DNA of 64,000 nt from Ktedonobacterales bacterium (GTDB lineage: Bacteria > Chloroflexota > Ktedonobacteria > Ktedonobacterales > DATBGS01). The notes beneath the pieces are model-generated. The model did not search any database and was not told the DNA's origin. It worked only from the letters and a program-made list of their open reading frames with translations. Of the stretch, positions 1-64,000 are shown piece by piece (within the stretch, counting starts at the first letter, position 1; each line of letters opens with the position of its first letter). The translations under genes were made by a program, and so were the position numbers. The DNA is taken from positions 62,001 to 126,000 of the forward strand of contig DATBHW010000003.1 of assembly GCA_036557285.1 (NCBI GenBank), in the 5' to 3' direction.

Positions 1-412
1 GCCCTTTGGGGCCATCGCGCACATCCGGGCGAACTTCCATCACCCCAGGAACGGATGACGCCTCGTAGCGCACCAGATCGCGCACGCTCCTGCGCGCCAC
101 CGTCACCTGGCCCAACTCATCGTGAAGCAGCACATACGCGCTCGACGCAGCGCCAGTGCTGCGCCAGGGCGGCAGTTCCATCGCCAGGAAGAGCAAACCA
201 GCCCCCATCAGCAGGGCGCAAACGACCACCACGTTGGTGAAATCCTGGCCGCGCAGCCCGGCAAAGAATTGCCACTGGCCGAGCAGCACGCCCCCAGGAC
301 TCACGGATTCAGGGCGAATAAGATCGCCCATCAGAAGCAGCGCAACGGCTGCGAAGACCACCACCACCAGGCTCAGCAGCAGCAGAATAAAACGATTGAT
401 CGCATTCAACAC
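1..412 (-). CDS. AmaP-like alkaline-shock membrane anchor (3' end outside window)
   Basis: At least 137 codons are visible, and the gene runs off the window start. The N-terminus has a hydrophobic helix at about residues 8-28 and a second at about 56-78, followed by a soluble tail with a VPGV-type motif like that of Asp23 proteins. This two-helix plus short Asp23-like domain layout is that of AmaP, which tethers Asp23/Gls24 proteins to the membrane. The start is inferred to be GTG at 410-412 (next codon TTG), preceded by an AAGAAGG-like site. It is the third gene of a minus-strand operon with two Asp23-type genes, beginning 25 bases after the stop of its neighbour. Family assignment rests on topology and context. 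Confidence 0.6.
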   Translation of the reverse strand, partial: MLNAINRFILLLLSLVVVVFAAVALLLMGDLIRPESVSPGGVLLGQWQFFAGLRGQDFTNVVVVCALLMGAGLLFLAMELPPWRSTGAASSAYVLLHDELGQVTVARRSVRDLVRYEASSVPGVMEVRPDVRDGPKG

Positions 413-437
413 AGCGCCTTCTTTACAGCCGAGATCC

Positions 438-872
438 TCAAGCGAGGTCGTCAATAGATACATCAATGCCAGGCGCCGAGAAAAGCCAGTGGCCGGTCCC
501 TGCTTCGTGGATGGCGGCGCGCACCTGCCCGGCCAGAGCAAGCAGGAAGGGCGTCCCTGGCAGGCGCGCGGCGGAACCGCTGGCGTTCCCTGGCAGCGCG
601 GCGCGCAGGAGGGCTTCACTTGCTATCAGATGGATTTCAATGGCAAACTGACCGGACACAGCGCGGCGCACGACCACGCCGGGCGCCCGGCCCCCCGGCC
701 CATGCGTGGCAACGGTTCCAAAACGCCCCGCGCTCATCCCCTGCACACCCGGCACGCAGCGCACCACCTGAGCAATAACGCGCGCCAGCGTCAGATCGTC
801 CGGCGCTGTTTCAGGCGGCCTAATCATCGAGGCAGCGAGCAGATGAGCTACATCCGCCTGATGGGTGGTCAT
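438..872 (-). CDS. Asp23/Gls24-like protein, divergent
   Basis: 144 residues from ATG at 870-872, chosen over an upstream in-frame ATG because a GGGGGAG site sits about 7 bases before it. The pattern of a VPGVQG start, a beta segment with a GVVVRR-like strand, an amphipathic helix rich in Ala/Leu and a closing IDVSIDDL strand matches the Asp23 fold (V-x-GV, then a strand ending in V-x-V-x-DL). It is more divergent than the neighbouring Asp23 protein and carries a Gly/Pro-rich insertion in the middle. It lies between the canonical Asp23 gene and the AmaP-like anchor, so a role in the same envelope-stress assembly is inferred. Confidence 0.5.
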   Translation of the reverse strand: MTTHQADVAHLLAASMIRPPETAPDDLTLARVIAQVVRCVPGVQGMSAGRFGTVATHGPGGRAPGVVVRRAVSGQFAIEIHLIASEALLRAALPGNASGSAARLPGTPFLLALAGQVRAAIHEAGTGHWLFSAPGIDVSIDDLA

Positions 873-923
873 GCCGTTCTCCCCCTCTTCAGGGGGCCAC
901 GAGGATGACACGTCTTCCCCTCT

Positions 924-1433
924 TTACTGGACACGCGGCTGGGGCTGTGATTGCTCTGACTCCTGCGGGAAGTACAGATCGCTCACGTCAATGTTGACCT
1001 CCTTGACGACCAGGCCGGTCATCGCGGCAATGCGGGCAATCACATTGCGCCGCACCGCGTCGGCCACCTGGGGAATGCTCACCCCGTAGTTGACGATCAT
1101 GCCCATATCAACGGCGGCCTCGCGTTCGCCCACCAGCACATTCACCTTTTGGCCCCGTTGTTCACCGCTCGTGATCCGCGAGGCCAGTCCTGAAGTCATC
1201 CCACCAGGCGCTGCTCGCGCCACGCTGCTGGTGGGCGTCAGGTCATGCACCCCATCAATCTCGCGCGCCGCGATGTCCACAATTTTTGCAACAACAATAT
1301 CCTCGACGGTTGTTTTGCCTTGAGGCGTGGACGCCTCGATGATCGGTCCCGGCGAACTGCCGGACGCAATGCCAAACGGCGTCACCCGGTCAATGGGCCG
1401 GTAATTAGGGGAATTCAAGCGTGTCTCAGACAT
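924..1433 (-). CDS. Asp23/Gls24 family envelope stress response protein
   Basis: 169 residues. The core from about residue 35 to 155 shows the family signature: VAKIVDIAAREIDGVHDL, a Gly-rich loop, VNVLVGEREAAVDMGMIVNYG, and a final strand VKEVNIDVSDLYF. Proteins of this family form a membrane-associated network under the envelope and are induced by alkaline or cell-wall stress. The tail is Gln/Pro-rich and probably disordered. The ATG at 1433 has a GGAGG site 6 bases upstream. First gene of the minus-strand operon with the divergent Asp23-like and AmaP-like genes. The 1434-1593 spacer separates it from a divergently transcribed regulator; no clear minus-strand promoter could be assigned. Confidence 0.85.
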   Translation of the reverse strand: MSETRLNSPNYRPIDRVTPFGIASGSSPGPIIEASTPQGKTTVEDIVVAKIVDIAAREIDGVHDLTPTSSVARAAPGGMTSGLASRITSGEQRGQKVNVLVGEREAAVDMGMIVNYGVSIPQVADAVRRNVIARIAAMTGLVVKEVNIDVSDLYFPQESEQSQPQPRVQ

Positions 1434-1593
1434 AGGAACCTCCGTTTAGCGCGTCATCTGCTGCCAGCGCATTGACTCTTCTAGCCCCAATACCAGGAGC
1501 CTTCTGCGATTACCAAAAGCCTAGCATGCCATTGCGCAGAAGGCATGTATCAAAAGATGTATTATTGCGGGCTGTAACAGCCATTTCCCTCTC

Positions 1594-1622
1594 TTGACTC
1601 TGGTTTTCAGATACGTTACAAT
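1594..1622 (+). promoter_or_regulatory. Sigma70-type promoter for the winged-helix regulator gene
   Basis: TTGACT at 1594-1599 and TACAAT at 1617-1622 with a 17-base spacer, close to consensus. Transcription would begin near 1629, about 30 bases before the chosen start of the downstream gene. Confidence 0.75.
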
Positions 1623-1657
1623 CGTTCTAAAAGTTATGAATGTTCAAGGATAATCTC

Positions 1658-2344
1658 ATGCCTGCCGAGCAAACGGAGGAACGCCGCGACAAGGTGCTGC
1701 CGGAAGACCTTTTCATCATCTCGGACCTGGAGACGCTGAAGGTCGTCACGGACCCGCTGCGCCTGAACATTGTGAATCTGCTGCGCGGCGGCCCACGCAC
1801 CACCAAGGAGCTGGCAAAGGCCCTGCATCTTTCACAGACCAAGCTCTATTACCATATCGGTTTGCTGGAGCAGCATGGGCTGGTGCGCGTCGTGGGGACG
1901 CGCCTGGTTTCCGGTATTCTGGAAAAGCAATATCAAGCCACGGCTTATAAGCTCTCGGTTGATCGGCGGCTCTTTTCGCCCGCGCCCACCTCGGCAGGCT
2001 ACGAAGGATTGGAGGTCTTCCTTTCGGCGGTGCTGGATTACACCCACAGCGACATGATGCGCAGTGTGCGGTCAGGGCTGGCGCATTTCTCGGATGACGC
2101 GCCCCCGGAGCGCAAGCTCAACGTGGGGCGGCGCTGGTTCTGGCTGACCGCCGAGGAAGCGCGTGCGTATCTGGAACGCCTGGAGGCATTGGATGACGAG
2201 TTTCAGCGTCTGCACGACGATGCGCCCCCCGAAGGCGCGCAGTTGTACGAGTTTCTGATGGGCTTCTATCCTACTCATGAGCGCGCCCCCGATGCGGCGC
2301 CACAGCAGATGGGTATTGAGAAGCCAGGCGCCCAAAGACCGTGA
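1658..2344 (+). CDS. ArsR-type winged-helix transcriptional regulator
   Basis: 228 residues from ATG 1658, chosen because CAAGGA sits 7 bases upstream; an in-frame ATG at 1640 lacks such a site. The N-terminal third holds the winged helix: a VTDPLRLNIVNLL helix, TTKELAKALHLS, then a recognition helix QTKLYYHIGLLEQHGLV followed by the wing. The remainder is an alpha-helical domain of unknown ligand. Regulators of this type often sit beside an MFS transporter, and here the next gene is a transporter remnant. It may therefore now have no intact local target. Confidence 0.8.
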   Translation: MPAEQTEERRDKVLPEDLFIISDLETLKVVTDPLRLNIVNLLRGGPRTTKELAKALHLSQTKLYYHIGLLEQHGLVRVVGTRLVSGILEKQYQATAYKLSVDRRLFSPAPTSAGYEGLEVFLSAVLDYTHSDMMRSVRSGLAHFSDDAPPERKLNVGRRWFWLTAEEARAYLERLEALDDEFQRLHDDAPPEGAQLYEFLMGFYPTHERAPDAAPQQMGIEKPGAQRP

Positions 2345-2360
2345 GTACGCGCCCCTTTGG

Positions 2361-2421
2361 GGCGTAGTCTCCTATGGGGTGTTGTCTATCTCAAAAAGGC
2401 GTAGTCTCCTGTGGGATGTTG
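2361..2421 (+). repeat. Pair of 24-bp near-identical direct repeats
   Basis: Copies at 2361-2384 and 2398-2421 begin GGCGTAGTCTCCT and differ at two of 24 bases, 37 bases start to start. They lie between the winged-helix regulator and the MFS remnant, directly before the remnant's ribosome binding site. They could be operator sites for the regulator or a local duplication; no inverted symmetry was seen. Confidence 0.6.
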
Positions 2422-2455
2422 GTATTTTCTATGGTATCCTCTAAAGGAGCCGTTC

Positions 2456-3043
2456 GTGTTCACCTTCACCAGCGCCCCGGCGCCCGCCCGCAAGTTGGAT
2501 ACCGATTTCTGGAAGCTTCTGACCGGCGAGACGATCTCCAATCTAGGGAGGTCCTTTACCCTCTTCGCGCTGCCGCTGCTAGCCGGACCATTGCGCAAAC
2601 GCTGGTCTTTTAGTACAGTGGCCCTGGGCGCGCTGATGCTCAGCGGAGGGCTGACGGTGCTGTTCTCGCTGACATCCTGGTATTGGGCCGCCATGCCGCT
2701 CTGGGCGCTGATCGCTGGCCTAGGCATTCTCTTTAATATTAACACCGGCAGTCTGCGCCAGGCGATTGTCCCCAACGAGTTACTTGGGCGCGTCATCAGC
2801 ATTGCAGGGGTGTTGGCCTGGTCAGCCATTCCGATGGGTACGTTCCTGGGCGGGCTGGCAATTGAATGGACCAGAAATGTCGTCCTGGTCTATGGAGTCA
2901 TTGGCGTTTTGACGATGATCATTCCCATCTGCTTTGCTTTTACCGCGCTGGGCCGCGCCGAGCACTATCTGCCGCGCGACGAGGCGAAAGCAGAACCAGA
3001 AGCGCCCATCCTGGTCCTGGAGGGCGAAATTGCCGCCACGTAG
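2456..3043 (+). pseudogene. MFS transporter remnant with internal deletion
   Basis: 195 residues from GTG 2456, which has AAAGGAG six bases upstream. Residues 1 to about 35 match the start of an MFS transporter (DFWKLLTGETISNLG then the first half of helix 1). The sequence then jumps at about LPLL/AGPLRKRW into what is normally the cytoplasmic edge of the C-terminal half, followed by four membrane helices and a normal C-terminus. Family members are usually about 400-430 residues, so roughly half the protein, most of the N-terminal six-helix bundle, is missing while the frame is kept. It cannot form a normal 12-helix carrier and is probably inactive, although translation signals remain. The preceding regulator was probably its partner. 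Confidence 0.7.
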
Positions 3044-3089
3044 ACACATCTGTATCGAGGTTCTACCTATCACGAGGAGGCCGCTATCT

Positions 3090-3605
3090 ATGGCTGTGCT
3101 TCATTTTCGGCAGGGGCGCCTGTATCGGCATCGCCAGCCCCGGCGGCCCTTCTCCCTGGCGGTGCGCGGCTGCTGGAACCAACCTGATCCTTTCGGCCTG
3201 GCAACCGCGATACTGTTGACTGGCATCGGCCTGGCCTTTCTGGCGGGTTTTGTGGGGATGGAGTTTGTACAGGGCGCTCCCGCAGACTTCCCACTCCTAT
3301 TTTTGGGCTTCCCGTTTCTGGTCTTCGGGGGAATGCTGCTGCTGCTGATCCTGATCGAGTTCATTTACCGCCGACTCAAGCGCATCCAGAGCCACTGCGG
3401 GCGCTGTCGGTTCTATCAGGCGTTGGATGCAGGGTACGGGCTGGGTCGCTGTCGCGCAGACCCGCGCGAAGCCGTGGTGCATCGCACGTATGGCTGCTCG
3501 TTCTTCGACTATTCGGAGCGAGCAATGGTCCGTGACCGCTTTGCCCAGCAGGCCGAGATCGCCGCGCGCCGTCGTGGGAACGACAGCATCCAATCACCCA
3601 TATAG
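3090..3605 (+). CDS. Small membrane protein of unknown function
   Basis: 171 residues from ATG 3090, with GAGGAGG nine bases upstream. An N-terminal basic stretch (HFRQGRLYRHRQPRRP) precedes two membrane helices at about residues 40-62 and 72-96. A cytoplasmic tail follows that contains several cysteines (CGRCRFY, GRCRAD, YGCSFFDY). The Cys pattern is reminiscent of a small metal site, but no known domain was recognised. It lies 46 bases after the MFS remnant on the same strand and could share its transcript. Confidence 0.65.
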   Translation: MAVLHFRQGRLYRHRQPRRPFSLAVRGCWNQPDPFGLATAILLTGIGLAFLAGFVGMEFVQGAPADFPLLFLGFPFLVFGGMLLLLILIEFIYRRLKRIQSHCGRCRFYQALDAGYGLGRCRADPREAVVHRTYGCSFFDYSERAMVRDRFAQQAEIAARRRGNDSIQSPI

Positions 3606-3640
3606 ACAACCAACGCACCGCCTCTCTAGAGGGGACGAAG

Positions 3641-3673
3641 CCTGTTCCGCTATCTTGTGGAACAGGCTATAAT
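3641..3673 (+). promoter_or_regulatory. Promoter with inverted repeat over the -35 region
   Basis: TATAAT at 3668-3673 is a consensus -10. The expected -35 position lies inside an 8-bp perfect inverted repeat, CCTGTTCC at 3641-3648 and GGAACAGG at 3659-3666, separated by 10 bases. It may be an operator covering the promoter of the large propeller gene. A terminator for the upstream gene is less likely because no T-tract follows. Confidence 0.5.
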
Positions 3674-3714
3674 ACACATCCGTATATCTCAATGTGAAAG
3701 GGCGCTTTAAGGAC

Positions 3715-6700
3715 ATGAGCAGCGTACATGATGGAACCCACAGTGACCACCCTTCTCACGCGGCGGCTGAAGCGGTGATACATCCCGCTTTGCTGCGTTC
3801 GTTGGAGTGGCGTCTGGTTGGCCCCTATCGCGGGGGCCGCGTCGTGGCCGTAGCCGGAGACCCCGTTCATTCCCAGGTGTTTTATTTCGGCTCGACGGGA
3901 GGCGGCATCTGGAAGACGACTGATGGCGGGCGCTATTGGGAAAACGTCTCCGATGGCTTTTTCAAGCGCGCTTCGGTGGGCGCGCTGGCCGTCGCGGAAT
4001 CGGACCCCAACGTCCTCTATGTGGGCATGGGCGAGACGACGATTCGCGGCAACGTTTCGCATGGCGATGGCGTCTATAAGTCCACCGATGGCGGCCAGAC
4101 CTGGGCGCATCTTGGCCTGGCAGACACGCGCAATATCGCCAAAATACGCATCCATCCGCAGAACCCTGATCTGGTCTATGTAGCGGCGCTGGGGCACGCG
4201 CATGGCCCCAACGCAGAGCGCGGCGTCTATCGCTCGCGCGACGGGGGCAAGACCTGGGAGCGGATCCTCTTCCGCAGTGAGAACGCTGGCGCGATTGATC
4301 TGGCGATGGACCCAAACAACCCGCGTATCCTCTATGCCGCCTTCTGGGAAGCCAGACGCATGCCGCATCAGCTTATCAGCGGCGGCGAGGGCAGCGGCCT
4401 TTTTAAATCCACTGATGGGGGCGACACCTGGACCGAGATGAGCCGCAACAAGGGTCTGCCCAAAGGGCAGCTCGGCAAGATTGGCGTGGCCGTTTCGCCC
4501 GCCAAAGAGGGGCGGGTCTGGGCGCTGATCGAGGCCGAGGATGGGGCTGTTTTTCGCTCGGATGATGGCGGTCAGACCTGGGAGAAGCTGTCCGAGGAGC
4601 GCAACCTGCGCGCCCGCGCCTGGTATTACATGCACATTTACGCTGACCCACAGGACGCCGAAACGCTCTGGGTCTTGAACGTGCGCTGCTGGAAATCTAT
4701 TGACGGCGGCAAGAACTTCTTCGAGGTGCAGGTTCCACACGGCGACAACCATGACCTCTGGATTGACCCGCGCAACCCGCTGCGCATGATCAACGGCAAC
4801 GATGGCGGCGCGTGCGTCTCCTTTAACGGTTCTGAGTCCTGGTCTTCGATCTATAACCAGCCAACAGCGGAGTTTTATCACGTTACCACCGATAACCAGA
4901 CGCCTTATCGCGTGTATGGCGCGCAGCAGGATAACTCAACCTTGAGCGTCCCCAGCCGCTCGTCCTATGGCGCGATCATCGAGGCTGAGTATCTGGAGAT
5001 TGGCGGCGGTGAAAGCGGGTATATCGCGGTGCGGCCCGATGACCCCAACATCATCTTCGCCGGAAACTATCAAGGCTATCTGACGCGCCATGATCGCCGG
5101 ACCCACCACGAGCGCAACATCATGGTCTGGCCCCAGGCGGCGAGCGGCCTGGGCGCAAAGGACATGAAGTATCGCTTCCAGTGGACCTATCCCATCCTGC
5201 TGTCGCCGCACGACCCCAACGTCCTCTATGTCACCGGCAACCATGTATTCCGCTCGACAGATGAGGGCAGCAGTTGGGAGGTGATCAGCCCGGATTTGAC
5301 ACGCAACGATGTTTCACGGCAGGAAGCCTCTGGCGGCCCGATTACCAAAGACAACACCGGCGCGGAATATTACTGCACGATCTTCGCCTTTGCCGAATCG
5401 AAGCTTGAGCGCGGGCTGTTCTGGGCTGGCTCCGATGATGGGCTGGTGCATGTCTCCCGCGACGGCGGCCAGCACTGGGAGAACGTGACGCCAGGCGATT
5501 TGCCGGAATGGGCGCTGATCAGCATCATCGAGCCGTCGCCCCACGATCCGGCCACCGCCTATATGGCGGCGACGCGCTACAAGCTGGACGATTTCCAGCC
5601 ATACCTGTACAAGACCAATGACTACGGCAAGACCTGGACGAAGATCACATCTGGTATTGCCGAAAACGAGTTTACGCGAGCCATCCGCGAAGACCCGCAG
5701 CGGCGTGGCCTGCTCTACGCCGGAACCGAAACTGGCATGCGGGTCTCCTTTGATGACGGCGCGCACTGGCAGTCGTTACAGTTGAACCTGCCCACTGTGC
5801 CTATTCACGATCTCGTGATTCACGAGGACGATCTGGTGGTAGCGACACATGGGCGCTCCTTCTGGATTCTGGATGATGTGACGCCGCTGCGCCAGGTCGC
5901 TGCCAGCATGGCCGACGATACGGCGCATCTCTTCAAGCCGCGCCCGACGCTGCGCTTTTTGCCCAGGCTTGGCTTTGGGTCTGATGCGCCAACCGGCAAA
6001 AGCTATCGGTTTGGGGGCGCCTGGATGATCACCACGCGCCAGGTGGAGAAGCCGGGCGGGGCCAAGGTTTCCAAGCCGTTGGACGCCGGGGAGAACCCGC
6101 CTACCGGGGTCATCGTGAACTACTATCTCAAGGAGAAGCCAGAAGGGGAGATCAAGCTGACCTTCCTCACCGCCGACGGCCAGGAGATCAGAAGCTTTTC
6201 CAGCGAGGAGGCAGAAGAAGGGCCAGCCAATGGCAAGAATGGCGAATACATGGCTGTTGACACGGAGGAAGAGGAGAAGAAGAAAGAGCCGCGCGCGCCC
6301 AAGGAAGCCGGAGCCAATCGCTTTGTCTGGAATATGCGCTATCCCGATACCCGCAAGGTGGCGGGGTATGTCGCCTCGGAGGCGGCGCTGGCCGGACCAG
6401 TCGTGCCGCCGGGGATGTATGCTGTGCGCCTGACCGTTGGCGATGCCTCCTATACTGAATCGTTTGAGATCGTGCCTGACCCGCGCCTGGCAGCCAGTCA
6501 GGAGGACTATCAGGCGCAGTTCGAGCTGCTGCTCCAGATTCAGTCCCGGCTTTCGCAGACCCACGATATGATCCAGACCCTCAGAACGCTGCGGAAGCAG
6601 GTCGAAGAGTGGGAGCGTAAGACCAGGGGACAGGAGACAGCCGAAGCGATCAGGGAAGAGGCCCGGCTGCTGAAGGAGAAGCTGACGGCGCTGGAGGAGG

Positions 6701-6972
6701 AGTTGATCCAGACGAAGGCCAAGACGCGCCAGGACACGCTGAATTACCCGATCAGATTCAACGCGCACCTGGCGTTCCTGGGCATGGCCGTGAGCAGCGC
6801 CGAGGCCGCGCCAACCCAATCATCCCGTGAACTGTTTGCGGAGCTTGCGGCGCGCGTCGAAGCCTATCAGCAGCGCCTGCAAGAACTCATTGCTACGGAC
6901 GTAGCCGCATTCAACGCGCGCGTCCGTGACTTGCAGACACCCGCGCTCGTGCCTCCGCCGAGCCGCGCCTGA
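3715..6972 (+). CDS. BNR/Asp-box beta-propeller protein with C-terminal coiled coil
   Basis: About 1085 residues. At least eight Asp-box motifs (S/T-x-D-x-G-x-T/S-W, such as STDGGQTW, SRDGGKTW, STDEGSSW and TNDYGKTW) are spread over the first 700 residues, indicating one or two BNR/sortilin-like propellers. A beta-sandwich-like segment with an acidic Glu/Lys-rich linker follows at about 770-890. A helical region at about 930-1030 (RTLRKQVEEWERKTRG, EEARLLKEKLTALEEEL) is likely coiled coil. No signal peptide is visible. Proteins of this family are often annotated as glycosyl hydrolases or sialidase-like, but catalytic residues were not identified, so no reaction is claimed. The start is uncertain: in-frame GTG at 3694 is also possible. 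Confidence 0.7.
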   Translation: MSSVHDGTHSDHPSHAAAEAVIHPALLRSLEWRLVGPYRGGRVVAVAGDPVHSQVFYFGSTGGGIWKTTDGGRYWENVSDGFFKRASVGALAVAESDPNVLYVGMGETTIRGNVSHGDGVYKSTDGGQTWAHLGLADTRNIAKIRIHPQNPDLVYVAALGHAHGPNAERGVYRSRDGGKTWERILFRSENAGAIDLAMDPNNPRILYAAFWEARRMPHQLISGGEGSGLFKSTDGGDTWTEMSRNKGLPKGQLGKIGVAVSPAKEGRVWALIEAEDGAVFRSDDGGQTWEKLSEERNLRARAWYYMHIYADPQDAETLWVLNVRCWKSIDGGKNFFEVQVPHGDNHDLWIDPRNPLRMINGNDGGACVSFNGSESWSSIYNQPTAEFYHVTTDNQTPYRVYGAQQDNSTLSVPSRSSYGAIIEAEYLEIGGGESGYIAVRPDDPNIIFAGNYQGYLTRHDRRTHHERNIMVWPQAASGLGAKDMKYRFQWTYPILLSPHDPNVLYVTGNHVFRSTDEGSSWEVISPDLTRNDVSRQEASGGPITKDNTGAEYYCTIFAFAESKLERGLFWAGSDDGLVHVSRDGGQHWENVTPGDLPEWALISIIEPSPHDPATAYMAATRYKLDDFQPYLYKTNDYGKTWTKITSGIAENEFTRAIREDPQRRGLLYAGTETGMRVSFDDGAHWQSLQLNLPTVPIHDLVIHEDDLVVATHGRSFWILDDVTPLRQVAASMADDTAHLFKPRPTLRFLPRLGFGSDAPTGKSYRFGGAWMITTRQVEKPGGAKVSKPLDAGENPPTGVIVNYYLKEKPEGEIKLTFLTADGQEIRSFSSEEAEEGPANGKNGEYMAVDTEEEEKKKEPRAPKEAGANRFVWNMRYPDTRKVAGYVASEAALAGPVVPPGMYAVRLTVGDASYTESFEIVPDPRLAASQEDYQAQFELLLQIQSRLSQTHDMIQTLRTLRKQVEEWERKTRGQETAEAIREEARLLKEKLTALEEELIQTKAKTRQDTLNYPIRFNAHLAFLGMAVSSAEAAPTQSSRELFAELAARVEAYQQRLQELIATDVAAFNARVRDLQTPALVPPPSRA

Positions 6973-6989
6973 TGCTTATACCACACCCC

Positions 6990-7075
6990 CCACCCGCCGC
7001 CAGGGACGGCGGCGGTACACGCGACGGCCTTCTGCGTGTACCGCCAGCCTCCGTGCTGGCGCGGGCGGGGTGGGG
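6990..7075. repeat. Dispersed GC-rich palindromic element
   Basis: Contains a perfect 12-bp inverted repeat, GGCGGTACACGC at 7011-7022 and GCGTGTACCGCC at 7034-7045, within a wider imperfect palindrome. It belongs to the GTACCGCCGCC variant of the repeat family seen at about ten places in the window. It sits between two convergent genes, where the hairpin could also end transcription. Confidence 0.6.
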
Positions 7076-7092
7076 TGGCGTTGGGCCGATGG

Positions 7093-8151
7093 TTAGTCGC
7101 TCTGAAGAGGCGCCTTTACCTGATCGGAGAAGTGGCAGGCGGCAAAATGACCCGCGCCGGTTTTGTCCTCGAAGGGCGGTTCGACCTCGCGGCAGATCGC
7201 CTGCGCCAGCGGGCAGCGCGTGTGGAAGCGGCAGCCCCTGGGGAGATTGACCGGGCTGGGCAGGTCTCCGGCGAGGATCACCCGCTGGCGGTTTTTTTCC
7301 ACTTTCGGGTCGGGAATGGGGACCGCCGAAAGCAGCGCCTGGGTATAGGGATGTTTGGGCCTCCGATAAATCTCGTCCCGATCCGCCAGCTCCATAATCT
7401 TGCCCAGATACATCACAGCAATTTGATCGGCGACATGGCGCACGACACTCAAATCATGTGAGACGAAGAGATAGGTGAGGCCAAGCTGCCGTTGCAGACG
7501 CTGCATCAGGTTCAGAATCTGCGCGCGAATCGAGACATCCAGCGCGGAAACCGGCTCGTCCGCGATGAGGAACTCCGGGTTGATGCTAATGGCGCGGGCA
7601 ATGACGATACGCTGGCGCTGGCCGCCGCTGAACTCGTGGGGATAGCGATCATAAAAGGCCGGATTGAGGCCGACGAGTTCAAGCAGTTCTTCGGTGCGCG
7701 CGCGCGCCTGGCGGCTGGTGCCGATACGGTGAATCCGCATTGGCTCGTCAATCAGTGAGCCAATCGAGAAGCGCGGGTTGAGCGAGGCGAAGGGGTCTTG
7801 AAAGACCATCTGCACCTTGCGCCGAACCTGACGCAGATCATTGCCAGCGACCTGGCTGAGATCAACGCCATCCATCAGGATAGAGCCACGTGTGGGCTTA
7901 TAGAGGCGAACAATGCAGCGTCCAATCGTCGTTTTGCCGGAGCCGCTTTCGCCGACCAGGCCCAACGTGCTGCCTCGCCGGATAGAGAAGCTCACCCCAT
8001 CAATGGCATGGATATAGCCATGCGTGCGCTGGATAATCAGCCCCGATGTCAGGGGGAAGTACATCGCCAGATCATTGACCGTGAGCAGCGTATCGCTGCG
8101 CGGTGTGGGTATGCCCTCTGCGACACTGGTCTGCTGTACAGATTCACTCAT
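7093..8151 (-). CDS. oppF: Oligopeptide ABC transporter ATP-binding protein (OppF/DppF type)
   Basis: 352 residues from ATG 8149-8151. Walker [10 protein letters not shown], the Q-loop region [11 protein letters not shown], the signature FSGGQRQRI and Walker [13 protein letters not shown] are all present. The Cys-rich C-terminal oligopeptide-transporter extension contains [15 protein letters not shown] long in-frame extension upstream was rejected because it overlaps the previous gene and an AGAGGA site lies just before this ATG. Last gene of the minus-strand order substrate-binding protein, permease, permease, ATPase, ATPase; 19 bases follow its partner ATPase. With the other subunits it would import peptides or related solutes. 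Confidence 0.92.
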
Positions 8152-8170
8152 CGCATCCTCTTCTCCTGGG

Positions 8171-9286
8171 TTAGTTGGCTGCCGTTTGCTCATCCGGGTT
8201 AGAGGCGATTTGCCCATCTGAACCGGCTGCAACAATGGCCTGGGCAGTCGCGTCGAGCATCGCCAGGCGGCGGGCGCGTGCCTCGCGCCGGGCAGCAGCG
8301 CGCTGCTGGTCGGCTGGTTCATTGATATTGTACCAGCAGGCCGTGACATGGTTATTGCCAACCGAGCGCAGTGGCGGCGGAGCTTTGCACTGATTGGTGG
8401 CAAAGAGGCAGCGCGGCGCGAACGGACACCCCTCCGGTGGGTGCAGGAGATCGGGTGGCGCGCCCTCGATGGGAGTCAGTTCCTCCTGTCGCTCTTCATC
8501 AAGGCGGGGAACAGATGCCAGTAATCCCAGCGTGTAGGGATGGCGAGGATTGGCAAAAAGTTCATCGGTGGACGCCACCTCGACCACATGGCCGGCATAC
8601 ATGACGACCACGCGATCAGTCATCCCGGCCACGACACCCAGGTCATGGGTAATCAGCATGACGGCGCTGTTATACTCCGAGCCTATCGAGTCGATCAGTT
8701 CCAGGATTTGCGCCTGCACCGTGACATCCAGCGCGGTGGTGGGTTCGTCAGCGATGATAAGTTGGGGACGGCAGGCCAGCGCAATCGCAATCATCACGCG
8801 CTGGCGCATGCCGCCGCTGAACTGGTGGGGATACGAATTGAGACGCCGCTCTGCCTCTGGAATGCCGACCTCGCGCAGCAGTTCAATGGCGCGCCGTCTG
8901 GCCTGCTGGTTATCCAGGCCCAGATGCAGTTTCAAGCCCTCGGCAATCTGGTAGCCGATAGTCAGCACCGGATTCAGGGAAGTCAACGGGTCTTGAAAGA
9001 TCATGCCGATCTGTTTGCCCCGGATTTTGCGCATGGTGCTTTCGGAGAGTTCCAGCAGGTCTTGTTCGCCAAAGATGATGCTGCCATCGAGCGTCTCACC
9101 GGGCGGGGAGGGAATAAGGCGCATGATGGAGAGCGCCGTGACGCTTTTGCCACAGCCGCTCTCCCCGACGATGCCGAGCTTTTCGCCTTCGTTGATGCTG
9201 AAGCTGACGCCATCCACAGCATGCACCCATCCCTCACGGGTTCTGAAGTACGTCTTCAGGTTGCTGATCTCAAGCAACTTCCCCAC
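8171..9286 (-). CDS. oppD: Oligopeptide ABC transporter ATP-binding protein (OppD/DppD type)
   Basis: 371 residues from GTG 9284-9286, selected because AAGGAG lies nine bases upstream and the longer reading would run 47 bases into the permease gene. Walker A GESGCGKSVT, signature FSGGMRQRV and Walker B LIIADEPTTALD are intact. The C-terminal region has the Cys-containing oligopeptide-binding extension (CPFAPRCLFATNQC). An Ala/Arg-rich tail of about 40 residues after this domain is longer than usual. It pairs with the downstream OppF-type ATPase in the cytoplasmic engine of the importer. Confidence 0.92.
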   Translation of the reverse strand: MGKLLEISNLKTYFRTREGWVHAVDGVSFSINEGEKLGIVGESGCGKSVTALSIMRLIPSPPGETLDGSIIFGEQDLLELSESTMRKIRGKQIGMIFQDPLTSLNPVLTIGYQIAEGLKLHLGLDNQQARRRAIELLREVGIPEAERRLNSYPHQFSGGMRQRVMIAIALACRPQLIIADEPTTALDVTVQAQILELIDSIGSEYNSAVMLITHDLGVVAGMTDRVVVMYAGHVVEVASTDELFANPRHPYTLGLLASVPRLDEERQEELTPIEGAPPDLLHPPEGCPFAPRCLFATNQCKAPPPLRSVGNNHVTACWYNINEPADQQRAAARREARARRLAMLDATAQAIVAAGSDGQIASNPDEQTAAN

Positions 9287-9305
9287 AGTCAGCGTCTCCT
9301 TCCCA

Positions 9306-10268
9306 TTACCGTTCAGTGAGATAGGGGTCAAGAGCGTCGCGCAGCCCATCACCCATCAGGTTAAAGCTCAGCACGACAAACAAAATGCACAGGCCCGGCG
9401 CCCAGACGAGCATGGAATGCTCCAAAAAGTAATCTTTGCCGTTGGCGACCATCGTTCCCCAGCTTGCCAGTGGCACCTGGATGCCAAAGCCAAAGAAGCT
9501 CAGGATCGATTCGATAATAATATTATTGCCGACCAGCAGCGTCGAGCTGACGATGATTGGCCCGATGGCATTGGGCAAGATATGCCGCACCATCAACCGG
9601 AGGTTGCTGGCGCCCAGCGTGCGCGCTGCCATGACAAATTCTCGTTCTTTGAGCGCCAGAAACTCACTTCTTACCAGGCGAGACGTTTCGGTCCAGCCAA
9701 AGAGGGCAATCAGCACTACGATGCTCAGGATCGATCCATTTGAGAAGCTGGCCGAGAGGACAAAGAGCAGCAGGTAGAGTGGAATCGCCAGGATGATGTC
9801 GGTCGCGCGCATCAGCAGGTTGTCAACAACGCCACCAAAGTAGCCAGCGAGAGCGCCGATGGTGACTCCCACGAAGATTGCCATAAACATCGAAGAGATG
9901 CCGATCAGCAGGGAGACGCGCCCGCCGTAGAGGATGCGCGCCATTTCATCGCGCCCAAGCTCATCGGTTCCAAGCAGATGCTGGAACGAGGGATTCTGGA
10001 AGGCCGGGCTATTCCTGAGGTCAATATTCGTTGATGGATCGAAGGTCGTGGTAGCGTGGTAAAGTATCGGCGCAAAGAGCGCCGCCAGGCCCATCAGCAC
10101 CAGCACCACGAACCCGACGACGGCCAATCGGTTACGGATAAAGCGATCGAAGATAATCCGCAACTGGCTGCGTCGTTTCCGGGCCAGTTGTGGGGTCAGG
10201 GCGAACAACTCATCCAGGTTTTCATCTCCGGGCAGCGATGGTGGAACAACCTGAGATTGTAAACTCAC
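9306..10268 (-). CDS. oppC: Oligopeptide ABC transporter permease (OppC/DppC type)
   Basis: 320 residues. A cytoplasmic N-terminal segment with the LRIIFDRFIRNRLAVVG entry helix is followed by a periplasmic loop containing HLLGTDELGRDEMARILYGGR, diagnostic of OppC-type permeases. The core of five further helices carries the EAA loop (AARTLGASNLRLMVRHILPN). The C-terminus DGLRDALDPYLTER is typical. It is the second permease gene of the operon, with 68 bases to the OppB-type gene upstream and 19 bases to the OppD-type gene downstream. Confidence 0.93.
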   Translation of the reverse strand: MSLQSQVVPPSLPGDENLDELFALTPQLARKRRSQLRIIFDRFIRNRLAVVGFVVLVLMGLAALFAPILYHATTTFDPSTNIDLRNSPAFQNPSFQHLLGTDELGRDEMARILYGGRVSLLIGISSMFMAIFVGVTIGALAGYFGGVVDNLLMRATDIILAIPLYLLLFVLSASFSNGSILSIVVLIALFGWTETSRLVRSEFLALKEREFVMAARTLGASNLRLMVRHILPNAIGPIIVSSTLLVGNNIIIESILSFFGFGIQVPLASWGTMVANGKDYFLEHSMLVWAPGLCILFVVLSFNLMGDGLRDALDPYLTER

Positions 10269-10336
10269 TGCTGAGTCTCCTTTCAGCGGCCTTGCCGCGA
10301 TGATTCAGGACGGTAACAACTGACCGCCACAGGTCA

Positions 10337-11299
10337 CTAATTGTAGCGAATGCGCGGATCAAGCACTCCATAGAGGACATCAGCAATCAGATTGAAAGTA
10401 ATGACCGTTACTGCCGACATCAACAGCATCGCCATGAGGACCGGGTAATCGCGTGATGTTAACGAGAGAATAAAGAAGCTTCCCAGGCCCGGCCAGGCGA
10501 AGATGGTTTCTGTTACTGCCGCCCCACCTGCGATAGCGCCAAAATTCAGCGCGACGACGGTCAAGACTGGAATCAAGGCGTTGCGCAGGCCGTGACGCGC
10601 CAGGACGGCGACAGGCCCCAGCCCTTTCGACCGGGCCGTGCGCATATAATCCTGGCGCTTCACTTCGAGCATGCTCGCGCGCATGTAGCGGCTCCAGCCT
10701 GCCATAAAGGCCAGTGAAAGCACGATCATCGGTAAGATCAGGTGCAGCGTATAGTCAAGGAAGTAATCAAAAGTCGAAGCATACACCTCGTCGCTGCTGC
10801 GGCCAAAATCGGGGAGCCAGCCCAGCTTGACAGAGAAGATCTCTTGCATGATCAACGCGAAGAAGAAGATGGGCATGGAAATGCCAAAATAGCTGAAGAA
10901 CGTGATCGTGTAGTCCACGATACTGTACTGGCGGGCGGCTGAGGTCACGCCCAGCGGAATCGCCAGGATCAAGGCAAAGAGCAGCGCCGACCCGAAGAGT
11001 TCGATGGTGGGTCCAACGCGCGCCCCAACATCGCTGATGACGGTCTGGCCGTCGTTAAAGGAGTGGCCGAAATCGCCAGTGATGGCTCCTTTGATCCAGG
11101 TGAAATACTGCACAGGCAGTGGCTGATCGATTCCAAGGTTATGGCGTATTGCCGCGCGGGCGGCTCCAGTGAGTTTTGGGTTGAGAAAAACCGCGTCGGC
11201 GCCTCCTGGGATCAGATGAATCAAGAGAAAGACGACCACAGAAACCATAAAAAGCAGGGGGATAGCCTGGAGCAGGCGCCGTATGATGTAGCGTCCCAT
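10337..11299 (-). CDS. oppB: Oligopeptide ABC transporter permease (OppB/DppB type)
   Basis: 320 residues from ATG 11299, giving the usual MGRYIIRRLLQAIPLLF start; the longer open frame has no family support. Six membrane helices, the loop LGIDQPLPVQYFTWIKG, the EAA motif (ARSKGLGPVAVLARHGLRNA) and the C-terminal ADVLYGVLDPRIRYN identify the OppB branch. It forms the channel with the downstream OppC-type permease. A strong hairpin lies between this gene and the binding-protein gene upstream and may reduce read-through into the permeases. Confidence 0.93.
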   Translation of the reverse strand: MGRYIIRRLLQAIPLLFMVSVVVFLLIHLIPGGADAVFLNPKLTGAARAAIRHNLGIDQPLPVQYFTWIKGAITGDFGHSFNDGQTVISDVGARVGPTIELFGSALLFALILAIPLGVTSAARQYSIVDYTITFFSYFGISMPIFFFALIMQEIFSVKLGWLPDFGRSSDEVYASTFDYFLDYTLHLILPMIVLSLAFMAGWSRYMRASMLEVKRQDYMRTARSKGLGPVAVLARHGLRNALIPVLTVVALNFGAIAGGAAVTETIFAWPGLGSFFILSLTSRDYPVLMAMLLMSAVTVITFNLIADVLYGVLDPRIRYN

Positions 11300-11481
11300 A
11301 GAGTCTTGCCCTCGCTGAATGCTGTGTGTCAACCACAAAGCTGCATCGTTCAACCACGAAGAAGAGGGTGATCGCACCCCGTCCAGAGCCTGAGTAGACG
11401 GCCAGCCCGGCATTTGCCGCAATCATACCATATTGGATAAAAAACTACCAGAGAGGGACTCGCAAAGATGCTGGTTATGAA

Positions 11482-11521
11482 TGTGGGCAGGGCGCCAGAT
11501 ATGGTTGACACCCTGCCCACA
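11482..11521 (-). terminator. Intra-operon hairpin between binding protein and permease genes
   Basis: A perfect 11-bp stem, TGTGGGCAGGG at 11482-11492 and CCCTGCCCACA at 11511-11521, with an 18-base loop. There is no good T-tract on either strand, so it looks more like an attenuator or 3' stabiliser of the upstream binding-protein mRNA than a full terminator. Such structures are known to give binding proteins higher abundance than their permeases. Confidence 0.5.
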
Positions 11522-11611
11522 CAAACAACCGGAAAGCCTCTTCATGAAGCGAATGCTGGAGGCATCACCTTCTGAACAGAGAGATGATGCCTTCCAGGAA
11601 ACGAGAGAGGT

Positions 11612-13270
11612 TTAGCTCTTATACCACGTCCAGACGTTCCAGGTCTCCGACGGTCCCTGAGCGGAGGGGTTGTAGTTGTGGACGTTGTTGCCGGCGACGG
11701 CTGGCGCTCCATAGGAGTAGACGTAGACGACCGGCAGATCGGTCAACATCGCCTGGTGGAAGATCTTGAACTGTTCCAGGCGAGCGTTCTGATCGGGGTT
11801 CTGCTGTTCGGCATGCAGCGCCGCATCAACCGCCTGGTTGCAATAGTAGGTCCAGTTGCCGCCACCCTGAGCAGCGGTCTGGTTGCAACCCCAGGAGGTG
11901 AAGTCGTCGGGGTCATAGCCGAGCGAGTTGGTAAACTCACCGATCTGATATTGGCCGCTGGGCAAGATGGTGCCGAACAAGGCATCGGCAGGAAAATCCT
12001 TGATGTTGATCTTGATACCGATATCCTTCAGGTTCTGCTGGCCGATTTGCTGGGTCTGCGCGCGGCGCGCGTTATTGGAGGTCGTGCTCCAGTTCAGTTC
12101 CAGGATCTTGCCGTTCTTATGGCGATAGCCATCCGAACCCATCGCCCATCCATCGGCATCCAGCACCGATTTGGCCGTTGCCTGATCGAACGGGTAGCAG
12201 GTCACGTCAGGCTCATGGGCAAAGGTACCCAGATCCTCATCGCAGGTACGTATGCCTACCCCGTTCACGGCCTGTTTGATCATACTGTCGATGTCAAGCG
12301 CCGTGCTGATCGCCTTGCGGACCTGCAAGTCGGCCAGGATGGGGTCGTGCAAGTTGAAGGTAATCCATTCAGTGTTGACCGGTTGCGTGGGGAGATAGAG
12401 CTTGTAGCCCTGGAGAGCTTTGTAGCTATCCAGCTTGGTGTTGTCCAGGAACCAGGAGGTATCGAGTGAATGACTTTGCAGGGCGGTCAGAACCGTGCTG
12501 GCGTCGGGGATGATCTTGAAGTTAATCCCATCCAGATACGGATAGCCCTGGGCCGCCTGGAAGTAATTGTCGTTGCGCACCACGTTGATGTGGTCGCCCT
12601 TGACGCGATCAGAGATCTTAAAGGGTCCGCTGACAACGGTCGGCTTGAACGCCTCAGTAGACTTCAGGATGGTGGACGGGTCCATCGTGCCAAAGACGTG
12701 CTTGGGCATGGGGGCCAGCCCTGGGTCTGCAAACTGCGAGGCGATCAGCGGCACGTAGACGTTCTTCATGCTGAAGGTAACAGTGGTGGCATCCACCGCC
12801 TTGAGCGTGCTGAAGTCAATCGAGGCCAGCCCAGCCGTACCGCCCTTGGCGCCATAAGCCGGGGTGTTCCACAGATTCATCGTGAAGACCACATCTTCGG
12901 CGGTCAACGGCTGCCCGTCCGACCACTTCAGATTGTCCTTCAGCTTCAGTGTGTAGTGCAGGGCGTCGGAAGAGATCTCACCATTGGCGACGGTGGGCAG
13001 CTCCTTGAGCAGTCCCGGGTGGATGACACCCTTATCGTCACCGTAGACCAGTGGCGCCCAGATCGTGGCGTCCACCAGAATTGAATAGGTTAGATTCGAG
13101 CCGTTGGAAAGGAGTACATCAGGCTCCTCATAGAGACCATCGGTGATCGTTCCACCGCGTTGGGGTTGGTTTGAGTTTGAGACAGGAGTTGGCCCGCAGG
13201 CTGGCAGCGCCAGGCCGATCAGCAGCCCCAAACCCACCACCAGGAAGAGAAGTTTGCCCTTTCGTTGCAT
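11612..13270 (-). CDS. oppA: ABC transporter substrate-binding lipoprotein, family 5
   Basis: 552 residues from ATG 13270, with AGGAGGGG about four bases upstream. Residues 1-25 form a lipoprotein signal (MQRKGKLLFLV start, lipobox LPAC). The mature protein begins with a short Ser/Asn/Gln linker, then the SBP family 5 fold: LKDNLKWSDGQPLTAEDVVFT and VRKAISTALDIDSMIKQAV are the family signatures. First gene of the operon; it would capture peptides or similar ligands outside the membrane. Ligand cannot be read from sequence. Confidence 0.93.
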   Translation of the reverse strand: MQRKGKLLFLVVGLGLLIGLALPACGPTPVSNSNQPQRGGTITDGLYEEPDVLLSNGSNLTYSILVDATIWAPLVYGDDKGVIHPGLLKELPTVANGEISSDALHYTLKLKDNLKWSDGQPLTAEDVVFTMNLWNTPAYGAKGGTAGLASIDFSTLKAVDATTVTFSMKNVYVPLIASQFADPGLAPMPKHVFGTMDPSTILKSTEAFKPTVVSGPFKISDRVKGDHINVVRNDNYFQAAQGYPYLDGINFKIIPDASTVLTALQSHSLDTSWFLDNTKLDSYKALQGYKLYLPTQPVNTEWITFNLHDPILADLQVRKAISTALDIDSMIKQAVNGVGIRTCDEDLGTFAHEPDVTCYPFDQATAKSVLDADGWAMGSDGYRHKNGKILELNWSTTSNNARRAQTQQIGQQNLKDIGIKINIKDFPADALFGTILPSGQYQIGEFTNSLGYDPDDFTSWGCNQTAAQGGGNWTYYCNQAVDAALHAEQQNPDQNARLEQFKIFHQAMLTDLPVVYVYSYGAPAVAGNNVHNYNPSAQGPSETWNVWTWYKS

Positions 13271-13338
13271 GAAGCCCCTCCTCAAAAAAAATGACGAGAG
13301 CGGAATGTAAAGCGCGCTCAGAGGGCAACTCCTGCCCC

Positions 13339-13564
13339 TTACGACGCAGCTTTACTTATACTACGCCCGCACGTCGTAAAATCTCACGAGCTTACGACGC
13401 TGTAGCGATCAGCCGCACTCTGCGTGCGGCACAGTGGCCTTGTCGGTCCCCCTTTCCTGGCGAGATGGCGGCGCGACCCAGGTTCTGTTCCTGGCCTGCT
13501 GCCGCATGGCATCAATCTCAGCCCGGCCCTGCTCTTGGAGAACATGTTGTAATCCTACAACATG
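13339..13564. promoter_or_regulatory. Leader with repeated TTACGACG motif and a perfect palindrome
   Basis: TTACGACG occurs at 13339-13346 and 13392-13399, with its inverse CGTCGTAA at 13372-13379. Farther upstream of the binding-protein gene lies a perfect 9-bp inverted repeat, CATGTTGTA at 13543-13551 and TACAACATG at 13556-13564, spaced by four bases. All fall within the roughly 320-base untranslated leader of the oligopeptide operon and may be operators or RNA hairpins. The rest of 13286-13737 shows no gene. Confidence 0.45.
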
Positions 13565-13599
13565 CAAGCTGAGCCATCTGGAGGTCTATTGACGCCGCA

Positions 13600-13628
13600 A
13601 GTATAACGACTTTCCTGATTGTGCGCAA
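13600..13628 (-). promoter_or_regulatory. Promoter for the oligopeptide transporter operon
   Basis: On the minus strand, TTGCGC (13623-13628) and TATACT (13600-13605) are 17 bases apart. Transcription would start near 13593, giving a leader of about 320 bases before the binding-protein gene. Confidence 0.55.
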
Positions 13629-13737
13629 GAGGTTTCTTAGAAACTTGGTGGCCGAAAACTTTGATAGTGAGCCGTTTTTATCTGTTGTAACTAAACAAAA
13701 CGCTGTCCAATGTGATCAAAAGGGTCAGGGTGGACGA

Positions 13738-14694
13738 TCATGCCTCTGCAAGCGGAGGCGGTCTTCCTTGAGCCCGTTGCACGCGCATGCCCTGCACCAG
13801 CACCAGAAAGCCCAGCAGCACGAGCAGGTCGAACCCCACCTCGCGCCCTGTCACGAGGCTATAGCTCTTCAGAAACTCGGTGAGACCGAGAAAGGCCCAT
13901 CCGGGCGCCAGTGCATCTGGAGTCAGCACGAGATAGGCAAGCCAGGCCCAGCTTGGAGCGAGCAAGAGGACTACCAGCGGGAAGCGCCACCAAAACCGTG
14001 GCCGCAGCAGGAGCAGCGCGAGGGCAAAAAACACGCAGACCGTTGAAGCCAGGGTAACCAGCACTGGCTCGGTGAGCGGCACACGGTTCAGATTCCAGAC
14101 TATGATGCTGCCGATGACGCTGAGCAGCACGTACAGCGCGGCCAGCCAGCTATCCACCCTCAGCCTCCAGCGCACCAGCCCATAAGAGAGGCAAAGCAGA
14201 CTCAGCGTGCTCAGCAGCACGCTCACCAGCGGCAGGAACAGAAACACCTGCCTCAGCACCTCCGAATTGGCTGCCTGATTCGTCTGATCAGGCCAGATCA
14301 GCCAGATCAGGGGGTAGGGGAGGAGCTGGAGGATCGTCATCGCTGCTGAGCTGGCTTGGAGGTACAAGCCGCCGCGCGCCAGCCTCGATGGGGCGAAACG
14401 AGCGCCTTTCAGGCAAAGGGCGATCAGGAGCGCGAGGGCCAGCGAGCGCGCCAGGCCATTGATGAGTTCAGGGCTGATCAGGTCTAAACGGCTCAAAAAC
14501 GGGTGATGGAACAGGTCAACGGGCTGGTGAGCCAACCCAAACAACCCTGCTGACTGGCGGATCAGCAGGATCACCAGGACATCTACCAGGACTCCGACCA
14601 GCACGAGCGCCCCGAAGCGTAGCAGAAACGTGCGCGTCCAGACCCTGCCGTTGGGGGGAGTAATCGGCACCGAGGCCATCCCTGACTCCGCCAT
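13738..14694 (-). CDS. Polytopic membrane protein of unknown function
   Basis: 318 residues with about nine hydrophobic helices, starting at about residue 26 (FLLRFGALVLVGVLVDVLVI) and ending in a short Arg/Gln/Pro-rich cytoplasmic tail. No transporter or enzyme motif was recognised. The first ATG follows a GAGG site 7 bases upstream; an internal ATG five codons in is also possible. It lies 51 bases downstream of gyrB on the same strand and may be co-transcribed. Confidence 0.7.
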   Translation of the reverse strand: MAESGMASVPITPPNGRVWTRTFLLRFGALVLVGVLVDVLVILLIRQSAGLFGLAHQPVDLFHHPFLSRLDLISPELINGLARSLALALLIALCLKGARFAPSRLARGGLYLQASSAAMTILQLLPYPLIWLIWPDQTNQAANSEVLRQVFLFLPLVSVLLSTLSLLCLSYGLVRWRLRVDSWLAALYVLLSVIGSIIVWNLNRVPLTEPVLVTLASTVCVFFALALLLLRPRFWWRFPLVVLLLAPSWAWLAYLVLTPDALAPGWAFLGLTEFLKSYSLVTGREVGFDLLVLLGFLVLVQGMRVQRAQGRPPPLAEA

Positions 14695-14745
14695 CCAAAC
14701 ACCTCAGCGTGTATCAGTGTTCTTGCCACAACACCCCCCATACCG

Positions 14746-17394
<2,649 letters not shown>

Positions 17395-17483
17395 TTATAA
17401 GGAAAAGGAAAGACCCTCAGAGCAGTTGGCATCTAGTCTGAAGCCTTCGGAATAGCTCTCTTTGGATAACCCTTTTGTGATCG

Positions 17484-17499
17484 TGTGAACCTGTTCACA
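17484..17499. promoter_or_regulatory. CRP/FNR-type palindrome upstream of gyrB
   Basis: TGTGA-ACCTGT-TCACA is a perfect match to the half-sites of the CRP consensus TGTGA-N6-TCACA. It lies between the zinc-ribbon protein gene and gyrB, 243 bases upstream of the gyrB start. Two further perfect sites occur at 29383 and 31982. Confidence 0.55.
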
Positions 17500-17568
17500 T
17501 TCCCAGCTCCCACAGCCTGACTGCCCAACCTGCCCGGCGTCAAATATCCTGGGGCAGAGGGGGTCCGG

Positions 17569-19374
17569 CTATTGGATCGCGCCGCTCCACGAGCCTTGCT
17601 GAGCAGGGTGCTGGGTGACGGATTGGTCCTGAGCGCACGTCATGGTGTAGCCGGAGGTACTCCAACTGCCGCTGCTGGTAGTGGCGCTGCTGAAGGAGCC
17701 GCTGAGGGTCTGGAGGGTATAGGGCGTGCTGGCCTGGCAGGTGAAGCCGTTGGAGAGAACATATTGATCGCTGGTGGCCGTTTCGGTATAGGTCAGTTGG
17801 CCGCCCTTATAGCTCCCGCTGCACGTTGCGGTCAGCGTCTCCTGATACGTAACCCCCGTAGGCATGCCGCTCGCATCCAGCACATTGCCGGTCTGGGTAA
17901 AGGGCTGGCTGTTATCACGCGCCTGGCAGACCGTCCCGCCAGCTGGGTCGGCCTGGCCGGTGATAACCAGCGTTTCCTGCATAGACTGAGGCGCGCCGGT
18001 AAGGGGGTCTTGTGTCTGGATGGTAACGACCAGCGTAAAGCTGGCGTCGTCGGCAGGAGCGCCATTGGGGCCGGGAGTGCCAGCCTCGCCTTGAGTGACG
18101 ATGGCAAGCGCCGCGCCGCGCCGGGTGACATACCCCTGGTCATCCTTTGCCGTCAGCGTATGATTCCCCACGCCCCAATCGCCGGTCACGGTCAGGTCGG
18201 CCTCTACCCGGCCCTGCGCGTCGCTCTGCGTTCCCCCGCTGCCCGGCGCGGGCTTGCCATCCAGCAGAAACGTGATAGACGAGCGATACGAGAACCACTT
18301 GCCGCTGACGTGCAGACTCGTAGTTGTCGAGCCAGCCGGAACGCCGCCCTGCTGATAGTGGCTCTGCACTTCAATCACTGGTCGGGGGATAATATCCACC
18401 CGCGCGCCGCTCATCGTCGTGTAGCCCCTGGCATCGGTAGCCGTCAGGGTATGGAAGCCATAGCGCCAGGCTTCCGTCACCGTCAGGTCTACGCTAAAGT
18501 TGCCAGCCCCATCCGTAGACACCTCTGGCGCGCCTGGCGCGGGCTTGCCATCCAGCAAGATACTCACGTTGGAATGACGCGAGAAATGCTGGCCGACAAC
18601 GCGCAGCGTCGTTGAGGGCGAACCCGCAGGCGTCTCATCTACCAGAGAGGCGCTCATCACCTGGATGGTTGGCTCTGGCCGGGTGAGGAAATAGGCCAGG
18701 GTAACGCCACCAGTGGTCGCCACCAGCGCCGTAACAAGGACAGCAGCGATGATCTTGATCCGCATCCTGCCGGGTTTCTTGCGCGAACTGCTCTCCGCCG
18801 CTGGAGCCAGCGCAAGGGTCTCTGGTATGGGCTGCCAGGGATCGGTCTCCAGGTCGAGCGCCACCGGCGCGTGAGCCACCGTTGGCGCGCTGAAGGCGTC
18901 AGTAAGATCGTCTGGCGGGCCGACCAGCGCGCCCGACATCAGGCGATTGGTGGCGCGAGGCAGGGGCAGCGCGCCAGCCTCTCCCAGCCCTTCCGTTATC
19001 GTACCAGCCTGGGTAAGCTCTGCTGGGTCATCGGCGGGTAGAGCAAAGGGCTGGCGGCACGCGCCACAAAACCGCGCCCAGATGGGCGATTCCTCGCCAC
19101 AGGCCGCGCAGGGCTTCATCGGCGCTTCGGGGGAGGTCTCGCGCAGCGGCGCAATCACCTCTGCCGCTGGCTGGGCGCTGAGGCAGTTGCTACAGAGGCC
19201 CGCCCCCTCCGGCGTCTCCGCGCCACAGATAACACAGCGCCGCTTAGGTGGAGGAATTACCAGTGATGGCGAGGTCTCTTCGCTTAACAGCATCGAGGAC
19301 CGGGCGCGCCCACACTGCCAGCAGAAGCGCGTCTCCGCATCTAACGTCGCCTGACAAAAAGCGCAGCGCTCCAT
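17569..19374 (-). CDS. Zinc-ribbon, single-pass membrane protein with tandem Ig-like domains
   Basis: 601 residues. The N-terminus carries three zinc ribbons of CxxC...CxxC form (CAFC...CWQC, CVIC...CSNC, CAAC...CGAC). A long Ala/Pro-rich linker and one membrane helix at about residues 205-230 (IIAAVLVTALVATTGGVTLAYF) come next. Outside follow two similar repeats of about 85 residues (VVGQHFSRHSNVSILLDGKP and VSGKWFSYRSSITFLLDGKP), which resemble IPT/Ig-like sandwiches. A Ser/Thr-rich C-terminal domain holds four Cys. The layout suggests a surface protein with cytoplasmic zinc modules; the function is unknown. ATG at 19374 directly follows the transcribed repeat region. Confidence 0.7.
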   Translation of the reverse strand: MERCAFCQATLDAETRFCWQCGRARSSMLLSEETSPSLVIPPPKRRCVICGAETPEGAGLCSNCLSAQPAAEVIAPLRETSPEAPMKPCAACGEESPIWARFCGACRQPFALPADDPAELTQAGTITEGLGEAGALPLPRATNRLMSGALVGPPDDLTDAFSAPTVAHAPVALDLETDPWQPIPETLALAPAAESSSRKKPGRMRIKIIAAVLVTALVATTGGVTLAYFLTRPEPTIQVMSASLVDETPAGSPSTTLRVVGQHFSRHSNVSILLDGKPAPGAPEVSTDGAGNFSVDLTVTEAWRYGFHTLTATDARGYTTMSGARVDIIPRPVIEVQSHYQQGGVPAGSTTTSLHVSGKWFSYRSSITFLLDGKPAPGSGGTQSDAQGRVEADLTVTGDWGVGNHTLTAKDDQGYVTRRGAALAIVTQGEAGTPGPNGAPADDASFTLVVTIQTQDPLTGAPQSMQETLVITGQADPAGGTVCQARDNSQPFTQTGNVLDASGMPTGVTYQETLTATCSGSYKGGQLTYTETATSDQYVLSNGFTCQASTPYTLQTLSGSFSSATTSSGSWSTSGYTMTCAQDQSVTQHPAQQGSWSGAIQ

Positions 19375-19400
19375 TGATTATCCCTTGCCGGACTCTGACC

Positions 19401-19422
19401 CATGCCTGGTACATGCCTGGTA
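19401..19422. promoter_or_regulatory. Tandem 11-bp direct repeat before the zinc-ribbon gene
   Basis: CATGCCTGGTA occurs twice without a gap (19401-19411, 19412-19422), overlapping a possible minus-strand TATACC element. It is a candidate binding site for control of the zinc-ribbon protein gene starting at 19374. Confidence 0.4.
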
Positions 19423-19507
19423 TACAAAACACAGCGTTTCTCTTCTTTTTTTGTAACACACCAGATTACGACTGGCAAGCCTCAGATCAGCAAGGGCTCC
19501 ACCAACT

Positions 19508-19785
19508 ATGGGGGTGCCGCTCGTACCGCCGCCGTCCCGGCGGCCAGCGTTGGCCTGCTGGCGCCGTGGCCCGGAGGGCGCACGCTCGCCCTGGCGCAGC
19601 GGTGGCCGCCGGGAGGGACGCGCGAGCGACCACCGGGAGCGAGGACCTCTCGCTCGACGAGGCATAGCCGAGGCAAGCGGCAGAGACGCGCGAGCGAGGC
19701 GCAGCCGAGCGAGCATGGCCGCGCCCAGCGCGGTCAAGCGGCTCTGGCGAAGCCCTTCCCGAAGGGAGGCGGCGCTACAAACAAG
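19508..19785. repeat. Composite dispersed palindromic repeat
   Basis: A GC-rich intergenic block that starts with a GTACCGCCGCCGTCC-type left end and finishes with GGCGGCGCTACAA, the right end seen in other copies. The interior holds the GCGAGCGACC/GAGCGAGGACC segment and the CAGCCGAGGCAAGCG-type core shared with the copies at 32761, 42264 and 57840. Open frames through it have repeat composition and no protein family, so none is called. The remaining spacer 19786-19925 holds only the upstream region of the next gene. Confidence 0.65.
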
Positions 19786-19925
19786 TAGCAACCCCCGATA
19801 CTTGGTGGAGCCATCAGCAAGAATGGGTTTCATCTTTTCCTGACGGAAGGTGTCAGGAAAGCGCAGCTATACTGCTGAGGGGCAAAAATGCACCTGAAGC
19901 ATACCACTAATTGGAGGAATCGTTG

Positions 19926-20696
19926 ATGCGTCTTGGTGCGAATCTGGGGCCAACTGGTGATTGGCCCGCCATGCTCGCAGCGGCCCAGACAGCCGATAAG
20001 CTTGGCTTCGATGCCGTTGGTTTTTTAGACCACTATCATACCGACAAACTCGAATGGCCCTACATCTGCGGCTGGTCCGCCTATGGGGCGCTGGCGCTGG
20101 CAACTTCCCGCATCCATCTCGTTCCCCTGGTGATTGACCGCTTGAATTACCTGCCCGGCGTGCTGGCAAAAGAGGCCGCAACACTCGCCATTGCCAGCGG
20201 TGGGCGCTTTGAGCTTGGCATCGGCGCGGGCGATTATTTTCAGGAAGCCAGAGCCTGGGGGCTGCCGGTCCCCGATGCCGCCGAGCGCATTGCCGGTCTG
20301 AAAGAAACTGTCACCGTGCTGCGCCACATCTGGAGCGGTGAAAAGATCACCTTCGAGGGTCAATTTATCCGCCTGAAAGACGCAGCAGCCACACCAGCGC
20401 CCACACCACTGCCCCGCGTGATGGTTGGCGCTGGCAGTTCGCGGCGGCTGATTCAGAGCGCCATTGAATACGCCGACGAGGTGAACGTCTACGCCAACGA
20501 TGAGCTGATCCGCTTCGCGCGCCAGCAGATTGACGCCGCGCCGCGAGCCGTCGCCCTATCGGTCTATGTCTGGGAGTGGCCGAGCGATCTTGTCGAAAAG
20601 CTGGCGGTCTGGGAAGACCTTGGCGTTATGCGCACCTTTCTCACCTTCTGGCGACCCTTCGACCAGTTAGCTGAAGCGGCCAGATGGATGACATAA
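19926..20696 (+). CDS. LLM-class (luciferase-like) flavin/F420-dependent oxidoreductase
   Basis: 256 residues from ATG 19926, with GGAGG eight bases upstream. The family features are the N-terminal strand LGANLG, the FDAVGFLDHYHTD segment, RIHLVPLVIDRLNYLPGVLAKEAATL, and the GGRFELGIGAGDYFQEARAWG loop. It is shorter than the typical 280-340 residues, and the C-terminal part of the TIM barrel is abbreviated. In Chloroflexota such proteins commonly use coenzyme F420, but the cofactor and substrate cannot be told from sequence. It stands alone on the plus strand and converges on the aminopeptidase gene. Confidence 0.75.
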   Translation: MRLGANLGPTGDWPAMLAAAQTADKLGFDAVGFLDHYHTDKLEWPYICGWSAYGALALATSRIHLVPLVIDRLNYLPGVLAKEAATLAIASGGRFELGIGAGDYFQEARAWGLPVPDAAERIAGLKETVTVLRHIWSGEKITFEGQFIRLKDAAATPAPTPLPRVMVGAGSSRRLIQSAIEYADEVNVYANDELIRFARQQIDAAPRAVALSVYVWEWPSDLVEKLAVWEDLGVMRTFLTFWRPFDQLAEAARWMT

Positions 20697-20702
20697 CAAC
20701 CG

Positions 20703-20737
20703 GCAGCGCCGCCGTCCGGTAGGGACAGCGGCGCTGC
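20703..20737. terminator. Palindromic element between convergent genes
   Basis: GCAGCGCCGC (20703-20712) and GCGGCGCTGC (20728-20737) form a perfect 10-bp stem with a 15-base loop in the 55-base gap between two convergent genes. It resembles a short member of the dispersed repeat family and could end transcription from both sides. Confidence 0.5.
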
Positions 20738-20751
20738 AAGCAGATGCAGGA

Positions 20752-23391
20752 TCAGTCCTGTTCTTTGTCCTGGCGCGCCTCCAGCGTCTCCAGCCGCTCG
20801 CGCAGCTTGCGATTCTCCTCCTTGATCTCGTCGAACTCGTTGCGAAGCTGGCGCACCTCATCGGCTGGTTTCTCGCCCTCACGAATGGTCCTGGCAGCCT
20901 GTCGAGCAGCGCGGACAAAGACGCCATCCAGTTCGCGGCTCGCCATCTGATCGAGCGCGCCCAGCGCGCTGGTCTCGCGCATACTCCCCAGCGCCCGCGC
21001 CGCCGAGCCACGCACAGGCGGCCAGGGGTCATCCAGCGCCCCGACCAATCCCTGCGCCATCTGCTGGCGCGCCTCGCCGCTGTCCAGGCGGTGATCGCTC
21101 GCCAGCGCGCCAATAGCTCTGGCCGCCGCCGCCCGCGCCTGAATCGGCTTTGCGCGGTCCAGCCAGCCAACCAGGACTGGCGCGGCCTTCGGATCGCCCA
21201 GCGCCGCCAATCCATGAAAGACGCCATCCCGAATAATCTCGTTCCAGGAGGGCCGATCAAGCGCCGCCACCAGCGCGTCGAACGCGCCGCTGGCCCTCGT
21301 CTGGCCCAGCGCCCGCGCCGCCGCGCCTTCAACATGATAGCTGGGATCGCCTTTTTTCAGCGTGGCGGCCAGCGTCGCCGCCGCTCGCTCGGCCAGTTCG
21401 GGCTGCTCCGGCGCGCGGAAGGAGCCGAGCGCCTCCACGATAGCCCGCCGCGCTCTGAGATCTTCGTCCTGCTCCAGTCCAGACAGCAGCGCCTCCAGGG
21501 CACGCCCGGTGCGCAGCTTGCCCAGCGTCGCGGCAATCTCGGCACGCACGCCCCAGAACGAGTCGCTCAGCAGCGCCGCCGCCAGGGCGTCTACGCTCTT
21601 AGGATCGCCCAGCTTGCCCAGTTCCTCGGCGGCCTCGATGCGCCCCAGCACATCCGCGTCATGCGCCAGTTGATAGCGCAGCATCTCCGCTGGCCGCTCG
21701 AACTTCAGCGTCTTCAGAATCCAGCCGCCCGGATCAAAGCGCACCGCCAGCGGCGCGCGCGGCAGCGGGAAATAGAAGCGCTGCTGCGCCTCCTCGACCT
21801 GCACGCGGAACGTTGTGGTCGTCGCCTCGTCATCCTTCGCATCATCAGAAGCTGGAATAGTAAAAGCAATATCCACTGGCGTCACAAAGCAGGCGTGATG
21901 CTCATCAACCTTTTGCGCCTGCTTCACTGTCAGCGAGGCCAGGCCATGATCGCCATCCCAGTTGAACGACACCTCGAACTCTGGATGGCCCGCGCCATAG
22001 ACCCACTGCTGGAAGAAGCGCCCCATGCTGCGCCCCGTAGTCTCTTCAATCGCCCGCTCCAGATCAGGCGTAATCACCTCGCGCCCGCGATTGGTTTGCG
22101 CGTAATGCTGAATCGAGCGCCAGAACCCCTGCTCGCCCAGCACAAAACGCAGCATATGCAATACCAGCGACCCCTTCTGGTAGGCGTGACGGTCAAACAT
22201 CTCCCAGCCATCGCGGTTATACACGTTGTAGACGATGGGCCGCTTGTACGATTCAGCGAGATAGGCGCCCAGGTTGCCGCGCAGTTCATAGCGGAACTCG
22301 TCTTCGCCATCGTCGCGCTGGGTGTAGGCTGCCTCAAAATACGTAGCGAAGCTCTCGTTCAGCCAGATATGGCTCCAATCGCGGCAGGTGAGCAGATCGC
22401 CAAACCACTGATGCACCAGTTCGTGCGCCACCACCCGCTTGGGAAAGGCCGTATCCAGCGCGGCGCGCGCGTCCGGCAAGAGCGAAAAGCTGTGCGTCGT
22501 CGCCGAAGTATTCTCCATCGCGCCCGTATAGAGTTCACAGACGACCTGCGCGTACTTCTCATAGGGATAGCGAATGCCAAAGCGATCCGAGTAAAACGCC
22601 AGCATATCCGGCGTTTTGCCCATCATCACCCGCGCATCCGCCTCGCGTCCAGGGCGCACATAATAGGTAACAGGGATACCATCCCAGCTTTCCATCACAG
22701 CGGCAAACTCGCCTACCACCAGCGTCACCAGATACGCCGGGTGCGGCACATCATGCCGCCAGTGATACGTTTTCGTACCGCTGCCCTGGTCTTCATCCAC
22801 ATGATCGATCCGCCCGTTGGAGAGCGCAAAGTACTGCGCCGGAACCGTCACCGAGAGCGCCGTCGTCGCCCGATCATTGGGCGAATCATGGCAGGGGAAC
22901 CAGAAATGGTTCGTCTCTGGCTGGCCTTGCGTCCACGCCTGCACCGGTCTGGTCGGATCATCCGCCCCCGGCTGCACAAAATGCAGGCCGATACGCGGGC
23001 GCGCCGCGTAGGCGATCTCAATCGCAAACGTCTCGCCGTACTGATACGCGCGATCCAGTTCAATCACCAGCTTGCGCCCGTCCTGCGTGGCGCGCAAGGC
23101 CGGGCCGCCCACCAGGCTCACCCGCTCGATCTCCAGTTCGGAGGCGCTCAACTGCACCGAGCGCAGATCATCGAACAACGCCCGAAACGTCGTCGTCACC
23201 ACACCGCTCACCTGCTGCTTTTCCAGATCAAGCGCCAGGTTCAGCGCGACATGCGCAACATCCGCCGGGCGATCAGGCGCGTAGTGGCGTCTATCGCCAG
23301 GAAGCGCAAAGTTATAGGGGTCTTCTTCCCCGTTGCCCAGGGGTACACCACCGACAGCTTGAAGCTGCAAACACCGTTCACACTGACTCAA
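20752..23391 (-). CDS. M1-family metalloaminopeptidase with C-terminal HEAT repeats
   Basis: 879 residues from a TTG start at 23389-23391 with AAGGAG eight bases before it. The catalytic domain has the exopeptidase motif GAMEN and the zinc site HELVHQWFGD with the third ligand in WLNESFATYFE 18 residues on, all intact. From about residue 570 the protein continues with Ala-rich helical repeats (EAAEELGKLGDPKSVDALAAAL and similar, about seven to eight) of HEAT/PBS-lyase type, ending in a short coiled coil (FDEIKEENRKLRERLETLEA). No signal peptide is visible. HEAT repeats in place of the usual M1 C-terminal arch are seen in some bacterial homologues. The predicted activity is removal of N-terminal amino acids from peptides. 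Confidence 0.88.
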   Translation of the reverse strand: MSQCERCLQLQAVGGVPLGNGEEDPYNFALPGDRRHYAPDRPADVAHVALNLALDLEKQQVSGVVTTTFRALFDDLRSVQLSASELEIERVSLVGGPALRATQDGRKLVIELDRAYQYGETFAIEIAYAARPRIGLHFVQPGADDPTRPVQAWTQGQPETNHFWFPCHDSPNDRATTALSVTVPAQYFALSNGRIDHVDEDQGSGTKTYHWRHDVPHPAYLVTLVVGEFAAVMESWDGIPVTYYVRPGREADARVMMGKTPDMLAFYSDRFGIRYPYEKYAQVVCELYTGAMENTSATTHSFSLLPDARAALDTAFPKRVVAHELVHQWFGDLLTCRDWSHIWLNESFATYFEAAYTQRDDGEDEFRYELRGNLGAYLAESYKRPIVYNVYNRDGWEMFDRHAYQKGSLVLHMLRFVLGEQGFWRSIQHYAQTNRGREVITPDLERAIEETTGRSMGRFFQQWVYGAGHPEFEVSFNWDGDHGLASLTVKQAQKVDEHHACFVTPVDIAFTIPASDDAKDDEATTTTFRVQVEEAQQRFYFPLPRAPLAVRFDPGGWILKTLKFERPAEMLRYQLAHDADVLGRIEAAEELGKLGDPKSVDALAAALLSDSFWGVRAEIAATLGKLRTGRALEALLSGLEQDEDLRARRAIVEALGSFRAPEQPELAERAAATLAATLKKGDPSYHVEGAAARALGQTRASGAFDALVAALDRPSWNEIIRDGVFHGLAALGDPKAAPVLVGWLDRAKPIQARAAAARAIGALASDHRLDSGEARQQMAQGLVGALDDPWPPVRGSAARALGSMRETSALGALDQMASRELDGVFVRAARQAARTIREGEKPADEVRQLRNEFDEIKEENRKLRERLETLEARQDKEQD

Positions 23392-23454
23392 ACAGCCGCT
23401 CCTTCCTGAGAAAAAGCCTTTAGAAAAGTTGTACCAGAACGGTGGTAGTATACC

Positions 23455-23592
23455 TCATTCGTCGAGGTCGTTGTGGTATTGCCGCTGGCGCAGCGTGAAG
23501 GCCAGCCAGCCAAGCAGGCAGAGGATGATGGTTGCAAGTGTCCAGGCAAAGAGCAGACCGCCACTGGAAACAAGATCGGCAAGCGGCACCAT
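23455..23592 (-). CDS. 45-residue single-pass membrane peptide
   Basis: ATG at 23590-23592 is preceded by AGAGGAAAG about five bases upstream. The peptide starts MVPLADLVSSGG, has a strongly hydrophobic helix at about residues 13-33 (FAWTLATIILCLLGWLAF), and ends in a charged tail (RQRQYHNDLDE). A proper ribosome site, a single clean membrane helix and a polar C-terminus favour a real gene. It lies directly upstream of the aminopeptidase on the same strand (63 bases), so they may be co-transcribed. No family recognised. Confidence 0.6.
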   Translation of the reverse strand: MVPLADLVSSGGLLFAWTLATIILCLLGWLAFTLRQRQYHNDLDE

Positions 23593-23808
23593 GTTCTCTT
23601 TCCTCTTTTATTGATCAAGATGTGTATCGCACCAGATAGGGATAGTTGCCAGGATATGAGCCGCTGAAGCAAGAACCGGGCCGAATAGCGCATCGTTACG
23701 GCTGATCGCGCGCCCGCGCTCAAAGAATGTGACGCGCAGCCCACCGTCTGGTAACATCACCGGCTCCAACCGGGCGGTTATTCGTTTTCGCGGCGCCCAG
23801 CAGGCAGG

Positions 23809-23838
23809 TTGCCAGGCGCAGCCACGATATGCTATACT
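23809..23838 (+). promoter_or_regulatory. Promoter for prs
   Basis: TTGCCA at 23809-23814 and TATACT at 23833-23838 with an 18-base spacer. The transcript would carry a leader of about 230 bases before prs, including a stable hairpin GGCGCTT-GAAC-AAGCGCC at 23856-23873. Otherwise nothing gene-like was found in 23593-24077. Confidence 0.6.
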
Positions 23839-24077
23839 CTATGAGTGGACAGCCCGGCGCTTGAACAAGCGCCACAAACGCTGTGCGCCAGCCCCGGCGG
23901 GGCGCGCCAGATCAGCGCCTGGCGGCTGGCCCCCGATCAGAGTCAGCGTCGTTTTCAGCGGTCCAGCGCCGCTTGTGGTCTCTTTCTGCGCGTCCTGGCG
24001 CTTCGGCCATCCAGGCATGCCGTGTGCGATATACAAGGAAACCAGATGCCGCCGTCCCCCAATCAAAGGAGATGAGA

Positions 24078-25028
24078 ATGGAGAAGCTGAGCCTGTTTTC
24101 GGGCAATGCCAACCGCGCGCTGACTTCGGCAATCTGCCAGCAACTTGGTCTTCACGATGGCGAGGCGGAAGTCTTTCAATTTAGTAACGAAAACATCTTC
24201 GTCAAAATCAATGAGAACATTCGCGGCCACGATGTCTTTATTGTGCAGCCGTTCAGCGCCCCCGTTAACACCTCGATCCTCGAACTCCTGATCATGATCG
24301 ACGCCTGTAAGCGGGCCTCCGCCCGCCGCATCACCGCCGTCATCCCCTACTATGCCTATGGCCGCAGCGACAAAAAAGATCAGCCGCGCGTCCCTATCAC
24401 CGCGCGCCTCATCGCCGACTGTATCAGCGTGGCGGGCGCGCATCGCGTGCTGACGATGGACCTGCACGCCGGGCAGATTCAAGGCTTTTTTAACATTCCG
24501 GTAGATGAGCTGAGCGCGATGCACATCCTGGCGCGCCACTGGATTAGCAAGCGCATCCCCAATCTGACGGTAGTGGCAACGGACGCTGGCTTTGCCAAGA
24601 AGGCGCGCAACTTCGCCGAACTGCTGGATGCCCCGCTGGCGATTGTCGAAAAGCGCCGCCGAAGCAACGATGAAGGCGCCGAAGCGATGGGCATTATCGG
24701 CCAGGTACAGGGGCGCAACGTGCTGATTGTGGATGACGAGATCAATACCGCTAGCTCTATCGTTCGCGCCATACAGCTTGTCAAAAAAGAGGGCGCAGGC
24801 GATGTCTACGCCTCAGCAGTACACGGCGTCCTCTCCGGCCCGGCCATCCAGCGCCTGCGCGAAGGTGAGTTCACGGAGATCGTCCTGACCGATACCATCC
24901 CCGTCCCTGCCGAAAAGCGTCTGCCGCAGATGACCATCCTCTCAGTCGCCAAACTCTTCGCCGCCGCCATCCAGCACATCCACGAGGATACCTCGGTTTC
25001 AGAGTTGTTCCGCTGGGAACGCTATTAA
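24078..25028 (+). CDS. prs: Ribose-phosphate pyrophosphokinase
   Basis: 316 residues from ATG 24078, with AAAGGAG six bases upstream. It makes PRPP from ribose 5-phosphate and ATP for nucleotide, His and Trp synthesis. Diagnostic segments are LFSGNAN at the start, FSNENIFVKINENIRGHDVFIVQPF, the regulatory flexible loop YYAYGRSDKKDQPRVPI, the divalent metal site DLHAGQIQGFFNIPVD, and the PRPP loop VLIVDDEINTASSI. Length is normal for class I enzymes. The flexible loop has YAYGRSDKKD where many enzymes have YARQDRK, a form seen in some Chloroflexota and Actinobacteria-like sequences. Stands alone on the plus strand. Confidence 0.95.
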   Translation: MEKLSLFSGNANRALTSAICQQLGLHDGEAEVFQFSNENIFVKINENIRGHDVFIVQPFSAPVNTSILELLIMIDACKRASARRITAVIPYYAYGRSDKKDQPRVPITARLIADCISVAGAHRVLTMDLHAGQIQGFFNIPVDELSAMHILARHWISKRIPNLTVVATDAGFAKKARNFAELLDAPLAIVEKRRRSNDEGAEAMGIIGQVQGRNVLIVDDEINTASSIVRAIQLVKKEGAGDVYASAVHGVLSGPAIQRLREGEFTEIVLTDTIPVPAEKRLPQMTILSVAKLFAAAIQHIHEDTSVSELFRWERY

Positions 25029-25059
25029 ACATTAGCAGCGGAAGCCGGGCGCGTCATCC

Positions 25060-27162
25060 TTAAGCGGCCTGGCAGGTGGAAAACGCCTCGCCCTGCTCGC
25101 TGCGCCACTCCGCGCCGCCGCTGGCCGGAATATGATAGAGCCAGGTATGCTGATGCGGATAGCTTGGCAGTGGGGGAGGTGAGCCGCTCAGCGCCGAAGC
25201 ATCCAGAACCGTCGAGGGGTTGGCCCAATTCATCGAGATTTGCACCGTATAAGCGCCGCCGCTCAGCGGGGTAGCCGCCGCCTCTGTGCGCGCCGCAACC
25301 GACTTTTCCGAGCAGCCGCCAGGATCATCTTGCCCCAACGGATAATAGAAGGTGAGCGATCCTGGGCCAATCGGCAAGTCCCAGGGGTCTATATCCATCG
25401 CGCCTTGCGCCCACGCAACCGTCATGGCGCGCTCGGCATCCAGCGTAGCCTGAAGCGCCGGAGACAGCAGACGAAGCTGGCCTTCCGCGTTATCCTGCGC
25501 CGTCAGCACCTTGCCGCGCACTGTCGGCAAATAGACCCGCTTGTTCTGTTCATCAATGGCGGGCGTCGCCCAGGCCGTGTCATGAACCAGCACCGGCAGG
25601 GTACTCAGCTTGCGTCGGGTGCGCGAATCCACCACCGTCACCCCATTCTCATCCAGCAGATAGATATGATGCAGCGAGCCGTTGACAGCGACGGCATGCG
25701 CGGGTGGCAAGCGACTCAACGGCTGGCCGGAGCCTCCATCAACAACCAGCGTCTCAGCCTGGCCGTCCGGCTGATCCTTGCGCACGTAGAGGACATTGCT
25801 GGCAGGGTCCGCCGCCAGCGGGGTTGTCTGGAAGTTTTCCCGCCAATCGCCAATCTTTCGGCCAGTGCCTGCCTCATAGATTTCAACGCAGCTAGCGTCA
25901 CTATCCGCTGCGCAGGCGGTCCAGAGATAGAGCCAGCCGCTCACATTGCTCAAGATAGCCGCCTGATATTGGGCGCCACTCAGCGCCGCCTGATATTGGA
26001 CCTGTCCGGTCATCACACTCTGAGCGTCCAGCGTTTGCAGCCCGCGATCCTGATTGCTCAAGCCCATCGTCAGCAGCAGTTGATCGCGCGCATCGAAAAG
26101 GGCTTTGCCCACGCTGGTTCCCTTAGCGGGACAGCACGCCAGATGATAGGTCCAGACCGTCGCCCCGGTCTGGCTATCGAGCGTCGTCACCTCCTGATCG
26201 CTGCCAATCAACATCGCCTGTTTGATGGCGCTGTTATCCAGCAGATCAATATACGTGCTGCCCGTGCCGCTGTTCTTCATGCAGCCCGGCAGCGCATTCC
26301 CAATGGACTTGCCGGTATCGGCATCCAGCATAGAAAACCGCAGACAGAGGGGCGTCTGCGAGGCAGGGCAGCGCCGCCCGCGTTCACAATCAAAGCGATC
26401 ATCACTGGTGAGCGCGAGCAGGCGGCGCGAGGTCGGATCGAAACTGAAGGTTGGCGTCTCATTGCCGGGGTCCAGCACCGCAACGGACGGCGCTTCATGA
26501 GTCGTCGGGACAGGCGCGCCACCCGCCGAAAAATGCGCCAGGAAGAGCGCGCCAAAGCTGCCAACAATCAACGAGGCCGCCAGCGCCACCAGCAGCGCGC
26601 CTCTGGTACTCACCACGCCAGATTTGCCAAAAACTCTGAAGGGAATGATCACGGAGGTGAGCGGTTGGCGAGCAGGTACGGGGCGATAGAGGCGGTCGGC
26701 CTCGCTGGCATCCGCGCCATCGCTGCTGGCGACGAGCGGGACCAGGGCAGACGCTTCAGGGCTGGCGTGATGATATGCGTCGGGGGTGTGTCCATTCGAT
26801 AGAACTTTTTCCGCAACCGGGGCCAGTGCATTCTCAGCCGCGATGCGTACCTGGATGGCTGCCCAGGCCGCCTCTTGCATGGCGCCCATCTGCGGCGCTT
26901 CCACCGGCTGCGCCAGCAGCCACGCCTCCGCCCGGCGCAGTTCCTCCAGATCGCCCTGGCAACGCGCGCACCCATCCACATGCTGGCGCAGCCGCCCAAC
27001 CAGTTCCCGCTCTGTCGTCGCGTCCAGCAGCAGCGCCAGCGCCCCTCGCGCCTGACGATGCGAGAGCCTGGAACGCCTTGGCGGCCCTGATGGGGGGGAA
27101 TGGTGATCGGACGCGGCAGCGCCATCTGAAAGATGTGGTCGATCAGGTATCGCGTGTGTCAT
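25060..27162 (-). CDS. Anti-sigma-like zinc protein with membrane helix and PQQ-type propeller
   Basis: 700 residues from ATG 27160-27162, which lies inside the 3' end of the sigma gene (20-base overlap), indicating translational coupling. Residues about 35-80 hold a ZAS-type anti-sigma site (RQHVDGCARCQGDLEEL, H-x3-C-x2-C). After a linker comes one membrane helix at about 205-228 (GALLVALAASLIVGSFGALFLAHF). The rest is a large extracytoplasmic repeat domain with blades such as LLDNSAIKQAMLIGS and LVVDGGSGQPLSRLPP, resembling PQQ or YVTN propellers. Inferred role: membrane anti-sigma factor that senses something outside and releases the neighbouring ECF sigma factor. The ligand is unknown. 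Confidence 0.75.
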   Translation of the reverse strand: MTHAIPDRPHLSDGAAASDHHSPPSGPPRRSRLSHRQARGALALLLDATTERELVGRLRQHVDGCARCQGDLEELRRAEAWLLAQPVEAPQMGAMQEAAWAAIQVRIAAENALAPVAEKVLSNGHTPDAYHHASPEASALVPLVASSDGADASEADRLYRPVPARQPLTSVIIPFRVFGKSGVVSTRGALLVALAASLIVGSFGALFLAHFSAGGAPVPTTHEAPSVAVLDPGNETPTFSFDPTSRRLLALTSDDRFDCERGRRCPASQTPLCLRFSMLDADTGKSIGNALPGCMKNSGTGSTYIDLLDNSAIKQAMLIGSDQEVTTLDSQTGATVWTYHLACCPAKGTSVGKALFDARDQLLLTMGLSNQDRGLQTLDAQSVMTGQVQYQAALSGAQYQAAILSNVSGWLYLWTACAADSDASCVEIYEAGTGRKIGDWRENFQTTPLAADPASNVLYVRKDQPDGQAETLVVDGGSGQPLSRLPPAHAVAVNGSLHHIYLLDENGVTVVDSRTRRKLSTLPVLVHDTAWATPAIDEQNKRVYLPTVRGKVLTAQDNAEGQLRLLSPALQATLDAERAMTVAWAQGAMDIDPWDLPIGPGSLTFYYPLGQDDPGGCSEKSVAARTEAAATPLSGGAYTVQISMNWANPSTVLDASALSGSPPPLPSYPHQHTWLYHIPASGGAEWRSEQGEAFSTCQAA

Positions 27163-27952
27163 GTATCCTGCCCCCGTGTTCCTGGTCAGCATGCGCGGCG
27201 CTTCGGCCCCGTTGCCTCGCGCTCTCAGGTGGTTCCGCATGGTTGACCTGGGCGGCGTCGTTGCGACCCGACGCGCCGTACCCCTCCAGCGCCAGCCCGC
27301 GCGCTTTGAACGCCTCGCGCCCCCGCTGCAAGCGAGTGCGCGCCGCGCCGGATGAAATGCCCAGGACAGTGGCAATCTCATCATGCGAAAAGCCATGATG
27401 CAGATGGAGCAGCAAACAGACCGTCAGATTGGGCGAGATGCCCTCTAACACCCGTTGCAGGCGATCACGCAGAATCATCTGATCTTCGGGATCAAGGTAT
27501 TCTGCCTCCTGCCGGTCGCTGCTCGCCAGCAAAGGCAGCCAGGTGATGCGTCGGCGACGGCGGCGCTCATCCAGCGCGGCATTGGTTGCCACGCGATAGA
27601 GCCAGGCGCGCACGTTCTCCAGCGACTGCCCGCTTTTCATTGCCAGATGAAGCTTCACAAAACAATCCTGGGTAATATCCTGCGCAAGCTGGGGATCATC
27701 CAGCATGCGGAAGAGGAAGCTGGCAAGAGGGCGATAATAGCTCTCAAAGAACGCCTCGAACGACCCCGACGAAGCCCCTGATCCCTCAGCAGGCGCAATC
27801 TCTCCTGGCGAAGCCGCCCCGCCCACAGCAGGGACACCTTCCCCTGGCAGTTCCTCTTCGCACACCACCTGCTCTTCCACCGCCTCGCCAGCTTCGGCGT
27901 TTTCGGCGGAATCCGAGCGACCCAGCGGCGCCCTCTCCATCGGTTTTTGCAT
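27143..27952 (-). CDS. ECF-family RNA polymerase sigma factor
   Basis: 269 residues from ATG 27952; an in-frame GTG at 27982 is also open and neither has a strong ribosome site. A Glu/Ala/Gly-rich N-terminal extension of about 60 residues precedes sigma region 2 (FFESYYRPLASFLFRMLDDPQLAQDI, DCFVKLHLAM, VRAWLYRVATNAALDERRRR). Region 4 contains GFSHDEIATVLGISSGAARTRLQRGREAFK. The acidic extension and the tail of about 50 residues beyond region 4 are unusual for a minimal ECF. It overlaps the gene for its likely anti-sigma protein by 20 bases. Confidence 0.88.
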   Translation of the reverse strand: MQKPMERAPLGRSDSAENAEAGEAVEEQVVCEEELPGEGVPAVGGAASPGEIAPAEGSGASSGSFEAFFESYYRPLASFLFRMLDDPQLAQDITQDCFVKLHLAMKSGQSLENVRAWLYRVATNAALDERRRRRRITWLPLLASSDRQEAEYLDPEDQMILRDRLQRVLEGISPNLTVCLLLHLHHGFSHDEIATVLGISSGAARTRLQRGREAFKARGLALEGYGASGRNDAAQVNHAEPPESARQRGRSAAHADQEHGGRIHDTRDT

Positions 27953-28105
27953 GCGCTCGCGCCTCACAGACGCCTCGCGCACGAGCAGCGCGAAACGCCA
28001 GGCCAGCCCTGTTCCCCTTCAATCCTCCCACCCAGGAAGACGAATGGCCCCAGGGAAATGTTCTATCAGATGTTTTTCCAGATGATGATTCTTAGCTTCT
28101 CTTCA

Positions 28106-29212
28106 TTAAAACGTGATAACGCCGCGAAGGTTCCGTCCAGCGGTCAGATCAGCATATCCCTCGTTGATGTCATCGAGCGTATAGGTCTGTGTGACCAGTT
28201 CATCCAACTTCAGCTTGCCAGTCTTGTAGAGCGACAGCAGTTTGGGAATATCGTTGGCCGCCTGAGCCGAACCATACAATGTCCCCATCACCGTCTTTTG
28301 CAGCAGCACCAGTTCTTGCGGCGGAATGGGGATGCTGCGCTGGTCAGCAGGCGAAATGCCAATCATCACCACCGTCCCCCCTTTGCGCGTGGCGGTAAAC
28401 GCCTGGGAGATCGCGCTGGCAACACCCGTGACCTCGAACGCATAATCCGCGCCTTGCCCAGCCGTCAGTCTGCGCACCTGTTTAGGGACATCATCATTCC
28501 TGGCGTTCAGGGTATGCGTCGCGCCAAACGCGCGCGCCGCCTCCAGTTTGCTATCGAGAATATCCACCGCAATAATCTGCGCCGCGCCTGCAATCGCCAG
28601 CGATTGCACCACGTTGATACCAATGCCGCCGCAGCCGACCACCACCGCGCTGCTCCCTGGCTCTACCCGCGCCCGATGGACCACCGCCCCAAACGCGGTG
28701 GAAACGCCGCAGCCCACCAGCGCCGCCTTATCCAGCGGCACATCGGCATCAACAACCACAATGGACTCTTCCGGCGCGACGGTCCACTCGCTGAAGGTGG
28801 AGATCAGGCAGAACTGGCCGACCTCACGCCCCGCTCCGTCGCGCATGCGATAGGAGCCATCCAGCCGGGGACCGCCCATCGTGCGGTTCTGCAAGACACA
28901 CAGATTCGAGAGGCCCATCAGACAGTAGCGACAATGGCCGCACGCCGGAATAAAGCTAAAGACAATATGATCGCCAGGCTTGCAGCGCGTGACGCCCGGC
29001 CCCACGCGCTCCACCACACCCGCGCCCTCGTGGCCCAGCGCCAGCGGAAGCTGAGCGCGCATCTCGCCAATGCGCACATGCTCGTCGCTGTGGCAGATGC
29101 CAGCAGCGGCCACGCGCACCAGCACCTCGCGCTCGCGTGGCTCGTCCAGTTCCACGCGCTCAATCTGGTAGGGGTCTCCATAAGCATAAACAACTGCCGC
29201 CCGCGTCTGCAT
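28106..29212 (-). CDS. Zinc-dependent alcohol dehydrogenase (MDR superfamily, class III-like)
   Basis: 368 residues. Catalytic zinc ligands are in AGICHSDEHV and LGHEGAGVVERVG; the structural zinc lobe is CGHCRYCLMGLSNLC (four Cys). The Rossmann motif is VVVGCGGIGINVVQSLAIAGA with an acidic residue in AVDILDSKLEAA, which indicates NAD preference. The chain length and the SFIPACGHC segment match the long-chain zinc ADH group that includes formaldehyde/NDMA-dependent dehydrogenases. It would oxidise an alcohol or reduce an aldehyde. It stands between two ECF sigma modules on the minus strand. A CRP-type palindrome lies about 170 bases upstream. Confidence 0.88.
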   Translation of the reverse strand: MQTRAAVVYAYGDPYQIERVELDEPREREVLVRVAAAGICHSDEHVRIGEMRAQLPLALGHEGAGVVERVGPGVTRCKPGDHIVFSFIPACGHCRYCLMGLSNLCVLQNRTMGGPRLDGSYRMRDGAGREVGQFCLISTFSEWTVAPEESIVVVDADVPLDKAALVGCGVSTAFGAVVHRARVEPGSSAVVVGCGGIGINVVQSLAIAGAAQIIAVDILDSKLEAARAFGATHTLNARNDDVPKQVRRLTAGQGADYAFEVTGVASAISQAFTATRKGGTVVMIGISPADQRSIPIPPQELVLLQKTVMGTLYGSAQAANDIPKLLSLYKTGKLKLDELVTQTYTLDDINEGYADLTAGRNLRGVITF

Positions 29213-29350
29213 ATCTCGCCCTCCCTGAAATATACGGTTCAGATTGCTGGAAGTTCACATCCTCTATCTACTATAGCGCGTGACGGCCAATAAAGTGGTC
29301 AAATTGCCCAACTATTCCCCCTATGGGGCTAGCCTGCACACCGCTTCCGG

Positions 29351-29411
29351 GGCCAGGATAGTCGCCGCCCGAACTCCCTGTCTGTGAACTGGCTCACAGT
29401 TGCGCAACCGC
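29351..29411. promoter_or_regulatory. Conserved element A with CRP-type palindrome
   Basis: A 61-base element whose core CTGTGA-ACTGGC-TCACAG (29382-29399) is a perfect CRP/FNR-type palindrome. The whole element, starting GGCCAGGATAG, is closely repeated at 31950-32010. It lies upstream of the alcohol dehydrogenase and downstream of the sigma/propeller pair. The rest of 29213-29537 shows nothing recognisable. Confidence 0.6.
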
Positions 29412-29537
29412 CTCACTCTCTATCGCTGCGGCGGGCAAAAACATGACGGGCGAAGCGCTCACGCAAGGAAAAGAGACCCAGGCGCTGGAGCCTCAAGAAT
29501 CTACCAACGCCTGAGTGAAGTTGGGCAGAACTAGCAA

Positions 29538-31181
29538 TCAGCCAATAACAAGATCGCTGAGATTGCTGTTATTCTGCCAAAGCTGCTTGCCAGTACTGGC
29601 GTCCAGCGCCACCGCGCCTCCAGACGGCCCATAGGCATAGACGAGTCCATTCGTAACGAGGGGGATCAAGGGGCCTGGAAAGCCATCAACAGGGAGTTCT
29701 TGATGGAAATTCCAGACTTCCTTCCCATCAGCCGGATTGAGCGCATGAATTACTGTCGCCAGAGTACCAGAACCGCCGCCCAGGCCCGATTCCACATAGA
29801 TCAGGCCGTTCATGACTATCGGCGCGGCGGGTTCATATATAGGCCCCACGTTGGAATTCCAGCGCATCTGCCCATTTTCGGCATTGAACGCATAGACATA
29901 CTGTTGGTCAGCCGTATAGACAACGCCATCACTGACAGCGGGGGTCGAATAGTAGATGCCCGCCTGCGCCTGTGGAGAATGCCAAAGCTCCTTCCCATCG
30001 CTCGCCTGCAAGGCATAGAGGATCGCCGGCCCGCCGCCCGACTGGATATACCCATCCAGCGGCGCGTAGACCACCCCATTCACTACTGTGGGCGTGATAA
30101 ACTTAGTTGCATCGGTCGCCGACGCATGCCAGCGCACGTTGCCATTATTGGCATTCAGCGCCCAGAGCGTTTCAGGCAGCCCTGAAGTCACATACACCGT
30201 GTCGCCATCGCCAGTCACGCTTTCGATTGAATTTGCAACCCCGAAGTGCCAGCGCTCTTTCCCATTGCTCACATTCAACACAAACAGGGTAGCGGGAAGT
30301 TGTGTCTGCACATAGACAGCATCGCCATTGGCAGTCACGTCCATCGGATGAATCGGCTGCTGCGAGGACCAGCGCACCGTTCCATCGCTGACATTCAGCG
30401 CAATCAGTGTGACTCCCGATGAAGTAGGCGAAGGCAGAGTAAAAACCAATTCCTTAGTCATCCAGATAAACCCTGTCACACCCACATTCTTTGCTTCCCA
30501 TCGCTGGGTTCCATCGCTGGCATTGAGCGCCACAAGATTCTGGGATACCCATAAATAGACCGTGTTATTCATCACCGTCAGCGATGGGGGCAAGGCTTCA
30601 GACGCGCCGCTGAAAGGGTAGCGCCACTTCACTGTGCCATCGGCAGGATTAAGCGCCACAACGGTGTTTCCGTCTAAGATCGCGTAGAGGTTTTGCGGTG
30701 GCGCCGTAGGCTTCTGGGTCGGCGTTGGGGCTGCCGTTGTCTCAGGCGTCGCGGTGGGCGCGGCCCCGTTTTGTGGATGATGAACCAGCACCAGCCCAAC
30801 CACCAGGCCGCCGACCAGCGCCACCAGCATGACGGCTGCCGCCATTCCCATCAGGCGATACGACCATCCTCTACGAACGCGGGGAGCGGGCGCATACTCC
30901 TGGGGGGAGTGCCGACCTGCCGACGGCAAGATACGACCTGCCAGGCTTGGATGGCTCCGGCGCGAAAGCCCGGCAAGATTCTGCTGCGCCAGCCGCTCCC
31001 AGACCGCCTCTATCGAACGCTCATCCGCTTTCTCAGTTTCATACAGGCGTTGCAGGTTCTGAATGAGCCGACGCTCTGTCGGCTGCCCTCTTTCTGGCGC
31101 GAGCGTACCGGGCGCTCCTGCAAGCTGCTCTATCTGTTCATCCACCGCTTCTGGTGTAAAGAGCGCATCATCTCGTGCCAT
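29538..31181 (-). CDS. Membrane protein with PQQ-type beta-propeller, likely anti-sigma
   Basis: 547 residues from ATG 31179-31181 (GGAGAGGAAG upstream). A cytoplasmic helical segment of about 110 residues precedes one membrane helix (MGMAAAVMLVALVGGLVVGLVLV). Then a Thr/Pro/Ala-rich linker leads into at least eight PQQ-like blades of the form VALNPADGTVKWRYPF, LYALQASDGKELWHSP and VYAFNAENGQMRWNSN. No ZAS zinc motif is visible, unlike the similar protein at 25060-27162. Its position 120 bases after an ECF sigma gene on the same strand and its one-helix topology suggest it controls that sigma factor. PQQ cofactor binding is not implied by the repeats alone. Confidence 0.75.
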   Translation of the reverse strand: MARDDALFTPEAVDEQIEQLAGAPGTLAPERGQPTERRLIQNLQRLYETEKADERSIEAVWERLAQQNLAGLSRRSHPSLAGRILPSAGRHSPQEYAPAPRVRRGWSYRLMGMAAAVMLVALVGGLVVGLVLVHHPQNGAAPTATPETTAAPTPTQKPTAPPQNLYAILDGNTVVALNPADGTVKWRYPFSGASEALPPSLTVMNNTVYLWVSQNLVALNASDGTQRWEAKNVGVTGFIWMTKELVFTLPSPTSSGVTLIALNVSDGTVRWSSQQPIHPMDVTANGDAVYVQTQLPATLFVLNVSNGKERWHFGVANSIESVTGDGDTVYVTSGLPETLWALNANNGNVRWHASATDATKFITPTVVNGVVYAPLDGYIQSGGGPAILYALQASDGKELWHSPQAQAGIYYSTPAVSDGVVYTADQQYVYAFNAENGQMRWNSNVGPIYEPAAPIVMNGLIYVESGLGGGSGTLATVIHALNPADGKEVWNFHQELPVDGFPGPLIPLVTNGLVYAYGPSGGAVALDASTGKQLWQNNSNLSDLVIG

Positions 31182-31301
31182 CGCACGTCTTCCTCTCCCT
31201 AGTGCAAAATCCATTGATCGCTTTGGTATTCGCCGGTATCATATTCCAGGGCAGGCGCGGCGAAAGCAACACCTCATGACGACCCGCGAGGGTATTGAAA
31301 G

Positions 31302-31835
31302 CTAGTACTCCCCATACAGGGAGCGCAAGAGGTTCAGCGCCCGCGAAAGGGCCATACGCACAGCCCCCTCGTTTTTATTGAGCGCGTTGGCAATTTGCGC
31401 GCTGCTCATACCCTCGGCAAAGCGTAAACGCACGATCAGTTGTTGGTGATCGGGCAGGCGGCTGATCGCATCGTGCAGGCGCTGCTCCTCTTCGTGCTGC
31501 AAAGCGACCTGCTCTGGAATCATCGCCTCATCGTCCGAGGCTATCTCAACGGCATCCTCCAACCCCGCCGTCAGGCGCTGGTTGGTCCGGCGATAGTGAT
31601 CGGCCAGCTTGTGGCGCGCTACCTGTCGCAGCCAGGCGATACGTTCCCCCTCCGGCAGCCTCTCGACCCTGCCCCCCTCGAAGGCCGCCAGAAACACCTC
31701 AAGCAACAAATCCTCAGCATCCTCCCGCGAAGGCGTGTGCCGCCGCAGATAGGTCAAGATTATCGGCGCATGCGCCTGATACAGCGCAGCAGCAGGTGAT
31801 TCATCCACCCTGGTAATGCCTGGTTGTCGTTGCAT
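31302..31835 (-). CDS. ECF-family RNA polymerase sigma factor
   Basis: 177 residues, minimal ECF size. Region 2 contains YQAHAPIILTYLRRHTPSREDAEDLLLEVF and IAWLRQVARHKLADHYRR; region 4 contains LRFAEGMSSAQIANALNKNEGAVRMALSRAL. The ATG at 31835 follows a GAGAGGC-like site. Downstream on the same strand is the PQQ-type membrane protein, its likely regulator. Upstream are two near-identical copies of an ECF-type promoter motif at the same spacing, suggesting autoregulation. Confidence 0.9.
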   Translation of the reverse strand: MQRQPGITRVDESPAAALYQAHAPIILTYLRRHTPSREDAEDLLLEVFLAAFEGGRVERLPEGERIAWLRQVARHKLADHYRRTNQRLTAGLEDAVEIASDDEAMIPEQVALQHEEEQRLHDAISRLPDHQQLIVRLRFAEGMSSAQIANALNKNEGAVRMALSRALNLLRSLYGEY

Positions 31836-31881
31836 TGTGCCTCTCCCACATCCTCTTTCGAGGGACAGCTACCTCATCCTG

Positions 31882-31910
31882 TATATCGTGAGTTGAATCA
31901 AAAGCGTCAC
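31882..31910 (-). promoter_or_regulatory. Candidate ECF-type promoter, proximal copy
   Basis: Minus-strand GTGACG (31905-31910), 16 bases, CGATATA (31882-31888). It lies about 45 bases before the ECF sigma gene in a 58-base repeat unit (31856-31913) that recurs at 32011-32068. The spacing fits ECF promoters better than sigma70 promoters. Confidence 0.5.
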
Positions 31911-31949
31911 ACCGCCGAGGCGGTCATGCCGCAGCCCCACGAAAAGAGA

Positions 31950-32010
31950 GGCCAGGATAGGAGCCACGCGAAGTCCCTTTCTGTGAACTAGCTCACAGAT
32001 GCGTTGCCGC
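31950..32010. promoter_or_regulatory. Conserved element B with CRP-type palindrome
   Basis: Near copy of the element at 29351-29411. The core CTGTGA-ACTAGC-TCACAG spans 31981-31998 and again fits TGTGA-N6-TCACA exactly. It lies between the two ECF-type promoter copies upstream of the sigma gene. Confidence 0.6.
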
Positions 32011-32036
32011 TTTCGAGAGATAGCTACCTCATCGTG

Positions 32037-32065
32037 TATATCGTGAGTTGAATCAAAAACGTCAC
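32037..32065 (-). promoter_or_regulatory. Candidate ECF-type promoter, distal copy
   Basis: Minus-strand GTGACG (32060-32065), 16 bases, CGATATA (32037-32043), identical in motif and spacing to the copy at 31882-31910, 155 bases away. The 58-base units differ at only about four positions. Confidence 0.5.
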
Positions 32066-32205
32066 ACCCTGCTGCTTCCGGCAGGCGTAGACTCCAGAAG
32101 CCAGAGTGTGCCTTCCATCGCCCGCGTCAGCCCTTGCCAGAGCGAGTAGCAGGCTTCCTGGGGAACTTCGATCAGCAGCGAATCAATCAGGCCGGGGTCG
32201 AACAT
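32062..32205 (-). pseudogene. Truncated paralogue of the 174-residue protein at 55937-56461
   Basis: A 47-codon frame from ATG 32203-32205 to a TGA that overlaps the distal ECF-type promoter copy. Residues 11-43 (LIEVPQEACYSLWQGLTRAM, then EGTLWLLESTPAG) align with FVEVPEEAQTALHRGLTAAI / EGALDLWERTPSG of the intact protein without gaps. Everything after that point in the intact protein is missing. It is best read as a gene fragment, although a short functional peptide cannot be excluded. The region 32206-32620 upstream shows no convincing gene. Confidence 0.5.
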
Positions 32206-32624
32206 GCCAGCGGGAGATGCCGGGGCAGCGCCAGAGACGGACTAAAGTCCATAAACGGACCTCCTTCGTAGCAGCGGCGCAGACCACCCCATCATCTGCG
32301 TCGGCATACGAAGCGGCCACCCTGCGAACACCCACCAACACCCCGAAGAACCAGGCAGCAGCAAACACAGGTTGCCACTCCCTGCCTCGGCAGGAGCCTT
32401 GGCGGATGTCCAGAAGGTGGCCGCTGGAGGTTCCCTGATAATAGAATGCCCCCAGCCCTCTTCCTGGCTACTACAGGGTTTGGGGTGATGGCGCGGTTGG
32501 TGGGTTTAGTCACCAGCCGTGCCAGCCGTTCCATTCGATGGCTCGCGCTTCCTCTCTCGTCAATTGAAAGCGCCTGCCAGTAGTATGCCCAGGCTGGCTT
32601 GATACGTTAAGCGTTTCGCCAAAA

Positions 32625-32860
32625 AGTCCGGCCCGTAGCGCCGCCGAGACGGCGGCCAACCGCCGCGCCGACGCCAACGCCGCTCTTAGGCGCAGCGGCT
32701 GCGCCGACGTGGCTAGGGGGAGCCTCCGCAGGGAGGCTTGGCGGCGGCTTACCGCCCATTGGCGCGGGCGCGCGAGCGAGCGCAGCGAGCGAGAGGACGG
32801 GGCAACAGCCGAGGCAAGCGCCCGCCGCCGTAGGCGCGGTTTTAACCGCCTGCGGGGCAG
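32625..32860. repeat. Composite dispersed palindromic repeat containing the 69-bp core
   Basis: Begins with GTAGCGCCGCCGAGACGGCGG. At 32761-32829 it holds a 69-base segment, starting GGCGCGGGCGCGCGAGCGAG and ending GCGCCCGCCGCC, that matches alaS 42264-42332 at 67 of 69 bases. It lies between the sigma promoter region and the tandem-receiver gene's 3' end. Open frames across it are repeat-driven. Confidence 0.7.
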
Positions 32861-32879
32861 GAGTCTCTCGCCCGCCTGA

Positions 32880-34058
32880 TCAGGCGCTGGAACGCTTCCC
32901 TTTTTCAAGCAGATCGAGATTCTGGACAGTATTCGCCCACGCGGCAATCTGGGCAATCCGATGGCCCTTGAAGCAAAACAGCGTCGCCCCGGTGCTGTGC
33001 TGCGTCCGGCCATCTGGCATTTGCCACCTGGATTGATAGCGGATAGCCAGCCCCTTCGGATGGGGATAGAGCAGAACGTGGTCCAGCCAGTAGCCTGGAA
33101 ACACCCGCTTCACCGCCTCCAATTGCGCCCAATACGCGCCCACCCCCTGCATCCTCTTGACCGAGTGAAACCTGCTCGTGGGCGGCGGGAAGAAGAGCAT
33201 ATCCTCGGTGCAAAGCGTTTCCAGCGTCACCCGATCCTCAGCATTGATCGCAGCGAAAAGGCCCCGCACGCTCTCGGCCTGACACCGCTGCTCCTCGTTC
33301 AGCGATGGCGTAATCGCAGCATCAACCTGCGTCAGCAGCCTCGCCAGATCAACCGCTTCGGGCGCGAAGAAAGCAAATCCCTGCTCAGCAGCCTCATTCC
33401 CGCGCGGGCGCTGGTCTGTAATCAGACCCACAGGCGTTGGCCGCGCGTGCCGCAGCAGCAGATGCGCCTGCCCGCCAAATTGAGAGCCGCCAGGCAGGTG
33501 AGCCAGAATCAGGTGAAAGCAGCGTTCATCAACGAGGGCGCACGCCTCTTCCAGGCAAGCAGCATCGGAAACCTCATACCCTTCCTGGGTCAGCGCGCCC
33601 GCCAGGGACTCGCGCGCCGCCCCATCCGGTTCCACCAGCAGCACACCAGGGGGCAAAGGAACACACGCGCCGGGGTTGGGGGGCGTACTCAGGCAGGCGA
33701 CAATCAAAGCAAAAAGCTGCTCAATATCAAAGGGCTTGCGCTCCAGAAAAGCAAAACCCCTCTGCCCGATCTCTTCCTCCGCAATATTCCAGCCTGTCAA
33801 CACGCCAACAGGCGTGGGCCGAGCAGCGTCGCGCAGCAGTTCGACAGAACCAAAACGGTCCCTGGGATTGCTGCTGAACAGATCGGTGAGGATCAGATGG
33901 AAAGTCTGTTCATCGAGGAGCCTGTACGCCTCCACCAGAGATGCCGCCAGAGAGACTGTGTAGCCTTCCGCCATCAGGAAAGCTGCAAGGAGGTCTCGAA
34001 CCCCGGCGTCATGCTCCACTATCAGCAGGCGCGGGGGAGAAGGCGGGCGTGGCGTCAT
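32880..34058 (-). CDS. Tandem receiver-like protein with C-terminal SnoaL/NTF2-like domain
   Basis: 392 residues from ATG 34056-34058 (AAAGG seven bases upstream). Residues about 9-120 form a response-regulator receiver (LLIVEHDAGVRDLL, phosphoacceptor Asp in LILTDLF). Residues about 133-245 form a second one (LLVEPDGAARESLAGAL) in which the acceptor position reads LILAHLP, so Asp is replaced and phosphorylation is unlikely. The last 130 residues (VRGLFAAINAEDRVTLETL to YQSRWQMPDGRTQHSTGATLF) resemble a SnoaL/NTF2 fold, a small cone-shaped ligand pocket or dimerisation unit. No DNA-binding output domain is present. It lies next to two Ser/Thr kinases. Confidence 0.7.
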   Translation of the reverse strand: MTPRPPSPPRLLIVEHDAGVRDLLAAFLMAEGYTVSLAASLVEAYRLLDEQTFHLILTDLFSSNPRDRFGSVELLRDAARPTPVGVLTGWNIAEEEIGQRGFAFLERKPFDIEQLFALIVACLSTPPNPGACVPLPPGVLLVEPDGAARESLAGALTQEGYEVSDAACLEEACALVDERCFHLILAHLPGGSQFGGQAHLLLRHARPTPVGLITDQRPRGNEAAEQGFAFFAPEAVDLARLLTQVDAAITPSLNEEQRCQAESVRGLFAAINAEDRVTLETLCTEDMLFFPPPTSRFHSVKRMQGVGAYWAQLEAVKRVFPGYWLDHVLLYPHPKGLAIRYQSRWQMPDGRTQHSTGATLFCFKGHRIAQIAAWANTVQNLDLLEKGKRSSA

Positions 34059-34104
34059 ACGGTGGCCTTTCATCTGGCTACCTGGCCGGAACACTAACCC
34101 TCAA

Positions 34105-34133
34105 AGTATACCAGAATCAGCAGGCAATTGCAA
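34105..34133 (-). promoter_or_regulatory. Promoter for the tandem-receiver gene
   Basis: Minus-strand TTGCAA (34128-34133) and TATACT (34105-34110) with a 17-base spacer; transcription would begin near 34098, 40 bases before the gene. Confidence 0.65.
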
Positions 34134-34182
34134 CAAACAGAGGCGGGACCACCTGCCAGGACGACAGCATGAACCCCAGAGT

Positions 34183-36246
34183 TTAGCGCGCGTCCCACAC
34201 CTGCACCGTTCGATCAGCGCCGCCAGAAGCAATGTGTTTGCCATCCGGCGACCAGGCAATCGCGCTGACCGGCCCCATATGACCTTGATAGTACATCCGC
34301 GCCTCGCCCGTATCCGCATCCCAGACCTGCGCCGTCCCATCATCACCCCCGGAGGCCAGGTGCAGGCCATCGGGCGACCACGCCACCGCCAGCACTCTCT
34401 GGCTATGGCCGTGATACATGAGCAGGGGCTTATCATTCTCCCACATCCGCACCGTCCGAATGCCAAAATGCACCCAGGAGCGCGTTCCAACAGGCTTCTG
34501 AGCATCCGCTTCCCACACCTGCACCACCTGATCGCAAGCAGAGGCAATCCGCTTGCCATCGGGCGACCAGGCCAGGGCGCGCACGGGCGACCACTCCACC
34601 GAGACCCCGTTCCATCTATCGCCGCGACAGGTTAAGAGGGGCTGCGCGGTGGCAGCATCCCACACCTGCACCGTCCCATCCGCGCTGCCCGAAGCAATAC
34701 GGCTGCCATCGGGCGACCAGGCTACCGCGTGTATCGTATTGGCGTGCCTGCTATAAGAGGAGAGAGTAGTCCCTCTGGCAGCATCCCAGACGTGTACGAT
34801 GTCATCCCAGCGGGAAAGCAGGCCGCCGCTCGCCGAAGCCACGCGCTGCCCATCGGGCGACCAGTCCACCGCCAGTATCCACTTGAAATGGACGGTATAC
34901 TTGAGGAGCTTTTTCCCCGTTTCGGCGTCCAACACCAGCACCGGATTATGCCACCAGGAGAGCGGGCTGGCCCCCCCGACGACGATCAGCCCGCCATCGG
35001 GCGACCAGTCCACCGCCAGCACCCATTTCAACGCCGCTCGATACGTCCAGAGTGTCTTGCCAGCCGTCACATCCCAGACCTGCGCCGTTCGATCAGCGCC
35101 GCCAGAAACGATACGAGCGCCATCGGGCGACCACGCCAGCGTATTCACCCGGCCCCTATGCCCCTTATAAGTGGGAAGCACCCCTTTCAGCACCCGCATG
35201 CCCACACCTCTCAGCAACACGCTCCGTCGCGTGTCGGCTGGGGGCGCAGCCTGCTGCTGAGAAGGCTGCGGCTGGCCCGCGCCGACGATCTGCCTGCTGG
35301 CGCGCTGGCCGTTGGCTGCCCCAGCCGCCAGCGCCTCCAATTCCCGTTTCACCTCCGCCATGCTGGCCGGGCGGCTGGCCTCATCCAACTGCACCATCTG
35401 CGCGATCAGCCCGCCAATCCCCGCCAGGGCGGGATCGCTCAGCGGCGCGAAACGAAAGGGCGTCTCGGAAGGATCATTGCCCGTCAGCAGATGATGCAGC
35501 AGCGCGCCCAGCCCATAAATGTCCGAGCGCGGCGTCGTCTGCGCCTTGCCATATTGTTCCGGCGCGGCATACCCTGGCGAGCCAAAAGCGACGGTATCTT
35601 TCGCCTGCCCTGGCTTGAACAGGCGCGCGATCCCAAAATCCACCAGATGCGGCATGTCATCCGCCGTCAGCAGCACATTTGAGGGCTTCAGATCGCGGAA
35701 AATAATCGGCGGCTGGCGCGTATGTAAATACTCCAGCACGGCACAGAGGTGCAGGCCAATCTCAAGCGCGCGTCCCAGCGGCAGGCGTCCCCCTGGCGCT
35801 TTGCCCAGATACGCCTCCAGCGTCTCCCCCTCAATAAAATCCATCACCAGATACCAGCGCCCATCCTCGCTGAAATGATCATAAATGCGCGGCAGATTCG
35901 GATGCGCCAGCCCCGCCAGCAGCAGCGCCTCGCGGCGAAACGCCTCTGTCGCCTCTTGCAGTTCCTGGGATCGCAGGCCATTGGGCTGCATCTCTTTGAC
36001 CGCCACCAGCCGATTGCCCAGATCGCAATCTTCGGCCTGATAGACCGCGCCAAAACCGCCTTTGCCCACCTGGGCCACCAGGCGATAACGCTGCTTCAAC
36101 AGTGAGTGGGGGGCTGGCGGCGCGCTGGGCGCGCCAGACGTGGCAGGAGCGGCAGCCAGCGGAGGCTGCCCACACGCAAAGCACGACACGGCCCCCGGCG
36201 GGTTGGCCGCGCCGCACGTCGCGCAATATTCCAGGGAAGAACTCAT
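34183..36246 (-). CDS. Zinc-ribbon Ser/Thr protein kinase with WD40 propeller
   Basis: 687 residues. A zinc ribbon (CATCGAANPPGAVSCFACG) at residues 8-26 leads to a Hanks-type kinase at about 50-310: glycine loop VGKGGFGAVYQAED, VAVKEM lysine, catalytic loop IIFRDLKPSNVLL (Phe where most have His before RD), DFGIARLF, and activation segment FGSPGYAAPEQYG. The last 340 residues hold about seven WD40 blades (LAWSPDGARIVSGGADRTAQ and similar). No membrane helix is seen. The architecture suggests a soluble kinase scaffolded through its propeller. The neighbouring kinase at 36791 has the same N-terminal half but ends in a membrane helix. Confidence 0.88.
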   Translation of the reverse strand: MSSSLEYCATCGAANPPGAVSCFACGQPPLAAAPATSGAPSAPPAPHSLLKQRYRLVAQVGKGGFGAVYQAEDCDLGNRLVAVKEMQPNGLRSQELQEATEAFRREALLLAGLAHPNLPRIYDHFSEDGRWYLVMDFIEGETLEAYLGKAPGGRLPLGRALEIGLHLCAVLEYLHTRQPPIIFRDLKPSNVLLTADDMPHLVDFGIARLFKPGQAKDTVAFGSPGYAAPEQYGKAQTTPRSDIYGLGALLHHLLTGNDPSETPFRFAPLSDPALAGIGGLIAQMVQLDEASRPASMAEVKRELEALAAGAANGQRASRQIVGAGQPQPSQQQAAPPADTRRSVLLRGVGMRVLKGVLPTYKGHRGRVNTLAWSPDGARIVSGGADRTAQVWDVTAGKTLWTYRAALKWVLAVDWSPDGGLIVVGGASPLSWWHNPVLVLDAETGKKLLKYTVHFKWILAVDWSPDGQRVASASGGLLSRWDDIVHVWDAARGTTLSSYSRHANTIHAVAWSPDGSRIASGSADGTVQVWDAATAQPLLTCRGDRWNGVSVEWSPVRALAWSPDGKRIASACDQVVQVWEADAQKPVGTRSWVHFGIRTVRMWENDKPLLMYHGHSQRVLAVAWSPDGLHLASGGDDGTAQVWDADTGEARMYYQGHMGPVSAIAWSPDGKHIASGGADRTVQVWDAR

Positions 36247-36288
36247 CCACGCGCATCCTTTGCTCGTATCCCAACATTTCTACCTCAG

Positions 36289-36317
36289 AGTATATCAGGA
36301 TTGGCCGGGATCAGTAA
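36289..36317 (-). promoter_or_regulatory. Promoter for the WD40 kinase gene
   Basis: Minus-strand TTACTG (36312-36317) and TATACT (36289-36294) separated by 17 bases, about 43 bases upstream of the gene. Confidence 0.65.
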
Positions 36318-36354
36318 GCGGTGCCCGCCTGCGGTTCCACCAATTATCTGGGGC

Positions 36355-36720
36355 CACTTGTAGCGCCGCCATCTTGGCGGCCAACGCTGCGCCCTGGCGA
36401 ACGTTCGCCCTCCAGGCCAACCTACCAGCAGGCCAACGGGGAGCCGCCGAGACGGCGGCGCTACAAGTGACACGTCTCGCTTGCCAACACCTCAGATTTG
36501 GTAGAACCCTCGTCTGCCATCGGGTCTGTCTAAAAGCTGACGGCAGAAAGACAGACGGTTACAACCGCGCCAGCCGCGTGTACCGCCGCCGTCCCTGGCG
36601 GCGAACCGCTGTGCCGCCAGGCGCCGCTGCCCTTCCACGCAAACGCCGCGTGCTTGGGGCGGGGAGCCTCCGCAGGGAGGCTTGGCGGCGCAGCCTCCAG
36701 GCGCGGTTTTAACCGCCAGC
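36355..36720. repeat. Dispersed palindromic element with 16-bp terminal inverted repeats, plus a second half-element
   Basis: CACTTGTAGCGCCGCC at 36355-36370 is exactly inverted at 36454-36469, defining a 115-bp element. A second block from about 36575 to 36720 carries the GTGTACCGCCGCCGTCCC left end and the GGAGCCTCCGCAGGGAGGCT segment also found near 32730. The gap between the two kinase genes (36247-36790) contains nothing else recognisable. Confidence 0.7.
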
Positions 36721-36790
36721 ACGCCTGGGCAGATCCGCCGAAAAAATCAAACGGCATGAACCGCCAGCGAACATCTAGATAGCCCTGCCG

Positions 36791-38122
36791 CTAATAACCA
36801 GGGTAAGGCGGAGGCGCTAGTTGCGCCGCCAACCCAAAAAGCAGAAGCATAAGAAGGAGGATAAACACAACCGCCCCTATTAAAAAAACTATCCACAGGT
36901 TTTGCCGACCAGGCCAGCGTCTCCTGGCGCGAGCCGGAGGCGGCGCTACCGGAGTCAGCGCGGGCGCTGGATACGGCTGGGGTGGCCCCACCACGCGCAT
37001 AGAACCGGTTGCCTGAAACGGCGGCATCGTTCCAGTCGGCGGCGGAAGCCAGTGTGGCCCCGTAGCCGTCGGAAAGGTGGCGGTCGGGTAGGGTGGCCGC
37101 ATGGCGGGCAAGAACCCCGTCGCGGTCTGATACGGTGGGAACGGCATCGAAGGCGCTGGCCCCCGCTGGCGTTCGGCCCAGGCGGCCAGCAGGCGCTCCA
37201 TTTCGCGCTTGACAATCCCCATGCTCGGCGGGCGTTTGTATTCATCCAGATTGACCATATGACCGATAAATGTCCCCAGGCCCGTTGGCCGGGGCATCGT
37301 CAGCGGCGCGAAGCGGAACGGCGTATCGGATGGGTCATTACCCGTCACCAGATAATGCAGCAGCGCGCCCAGGCTAAAGACATCCGAGCGCGGCGTTGTC
37401 TGCGCCTTGCCATATTGTTCCGGCGCGGCATAGCCCGGCGATCCAAAGGCCATCGTATCTTTCTGCTGCCCTGGCTTGAACAGGCGCGCAATCCCAAAGT
37501 CAATCAGATAGACGGCCCCATCAGGCGTCATCATCACATTCGAGGGCTTCAGATCGCGGAAGATAATCGGCGGCTGGCGCGTATGCAGATATTCCAGCAC
37601 GTCACACAGCTTGACGCCAAGCTGAAGCGCCTCCTTCACCGTCAGATGCTTCTTCATCGAACGATCCAGGCGCTTCTCCAGCGTCTCACCCTCGATAAAC
37701 TCCATCACCAGATACCAGTGTCCGCCCTCGCTGAAGTGATCATAGATGCGCGGCAGCCCCGGGTGCGACAGGCCCGCCAGCAAAATCGCCTCCTGATGAA
37801 AAGCTTCTGTCGCCTCCTGAAGTTCCTGAGTAGCCAGGCCGCTGTAACTCATCTCCTTGACCGCCACCAGCCGGTTGCCCAACTCACGATCCTCAGCTTG
37901 ATAGACCGCGCCAAAACCGCCTTCACCAAGGCGCTTCACAATCTGGTAGCGTTGCCGAATCAACAGAATGGGCAGTTCTCTGGTTGACCTGGGCGCTGCC
38001 GACGACAACAGCGGCTCCAGCACCGATGCTGCCAGCATTGACTCCCCGCAGGCGAAGCACACCACCGCCTCCGGCTCGTTCTTCCCGCCACATTTAGGAC
38101 AGTACGCAGAGGAAGAGGTCAT
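36791..38122 (-). CDS. Zinc-ribbon Ser/Thr protein kinase with C-terminal membrane helix
   Basis: 443 residues from ATG 38120-38122. Zinc ribbon CPKCGGKNEPEAVVCFACG, then kinase motifs VKRLGEGGFGAVYQAEDREL, VAVKEM, IIFRDLKPSNVMM, VYLIDFGIARLF and FGSPGYAAPEQYG. A Pro/Thr-rich linker of about 90 residues leads to one hydrophobic helix near the C-terminus (IVFLIGAVVFILLLMLLLFGL). It is nearly parallel to the WD40 kinase downstream and probably arose by duplication, then exchanged its output region. AAGGAG lies 12 bases before the ATG, rather far. Confidence 0.87.
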   Translation of the reverse strand: MTSSSAYCPKCGGKNEPEAVVCFACGESMLAASVLEPLLSSAAPRSTRELPILLIRQRYQIVKRLGEGGFGAVYQAEDRELGNRLVAVKEMSYSGLATQELQEATEAFHQEAILLAGLSHPGLPRIYDHFSEGGHWYLVMEFIEGETLEKRLDRSMKKHLTVKEALQLGVKLCDVLEYLHTRQPPIIFRDLKPSNVMMTPDGAVYLIDFGIARLFKPGQQKDTMAFGSPGYAAPEQYGKAQTTPRSDVFSLGALLHYLVTGNDPSDTPFRFAPLTMPRPTGLGTFIGHMVNLDEYKRPPSMGIVKREMERLLAAWAERQRGPAPSMPFPPYQTATGFLPAMRPPYPTATFPTATGPHWLPPPTGTMPPFQATGSMRVVGPPQPYPAPALTPVAPPPARARRRWPGRQNLWIVFLIGAVVFILLLMLLLFGLAAQLAPPPYPGY

Positions 38123-38387
38123 AGCCGTTCCATACTCCTTAATGAGCGCCGATACACACCAACACACCATCCGGCGCTCGCCATTGGCGCAAGCAGTTTA
38201 CACCTGGCCGCTCCACGCCGAGCCACGAGCGCCAGCCTCTGATACCCTGGTGGGAGGGCATCCCACCGTTTTGCTCGCCCTATTACTATTGTAGGTCAAA
38301 ACGGCAAATAGAGCAAAAGGGCTGAGAGCCGCGCGCATGGCAACGCTCAATTGTTCGCCAGCAGCTCCCAGGTTCTCCCAAATCCCA

Positions 38388-38416
38388 TTGACAAGCAGGG
38401 GCAGTAGCAATACACT
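38388..38416 (+). promoter_or_regulatory. Promoter for the WD40 protein gene
   Basis: TTGACA at 38388-38393 and TACACT at 38411-38416 with a 17-base spacer. The upstream part 38123-38387, between divergent genes, has no other feature. Confidence 0.75.
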
Positions 38417-38541
38417 ATACGGCATGCAAGCCCTGGTAACAAAAATAAACCTATTTGCACTAATCCTATGTATACATAAAGAAAGACGTTCTTCCTCCAG
38501 AGACATGACATCTCTCTGGAGGTTGAAGGAAGGGGCATGGA

Positions 38542-39462
38542 ATGCAGGCGCAGCTAGGGCCAATGCACTCCTACGCTGGGCATACGGGGCCAGTCCTTGC
38601 TATCAATTTCCATCCCAGGATCGAGCGGTTTGCAAGCTGCGGCGCTGATAGCTCCGTCCGACTCTGGATACCAGGCTACAATCAGCCCTCACTCACCCTG
38701 ACCCAGCATAACCAGACTTCCTGGCTCTTTGCGCTCGGCTTTCATCCCAAAATCGAACTGTTGGCTGGCGCATCGGCCACCGGACAGGTCTGGCTGTGGG
38801 ATACCGGCCCCGGCCATTCCGCCGGTATCTGGGGCGGACACGACGCCGAAGCGTTGGCGCTCGCGTTCAGCAGCGATGGAAGTCAGCTAGCCACCGGCTC
38901 GGCAGATGGCACAGTCCTCATCCGCGACAGCCTCAAAGGATCGCGCCTGGGGCGCCTGCTCCACCCCGATACGGTCTGCTCGCTCACCTGGTCGCCAGAC
39001 GACCAGTATCTCCTCACCGGATCGGAAGATGGGCAAACCCGTGTATGGGACGCTGCCAGCGAGCAAATGCTGGCCGTCCTCTACCAGTCCAATGGCTGGG
39101 TGAACAGCGTCGCCTGGAGTCCCAGCGGCCATCTGATCGCCTGTGGCCTGGAAACAGGAGAGGCCATAGTGCTGGAAGCGTCAACAGGGCAACCCCAACA
39201 CATCCTGGAGGGACACACAGCCAGTGTGCTGAGCGTGGCCTTTAGCGCCGATAGCCAGACCCTCGCCACCGGCAGCGCCGACGGCACAGCGCGCCTGTGG
39301 GAAGTCGCCACCGGACACCTGATGGCCGTCGCCGGAAACCATCGCCAGGCCGTCACTGCCGTTGCCTTCTCGCCTCAGATAAAAGAGCGCGATACCTTCT
39401 GGCTTGCCACCGCCAGCCGCGACAGCCTCGTGCGCCTGTGGTCGCTCGCCATCTCGCCATAA
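38542..39462 (+). CDS. WD40 repeat protein
   Basis: 306 residues that are almost entirely seven WD40 blades, from HSYAGHTGPVLAINFHPRIE to LWSLAISP, with GH-type turns and DG-T-RLW-type closing strands. No signal peptide, catalytic domain or membrane helix is present, so it is likely a cytoplasmic interaction scaffold. ATG 38542 is preceded by GAAGGAAGGGG. It is divergent from the membrane-anchored kinase, and the WD40 kinase lies nearby. Confidence 0.85.
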   Translation: MQAQLGPMHSYAGHTGPVLAINFHPRIERFASCGADSSVRLWIPGYNQPSLTLTQHNQTSWLFALGFHPKIELLAGASATGQVWLWDTGPGHSAGIWGGHDAEALALAFSSDGSQLATGSADGTVLIRDSLKGSRLGRLLHPDTVCSLTWSPDDQYLLTGSEDGQTRVWDAASEQMLAVLYQSNGWVNSVAWSPSGHLIACGLETGEAIVLEASTGQPQHILEGHTASVLSVAFSADSQTLATGSADGTARLWEVATGHLMAVAGNHRQAVTAVAFSPQIKERDTFWLATASRDSLVRLWSLAISP

Positions 39463-39501
39463 AGAGGCAAACATTGCAATTACTTTCTGTAGCTCTAACC
39501 C

Positions 39502-39530
39502 TTGACGTATTGCACGCATTATGATAAGAT
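39502..39530 (+). promoter_or_regulatory. Promoter giving a leaderless ribbon-helix-helix/tnpB transcript
   Basis: TTGACG at 39502-39507 and TAAGAT at 39525-39530 with a 17-base spacer. The predicted start of transcription (about 39537) coincides with the ATG of the small gene, leaving no ribosome-binding leader. Confidence 0.6.
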
Positions 39531-39536
39531 GTGTGC

Positions 39537-39713
39537 ATGAGTACCCCGTCTTACATCACGTTGCGTATCCATCCAGAAACACACCGAAAACTGCGCCTCA
39601 TTGCCGCGCTTGCCAATGAACGCATCATTGGCAGTCTTGAACGTATGGCAACCCAGGAACTGGCCCGCTTAGAAGCCGAACGAGCTAAAGAGCAGAAGGA
39701 GCCGCATGTATAA
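39537..39713 (+). CDS. Ribbon-helix-helix-like small protein partner of TnpB
   Basis: 58 residues: SYITLRIHPETHRKLRLIAAL is a typical RHH beta strand plus first helix, then a second helix (IIGSLERMATQELARLEAER) and a basic tail. RHH proteins dimerise and bind DNA through the strand. The stop codon lies inside the tnpB start region (overlap of 8 bases), so the two are co-translated. It may repress the shared promoter or act with TnpB. Such a pair is not the usual TnpA/TnpB arrangement. Confidence 0.7.
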   Translation: MSTPSYITLRIHPETHRKLRLIAALANERIIGSLERMATQELARLEAERAKEQKEPHV

Positions 39714-40923
39714 CGTCCGGCGCGTCTCTCTGGGCAGGACAGCACAACTGGACACACTGGCTCATGCTTGTGGCGAGTTGTACAGCCAGACGGTGGTTTC
39801 CTACTGGCGCATGGTGCGCAAGCAGAGCCTTTGGCTCAAGCCAAAACATCTCATGCGCTGGCACACGTCTCCACTGCTCCATGCCCATACCTCTGATGCG
39901 TGCGTGCAATCCTTCTTTGCCGCTCTGAACTCTTGGAGAGAACGGCGGAAAACCGACCCCAGAGCCAGACCCCCACGCAAGCGCAAGTGGTACTTTCGCA
40001 TCGAGTATAAAAACACAGCCATGCGCCATAGAGATGGCCTGCTCACCCTCTCTAATGGCCGGGGCAATACACCGCTGGTGTTAGATTGGCCCTGGCAAAC
40101 GCCTAAGACGCTGGTCATTCGCTGGGTCGGCACGCAGTACGAAGCCATTGCCACCTATCGCCAGACTGAGGCAGACTGTCAGCCTATTGGCACAGCAGTG
40201 GCTGGGATTGATCTCGGCGAAATCCATCTGGCGGTGGCCCATGATGGACAGCGGACCTTCATTGCCAATGGGCGACTCTTGCGGGCCAAACGGCGCTATC
40301 AGAATAAGCTCAAAGGACGCCCTTCTTCCCTGATCAACACCAAGAAGAAGGGCAGTCACCGTAGGAAGCGGCTGGTCCGCTCCAAGCGGAAACAACTGGC
40401 GAAACTCAAACACCAGATACGTGAGATCGAACACAAGCAAACCAGCAGGCTTATTACCACGCTCCATGAGAGAGGCGTGCAAAGGCTGGTGATTGGCGAT
40501 GTGCGCGACATTCGACAGGACAACGATAAAGGGGCGGTTGCCAACCAGAAGATACACCAATGGTCCGCAGGCAAAGTCCGCTTCTATCTCACCTACAAGG
40601 CCGAGCGACACGGCATGCAGGCGGTGTTACAGGATGAACACCATACGAGCAAGACGTGTCCGGTCTGTGGGCAGCGACGGAAGTCTGTACCCAAGGGCCG
40701 GGTGTTCACCTGCCCGCATCCTGCCTGTCGCTTCTCGTATCACCGGGATGGCGTAGGAGCTATCAATATCAGGGCCAAGTATCGCGGGGAGTTAGGTATC
40801 CCCCGCGTAGTTGGGGAGATGGCGCCCCCCACTGGACTGCGCTATACAGCACACGTCCGGTGTAGCTCGCTGCCGCTGGATGGACACCAGCAACCAGAGT
40901 GGCGAGAAGCCGCTGGGTTGTAA
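39706..40923 (+). CDS. tnpB: TnpB-type RNA-guided nuclease with displaced RuvC glutamate
   Basis: 405 residues. RuvC-I Asp is D169 (AGIDLGEIHLAVA); RuvC-III Asp is D348 (YHRDGVGAINI); the zinc ribbon is CPVCG...CPHPAC. At RuvC-II the usual I-E-D-L reads VIGDVRDI, so the canonical Glu is Gly264. Glu311, 47 residues later in QDEHHTSKTC, is placed like the alternative glutamate described for Fanzor-type and some TnpB nucleases. No tnpA lies nearby. It shares a transcript with the RHH gene. The element's outer ends could not be set. A guide RNA would be expected over the 3' end and into 40924-40958. Confidence 0.85.
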   Translation: MYNVRRVSLGRTAQLDTLAHACGELYSQTVVSYWRMVRKQSLWLKPKHLMRWHTSPLLHAHTSDACVQSFFAALNSWRERRKTDPRARPPRKRKWYFRIEYKNTAMRHRDGLLTLSNGRGNTPLVLDWPWQTPKTLVIRWVGTQYEAIATYRQTEADCQPIGTAVAGIDLGEIHLAVAHDGQRTFIANGRLLRAKRRYQNKLKGRPSSLINTKKKGSHRRKRLVRSKRKQLAKLKHQIREIEHKQTSRLITTLHERGVQRLVIGDVRDIRQDNDKGAVANQKIHQWSAGKVRFYLTYKAERHGMQAVLQDEHHTSKTCPVCGQRRKSVPKGRVFTCPHPACRFSYHRDGVGAINIRAKYRGELGIPRVVGEMAPPTGLRYTAHVRCSSLPLDGHQQPEWREAAGL

Positions 40924-40970
40924 CCTACGCGGAGCGTCACAGCCGCCGACCACAGTGATATACTGTGTAC

Positions 40971-41250
40971 ATCACAATCGAAGACAGGGCCGATGAAAGG
41001 GACAAAGCGCACCAATCGCCACAGCGAGCTAAGGAGAGTGCAAGCTTAGCACAGCGAACGACGCGCGAGCCACCCTGGAGGTCGATACATAACCCGGCTT
41101 TCAACCCGTTGTACCATCCATCTGATCCAGGTACGACCCGTTGAGGGTATTGAAACGGGCAGAGCGGGAGCCTTCTGGCTCCAAGCGAGGTGGTACCACG
41201 GGCTTTCCGGCCCGCCCTCAGCAATTGCTGAGGGCGGGCCTTTTGTTTGG
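40971..41250 (+). promoter_or_regulatory. T-box riboswitch (alanine) upstream of alaS
   Basis: A -10-like TATACT (40959-40964) precedes a structured leader. Stem I shows a GATGAAAGGGACAAAGCGC segment and a distal loop GTGCAAGCTTAG like known T-boxes. Stem III is GGAGCC-TTCT-GGCTCC. The T-box AAGCGAGGTGGTACCACGG (41183-41201) contains TGGT, which pairs with ACCA and suits the A discriminator of tRNA-Ala. A terminator follows. Uncharged tRNA would stabilise the antiterminator and turn on alaS. The specifier codon was not fixed; GCG and GCC candidates exist in the 3' side of stem I. Confidence 0.85.
41209..41248 (+). terminator. T-box-controlled intrinsic terminator
   Basis: The 32 bases 41209-41240 (GGCCCGCCCTCAGCAA and its exact inverse) form a perfect palindrome, followed by TTTTGTTT. 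Its left arm overlaps the sequence that would pair with the T-box in the antiterminator. Confidence 0.88.
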
Positions 41251-41297
41251 TCATGCGCGTTTTCACTGTCTAAATGTCTATAAGAAAGGACGATCCT

Positions 41298-43145
41298 ATG
41301 ACTGGCGAGGAGTTACGGCAATCTTTTCTCACCTTCTTTGCGGAGCGCGGCCATGCCATCATCCCCTCAGCGCCGCTCGTACCCGAAAACGACCCGACCG
41401 CCCTATTCATCAGCGCCGGGATGCAGCCGCTGGTCCCCTATCTGCTCGGCGAAAGCCATCCCAAGGGTCGGCGGCTGGCGGACGTGCAAAAATGTCTGCG
41501 CACCGACGACATCGAAGAAGTGGGCGACATCAGCCACAACACCTTCTTTGAGATGCTGGGCTTCTGGTCCCTGGGCGATTACTGGAAACAGGACTCGCTG
41601 CGCTGGACACTGGACTGGTTCACTCGCGTGCTGGGGCTGGAGCAGGAGCGCATCTCCTTCACCGTCTTTGCGGGCGACGACGACGCCCCCCGCGACGACG
41701 AGGCCGCGCAGGTCTGGCTGAGCCTGGGCATCCCCCAGGAGCGCATCTATTACCTGCCCAAAAAAGACAACTGGTGGGGACCGGCGGGCAAGACTGGCCC
41801 CTGCGGCCCCGACTCCGAACTCTTCTACGACACAGGCCGCCCCAAACACGGCCCCGATTGCCAGCCCGGCTGCGGCTGCGGCAAATATATCGAGATCGGC
41901 AACAACGTCTTCCTGCAATACACCAAAACGACTGAAGGCGCGTTCAAGCCGCTGGCGCAGCGCAGCATAGATGTCGGCCTGGGTCTGGAGCGCACCCTTT
42001 GTGTCATTACCCACGTTGAGGATGTCTACACCACTGATCTTTTTGCGCCCATCGTCGAGCGCATCCACGCCCTGTGCCAGCGCGGCCAGGCGTTCCTCGC
42101 GCCAGAGCAAGAGCAGCGCCTGACACGCATCACCGCCGATCACCTGCGCGCGGCCACCTTTATGATCGCCGATGGCGTCACGCCCAGCAACGTCGAGCAG
42201 GGCTACATCTGCCGCCGCTTGATTCGCCGCGCGGTGCGCTGCGGCCACGAACTGGGCATCCCAGGCGCGGGCGCGCGAGCGAGCGCAGCGAGCGAGACGA
42301 CGGGGCACCAGCCGAGGCAAGCGCCCGCCGCCGAAATAGCGCGCGTGGTCATCAGCCACTATGGGCAGAGTTACCCTGAACTCACCCAGCGCCAGCAGCA
42401 GATTCTCGCCGCGCTAGGGCGCGAAGAAGAACGCTTCAGCCAGACGCTGGCGCGCGGGCTGCGCGAGTTCCAGAAGCTAGAGGAAGGGTTGCGCCAGCGC
42501 GGCGAAAATCTGCTGGCGGGCGAAGCCGTCTTCCGCCTCTTCGACACGTTTGGCTTCCCGCCGACCCTGACAGCGGAACTGGCCCAGGAACGCGGCCTGA
42601 GCGTTGACCTGGATGGCTTCGATCTCCTCTTCAAGCAGCATCAGGAACGCTCCCGCCAGGCCAACGAAGGCCGCTTTGCTGGCGGCCTGGCTGACCACAG
42701 CGAGCGCACCACCCAACTGCACACCGCCACCCACCTGCTTCAACAGGCGCTGCGCGACGTGCTGGGTCCGCATGTGCGCCAGATGGGCAGCAACATCACC
42801 ACCGAGCGGCTGCGCTTCGACTTCGCGCACCCCAAGAAACTGACACCCGAAGAAGTCGGGCGCGTCGAAGAGATCGTCAATCAGCAGATCGCGCGCGACC
42901 TTCAGACACAGATGCAGATGATGCCTTTGCAGCAGGCGCTTGATCAGGGCGCGCTCGCCTTCTTTGGCGAACGCTACGCCGATACCGTCAAAGTCTACAA
43001 AATTGGCGATTATTCGATGGAGGTCTGCGGCGGCCCCCACGTCTCCCATACCGGCGGCCTGGGGCGCTTCAAGATCACCAGAGCCGAATCCATCGGCCAG
43101 GGCGTGCAGCGCGTCCGCGCCGACTTGATCGAAGAGCCAGCCTAA
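41298..43145 (+). CDS. alaS: Alanyl-tRNA synthetase, short form lacking the C-Ala domain
   Basis: 615 residues from ATG 41298 (AAAGGA seven bases upstream). It charges tRNA-Ala. Class II catalytic motifs appear in FISAGMQPLVPYLLGE, DVQKCLRTDDIEEVGDISHN and VGLGLERTLCVI. The editing domain has HTATHLLQQALRDVLG and CGGPHVSHTGGLGRFKI, that is HxxxH and CxxxH. The chain ends just after the editing domain, about 250 residues shorter than the common 870-residue enzyme, so the C-terminal oligomerisation/C-Ala domain is absent. The GMQPLVPYLLGE type resembles the short AlaRS class seen in some Chloroflexota and candidate-phyla bacteria. Residues about 323-345 are an in-frame copy of a dispersed repeat. 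Controlled by the T-box upstream. Confidence 0.93.
   Translation: MTGEELRQSFLTFFAERGHAIIPSAPLVPENDPTALFISAGMQPLVPYLLGESHPKGRRLADVQKCLRTDDIEEVGDISHNTFFEMLGFWSLGDYWKQDSLRWTLDWFTRVLGLEQERISFTVFAGDDDAPRDDEAAQVWLSLGIPQERIYYLPKKDNWWGPAGKTGPCGPDSELFYDTGRPKHGPDCQPGCGCGKYIEIGNNVFLQYTKTTEGAFKPLAQRSIDVGLGLERTLCVITHVEDVYTTDLFAPIVERIHALCQRGQAFLAPEQEQRLTRITADHLRAATFMIADGVTPSNVEQGYICRRLIRRAVRCGHELGIPGAGARASAASETTGHQPRQAPAAEIARVVISHYGQSYPELTQRQQQILAALGREEERFSQTLARGLREFQKLEEGLRQRGENLLAGEAVFRLFDTFGFPPTLTAELAQERGLSVDLDGFDLLFKQHQERSRQANEGRFAGGLADHSERTTQLHTATHLLQQALRDVLGPHVRQMGSNITTERLRFDFAHPKKLTPEEVGRVEEIVNQQIARDLQTQMQMMPLQQALDQGALAFFGERYADTVKVYKIGDYSMEVCGGPHVSHTGGLGRFKITRAESIGQGVQRVRADLIEEPA
42264..42332 (+). 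repeat. In-frame dispersed repeat inside alaS
   Basis: 69 bases, 23 codons (translating to GAGARASAASETTGHQPRQA and PAA). It matches the intergenic copy at 32761-32829 at 67 of 69 bases. It sits between the conserved RRAVRCGHELGIP segment and EIARVVISHYGQSYPEL, where other AlaRS have a short variable loop. Confidence 0.9.
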
Positions 43146-43205
43146 AGCCGCTGCGCGAACAGCATGCCCCCCGCGTGTACCCCAGCGTGGGGGGCAGAGG
43201 GGGGC

Positions 43206-43236
43206 TGCGTGTACCGCCGCCGTCCCTGGCGGCGCC
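43206..43236. repeat. Half-copy of the GTACCGCCGCC repeat
   Basis: TGCGTGTACCGCCGCCGTCC followed by CTGGCGGCG, a left-end unit of the dispersed family, lies in the 155-base space downstream of alaS. Confidence 0.55.
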
Positions 43237-43594
43237 CGGTGGGGGGTGTGGCGCACACCGCGAACATCGCAGCGCAAAAAAACCGCCAGGGAAAAAGCGT
43301 CTATCCCTGCCCTGCGCTCAGGCCCAGGCGCTCGCGGATTTGCTCCAGCGTATCAGTCCCTGCATGGCTTATGACCCCTTTAAGAGTGGCTTCATCGGCA
43401 GCCTTGAGCGCCTGAATAAACTCCCCACTTAGCGCCCCAAAGCGTCCCTCCAGGCCGCCACGAAGCGTCTCTATCCTCTCATCAGCTTTTGCCTCTTTGA
43501 CCAGAATAGGATACAAAGGCGACTCTTTCATGAGACGTGCGCGGCGGATACCCACGCGCTTGCGGCGTGGGAGGAAGCCGCGCCCTCCTTCCGC

Positions 43595-43630
43595 TTGGCT
43601 TGTAACCTCTAGTATTCTACAATACTAGAG
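43595..43630 (+). promoter_or_regulatory. tnpB promoter overlapped by a perfect hairpin
   Basis: TTGGCT (43595-43600) and TACAAT (43618-43623), 17-base spacer; transcription would begin at or beside the ATG at 43631. A perfect 10-bp inverted repeat, CTCTAGTATT (43607-43616) and AATACTAGAG (43621-43630), spans the -10 and abuts the start codon. It may be an operator for self-repression. Confidence 0.6.
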
Positions 43631-44953
43631 ATGGAAACAACGATTACCGCCAAACTGAAATTGACGCTGACCAGCGAGCAGTTTCACGCGCTCCGGCAGA
43701 CGCAACTCGCCTACCGGGACGTGCTGAATCTCGTGAGCAAGCATGCCTTTGCGCACGGCAAGACGAGCAACAGCCGCCGCCTGCATCATGATTTGTACGA
43801 CCGGGTACGCGGCGAATACCGCCTGCCCTCGCAAATGGCATGCAGTGTGTTCCGGCAGGTGGGAGCCACGTACAAAGCGCTCTGGAGGAAGTGGCGCAAG
43901 GATCAGGAAGCCTTGAAGGCGGGCTATACCAAGAAACGCTTCAAAGGGCTGGATGACGCGCCGAAGTACGTCTCGCCTACGCTCACCTACGTCTATGGGC
44001 ATGACTATTCGTTCAGGACCGGGCAGGAGGTGAGCATCCTCACGCTCACCGGGCGTGTCCGCGTCCCCTACCAGGGCTGGAACCGACATGTTACCTTGCT
44101 TGGGCATGGAGCCATCATCGGCGGGGCGAAGCTCTGGTATGATCGCGCCCGGAAGCGCTTCTATCTGCTGGTCAGCTTGACTATCCAGACCCCTGACCCG
44201 CTGCCCACCCAAGCGCGCCAGATCATCGGCGTGGACGTGGGGCAACGGTATCTTGCCACCGTTGCCACGCTTGGGAAAGGGGTACAATTTTTCTCTGGCA
44301 AGGCCGTCCGCGCCAGAGCAGACCACTATGCACGGCTGCAAAAACGCCTCCAACGCAAAGGCACTCGCAGCGCCACGCGGCGACGCATCGCCATTGGCGC
44401 ACGAGAGAGACGGTTGAAGTTGGAGACCAATCACACCATCAGCAAGCACATGCTGGACTCCCATCCACACAGTGTGATCGGCCTGGAAGACCTGACGGGC
44501 ATTCGAGACAGAACCAAACGCACACACGGGAAGAAGGCCAGCCGGAAGCAACGCAGAGCGAACCAACACGCGAGCCGCTGGGCCTTTGCCGAGTTGCACG
44601 ACCTGCTGATCTATAAGGCCCACCTGGCAGGCTCCCTCTGCATCAAGGTGGATGCCGACTACACCAGTCAGGCGTGTCCGCGTTGCGGCCATACGAGCAA
44701 AGGCAATCGCCCGAAGAAGGGGCTGCTCTTTTGTTGCGAAGTCTGCCATTACACCCTCCATGCTGATCTGGTGGGGGCCAGAAACATTAGCTTGCGAACG
44801 CTCTGTATCCGGCAAGCCTGGATACAGACGGGGCAGGTGTCAACTGCCCCTGATGGAACGGACGTTGAAGCCAAAGCCGCGCGCCTTACGAGGTACGCGG
44901 AATTGCGGTGGAGTCCGGTTCCAAGCTCCCTGCCTTTAGGCGGGAGTATTTGA
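43631..44953 (+). CDS. tnpB: TnpB-type RNA-guided nuclease, canonical RuvC
   Basis: 440 residues. RuvC residues are all present: D202 (IIGVDVGQRYLA), E286 (VIGLEDLTGI) and D379 (LHADLVGARNI), with zinc ribbon CPRCG...CEVC. The N-terminal part shows the usual helical REC-like and WED-like segments. The last residues (SSLPLGGSI) are encoded by the right-end hairpin, as in related IS1341-type elements. It probably cuts at TTCAT-flanked sites and helps keep the element in the population. The start at ATG 43631 has no Shine-Dalgarno sequence, matching a leaderless mRNA. Confidence 0.9.
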   Translation: METTITAKLKLTLTSEQFHALRQTQLAYRDVLNLVSKHAFAHGKTSNSRRLHHDLYDRVRGEYRLPSQMACSVFRQVGATYKALWRKWRKDQEALKAGYTKKRFKGLDDAPKYVSPTLTYVYGHDYSFRTGQEVSILTLTGRVRVPYQGWNRHVTLLGHGAIIGGAKLWYDRARKRFYLLVSLTIQTPDPLPTQARQIIGVDVGQRYLATVATLGKGVQFFSGKAVRARADHYARLQKRLQRKGTRSATRRRIAIGARERRLKLETNHTISKHMLDSHPHSVIGLEDLTGIRDRTKRTHGKKASRKQRRANQHASRWAFAELHDLLIYKAHLAGSLCIKVDADYTSQACPRCGHTSKGNRPKKGLLFCCEVCHYTLHADLVGARNISLRTLCIRQAWIQTGQVSTAPDGTDVEAKAARLTRYAELRWSPVPSSLPLGGSI

Positions 44954-44988
44954 CAAAGTCCATGTTGCCCATATCGTATCTACTGTTC

Positions 44989-46002
44989 TTATGCTGAAAG
45001 ACCGCCTGCGGCCAGAAACTGCGCGGTTTCGGCCAGCCTCGTTGAGTAACCCAACTCGTTGTCATACCAGGCGGCAACCGACACCATCGTGCCATCCAGC
45101 ACATCAACAAGGGGCAGGTCTATCAACGAAGAATGCAAATCGCCCACCACCCGACACGAAGCATATTCCTCCTCCAGCACACCCATGATGCCTTTGAGCG
45201 GGGCGCTGGCTGCCGCCCTGCGGAACGCATCGCACACTTCCTCTTTTGAGGTACTGCGCTCCACAAGAACATTCAACTCCACAATGCTGCCGGTACGTAC
45301 CGGCACCCGGTAGGCTTTTCCCGTAATCGCCAGGTCCGGCCAGATGAAGCGCAGCGCCCTGGCCGCCCCGGAAGCAGAAGGAATGATGTTTTCAGCCGCC
45401 GCCCACGAATCGCGGCGGTCCCGCATCGGCTGATCGGTGAGCGACTGTGTATTGGTGTAGGCATGGACGGTAGAAAAGAAGCCGGTTTTAATGCCGAACG
45501 TCTCCAGCAGCACCTTCACCACCGGAGCCAGCGCATTCGTCGTGCAGCTTGCCATACTGATAATGTGCTGTTCTTTCGGGTTGTAGGCATCCAGATTGAT
45601 CCCTGGCAGCAGCACCGCGTCACAGTCCTGCAACGTCTTGCTGGGCGCGCTGACCAGCACCTTTTTTGCGCCGCGATCCAGATGCTCCTGCGCAGCCGCC
45701 CTGGTCGTTGCCCTGCCGGTAGCGTCAACCACCACCTCCACCCCTAGCGCCCGCCAATCTGGCAGAGCGTGCGTCGAATCAATAAACTGCATCTCGCGGG
45801 TACCAATGGCGAGCGTGCTGCCTTCAGTCCTGACGGCTTCAGGCCAGCGCCCATAATTGGTATCCACCGCAAACAGGACCGCAAGCGTCGGCAAGTCCTT
45901 AATATCGGAGAGCGAAACCGGCGTAAAGCGATTGCCGCTCAGCGCCGCCTTCAAGGTGGACCGTCCGATTCTGCCAAAACCGTGAATAGCGATAGTCCCC
46001 AT
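44989..46002 (-). CDS. gap: Glyceraldehyde-3-phosphate dehydrogenase, type I
   Basis: 337 residues. The NAD domain opens with IAIHGFGRIGRSTLKAAL. The catalytic Cys is in MASCTTNALAPVVKVL; the active-site His is in TVHAYTNTQSLTDQP; the C-terminal NELGYSTRLAETA is typical. The adenine-ribose specificity residue lies in SLSDIKDLPTLAVLFAVDTNYGRW, which has Ser-Asp where NAD enzymes usually have an N-D motif, so cofactor preference is uncertain. It catalyses the phosphorylating oxidation of G3P in glycolysis. The small gene that followed it has been split by an IS element. Confidence 0.93.
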   Translation of the reverse strand: MGTIAIHGFGRIGRSTLKAALSGNRFTPVSLSDIKDLPTLAVLFAVDTNYGRWPEAVRTEGSTLAIGTREMQFIDSTHALPDWRALGVEVVVDATGRATTRAAAQEHLDRGAKKVLVSAPSKTLQDCDAVLLPGINLDAYNPKEQHIISMASCTTNALAPVVKVLLETFGIKTGFFSTVHAYTNTQSLTDQPMRDRRDSWAAAENIIPSASGAARALRFIWPDLAITGKAYRVPVRTGSIVELNVLVERSTSKEEVCDAFRRAAASAPLKGIMGVLEEEYASCRVVGDLHSSLIDLPLVDVLDGTMVSVAAWYDNELGYSTRLAETAQFLAAGGLSA

Positions 46003-46066
46003 CGTAGCCTCTTTCTGTAAATGCTCTTAGAGCGCCTCACACACCCTCCGCACGAGCAGGGGCAGG

Positions 46067-46092
46067 GTTGTAGCGCCGTCCTTCCAGGCGGC
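46067..46092. repeat. Half-copy of the TGTAGCGCC repeat
   Basis: TTGTAGCGCCGTCCTTCCAG followed by GCGGC, one arm of the dispersed palindrome, between gap and the adenosine deaminase gene. Confidence 0.5.
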
Positions 46093-46128
46093 AGGGGTGG
46101 GGCCAACCGTCGGTTGTGTGAGGCATTC

Positions 46129-47223
46129 CTAGCCCTGCGCTGGTTCAGATACCACTGCTGGCGAAAGCGCCAGATCGCGCTGAAGCCTCGCCATTTCATT
46201 TTGGAAGCTGGTTTCCAGCGCGCGTTTCTCCTCTGGCGGCAGGAAACTCTGGCGCGCTCCATTGAGCAAGATAGTGTTGACAGCGGCAAGATCAAAGCCG
46301 AACGGGTCGGCCAGCAGTGCCACCTCTTGATTCAGCGTCGTATTAAAAAGCGGCGGGTCGTCGGAATTGACCGTGAGAGGCACGCCAGCGCCATACAGGC
46401 GCGGTAGAGGATGCGCGGCCAGACTGGGATAGACGCCCAGGCGCAGATTGCTCGTTGGGCAGACCTCCACAGGAACGCCCTGCTCGGCCAGATACTCCAC
46501 CAGCGCCTCGTCCTCAATCGAGCGCACGCCATGCCCCACGCGCTCAGCCCCCAGCGCCCGCACAGCGCCCCAGACACCCTCCGGGCCAACCGTCTCGCCC
46601 GCGTGCGGCGCGCTGTGCAGCCCTGCCGCCCGCGCCTTGTCGAAGAAGGGGGCAAAACGCTCTGGCGGATAGCCAACCTCACCGCCGCCCAGGCCAAGCG
46701 CCACGACCCCATCGGCCATCCCCTCTATCGCCACCGCCGTCACATATTCGGCGAGCTGGCGGTTCCGCGCCTCATCTTCGATATTGCGCACAATATCAAA
46801 GACCCAGCGCATCTCCACGCCAAAATCGGCCCGCGCTCGCGTGCGCCCCCGTGTCAGCCCGCTGAAGAACGTATCGAAAGGAATGCTCAGCGCAGCGTAA
46901 TGCGTGCTGGGCGAGAACGTCACTTCGGCGTAGCGCGCGTTCTGGCGAGCCATCCCCGCGCCAAACTCGTAGGCGATCAGTTCATAATCTTCTGCCGTTT
47001 TCAGGCAGCCCGTAATCTCAAAATAGACCTGGAGGAAATGATCGAAATCGCGGTAGCGAAACCACTGCTGAAGCTCTTCCACCGTCTGCGCGGGCAACTG
47101 CTTGCCGTTGCGCTGCGCCAGCGCCAGGAGCGTGGCGGGCTGAATCGAGCCTTCCAGATGCACATGCAGTTCCGCTTTTGGCGCGGCCCCCAGGTACGCC
47201 GCCAGGTTCTCAGGAATCCGCAT
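46129..47223 (-). CDS. add: Adenosine deaminase
   Basis: 364 residues. Zinc ligands are in ELHVHLEGSIQPATLL at the N-terminus; the substrate/metal segments APHAGETVGPEG, RVGHGVRSIED, VCPTSNLRLGVYP and TVNSDDPPLFNTTL follow in the family order. It converts adenosine to inosine in purine salvage. Some members of this family act on other adenine derivatives, so the exact substrate is not certain. ATG 47223 is taken as start. It is a single gene, followed by gap on the same strand after 126 bases that contain a repeat half-copy. Confidence 0.9.
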   Translation of the reverse strand: MRIPENLAAYLGAAPKAELHVHLEGSIQPATLLALAQRNGKQLPAQTVEELQQWFRYRDFDHFLQVYFEITGCLKTAEDYELIAYEFGAGMARQNARYAEVTFSPSTHYAALSIPFDTFFSGLTRGRTRARADFGVEMRWVFDIVRNIEDEARNRQLAEYVTAVAIEGMADGVVALGLGGGEVGYPPERFAPFFDKARAAGLHSAPHAGETVGPEGVWGAVRALGAERVGHGVRSIEDEALVEYLAEQGVPVEVCPTSNLRLGVYPSLAAHPLPRLYGAGVPLTVNSDDPPLFNTTLNQEVALLADPFGFDLAAVNTILLNGARQSFLPPEEKRALETSFQNEMARLQRDLALSPAVVSEPAQG

Positions 47224-47471
47224 AATCCTCCATCACCCACCCTCTTGCATGGGCGGGCGTGCTGTCAGAGCGCCTCTCTACTGCCTCTATTGTAGCTGCC
47301 AGCAGGCTTTTTGGGAAGAGTGAGATAATCCTGCCCATTGGTCCAGAAGCAAAACTGCCCAGATGGCTAGGGCCGCGCCAGAGCTACCTCTGCTAGAATG
47401 AATCATGGCTCAAGCTATCCCCGACGAACTCTTGCCCGTTTCTTTTGTCTATGTGTCTAAAGGAGGGAAGC

Positions 47472-48323
47472 GTGGAACAAACAGCAGCGCCTATGCGTGA
47501 AAAAGTATGCCTGGTCACAGGCAGTAACTCAGGAATAGGCAAAGAAACCGCGTTAGGATTGGCAAGGTTGGGCGCCACCGTCGTTATGGTCTGCCGTGAC
47601 CAGAGCAAAGGCGCAGCGGCTCAGGCAGAGATCAAGACCCAAAGCGGCAACCCCTCGGTTGACCTGCTTATCGCCGATCTCTCGTCGCAGCAATCCATCC
47701 GCCAACTGGCGCGGGAGATAACAGAACGCTATCCGCAGGTACACGTCCTGGTGAATAACGCCGGAGTTTCCCCCAGCCAACGCGCTCTCACCAGTGATGG
47801 CATCGAAAAGACGTTCGCCGTGAATCATCTGGCCCCTTTTTTGCTCACCAACCTGCTGCTTGAGCGATTGAAGGCCAGCGCCCCGGCGCGCGTCGTAACG
47901 GTTGCCTCAAGCGGCCAGAGCGCCATAAACTTCGACGACCTGCAAGGCGAAAAACACTACAGCATGCTGGGGGCTTACGGCCAGTCCAAATTAGCCAATA
48001 TCCTCTTCACCTACGAGCTTGCCAGACGGCTGGAGGGGACCGGCGTCACGGCAAATTGCCTGCATCCTGGCGTCGTCTCCACCAATCTTGCCCGCGAATT
48101 CAACCCGCTGTTCCGGGCAATGGCCCGACTCTTTTTCATCAGCCCGGCAAAAGGAGCGCAAACCTCCATCTATCTGGCCTCCTCGCCCGAAGTGGAGGGC
48201 GTAAGCGGCAAGTACTTCACCAAAAAGCGCGAGATACCATCATCCAAAGAATCGCATGACACGGCCAGCGCCCGGCGGCTCTGGCAGATCAGCGAGCAGC
48301 TTACCCAGCTTGTACCCGCTTAA
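47472..48323 (+). CDS. Short-chain dehydrogenase/reductase, retinol-dehydrogenase-like
   Basis: 283 residues from GTG 47472 with GGAGG five bases upstream. Cofactor motif TGSNSGIGKETALGLARLGA, VVMVCRDQSKG (Arg favouring NADP), structural NNAGVSPSQRALTSDG, catalytic Ser in VTVASSGQ and YGQSKLAN for Tyr and Lys. Size and sequence fit the RDH/WWOX-like group of classical SDRs. Substrate unknown. No obvious operon partner; the LLM oxidoreductase after it has its own promoter. Confidence 0.85.
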   Translation: MEQTAAPMREKVCLVTGSNSGIGKETALGLARLGATVVMVCRDQSKGAAAQAEIKTQSGNPSVDLLIADLSSQQSIRQLAREITERYPQVHVLVNNAGVSPSQRALTSDGIEKTFAVNHLAPFLLTNLLLERLKASAPARVVTVASSGQSAINFDDLQGEKHYSMLGAYGQSKLANILFTYELARRLEGTGVTANCLHPGVVSTNLAREFNPLFRAMARLFFISPAKGAQTSIYLASSPEVEGVSGKYFTKKREIPSSKESHDTASARRLWQISEQLTQLVPA

Positions 48324-48338
48324 ACCTCTTGCACCACA

Positions 48339-48367
48339 TTGCTATCTTTTCTATAGTGGGATAATAC
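48339..48367 (+). promoter_or_regulatory. Promoter for the LLM oxidoreductase/DUF4032 pair
   Basis: TTGCTA at 48339-48344 and TAATAC at 48362-48367 with a 17-base spacer, about 40 bases before the TTG start of the downstream gene. Confidence 0.6.
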
Positions 48368-48409
48368 AATGGTCTCTCCTGGGTTAGATAGCAGTAAGGA
48401 GTTTTTCAC

Positions 48410-49315
48410 TTGCGACTTGGTTTACAGGTTCCCAATTTCACCTATCCAGATGGGCAGAGCCATCTGGGCGACGCCTTCGGCCTCATCGCCGAGCGCGCCG
48501 AACGCGCAGGCGTCTATAGCCTGTGGGTAATGGACCATTTCTTCCAGATTCGCAACGTCGGGCCAGCCGAGCATGAAATGTTGGAAGGCTGGAGCGCCCT
48601 CGCCTTCGCCGCCGGGCGCACCAACCGCATCAAGCTGGGTACGATGGTCACAGGCATCACCTACCGCCATCCGGGCATCCTCGTCAAGACCGCGACTACC
48701 CTCGATGTCCTCTCGCACGGGCGCGCCTATTTCGGCATCGGCGCGGCCTGGAACGAGCAAGAGCATAAGGGACTGGGCGTCCCCTTCCCACCCCTGAAAG
48801 AACGCTTTGAGCGCCTGGAAGAGACGCTTCAGATCGCCTTGCAGATGTGGTCGGGAGACGAAAAACCCTACGAGGGCAAACACTACCACCTGGAGCGCCC
48901 CCTCAACTCGCCGCAGTCGGCGCAGCGCCCCCACCCGCCCATTCTGATCGGCGGCGGCGGCGAAGAGAAGACGCTGCGCATGGTCGCCCAGTATGCCGAC
49001 GCCTGCAACCTCTTCGCCCGCATGGGCAAAGACGTGGTGCAGCACAAGTTGGAAGTCCTGCAAGCGCACTGCGAACGGCTGGGCCGTCCCTACGAGCAGA
49101 TCGAAAAGACCACCCTCGACACCCTGCGGCTTTCGCGCGACGGCAGCAACGGCGCGCTGACTCCCGCAGCAGCGATTGACCGCTTCGGTGAACTGGCGGC
49201 AATGGGCATTGATCACGCCCTGGTCAATTCACCCACCGTCCACGAACTGGAGTTTTTCGATCTCCTGGCCGAGATCGTCCCGGAAGTCGAGAAAATCCCG
49301 GTTGCCGGGCGCTAA
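48410..49315 (+). CDS. LLM-class F420-dependent oxidoreductase
   Basis: 301 residues from TTG 48410, with TAAGGAG eight bases upstream. Characteristic segments are LGLQVPNFTYPDG, AERAGVYSLWVMDHFFQI, TNRIKLGTMVTGITYRHPGI, LSHGRAYFGIGAAWNEQEHKGLGVPFP and PPILIGGGGEEKTLRMVAQYAD. This is a close fit to the F420-dependent subfamily commonly annotated in Actinobacteria and Chloroflexota. Substrate unknown. It is followed after one base by the DUF4032-like gene, so the two are translationally coupled. Confidence 0.88.
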   Translation: MRLGLQVPNFTYPDGQSHLGDAFGLIAERAERAGVYSLWVMDHFFQIRNVGPAEHEMLEGWSALAFAAGRTNRIKLGTMVTGITYRHPGILVKTATTLDVLSHGRAYFGIGAAWNEQEHKGLGVPFPPLKERFERLEETLQIALQMWSGDEKPYEGKHYHLERPLNSPQSAQRPHPPILIGGGGEEKTLRMVAQYADACNLFARMGKDVVQHKLEVLQAHCERLGRPYEQIEKTTLDTLRLSRDGSNGALTPAAAIDRFGELAAMGIDHALVNSPTVHELEFFDLLAEIVPEVEKIPVAGR

Positions 49316-49316
49316 G

Positions 49317-50753
49317 ATGGGGAGGACGACCGCGCCGCGATCCATCAGCTTTGACCTGCCCAGGGCGGATCGCGGCGCGCTAGCCGAACTGCCCTGGCAA
49401 GCGCCGCTGGAGGGCTGGCCCGCGCTGGGCGTGCAGGCCATCTACGCGCGGCGCGGCGAATCGCGCCACACCGTCCTCTTTGTCGAGGCCGAAGGGCGGC
49501 GTTATGCCATCAAAGAAACTTCGCCAGAAGCGGCCCGCAAAGAGATCAACCAGCTTATCGAGATCAGGCAGCGCGGCATCTACGCCCTGGAGCCGGTGGG
49601 CGTCGTCGTAGCGCCTGGTCCACCCATTGCGGTTGGCAAAATCGCGGGCGTCACCCAATATCTGCCTGGCGACCTGGGCTACTGCGTCACCCGTCTGGCG
49701 CAGCGCGTCATCCCCCAGGCGCTGCTCTATCGCTATCCCTTCACCCGCCGCAATCGGGAGATGCTCTGGAACGCGATCATCGCCCTGCTGCTCAATCTGC
49801 ACGAGCGCGGCATCTTCTGGGGCGACCCCTCGCTGGCAAACACCCTGATCGATCTCAGCCAGCATAAAGTGCGCGCCCTGCTGGCCGACGCCGAAACCGT
49901 CGAACTCTATTCTGGCCCGCTGGACGAACACCGCCGCCAGGAAGACCTGGCCGCCTTGCAAGAATCGCTGCTCTGGACCGGCGAAGATATTCGCCAGTCG
50001 CGGGACGCCTATGGGCCGCTGCTCATTACTCAGGAAGATACCGCGTATATCGCCCGGCACTATGCCGCGCTGCGCCAGGTGCGCCACGAGCCAGAAGCAG
50101 CAGCGCAAGCGGCGACGCCTGAAGACAGCGGGGCGGAAGCGGAGCATATCGCCCGCCCGCTCACGCCCGTTGAGCGCGTGGCCGGGCAGCTATACGAACT
50201 GGGCTATTCCATTCTTGATATAAGCTGGCGCGCCATTCTGGCAACCGGCGATACCCTGCGCTCGCGTGCGCTGGCCGCGCATGCCGAAACGGCGCGCCCC
50301 CGCTGGTATCAGCAGCGCATTCAAGACGCGCTGGGGGTGCATATCCCGCGCCCCTATGCCCGCCAGTTCTACCGGCATCTCGTGCGCCACCAATGGCTGA
50401 TGAGCGAGCGCGCCAACCACGATATTCCGCTGGAAGAAGCCGCCCGCGATTGGTACGAACGCTATCACCTGCCAGCCATCACCTTGCTGCGCGCCTACTT
50501 CCCCTCTGAGTCCGATTCCCTGGAAGTCTACCTGGGCGTGCTGGACCGCAAGTGGGAACTCAGCCTGCGCGCCGGATTCGAGACCAACCTGGAAGAAGCC
50601 GCGCTTGACTACGCCCTGCGCCACGCCCGCTCAGCCGCTCTGCTGCATCGCGCCTTTACCGCCGTCGCCTCGCTGCTCCCCCAACGCAGCGAACTGCGCC
50701 GCCTGGTGCGCCCGGAAGATCAGCAGCAGAAGCCAGCGCCCCCAACAGCATAA
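49317..50753 (+). CDS. DUF4032-like protein with lipopolysaccharide-kinase-type fold
   Basis: 478 residues from ATG 49317, one base after the oxidoreductase stop. Residues about 15-55 (LPWQAPLEGWPALGVQAIYA, RRGESRHTVLFVEAEGRRYA, IKET) and about 150-200 (LLLNLHERGIFWGDPSLANT, LLADAETVEL) form an InaA/WaaP-like kinase core: an ATP-site lysine, a WGD catalytic loop followed by Asn, and DAE in place of DFG. The C-terminal half is a helical DUF4032-type domain (YERYHLPAITLLRAYFPSES). Members of this group have no established substrate. Coupling to an F420-type oxidoreductase is a clue but not proof of joint function. Confidence 0.75.
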   Translation: MGRTTAPRSISFDLPRADRGALAELPWQAPLEGWPALGVQAIYARRGESRHTVLFVEAEGRRYAIKETSPEAARKEINQLIEIRQRGIYALEPVGVVVAPGPPIAVGKIAGVTQYLPGDLGYCVTRLAQRVIPQALLYRYPFTRRNREMLWNAIIALLLNLHERGIFWGDPSLANTLIDLSQHKVRALLADAETVELYSGPLDEHRRQEDLAALQESLLWTGEDIRQSRDAYGPLLITQEDTAYIARHYAALRQVRHEPEAAAQAATPEDSGAEAEHIARPLTPVERVAGQLYELGYSILDISWRAILATGDTLRSRALAAHAETARPRWYQQRIQDALGVHIPRPYARQFYRHLVRHQWLMSERANHDIPLEEAARDWYERYHLPAITLLRAYFPSESDSLEVYLGVLDRKWELSLRAGFETNLEEAALDYALRHARSAALLHRAFTAVASLLPQRSELRRLVRPEDQQQKPAPPTA

Positions 50754-50787
50754 GACCAAATCCTGCTGCATGCTTGCGGTTTCGACT

Positions 50788-50842
50788 TGTAGCGCCGCCT
50801 TCCAGGCGGCTCGTCGCTGGCCGCCTGGAAGGCGGCGCTACA
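50788..50842. repeat. Dispersed palindrome, perfect 23-bp arms
   Basis: TGTAGCGCCGCCTTCCAGGC plus GGC at 50788-50810 is exactly inverted at 50820-50842 around a 9-base loop. This is the simplest and cleanest member of the family. A possible TATACT -10 for the next gene follows at about 50873. Confidence 0.8.
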
Positions 50843-50943
50843 GGTACAACGCTCCGCTTCAGGCGGATGTGGTATACTCTATCAAGATTGATATAGTCTC
50901 TTTTTGATATATATCTCCCCTGAAATAGAAAGGCAGGCGCCCC

Positions 50944-52041
50944 ATCATTACCCCTGGCTCTGCTCCCCGCATTTCTCGACGCGCTTTCCTGGGCCTGGCT
51001 GGCGCAGCCCTGCTTGTCGGCTGCGGCGCTTCGCCCACGCCGACCACCGGACCCGCCACGCCAACCGCAGGCAAGATGCTGCTCCCTGCTGAGCGTATCG
51101 CGCCGGAAAATGCCGGGCGGCTGACCTTGCTGGGCGTGCTGGAAGCGAACACCAGTCCGGTACGTGGCCTCGCCTGGTCGCCGGATGGCAGCGCCCTGGC
51201 GCTGAGCGCCTACAAAGACGCCCAGATTTGGGATGCCAACACAGGCCAGCGCCTGGCAAAGCTGCAAGGACACACCAGCGAAGTTGATGGCATTGCCTGG
51301 TCGCCCGACGGCAGCATGCTGGCATCCGCCAGCCGCGACGCCACGGTGCGGCTTTGGGATGCCCGGCAGCGCACACCGCTCACAGTCTTGCAAGACCCGG
51401 CCACGCACACCATGATGATCAACGTGGCGTGGTCGCCCGACAGCCGCAGACTGGCATCCGGGGACGGCAACGGCCTCGTGCAGCTATGGGACGCCAGCAC
51501 CGGCAAAAACCTGCTCTCCAGAAACGATCCGCCCCTCCACGGCGCGTCAACAAGGCTCCTGGCCTATGCCGTCTATGGCATTGGCTGGTCGCCAGACGGC
51601 CAGTACGTTGCCGCGAATCGCTACGATGGCCTGCTGCGTGTCTGGGAAGCCAGCACCGGCAAAATCATCGCCATCCGCCAGACGCTCATCGGACCAAATG
51701 GCCTGGCCTGGTCTCCTGATGGCCGCATACTCTCTGTGGGGACCGATACCGGCGCGATCCAGCTTTGGGATACCCGGACCTGGAACAATACGGCTACCCT
51801 TCAGGAACCTGGCGATTCCTTCGGATGGACCTACGCGGTCCCCTGGTCGCCGGATGGGCGCTTAATCGCTGCATCACGGCAAAACGCTCTGGCGCAGGTC
51901 TGGGACGCTGGCGCGGGTAAGAAACTGGTGGACCTGCGAGGACATTCCAACGTCCTCTGGGCAGCCGCGTGGTCGCCCGATGGGCTGCGGCTGGCCTCCG
52001 GCAGCGATGACGGGACGGCTCGGCTATGGGGCGTGCGCTAG
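50944..52041 (+). CDS. Tat-exported lipoprotein with seven-blade WD40 propeller, non-ATG start
   Basis: An ATG-only reading begins at 51076, but the same frame is open back to a TAG at 50926-50928 and encodes RISRRAFLGLAGAALLVGCG: a twin-arginine motif SRRAFLG, a hydrophobic stretch and a lipobox LVGC with Cys at 51022-51024. No ATG, GTG or TTG exists in that extension. The likely starts are ATC 50944 or ATT 50947, with AAAGG about ten bases upstream. After a Thr/Pro linker come seven WD40 blades (LAWSPDGSALALSAYKDAQI and similar). The protein would be folded before export and anchored outside. A sequencing error upstream of the start is an alternative. Confidence 0.7.
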   Translation: MITPGSAPRISRRAFLGLAGAALLVGCGASPTPTTGPATPTAGKMLLPAERIAPENAGRLTLLGVLEANTSPVRGLAWSPDGSALALSAYKDAQIWDANTGQRLAKLQGHTSEVDGIAWSPDGSMLASASRDATVRLWDARQRTPLTVLQDPATHTMMINVAWSPDSRRLASGDGNGLVQLWDASTGKNLLSRNDPPLHGASTRLLAYAVYGIGWSPDGQYVAANRYDGLLRVWEASTGKIIAIRQTLIGPNGLAWSPDGRILSVGTDTGAIQLWDTRTWNNTATLQEPGDSFGWTYAVPWSPDGRLIAASRQNALAQVWDAGAGKKLVDLRGHSNVLWAAAWSPDGLRLASGSDDGTARLWGVR

Positions 52042-52083
52042 AAGCCGCCCACAGTAATGTGAAGCCAGGCGACATGCCCGCCG

Positions 52084-53211
52084 TCAAAAATCCCGGTGCG
52101 GAGTCCCTGCGCTCGCAAACTCCTGGAGCAGGGGGTCAAGCGGTGTCCCGGTGGGCTGCGGCCAGAGCGGTGGCAGCCCTCTCTTGGCCCGCTGGATTTC
52201 CTGCACGAGCCGGTCAATTTCTGCTTTCGTGCGCACCAGCGCGTGTTCTGCGTCCGCGCTGCGCTGCAAGCGTTGAATCAGATTGTTCAGCGAGTACGCG
52301 ATCTGCCAGAGGATATGCTCTTGCGCCAGCGGGGCGCGGGCCGAGAAATCGCCGTTAGCGACGCGGGCATGCGTCTGCCGAATAGCTTCGATGCCGTATT
52401 CCAACTGGCGGGTTTGCTCGGCAATGGCATGTTCCAGCCGGGCAACTTCTTCCGCCCGGTCTGCTCTTGCGATGGCATTATCAACCGAGCGCGCGCCCAT
52501 CCAGCCAAAGAGGGCCGCGAAGAAAAGCAAAATAATATGTCGGTTGATCATGCCCCAATAACCGAACGTTTTTAATTGAATATCGATCCCATTGAAGCTG
52601 ACGCCCTGGATGGTAATGACCTCATAGGGCTTGAGAAAAAAGGTTCCAATTACAAACGCAATCGCTATAGCCGCAAATACCCAGGGGGCGCGCCGATTCC
52701 CGATCACGGAGACCAGAACAATAGGGATAGCGAAGAGATCATAAAGAGGCAGGTCGGTCAGCCGCAAGTTTTCATCCTGAAGGATAACAGCGGCCATGAG
52801 CAGCATGAGCACACTTGGAACCAGATATGCAGCGGTGCGAGTACGCCCCGTTCGGTTCAGGATAGCGGCGACCAGGAGGAAGATACCTATCAGGCCAACT
52901 GCCTCGGCGGTCGTAGGATCGGCCAGGCTATTTGAGACCAGAGCAATCAGACAAGCAAAAGTAGCAAGAATACTGAAACTGGTCAGTTCCGCTTTGCGCA
53001 ACCGTTCACGCTCTGAAATGGGTATGGAGTAGTTAGGCCACCGCGGAGCTGTCAGATTGAGCCACCAGCCCAATAATCCCTCACGCTGCACAATCCTCAC
53101 ACTGCTATTTGGGTCTTCATAGGGTGGCTCCCCCCCTCTCCGGTAAATCGCTGGCCGAAGGTTCGCTGATGAGGATGGCAAGCCCTCTCTATTGCCCGAC
53201 AGATAACTCAT
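52084..53211 (-). CDS. Six-helix membrane protein with HAMP-like domain and coiled coil
   Basis: 375 residues. After a cytoplasmic N-terminus of about 75 residues, six hydrophobic helices span about 80-250 (FSILATFACLIALVSNSL to NRHIILLFFAALFGWMG). A coiled coil (ARADRAEEVARLEHAIAEQT) and a HAMP-like stretch (VANGDFSARAPLAQEHILWQ, then IAYSLNNLIQRLQR) follow, and a C-terminal helix-rich tail. No kinase, cyclase or methyl-accepting domain follows, so any output must go through a partner. It begins 40 bases after the synthase/methyltransferase fusion on the same strand, suggesting an operon. Confidence 0.7.
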   Translation of the reverse strand: MSYLSGNREGLPSSSANLRPAIYRRGGEPPYEDPNSSVRIVQREGLLGWWLNLTAPRWPNYSIPISERERLRKAELTSFSILATFACLIALVSNSLADPTTAEAVGLIGIFLLVAAILNRTGRTRTAAYLVPSVLMLLMAAVILQDENLRLTDLPLYDLFAIPIVLVSVIGNRRAPWVFAAIAIAFVIGTFFLKPYEVITIQGVSFNGIDIQLKTFGYWGMINRHIILLFFAALFGWMGARSVDNAIARADRAEEVARLEHAIAEQTRQLEYGIEAIRQTHARVANGDFSARAPLAQEHILWQIAYSLNNLIQRLQRSADAEHALVRTKAEIDRLVQEIQRAKRGLPPLWPQPTGTPLDPLLQEFASAGTPHRDF

Positions 53212-53251
53212 GGATACCCCCTGTGCAGAAAAATAGATGAGGACTCCACTC

Positions 53252-55129
53252 TTATGTCCTCGGACTTGCTCTGCGAGCGCAAGCGAAGAAGAGTTGCATA
53301 CTTGCCAGAAACTCTCCGCGTTGTGCGGCTATTTCTACAGCCTTTAACCAGGCATTAATTTCATCTTTCATCGCTGGCTCTTCTTCTGCAAGCGCGTGAG
53401 CCATCTGAGAGAGCAAGAGCGCCGCATCAACGGCGGGCCAGGACGTGAGGGCGAGGACTTCTACCTGCACCTTAACGTTTTCCCAAGCATCACTACCTTG
53501 CTGATGCAAAAGGCTGTAGAATTGGCGGCCAATCAGCGCATGTGCGCTTTCCCGCTGCTTATATGCCAGGATGGCATTCAGGGTATGGTCGTCATTTCCT
53601 CCAGCTGGGCTGCCGGGGAATAGGGCCACCATCTTCCAATCAGGCTCAACAAGTGTCAGGGTGCCTCCTGGGCGCAAGACACGCCACATCTCAGCCAGCG
53701 CGGGCGCTGGTTCGGGGATGTGCTGGAGCAGACGATCAGCGCGGACGCAATCAAAGGAACGATTGGGAAAGGGCATCTCCTGCGCCTCTGCTGCCACCAC
53801 TCGCGAGTTGAACCGCCCCGAAATCGCCTCTTTGGCAGACCGGAGAAGTTCGTGATTATGATCTAAGCCGATTACCAGCCCATCCTCTCCTACCCGATCA
53901 GACAGGGCGGGCAGGTCCACTCCAATGCCACAGCCGACATCCAACACCTGCATCCCAGGCTCAATCTGGAGCAAATCGTAGCTTAAGGTTTTGTACCTTT
54001 GAATCGTAGCTCCCCCATGCTCAACGACCTGGCGGAGATAGTTGGCTTCAAATTCCGTTGAAGCTGCAAATGGCAGGAAACCTTGCCTGTCACCTGATGC
54101 TGCCTTCTGGTCTGTAGTCATCTCAGTTGCCTTTGCGATGGTTGAAGTAGATAACGTCGTTCCAAGAGGCCGGGAGGTCTTCTTACTAAATACCTTCATT
54201 GTTGTTTCCTGAGCATCTTGATGATTGCCCTCTGCCAGCCTTCTTTGGCTGTTCAGCAGATCAAGGTCCATATGTACCTGCCGGTTCGCCTGGCGCATAG
54301 CAGCCCTCAGTAATCCAGTAAGATCGGGTGTTTGATGCCGTTGTTCTAGCAAGGACAATCGTTTGGTAATGTCTTCGGCTAAGAAAGCTACAGTAATTTG
54401 ATAGATAAGTGGCAGCGTATCTGGAGAAACGGACAATTCTTTCAGACGTAGTTCACGGATTTCATCTAAACCAACACCATGCTCTACCCATCCGACCACA
54501 TCATTGCATGGGGCAAAACGATAGGGCGGCAGTAAGCCATGAATCTCAGCCCGCATCAAACTCATGGCAGGTCGGCGAGGAACCGCCATGAGCCTCTCGA
54601 TTCCAAGGCGTTCACAAATCCGTATATAGGTAGCCGCAATAGTGTCGAGGATATCAAGTATCTCCCCCCATTCGAGACTAAACTGTAAAGCAAGACCTCT
54701 GATTACTGCAAATGTGCCTTTCTCCACAATTTGCTCAGATAAGGAACCAGGCTGAAACTGGACCATAGACTGTATGGTCCCTACTGGAGCCAGCTCCAAA
54801 CCAGCCGTTGCGACAATGGAATCAGGCTGCTCCGAATCCCGACGACGTATCCCCAGATAAACGGTATCTTGCAAAGAAGGCTTCTGGGAGGATGAACGCT
54901 TTGCGCCTGGCATAGAAGCGCGGGCAAATCGTTCCGCTTGCAGCGCGCGCGCCTTATCATAGGCTGGTGAAGTTGGGGAGACAATGAATGCTTCCAGGGA
55001 GGGTACGACGCTGACAGGGGGCAGCGTAAACAAACCTGAGTCTGGTATGTTCAGTCTTTCAGATGGGGTTAGGGGGCGGCTTTTAGTGCGCCTTAGCAAA
55101 TTCCCTGCCCGTTGTGGAAATGAGGCCAT
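53252..55129 (-). CDS. Fusion of a possible acyl-transferase/autoinducer-synthase-like domain and a class I methyltransferase
   Basis: 625 residues from ATG 55127-55129. The C-terminal 250 residues are a class I SAM methyltransferase: VLDVGCGIGVDLPALSDRVG, GLVIGLDHNHELLRSAKEAI, MPFPNRSFDCVRADRLLQHI and EMWRVLRPGGTLTLVEPDW. The N-terminal 300 residues have no clear Pfam-style signature. The order of an N-terminal contact helix, a beta pair, TFAVIRGLALQF, then a long helix (IAATYIRICERLGIERLMAV) and a strand/loop is like the GNAT fold of AHL synthases and FeeM-type N-acyl amino acid synthases. This is an inference. A helical linker of about 60 residues joins the two. It is followed by a six-helix HAMP-type protein. 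Confidence 0.6.
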   Translation of the reverse strand: MASFPQRAGNLLRRTKSRPLTPSERLNIPDSGLFTLPPVSVVPSLEAFIVSPTSPAYDKARALQAERFARASMPGAKRSSSQKPSLQDTVYLGIRRRDSEQPDSIVATAGLELAPVGTIQSMVQFQPGSLSEQIVEKGTFAVIRGLALQFSLEWGEILDILDTIAATYIRICERLGIERLMAVPRRPAMSLMRAEIHGLLPPYRFAPCNDVVGWVEHGVGLDEIRELRLKELSVSPDTLPLIYQITVAFLAEDITKRLSLLEQRHQTPDLTGLLRAAMRQANRQVHMDLDLLNSQRRLAEGNHQDAQETTMKVFSKKTSRPLGTTLSTSTIAKATEMTTDQKAASGDRQGFLPFAASTEFEANYLRQVVEHGGATIQRYKTLSYDLLQIEPGMQVLDVGCGIGVDLPALSDRVGEDGLVIGLDHNHELLRSAKEAISGRFNSRVVAAEAQEMPFPNRSFDCVRADRLLQHIPEPAPALAEMWRVLRPGGTLTLVEPDWKMVALFPGSPAGGNDDHTLNAILAYKQRESAHALIGRQFYSLLHQQGSDAWENVKVQVEVLALTSWPAVDAALLLSQMAHALAEEEPAMKDEINAWLKAVEIAAQRGEFLASMQLFFACARRASPRT

Positions 55130-55273
55130 ACAACCACCTTCACTACTAGAAATCCAATCATTGGATACATCAGGGAGCATAGCAGACAAACGCACAGCCT
55201 GTCAACCTCTGTGTCCATTTGGGGGATAAACAGCGCGCGCCATTCTCCACGCCACCCTTCCAGGCCAACGCCG

Positions 55274-55458
55274 CCTGTACCGCCGCCGTCCCTGGCGGCG
55301 CAACGCCGCGCCAGTGCGAACGCTCTCCCTGAAGTGCAGCGTTCCAGCAGGCCAGCGGGGGCCGCCAGAGACGGCGGCGGTACAGGCCCCTTCAGCCCCC
55401 CTGCCGCCTGGAAGGCGGCGCTACAGGCCCCTCCTGCCGCCTGGAAGGCGGCGCTACA
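55274..55458. repeat. Dispersed element with 17-bp terminal inverted repeats and two tandem half-copies
   Basis: CCTGTACCGCCGCCGTC at 55274-55290 is exactly inverted at 55370-55386 (113-bp element). Two identical 25-base units starting CTGCCGCCTGGAAGGCGGCG follow at 55401-55425 and 55434-55458. Nothing else is recognised in 55130-55541. Confidence 0.7.
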
Positions 55459-55541
55459 AGTGGCGCCCCAGACCCGCCAGCCCAACGCGCAGCGACAGCC
55501 AGCCTGGAAGTCCCAAATGCGCCCTATTGGACACGAAAAGC

Positions 55542-55570
55542 TTGACGAGGCAGGCGATCTTCAGTATACT
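55542..55570 (+). promoter_or_regulatory. Promoter of a structured leader or small RNA
   Basis: TTGACG at 55542-55547 and TATACT at 55565-55570 with a 17-base spacer. No start codon with a ribosome site follows for more than 350 bases. Confidence 0.7.
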
Positions 55571-55576
55571 ACGAGC

Positions 55577-55885
55577 AGACGCTGCAAAAAAGAGGCGCGA
55601 TCTTCTGCTTGCCAGCGCCATAGTACCTTAACGTCCTTGACAAGGCTGGCGCGGCTGGTGATTTCACCACCAACCGCGTCATCACCCCAAACCCTGCCGT
55701 AACAGGAAAGTGGGGCTGAGGGCATTGTACTGTAGTACGACCTCAGCGGCCACCTTCTGGATGCCCGCCCGGCGTCCGCTGGCGAGGGGAGCGGCAGCAG
55801 CGTTGCTGAAGCATGTGCTTCATTGGCTGCCGCCTCCCACTCCCAGCGCCCCATCGGCGGCCTTCGCAGGGTGGCCGTTTTGTGT
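55577..55885 (+). ncRNA. Candidate structured non-coding RNA or leader
   Basis: The segment downstream of a strong promoter folds into stacked hairpins: GCTGAGG/CCTCAGC around a GTAC-TGTA-GTAC stem, then a long imperfect stem in which CGCTGG, GGGAG, GGCAGC and TGAAGCA pair with TGCTTCA, GCTGCC, CTCCC and CCAGCG. A terminator-like hairpin CGGCC...GGCCG with TTTT (55858-55881) closes it, 55 bases before the next gene. It matches no riboswitch class I know (no T-box, B12 box or tmRNA/RNase P signature). It could be a leader controlling 55937-56461 or a stand-alone RNA. No computation was possible. Confidence 0.4.
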
Positions 55886-55936
55886 GTTGACACAGATAGG
55901 GGGTGGTCTGTGGCTTGCACACCTGGGAGGTCGCCC

Positions 55937-56461
55937 ATGTCCTTTGACCCCTATGCCTTCGATTTGTCCGCCGCCAGACAGTCCGCGCCGCTCGCTGCCC
56001 TCTCGCTGGCAGACGAGTTTGTTGAAGTCCCGGAGGAAGCGCAGACCGCCCTCCATCGCGGCCTGACAGCCGCCATCGAGGGCGCGCTCGATCTGTGGGA
56101 GCGCACGCCTTCGGGCCATCACAGCGCGCCGCCCCCGTTCACGATCCAGCACGCGGGCAAACCGCGCTTCAATCCCGACCACCTGCGCCGCCAGACGCTC
56201 GAAGGCTGGCACCGTCTGATCGCCATCGAATTACGGCTGGCCGCGCAGGCGCTGGAAGCGGTGCGCTGCGCGCCCGAAAACGGCGTCTATCAAGACCTGC
56301 TGACCGAACAATGCACGCGCGCGGGCCAGTTGTACGCCGAACTCAAGCGCCGCGCCGGTTCGGTCTTCGCGCTGCTCATCTTCCAATGGGAGCTACGGCT
56401 GCTGCGCTATCGCGCCTCGTCGGTCATCAACGACCTGCTCTTTCCAGCGGCAGGCAGATAA
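55937..56461 (+). CDS. Helical protein of unknown function
   Basis: 174 residues from ATG 55937 (GGGAGG six bases upstream). It is predicted to be mostly alpha-helical, with a conserved core VPEEAQTALHRGLTAAIEGA and a second half with HRLIAIELRLAAQALEAVR and two Cys. No membrane helix or signal peptide. A truncated paralogue lies at 32062-32205, so this is a small family in the genome. It follows a structured leader with a terminator-like end. Function unknown. Confidence 0.7.
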   Translation: MSFDPYAFDLSAARQSAPLAALSLADEFVEVPEEAQTALHRGLTAAIEGALDLWERTPSGHHSAPPPFTIQHAGKPRFNPDHLRRQTLEGWHRLIAIELRLAAQALEAVRCAPENGVYQDLLTEQCTRAGQLYAELKRRAGSVFALLIFQWELRLLRYRASSVINDLLFPAAGR

Positions 56462-56582
56462 CCGGCGCGCTTGTATGCCAGTGATGCCTGGCGCTTACCA
56501 GGCGTCATTACGAATATTCCCAGGTGGGGAAGATGAAGTAAGCGCGGTTCGCTACCTGCTGCGGTCAGGAAGGAGCGCCACT

Positions 56583-57779
56583 GTGTCTCGTTCGTGGTCT
56601 CGTCTGCTGCTTTCGCTGCCGGGTTTCCTCTGCTGTGTTCTGCTGCTCGCCGCGTGCGATGCGGGCCGTTCCAGCACTCCACAACCGACGGCGACAGCCG
56701 GTGTCGCGGTGAACACCACGACGCCCTCAGCCGTTTCAGATGCTGGAAACATTGTTGCCATCTCGCCAATGCTCGCGGCGCGGGCCGATCACTCGGCAGT
56801 TTTGCTGCCCAACGGCACAGTCCTCATTGCCGGAGGCTGCACCAACGTGAACGGCTGCGAAGGCGGCAGCCTGAGCGCCACGACAGAAATCTATGACCCG
56901 AAGACGGGCACGTTTCGACATGGCCCTTCCATGACCGTCAGTCGGGCTGGCGATCAGTCGGCCACCCTCTTGCCCAATGGCCTGGTCTTGATCGCCGGGG
57001 GATGGGGCGCGCGGCCTCTTGCCAGCGCCGAACTCTACAACCCTGCGACAGAAACCTTCACTCCCACCGGCTCCATGCACGTCCCGCGCGCGGGCCATAC
57101 GGCAACCCTGCTGCTCACCGGCAAGGTGCTCATCACGGGTGGCGATGATGGGAGCGCCCGCCAGGCCAGCGCCGAACTCTACGACCCGCAAACCGGCGTG
57201 TTCAGCCTCACCGGCACTATGACTTCCCCACGCCTGGGGCATATGGCGGCCCGCCTGTCAGATGGGCGGGTACTGATTACCGGCGGAGACAGCGCCAGAG
57301 GGGCGGTTCTGAGCAGCGCCGAAATCTATACTCCCGCAACCGGCGCGTTCACCCGAACCGGCAATATGACGGTGGTGCGCTACAAGCATGCCGCAGTCAC
57401 TCTCCCGAATGGGCAAGTCCTGATTATTGGCGGCGCAGACAGGCGCGATGGGTATGGAGCCTATGCCAGCGCGGAGCTTTACGATCCAGAGTCGGGAACT
57501 TTTACGGCGACTGGCAGCATGAGCGCCAGCCGCTACAAGATTGGCGCGGCGGTGGCGCTGCTGAAAAACGGCGAAGTCCTCGTTGCCGGTGGGGGCGACT
57601 TCGTGGAAGTGTATGACCCGCAGGCGGGCGCTTTCAAGGGTGTCGCGGGGCATATAGGCACTGCCCGGTTGTTTGCAACCGTCGCCCCCTTACCTGATGG
57701 GACGGCGCTCGTTACCGGCGGTTACGACAACAGCATCACCCTCACAGCGGGCGCGTGGGTGTATCATCCCGGCCCCTGA
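56583..57779 (+). CDS. Kelch-repeat lipoprotein
   Basis: 398 residues from GTG 56583 with AAGGAG seven bases upstream; the longer open frame adds no signal. Residues 1-28 are a lipoprotein signal (RSWSRLLLSLPGFLCCVLLL, then AAC as lipobox). After a Thr-rich linker come six kelch motifs with the GG-x-x-x-x-x-x-x-A-E-x-Y/YDP pattern (VLIAGGWGARPLASAELYNP, VLITGGDDGSARQASAELYD). The predicted fold is a surface-anchored six-blade propeller like galactose oxidase, but no Cys-Tyr copper centre was recognised, so enzymatic activity is not claimed. Confidence 0.82.
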   Translation: MSRSWSRLLLSLPGFLCCVLLLAACDAGRSSTPQPTATAGVAVNTTTPSAVSDAGNIVAISPMLAARADHSAVLLPNGTVLIAGGCTNVNGCEGGSLSATTEIYDPKTGTFRHGPSMTVSRAGDQSATLLPNGLVLIAGGWGARPLASAELYNPATETFTPTGSMHVPRAGHTATLLLTGKVLITGGDDGSARQASAELYDPQTGVFSLTGTMTSPRLGHMAARLSDGRVLITGGDSARGAVLSSAEIYTPATGAFTRTGNMTVVRYKHAAVTLPNGQVLIIGGADRRDGYGAYASAELYDPESGTFTATGSMSASRYKIGAAVALLKNGEVLVAGGGDFVEVYDPQAGAFKGVAGHIGTARLFATVAPLPDGTALVTGGYDNSITLTAGAWVYHPGP

Positions 57780-57795
57780 CGCGAGGGCAGCGGGT

Positions 57796-58060
57796 CACTT
57801 GTAGCGCCGCCTCCCTTCGGGAAGGGCCGCTTGCCTCGGCTGTTGCCCCGTCCTCTCGCTCCCGTTGGTCGCTCGCGCGTCCCTCTTGGCGGCTGGACGC
57901 TGGCCTGCTGGTCCGCTGGCCTGGAGGGCGAACGCTCGCCCTGGCGCAGCGGTGGCCGCCTGGAAGGCGGCGCTACAAGTGGACTTCCCGCCCAATAGGC
58001 GCGCGAGGGTGAGCGTTCGCCCTGGCGGCGAACGGTGGGGTCTGGAAGGCGGCGCTGCAC
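57796..58060. repeat. Dispersed element with 16-bp terminal inverted repeats
   Basis: CACTTGTAGCGCCGCC at 57796-57811 is exactly inverted at 57966-57981, the same ends as the copy at 36355. The interior has the GCTTGCCTCGGCTG / CCCCGTCCTCTCGC segment, the reverse complement of the 69-base core of alaS and 32761. A further right-end unit lies near 58040-58060. Confidence 0.75.
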
Positions 58061-58082
58061 GTGGATTGTTTCACGTGAAACA

Positions 58083-59381
58083 TTATAGTTCGATTGCTGT
58101 CACCGCCTCCTCAGCAGCAGGAGCAGCGGCGTGGCTCTGGCGGCCAGCGCGCGCAAAGAGCAGCGCCGCAGGGGCCAGGACAGCGCCCGCCCCCACCAGG
58201 GCCGCCCGCAGCGACCCAAACGTGGCAATCGCCCCCAGCGCCGGGCCGCCCGCGATCTGGCCCAGCGCGTCGGTCTGGCTGCTGATTGACAGCACCGTCG
58301 CCCGCACCTCCGGGGCGATACTTTGCGTCTGCCAGGCGCGGAGGACCGGCCCACCCAGGGCGCGGAACACACTGGCGATCCAGAGCGCGGCCAGCGCCAG
58401 GAAGAAGTTGCCGGTCAGGGCAAAGATGATCATACTCGCGCTTCGCAGCCCGTTGAAGGCAACCAGCACGCCTGCCACCAGCCTGTGTCGGTTCATGTCC
58501 AGTCGCCGCTGGATAAGCTCCGTCCCGCCGATGCTGAGCAGCGCGGAACCGGCGCTGATGATACCAAACCAGACAACAGGCGAGAAGTGGCCGAGCGTTG
58601 GAAAGCTGAAATTGTCTACCAGATGCGCCACCCACAGGCGATCAAAGCCCTCGCTGGACGCGCCAAAGAGCAGCGCGATGCCCAGGAAGGTCAGCAGGAT
58701 GGGGCGGCGGCGAATCAACCGCGCGCCGCTCTTTGTTGTTGCGGCCAGCGCCTGCCAGGAATTGCGGGTGCGCGAGGCGAAGCCGAGCGCGCGCGCCTCG
58801 CGGGGCGGCGGCTTAAAGCCCTGTTCCGGCATGAAAGCGATCAGAAACAGGCCCAGGACCAGATACAGCCCGCCGCCCACCAGAATGGGCAGGTTCAGCG
58901 TGGCGCTGCCCAGCGCCACGCTGACAGGAATGCCGATCAGAGCGGCGGCCTGGCCGATCTGTTCGGCGCGCAGGAAGGCTTTGCCCACCTGCTCTTCGCC
59001 GATCTCATCGGCAATCCAGGCGCTGTCGGCGCCATCGGTAAAGGTCGCGCCAAGGCCCCAGATGACCTGCGCCAGCAGAATCGTCTCAAAGCGCGGGATC
59101 GCGCCCTCCAGCAGAAAGCCCGCGCCGATCAGAAAGACGCCGATAATCACCGCCAGACGGCGGCTGTAGACATCGGCAATCACGCCGGTGGGTATCTGTG
59201 TGAGAAACGCGCTGGTCTCCAGCACTGTCCCCACCAGCACCAGTTGCAGGGGATTCAGGCGCGCTACCTGCAACTGATAGACCAGATTGAGGGTAGCTAT
59301 TATCCTGAAGAAGAAGGCGGAAGCGCCGCCCAGGATCAGGTAGGTTGGGTAAGCGCCTAGCTTCTTACTCTGTGCAAACAA
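58083..59381 (-). CDS. MFS transporter
   Basis: 432 residues from TTG 59379-59381 with AAGGAG eight bases upstream. Twelve helices can be traced. The loop between helices 2 and 3 is TGVIADVYSRRLAVIIG, a good MFS motif A, and WGLGATFTDGADSAWIADEIG follows helix 4. The central cytoplasmic loop is basic. Substrate unknown, possibly drug efflux. It is an intact relative by fold of the deleted MFS gene at 2456-3043, though not a close one. It is followed 15 bases upstream by the RIO kinase gene on the same strand. Confidence 0.88.
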   Translation of the reverse strand: MFAQSKKLGAYPTYLILGGASAFFFRIIATLNLVYQLQVARLNPLQLVLVGTVLETSAFLTQIPTGVIADVYSRRLAVIIGVFLIGAGFLLEGAIPRFETILLAQVIWGLGATFTDGADSAWIADEIGEEQVGKAFLRAEQIGQAAALIGIPVSVALGSATLNLPILVGGGLYLVLGLFLIAFMPEQGFKPPPREARALGFASRTRNSWQALAATTKSGARLIRRRPILLTFLGIALLFGASSEGFDRLWVAHLVDNFSFPTLGHFSPVVWFGIISAGSALLSIGGTELIQRRLDMNRHRLVAGVLVAFNGLRSASMIIFALTGNFFLALAALWIASVFRALGGPVLRAWQTQSIAPEVRATVLSISSQTDALGQIAGGPALGAIATFGSLRAALVGAGAVLAPAALLFARAGRQSHAAAPAAEEAVTAIEL

Positions 59382-59396
59382 ACAGGTTACTCCTTA

Positions 59397-60395
59397 TTAT
59401 ATGAGCGCCCCGGTCAGGTAGCGCGTCCACAGATCAATCGCCAGCGCCTCGGCGTCGGCCTCGACGCCAGCGCGGGCAAAGTAGCGGCAGACCCGCGCGA
59501 TGTCGCGGGCCAGCAGCGTAAAGACATCATCCGGGTTGTAGCGGGGGTCCACCGCCTGGGCAAAATCAATGATCGTGGCCGCGCCCGCGGCTCGCGCACC
59601 CGCGCCTGCGGCGGCGGGCGCTTGCCTCGGCTGGGCCTCGGCATTCTCGCCTGCGGTTCGCGCACCCGCGCCTGCGGCTCGCGCACCCGCGCCCTGCCAG
59701 TAGAGGATGTTGTACTCCGAGAGGTCGCCATGCACGCGGTCACACGCCAGGAACAGCTCGATATTACGCAGGATGGCGTCGAAGAGCGGCTGCGCCTCCT
59801 CCGGCGGCAGGTCCACTTCACGCAAGAGCGGCGCGGCCTCCGCTTCATCGCCGATGTAGTCCATCAGCACCGCGTTGCCGATTTGCGCCAGCGGGCAGGG
59901 TACATCGGCTCCCGCCTCGTAGAGCAGGCGCTGCGTCTTAAACTCATGCTCGATCCAGTTCGTGACCTGCGCGGCGCGCCCGCGCTCGGTCTTTTTGGTC
60001 GCCTTCCGCCGACGGCGGCTGTCTGCCACGACCCGCCCGCCCACGTCACGTATGACGCGGCTTTCCCGATAGACGGCATCGTGTTTCAGGCTGCGAAACA
60101 TGCGCGGGCGATAGACTTTCGCCGCCAGCAGTTCCCTGCCGGTCGCAGGATCAGCGACGCAGCAGTAGACCGTCGCCTCTTTGCCACTTTTGATGACGCG
60201 CAGCACGTCGGTAATCAGGTCTTGCTCGTAGAACTGAGCCAGCGATGAGAGTACCCAGGGTTTGTCGCGCTGACCGGCAAGAAACGTCGGGGAGAACTCC
60301 GGCTTGCCGCCGCCCTCCAGGGATTGCTCCTGAAGCCATCGCTGAACGTCGGCGCTGCTCTCGTAGCTGGTCTTCATAGTTGGTTTCTGGTCCAT
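59397..60395 (-). CDS. RIO-family Ser/Thr kinase with repeat insertion in the catalytic hairpin
   Basis: 332 residues from ATG 60393-60395 (AAGGA five bases upstream). RIO1-type features: the nucleotide loop VIKSGKEATVYCCVAD, lysine in LAAKVYRPRMFRSLK, hinge VLMDYIGD, catalytic loop RVHGDLSEYNIL and metal-binding IIDFAQAVDPRYNPD. Between the last two motifs, where RIO kinases have a short turn, there are 38 extra residues rich in GAGARAAGA with PRQAPAAAGAG. These are the translation of a dispersed repeat (59580-59693). All catalytic residues remain. The role of bacterial RIO kinases is poorly defined; ribosome maturation is known for eukaryotic and archaeal ones. Confidence 0.9.
   Translation of the reverse strand: MDQKPTMKTSYESSADVQRWLQEQSLEGGGKPEFSPTFLAGQRDKPWVLSSLAQFYEQDLITDVLRVIKSGKEATVYCCVADPATGRELLAAKVYRPRMFRSLKHDAVYRESRVIRDVGGRVVADSRRRRKATKKTERGRAAQVTNWIEHEFKTQRLLYEAGADVPCPLAQIGNAVLMDYIGDEAEAAPLLREVDLPPEEAQPLFDAILRNIELFLACDRVHGDLSEYNILYWQGAGARAAGAGARTAGENAEAQPRQAPAAAGAGARAAGAATIIDFAQAVDPRYNPDDVFTLLARDIARVCRYFARAGVEADAEALAIDLWTRYLTGALI
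59580..59693 (-). repeat. In-frame dispersed repeat inside the RIO kinase gene
   Basis: 114 bases, 38 codons. In gene orientation it holds three near-identical units of GGCGCGGGTGCGCGAGCC and the block CAGCCGAGGCAAGCGCCCGC plus CGCC, the same block that ends the copies at 32761 and 42264. It is therefore a rearranged member of the same family. Confidence 0.85.
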
Positions 60396-60912
60396 AACCA
60401 TCCTTCGCATCTTTGGAGGTTAGATAATTTCGGAGCAGGGTTGAGAGTGAGAAGCTCCCCCTGGGGACCAGCGGCGTCTGCACGCCGAGCGTGAGGATGG
60501 CAACGCAGGATGAGTTACGAAGCGGAGGACACTTGTGGAAGGGGCCGGAAAGAACGGGCACAAAAAACGACCACCAAGCGCCTGAGCGCGCCTGTGGCCG
60601 CAGCATCTGCCGGACGAGTGGAGGACCAGTGTCAGCGCGCCTGGCGTCTGCCGATGGGCGCGGGCACTGCTTTAAGCCAAACTCTGAGGGCTGGTGAGCG
60701 TTATTTAGGCGGGGTTACAAGGCGCACTCTCTCCTATGTTGGTCACACCGCTGGTGCGGGGAGCAGTAGCCAAGAACGCTGTCATGTGCGCCTCCTTGAA
60801 ATGAATGGAAAGTCATTGGAAAACTATCGAACGGGACTCTGGGACGCTGGCAGGATTGTAGCATGGGCAGGCGGGAGGTGTCAAGGGGCTGACAGGAACC
60901 TCTGGCATGATT
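60396..60912. other. Gene-free interval
   Basis: The 517 bases between the divergent RIO kinase and ArsR-DUF2087 genes contain several open frames, but none has both a ribosome site and protein-like composition. No strong promoter, known RNA or member of the dispersed repeat family was found. Confidence 0.5.
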
Positions 60913-60948
60913 TATCATACGATTAGACCATTGTTTGATTGTATGATA
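60913..60948. promoter_or_regulatory. Inverted repeat, likely operator of the ArsR-DUF2087 gene
   Basis: TATCATAC (60913-60920) and GTATGATA (60941-60948) form a perfect 8-bp inverted repeat with a 20-base spacer, 23 bases before the regulator's start. TATGAT at 60942-60947 could be the -10. Autoregulation is the natural inference for an ArsR-type gene. Confidence 0.55.
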
Positions 60949-60970
60949 GAAAAAGAGAGGGGGCAAGACG

Positions 60971-61714
60971 ATGACAGAACCATCCCCGCGCGCGCCCAGG
61001 CCCGGTGATCACCCCACGCGGGACGAGTACCGCGAACAGGCGCGCCATCGAGCGCGTTACAGCCAATACAGCGGAAGCCATAACTGGCAAGCTTCCGATA
61101 AGGCAGCCCTGAATATGGGTGGGCCGCCCGAATACACTCAGCAGGCAGCCAGCTTGATGCTCTTTGGCCGCGCTGTCAGTGACCTCATGCGCGTGCGTAT
61201 CCTGGCCTTGCTTGTTGAGGAGGAGCGCCCGATGTATGGGCAAGAACTGGCCGAACACTTGAGTGTGACGCCGCAGACGATCTCTCACCACCTGCATATC
61301 CTGAAGAATGGGGGGCTTATCCGCGAAGAGCGCGAAAACGCCTATCGGTATTACTCGCTTGATACTGAGAACATTCAGCATCTGCGGGAAACGCTGTTTG
61401 CCGATAACCATTTTTCGCTGCCAACCAGACAAGAAGGGCGCGAGCGCGTCCTGGGCGTCTTCTTTCAGGATGGGCGGCTGGTGAGCATTCCGAAACACCG
61501 TACGCAGCGGCGCGTCGTGCTAGAGGAACTGGCCCACTCATTCGAGTGGGGGCGTTTGTATGATGAGCGCGAGGTCAACGGCATCCTCAAGCAATTCTAT
61601 GAAGATGCCGCGAGCCTGCGCCGCGCCATGATCGAAGAGCAGATCATGCTGCGTGAAGATGGGCGCTACTGGCTGGTCCGTCCACAGGCAGGACCATTGA
61701 ACAGCGGGGGTTGA
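60971..61714 (+). CDS. ArsR-type transcriptional regulator with DUF2087 domain
   Basis: 247 residues. Winged-helix DNA-binding region at about 62-130 (LMRVRILALLVEEERPMYGQ, ELAEHLSVTPQTISHHLHIL, wing EERENAYRYYSLD). From about 160 the C-terminus matches DUF2087 (RLVSIPKHRTQRRVVLEELA, FEWGRLYDEREVNGIL). No Cys-based metal site is seen in the helix, so the signal is not a classical ArsR metal. A basic, Tyr-rich N-terminal extension of 60 residues is extra. ATG 60971 follows a GAGAGGGGGC site. Confidence 0.87.
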   Translation: MTEPSPRAPRPGDHPTRDEYREQARHRARYSQYSGSHNWQASDKAALNMGGPPEYTQQAASLMLFGRAVSDLMRVRILALLVEEERPMYGQELAEHLSVTPQTISHHLHILKNGGLIREERENAYRYYSLDTENIQHLRETLFADNHFSLPTRQEGRERVLGVFFQDGRLVSIPKHRTQRRVVLEELAHSFEWGRLYDEREVNGILKQFYEDAASLRRAMIEEQIMLREDGRYWLVRPQAGPLNSGG

Positions 61715-61723
61715 CAAAGCCTC

Positions 61724-62542
61724 TTACCCGCTGGAGAGCAGGCCACGCACAGCCCAGGCGCGGGCGATCAGAGGTATCGAACCATCCGGGGCAACTGGCA
61801 GACCGGCGCGGATGCGCTCCCGCAGGGCAGCGCGGCGCGGCTCGCTCAACGAGAGCAGGTATCCAGGCGCTGGCCCCTGGCCGCCCAGGAACGGCGACCA
61901 GTAATCATCAAAGTTGCGGAAGACGGTGGGGACATCAATCGCGCGCGTCTCCACCTGGCGTAAGCCAGCGAGGCGAAAGAGGGCAGCAAGCGGCTCAGGC
62001 TGGCAGATGGGGAAACGACGCCCCTCGTCTAGCTCCAGGGCTGACGGGTCCAGCATCGCGGCTGCATCCCAGAAATGGCGCATCAACTGCATCTGTCCGG
62101 CGTAATCCCAGACATAGGCCGCCACCATGCCGCCTGGGCGCGTCACGCGCACCATCTCTGCCAGAGCCTGGTCTGGCTGTGGCACAAAATTAAGGACCAG
62201 CCCCGAAATCACGACATCATAGCGGCCAGCCTCGGCTGGCAAGGAGCGGGCATCACCCACCTCGAAGCTGATCCGCCCATCCAGCGCCTGCTGGCGGGCA
62301 AACGCAATATAGCCCTCTGAAGGATCGATCCCCATGACCGCGCTGGGGGCAGCGTAGTCGAGAATAGTCTTGCTGAGCGCGCCGGTACCGCAGCCAACAT
62401 CCAGCCAGCGTTTCCCTGGAGGGACGGCCAACCAGCTTAAGAACTCACGGGCTACCAGGCGGCTCCAGCGGCCCACATAGGGTTCGTAGGCCGCGCCGCT
62501 GGCCCACACATCCTTCCGGCCAGCAGATGATTGGTCTTCCAT
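61724..62542 (-). CDS. Class I SAM-dependent methyltransferase
   Basis: 272 residues. Motif I WLDVGCGTGALSKTILDYA, motif II acidic residue in VMGIDPSEGYIAFARQQALD, GDARSLPAE, and motif III/IV YDVVISGLVLNFVPQPDQAL with VTRPGGMVAAYVWDYAG. It is of the UbiE/COQ5-like or methyltransferase-11 type; the substrate is not evident. It converges with the ArsR-DUF2087 regulator with nine bases between stops. Confidence 0.88.
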   Translation of the reverse strand: MEDQSSAGRKDVWASGAAYEPYVGRWSRLVAREFLSWLAVPPGKRWLDVGCGTGALSKTILDYAAPSAVMGIDPSEGYIAFARQQALDGRISFEVGDARSLPAEAGRYDVVISGLVLNFVPQPDQALAEMVRVTRPGGMVAAYVWDYAGQMQLMRHFWDAAAMLDPSALELDEGRRFPICQPEPLAALFRLAGLRQVETRAIDVPTVFRNFDDYWSPFLGGQGPAPGYLLSLSEPRRAALRERIRAGLPVAPDGSIPLIARAWAVRGLLSSG

Positions 62543-62594
62543 CGGTTTATCTCCTCAGACAGCGCCAAACGCGATTGAGAGCGGGAGAGCAGGG

Positions 62595-62624
62595 TTGCGC
62601 CATGTACCCCGTCTATGGTATTAT
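62595..62624 (+). promoter_or_regulatory. Promoter of a short transcript
   Basis: TTGCGC at 62595-62600 and TATTAT at 62619-62624 with an 18-base spacer, upstream of an 18-residue reading frame and a strong hairpin. Confidence 0.5.
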
Positions 62625-62676
62625 TTGCCACAAGGTTACTGCTGCCTTACCCGATAGCAGGAAAGGCTTTACTCAC

Positions 62677-62733
62677 ATGAGCGATTCACGCTTCCACGCC
62701 TGGCTCACCAGGCAATCAAATAAAAACGGCTAG
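62677..62733 (+). CDS. 18-residue peptide, possible leader peptide
   Basis: ATG 62677 to TAG 62733, peptide MSDSRFHAWLTRQSNKNG. AGGAAAGG lies ten bases before the ATG and a promoter about 50 bases upstream. A strong hairpin follows one base after the stop. The setting, promoter, ribosome site, short frame and hairpin, is that of a leader peptide or a small expressed peptide. No repeated amino acid typical of biosynthetic attenuators is present. Confidence 0.4.
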   Translation: MSDSRFHAWLTRQSNKNG

Positions 62734-62734
62734 A

Positions 62735-62771
62735 CCGCTGCTTACGTTCACCGCGTCAGTGTAAGCAGCGG
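62735..62771. terminator. Strong hairpin after the short reading frame
   Basis: CCGCTGCTTAC (62735-62745) and GTAAGCAGCGG (62761-62771) form a perfect 11-bp stem with a 15-base loop. No T-tract follows on the plus strand, so it may be an RNA-protecting or attenuating hairpin rather than a simple terminator for the leader of the GTPase gene. Confidence 0.5.
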
Positions 62772-62873
62772 GACAGACGCGCTCCCTTCGGCTCGGCATC
62801 CTTGCCATCCCCAGCCGCGAGCCTTGCATGTCCTCCCGCATTCTTCTCAGCACATATCCCAGGGGGTCATGCT

Positions 62874-63803
62874 ATGCCTATGCCACATCGCACTCAGATG
62901 CAGCTCATCAAACGCCGCCTCGTCGGCAAAGAGGGGTCCGAGCGGGCGCGCGAACTGCGCTCCATTCTGAACGATCTGCCCAACTATCGTAACGGTCCTT
63001 ATGCCGATATTCGCAAATGGGTTCTGGGCCAGATTGACGAGACACATATCCGCTCCCACGCGATGCAGCGCGACAGCATCGCTGTGCGTCGCGAAGGGGC
63101 TGCGCAGGTGGCCCTGGTCGGCGCGCCCAACGCCGGAAAGTCATCGCTGCTGCACACGCTCTCGCAGGTTCAGATCAAGATTGGCGATTACGCCTTTACC
63201 ACCCTGCGCCCGGTCCCGGCGCTAACGCGCATCGGCGGCGTCCTGGTCCAACTGGTCGAAATCCCCGGCTTGATCGAGGGAGCCGCCCAGGATCGCGGCG
63301 GGGGTCGCGCTCTGCTGGGGGTGCTGCGCGGGGCTGACGCCATTGTCTTTTGCCAGGACAGCGCCGCGCCGCCGGATGAACTACTGACGGTGCGCGCCGA
63401 GTTGGCGGCGGCGGGAATCGATCTGCCCGCGCTGGTGGCGGCCACCAAGACGGACGAAGCCCCGGAGGGCGCGCTTGAGGCGCTGCAAGCCGCCGTACCC
63501 GATCTGCCGATAGTGGGTGTCTCGATCATTGACGACGCCAGCCTGGAGCGTCTCAAAGAGGCGATCTGGAAGCTCACCGGCCTGATGCGCGTCTACCTGC
63601 GCCACAACGGAGCAGTGGACGAGGAGCCGCTGGCGCTGGAGCCAGGCGCGACAGTGGCCGATGTGGCCGATGAGATTCATCACGAGCTGGGCATGGCGTT
63701 TCGCTGCGCCCGCCTGTGGGGGCCATCGGCGCGCTTCGACGGCCAGCAGGTGGGGCGCGACCATCCGGTTCAGGATGGAGATATGGTTGAAATCGTCCTG
63801 TGA
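62874..63803 (+). CDS. OBG/DRG-type GTPase with TGS domain
   Basis: 309 residues from ATG 62874 (AGGGGG seven bases upstream). G1 is ALVGAPNAGKSSLLHTL, G2 region DYAFTTLRPVPAL, G3 appears as VEIPGLIEGAAQDRGGGRAL (DxxG replaced by E-I-P-G, as in DRG-like proteins), and G4 is AATKTDE in place of NKxD. The C-terminal 70 residues are a TGS domain (MRVYLRHNGAVDEEPLALEP to DGDMVEIVL). An N-terminal helical segment resembles the DRG start. Probable ribosome-linked GTPase. The altered G4 may change nucleotide preference. Confidence 0.88.
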   Translation: MPMPHRTQMQLIKRRLVGKEGSERARELRSILNDLPNYRNGPYADIRKWVLGQIDETHIRSHAMQRDSIAVRREGAAQVALVGAPNAGKSSLLHTLSQVQIKIGDYAFTTLRPVPALTRIGGVLVQLVEIPGLIEGAAQDRGGGRALLGVLRGADAIVFCQDSAAPPDELLTVRAELAAAGIDLPALVAATKTDEAPEGALEALQAAVPDLPIVGVSIIDDASLERLKEAIWKLTGLMRVYLRHNGAVDEEPLALEPGATVADVADEIHHELGMAFRCARLWGPSARFDGQQVGRDHPVQDGDMVEIVL

Positions 63804-63836
63804 GAAAAGGGCGTAGACACGCTCAAGGAGCAAGAG

Positions 63837-64000
63837 ATGCTGGACTATATGAACGCCAACCGCGATCTCTGGAACGAACTCACTCCCATCCACGCGCGCT
63901 CCGCGTTTTATGATGTGGAAGGCTTCAAGCGCGGCAGAATCACCCTCATGAGCATCGAGCGCGAGGAGCTAGGGGACGTGGCGGGGAAAACGCTGCTGCA
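63837..64000 (+). CDS. Class I SAM-dependent methyltransferase, 5' part
   Basis: 54 codons from ATG 63837 (AAGGAG six bases upstream) before the window ends. The start MLDYMNANRDLWNELTPIHA and the segment SIEREELGDVAGKTLL lead up to where motif I would begin. This N-terminus is typical of a methyltransferase family common in Chloroflexota and Actinobacteria, but the SAM motif is outside the window. Confidence 0.6.
   Translation, partial: MLDYMNANRDLWNELTPIHARSAFYDVEGFKRGRITLMSIEREELGDVAGKTLL

Follow-up and report, generated by a model that had tools for sequence, protein, structure and literature searches.

A short alanyl-tRNA synthetase gene (alaS) from a Ktedonobacterales bacterium contains a block of sequence that recurs between genes in the same 64,000-nucleotide stretch of DNA (the window). 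We asked what kind of element has entered the gene, how it may have travelled there and how a protein comes to accommodate it. The features concerned are:

41274–43145, + strand: alaS, short-form alanyl-tRNA synthetase (AlaRS) of the PRK01584 type, with the catalytic and editing part and without the C-Ala domain
42264–42332, + strand: repeat copy in short alaS, encoding GAGARASAASETTGHQPRQAPAA
32761–32829, + strand: intergenic repeat copy, followed by GTAG

Sequence comparison confirmed that the two copies are identical at 67 of 69 positions (97%), as reported in the first-pass annotation. A little upstream of the intergenic copy sits a 62-nt direct repeat (31852–31913 and 32007–32068; 92% alike, 155 nt apart). 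The same region of the window also holds two segments that are 81–86% alike at a distance of 1861 nt (35439–36062 and 37300–37923), probably two paralogous genes, and a gene with several diverged repeats at a spacing of 126–150 nt (34193–35178, − strand) that looks WD40-like by eye.

The alaS frame is open over 623 codons and the repeat block is read through in frame. In a profile search the product scores 781.9 bits against the short AlaRS family model NF002436/PRK01584 (cut-off 529); it combines the AlaRS catalytic fold with an AlaX-like editing part and, by alignment, retains the residues that the family conserves for catalysis and editing. The loop that carries the insert is near-constant in length among 32 short-AlaRS orthologs from bacteria and archaea, and all 32 are without the insert residues. 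The first-pass annotation had the repeat adding exactly 23 codons; this is the size of the homologous block, and the net gain relative to the orthologs is 18 residues, the figure obtained also against an 80% identical ortholog in genome G016. The alaS copy is also without the right-hand direct repeat present at other in-gene copies, so that it looks as if about 6 codons were lost at that junction. Placement of the insert in a loop was borne out both by the orthologs and by the AlphaFold model, in which pLDDT averages 84 over the protein and about 56 over the insert: the insert is predicted to form a low-confidence loop joining two helices (332–339 and 351–363), as a flexible loop would. The folding energy of the alaS copy is unexceptional relative to shuffled sequences (z 0.15). 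Given its 97% identity to a non-coding copy, the insertion looks recent.

The same genome encodes a second, full-length AlaRS (C49:10090–12165, 926-codon frame), and both forms are likewise encoded in those relatives that have the short one. The status of alaS as an essential gene, implied earlier, is therefore unsupported, and the short gene might be a decaying accessory copy whose insert would be uninformative about tolerance in a working enzyme. In one related Ktedonobacteria genome (G011:C126:28347–30128; L094), short alaS carries an in-frame TAG in the editing part, at a position that is Gln in the two closest sequences; decay, recoding or sequencing error could each account for it, and on the first of these it would favor the accessory-copy reading. 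We nevertheless regard decay as unlikely, in view of the open frame, the retained catalytic and editing residues and the family score of 782 bits, and of the conserved enzymes found among the other in-frame hosts, such as a RIO kinase.

That the block is a dispersed repeat, as first proposed, is evident from the 5-megabase host genome. Whole-genome searches returned dozens of matches to the 69-base block with E-values down to 1e-27, 128 matches to the 5′ module (23/24 bases) at two mismatches or fewer (0 for a reversed control pattern) and 93 matches to the 3′ motif. Among 400 genomes of the phylum searched, including 47 of the order, the 24-base module was found in none of the 399 others, a direct observation that restricts the family to one genome of this set. 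No match to the family was found in the viral contigs or plasmids searched.

Many of the other copies lie in frame within genes. Besides alaS, at least 11 genes carry in-frame copies to which orthologs, solved relatives or a paralog have no counterpart, so that empty sites are directly observed for twelve genes. One of these hosts lies in the window:

59397–60410, − strand: RIO-type protein kinase gene
59610–59672, − strand: diverged repeat copy in the RIO-type kinase gene, net gain of 36 codons relative to orthologs
59587–59606, 59653–59672 and 59674–59693: short GGCGCGGGTGCGCGAGCCGC units flanking the RIO copy

The 36-residue repeat-derived insert, which RIO kinase orthologs do not have, occupies the turn that leads from the catalytic HGDLSEYN segment to the IDF metal-binding segment. 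The remaining hosts with an empty site are:

C6: acyl-CoA dehydrogenase, +24 codons, empty site in solved structures
C12: AidB-type acyl-CoA dehydrogenase, +24 codons, clean empty site
C18: xanthine dehydrogenase FAD subunit, +24 codons, clean empty site
C33: enoyl-CoA hydratase, +24 codons, clean empty site
C2: methyltransferase-like protein, +24 codons, clean empty site
C71: S9 peptidase, +29 codons, clean empty site
C25: radical SAM protein, two units, +70 codons, clean empty site
C63: DUF2079 membrane protein, +44 to 48 codons, clean empty site
C3: two neighbouring paralogous acyltransferases with reciprocal inserts of 27 codons (antisense) and 24 codons

The net gain is exactly 24 codons in five single-unit hosts, the acyltransferase not counted. 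In-frame copies also occur in genes for AcuC/histone deacetylase, MarR, a STAND ATPase, DinG helicase, GH2 (named by eye), DISARM DrmA and Nth, for which a clean empty site was not obtained and which stand outside the twelve. The copy in the DISARM helicase gene drmA (C7:14898; L292) lies in a likely linker. At C80:4058 and C82:3328, copies supply the C-terminal tails of apparent TypA and DnaE (DNA polymerase III alpha).

Two other accounts of the alaS copy bear on this set of hosts. The assembly comprises 82 contigs, such repeats are a frequent cause of assembly breaks and certain contigs end in repeat copies, all of which would suit an artefact of metagenome assembly. On either side of the copy, however, the alaS frame runs on and homology is normal, and many other genes show this pattern too, with differing module variants and, in the paralog pair, reciprocal empty sites; an artefact is thus hardly credible. 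The insert could also have taken on a function in AlaRS or other hosts, for example in regulation or partner binding, and the frames kept in at least 12 genes and the inserts in both paralogous acyltransferases would fit such a role. We consider recruitment very improbable, since the same peptide appears at unrelated loops of unrelated proteins, the alaS copy looks recent, being so close to a non-coding copy, and the AlaRS model assigns the insert no confident structure. An intein or intron was set aside, the inserts being 18–36 residues long and without splicing parts.

Repeat copies are modular. Each consists of a core, GCGCGAGCG followed by ACCAACGG or AGCGCAGC and then GAGCGAG, with one of several 3′ modules; the core of about 50 nt is set between arms that are complementary inside each copy and different from class to class, giving a 72-nt unit in the gene-dwelling class. 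The arms thus form terminal inverted repeats, a trait of MITEs, in most copies: over the first six arm bases mean pairing is 4.3, compared with 3.2 in shuffled pairings (shuffle maximum 3.8). Consensus classes fold better than shuffled sequences (z −2 to −3.7). At the 72-nt register the units are flanked by direct repeats of 6–14 nt, such as GGCGCGGGC, GCCGAAGGCGCG and GGCCGGAGCGCG; these overlap the element's own ends and are indistinguishable from them, which makes them at most candidate target-site duplications.

Most non-coding copies lie in the loops of palindromes with an end that reads GTAG on the other strand (70 of 83 in the arm class concerned). Examples of such palindromes (REPs) and of non-coding copies in the window are:

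57955–57976, + strand: uninterrupted GTAG-type REP, GCCGCCTGGAAGGCGGCGCTAC; the other strand reads GTAG plus stem
50820–50841, 55403–55424 and 55436–55457: further GTAG-type REPs
57825–57882, − strand: non-coding copy of the arm class typical of GTAG-type REP loops
19620–19678, + strand: non-coding copy of a TAG-bearing subclass, with a stop in one sense frame

The genome also has genes for REP-associated tyrosine transposases (RAYT) at C55:165651, C12:72467 and C38:27074, the first two above the NF047646 cut-off. Eight GTAG-type REPs surround the gene at C55:165651, and the 72-nt unit itself is not among them. The presence of RAYT genes, with REPs around one of them, makes a REP/RAYT system the likeliest mover, and the repeat may be, or may formerly have been, mobilised by this machinery. 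Within genes, the 72-nt units run into GAA, GCA, GGA and similar triplets and have no clear GTAG tag, so that their recognition by RAYT is at most putative.

A serious rival, plausible if not probable, is spread without a transposase, through template switching, slippage or gene conversion between GC-rich quasi-palindromes, which would make the copies patchworks of hairpin modules. Copies are indeed strongly modular and nested: several 3′ modules replace one another, the first module can enclose a second (CCGCGACCGAGCG) and the same core bears varied arms, and the arms co-vary with the flank. Clean 24-codon unit insertions look instead like discrete events, since they occur at numerous sites that are unrelated to one another and empty in orthologs, and RAYT genes are present.

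How often, then, do insertions preserve the frame? Arm class is associated with gene location: copies with GGCGCGGGY or GGAGC arms lie in genes in 16 of 38 cases, and copies that bear the usual arms of REP loops, AGGGAC or TGGGCT, in 3 of 96 (Fisher's exact test, p ~5e-8, gene-end copies left out). Unit length differs in parallel, with a register of 72 nt in genes (81 with the longer core) and 68 or 77 nt in REP loops. A codon-usage scan of 124 loci, which is insensitive and missed several in-gene copies recognised by homology, found no out-of-frame insertion inside a gene. At 13 loci (union of settings) both flanks were coding with one frame through the element; at three, the coding flanks were in differing frames, two of these being the gene ends at C80:4058 and C82:3328 and the third the C-terminal, antisense Nth copy, called at the laxest setting only. 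As the scan misses many real cases, it lends weak support to the absence of frame-breaking copies.

We dropped the idea that one coding phase is shared by every member of the family: phases 0, 1 and 2 and antisense readings all occur, and with three sense frames used across arm classes a single phase is no family-wide property. Copies of the GGCGC class almost always share a single phase, giving GAGARATNGSE...QAPAA, and other classes use other phases. The genes of the window contain 30 sense occurrences of the target-like motif GGCGCGG, of which 20 are in phase 0, a bias that would explain the single reading phase of the GGCGC class and may suffice alone. Tentatively, and with some doubt, frame-preserving insertion could be the usual outcome for a coding-compatible class, with units of 72 and 81 nt that are multiples of three and stop-free and a GGCGCG target mostly in phase 0. 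If true, this class would continually supply the proteins of one lineage with loop insertions.

Taken together, the alaS insert very probably derives from a non-autonomous, hairpin-forming repeat that spread through the genome and recently entered short alaS, where it lies in frame. Its movement may depend, or have depended, on the REP/RAYT machinery of the genome, with GC-rich motifs, GGCGCG for example, as possible targets. Judging from the sequence, the alaS insert is probably translated and tolerated, plausibly because the unit has a length divisible by three, is stop-free and lands in a loop; frame-shifting copies would have been purged by selection.

These results extend protein-invading palindromic repeats to a 5-megabase genome of the Ktedonobacteria type and, with independent in-frame copies and empty sites in sufficient number, open the question of where, and how frequently, insertions are tolerated. 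The two unit-length classes make the question of a selection filter testable by counting. For annotators, the peptide GAGARATNGSE...QAPAA common to unrelated proteins should be read as repeat-derived and as no domain.

Rickettsia and a small number of other bacteria are known to have in-frame palindromic repeats; the repeat family described here is new. We found no earlier description for Ktedonobacteria in the literature, the supplementary table of in-gene REPs of PMC3733652 apart. That paper describes in-frame intragenic REPs in several bacteria, tRNA synthetase genes included, and reports GTAG REPs in Chloroflexi. In-frame fusion to genes is also found for enterobacterial RU elements (PMC2759123, PMC2229807). 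The Rickettsia palindromic element (RPE), put forward in the first-pass annotation as the precedent, is thus a fair parallel for the phenomenon, and the suggestion that it stands alone does not hold given these REPs and RU elements (PMC3733652; PMC2759123; PMC2229807).

The RPE is a stem-loop of 105–146 bp, and in the one tested case, gmk, the enzyme that carried it stayed active (PMC2229807). Like the present repeat, it is a short, mostly intergenic palindrome with in-frame copies in conserved protein genes (PMC2229807), and the present family shows this combination of intergenic copies and in-frame insertions. By description, the two differ in phylum, the RPE being specific to Rickettsia and our repeat found, among the genomes searched, only in this one of the Ktedonobacteria type; in size, the unit here being 72 or 81 nt in genes and 68 or 77 nt in REP loops; and in the GC-richness, modular arms and overlap with a GTAG-REP/RAYT system seen here. 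Cyanobacterial short dispersed repeats, which are very short, mobile and found within and between genes, offer a likeness that serves as a lead only.

RU elements (ERIC/RU-1, RU-2, RU-3) and bacterial MITEs resemble our repeat as non-autonomous inverted repeats with open frames fused to genes (PMC2759123, PMC2229807). They are longer (103–168 bp) and belong to an unrelated lineage, and for our repeat a search of the Y1 transposase family identified no autonomous partner with the same ends. GTAG REP/RAYT systems (REPtrons) share with this genome the RAYT genes, and most repeat copies sit in REP loops. A GTAG REP is a palindrome of 20–40 bp with a terminal GTAG, a description that fits the host REPs around many of the other copies; the gene-dwelling unit, in contrast, is longer, is without a clear GTAG tag and has a multi-hairpin core.
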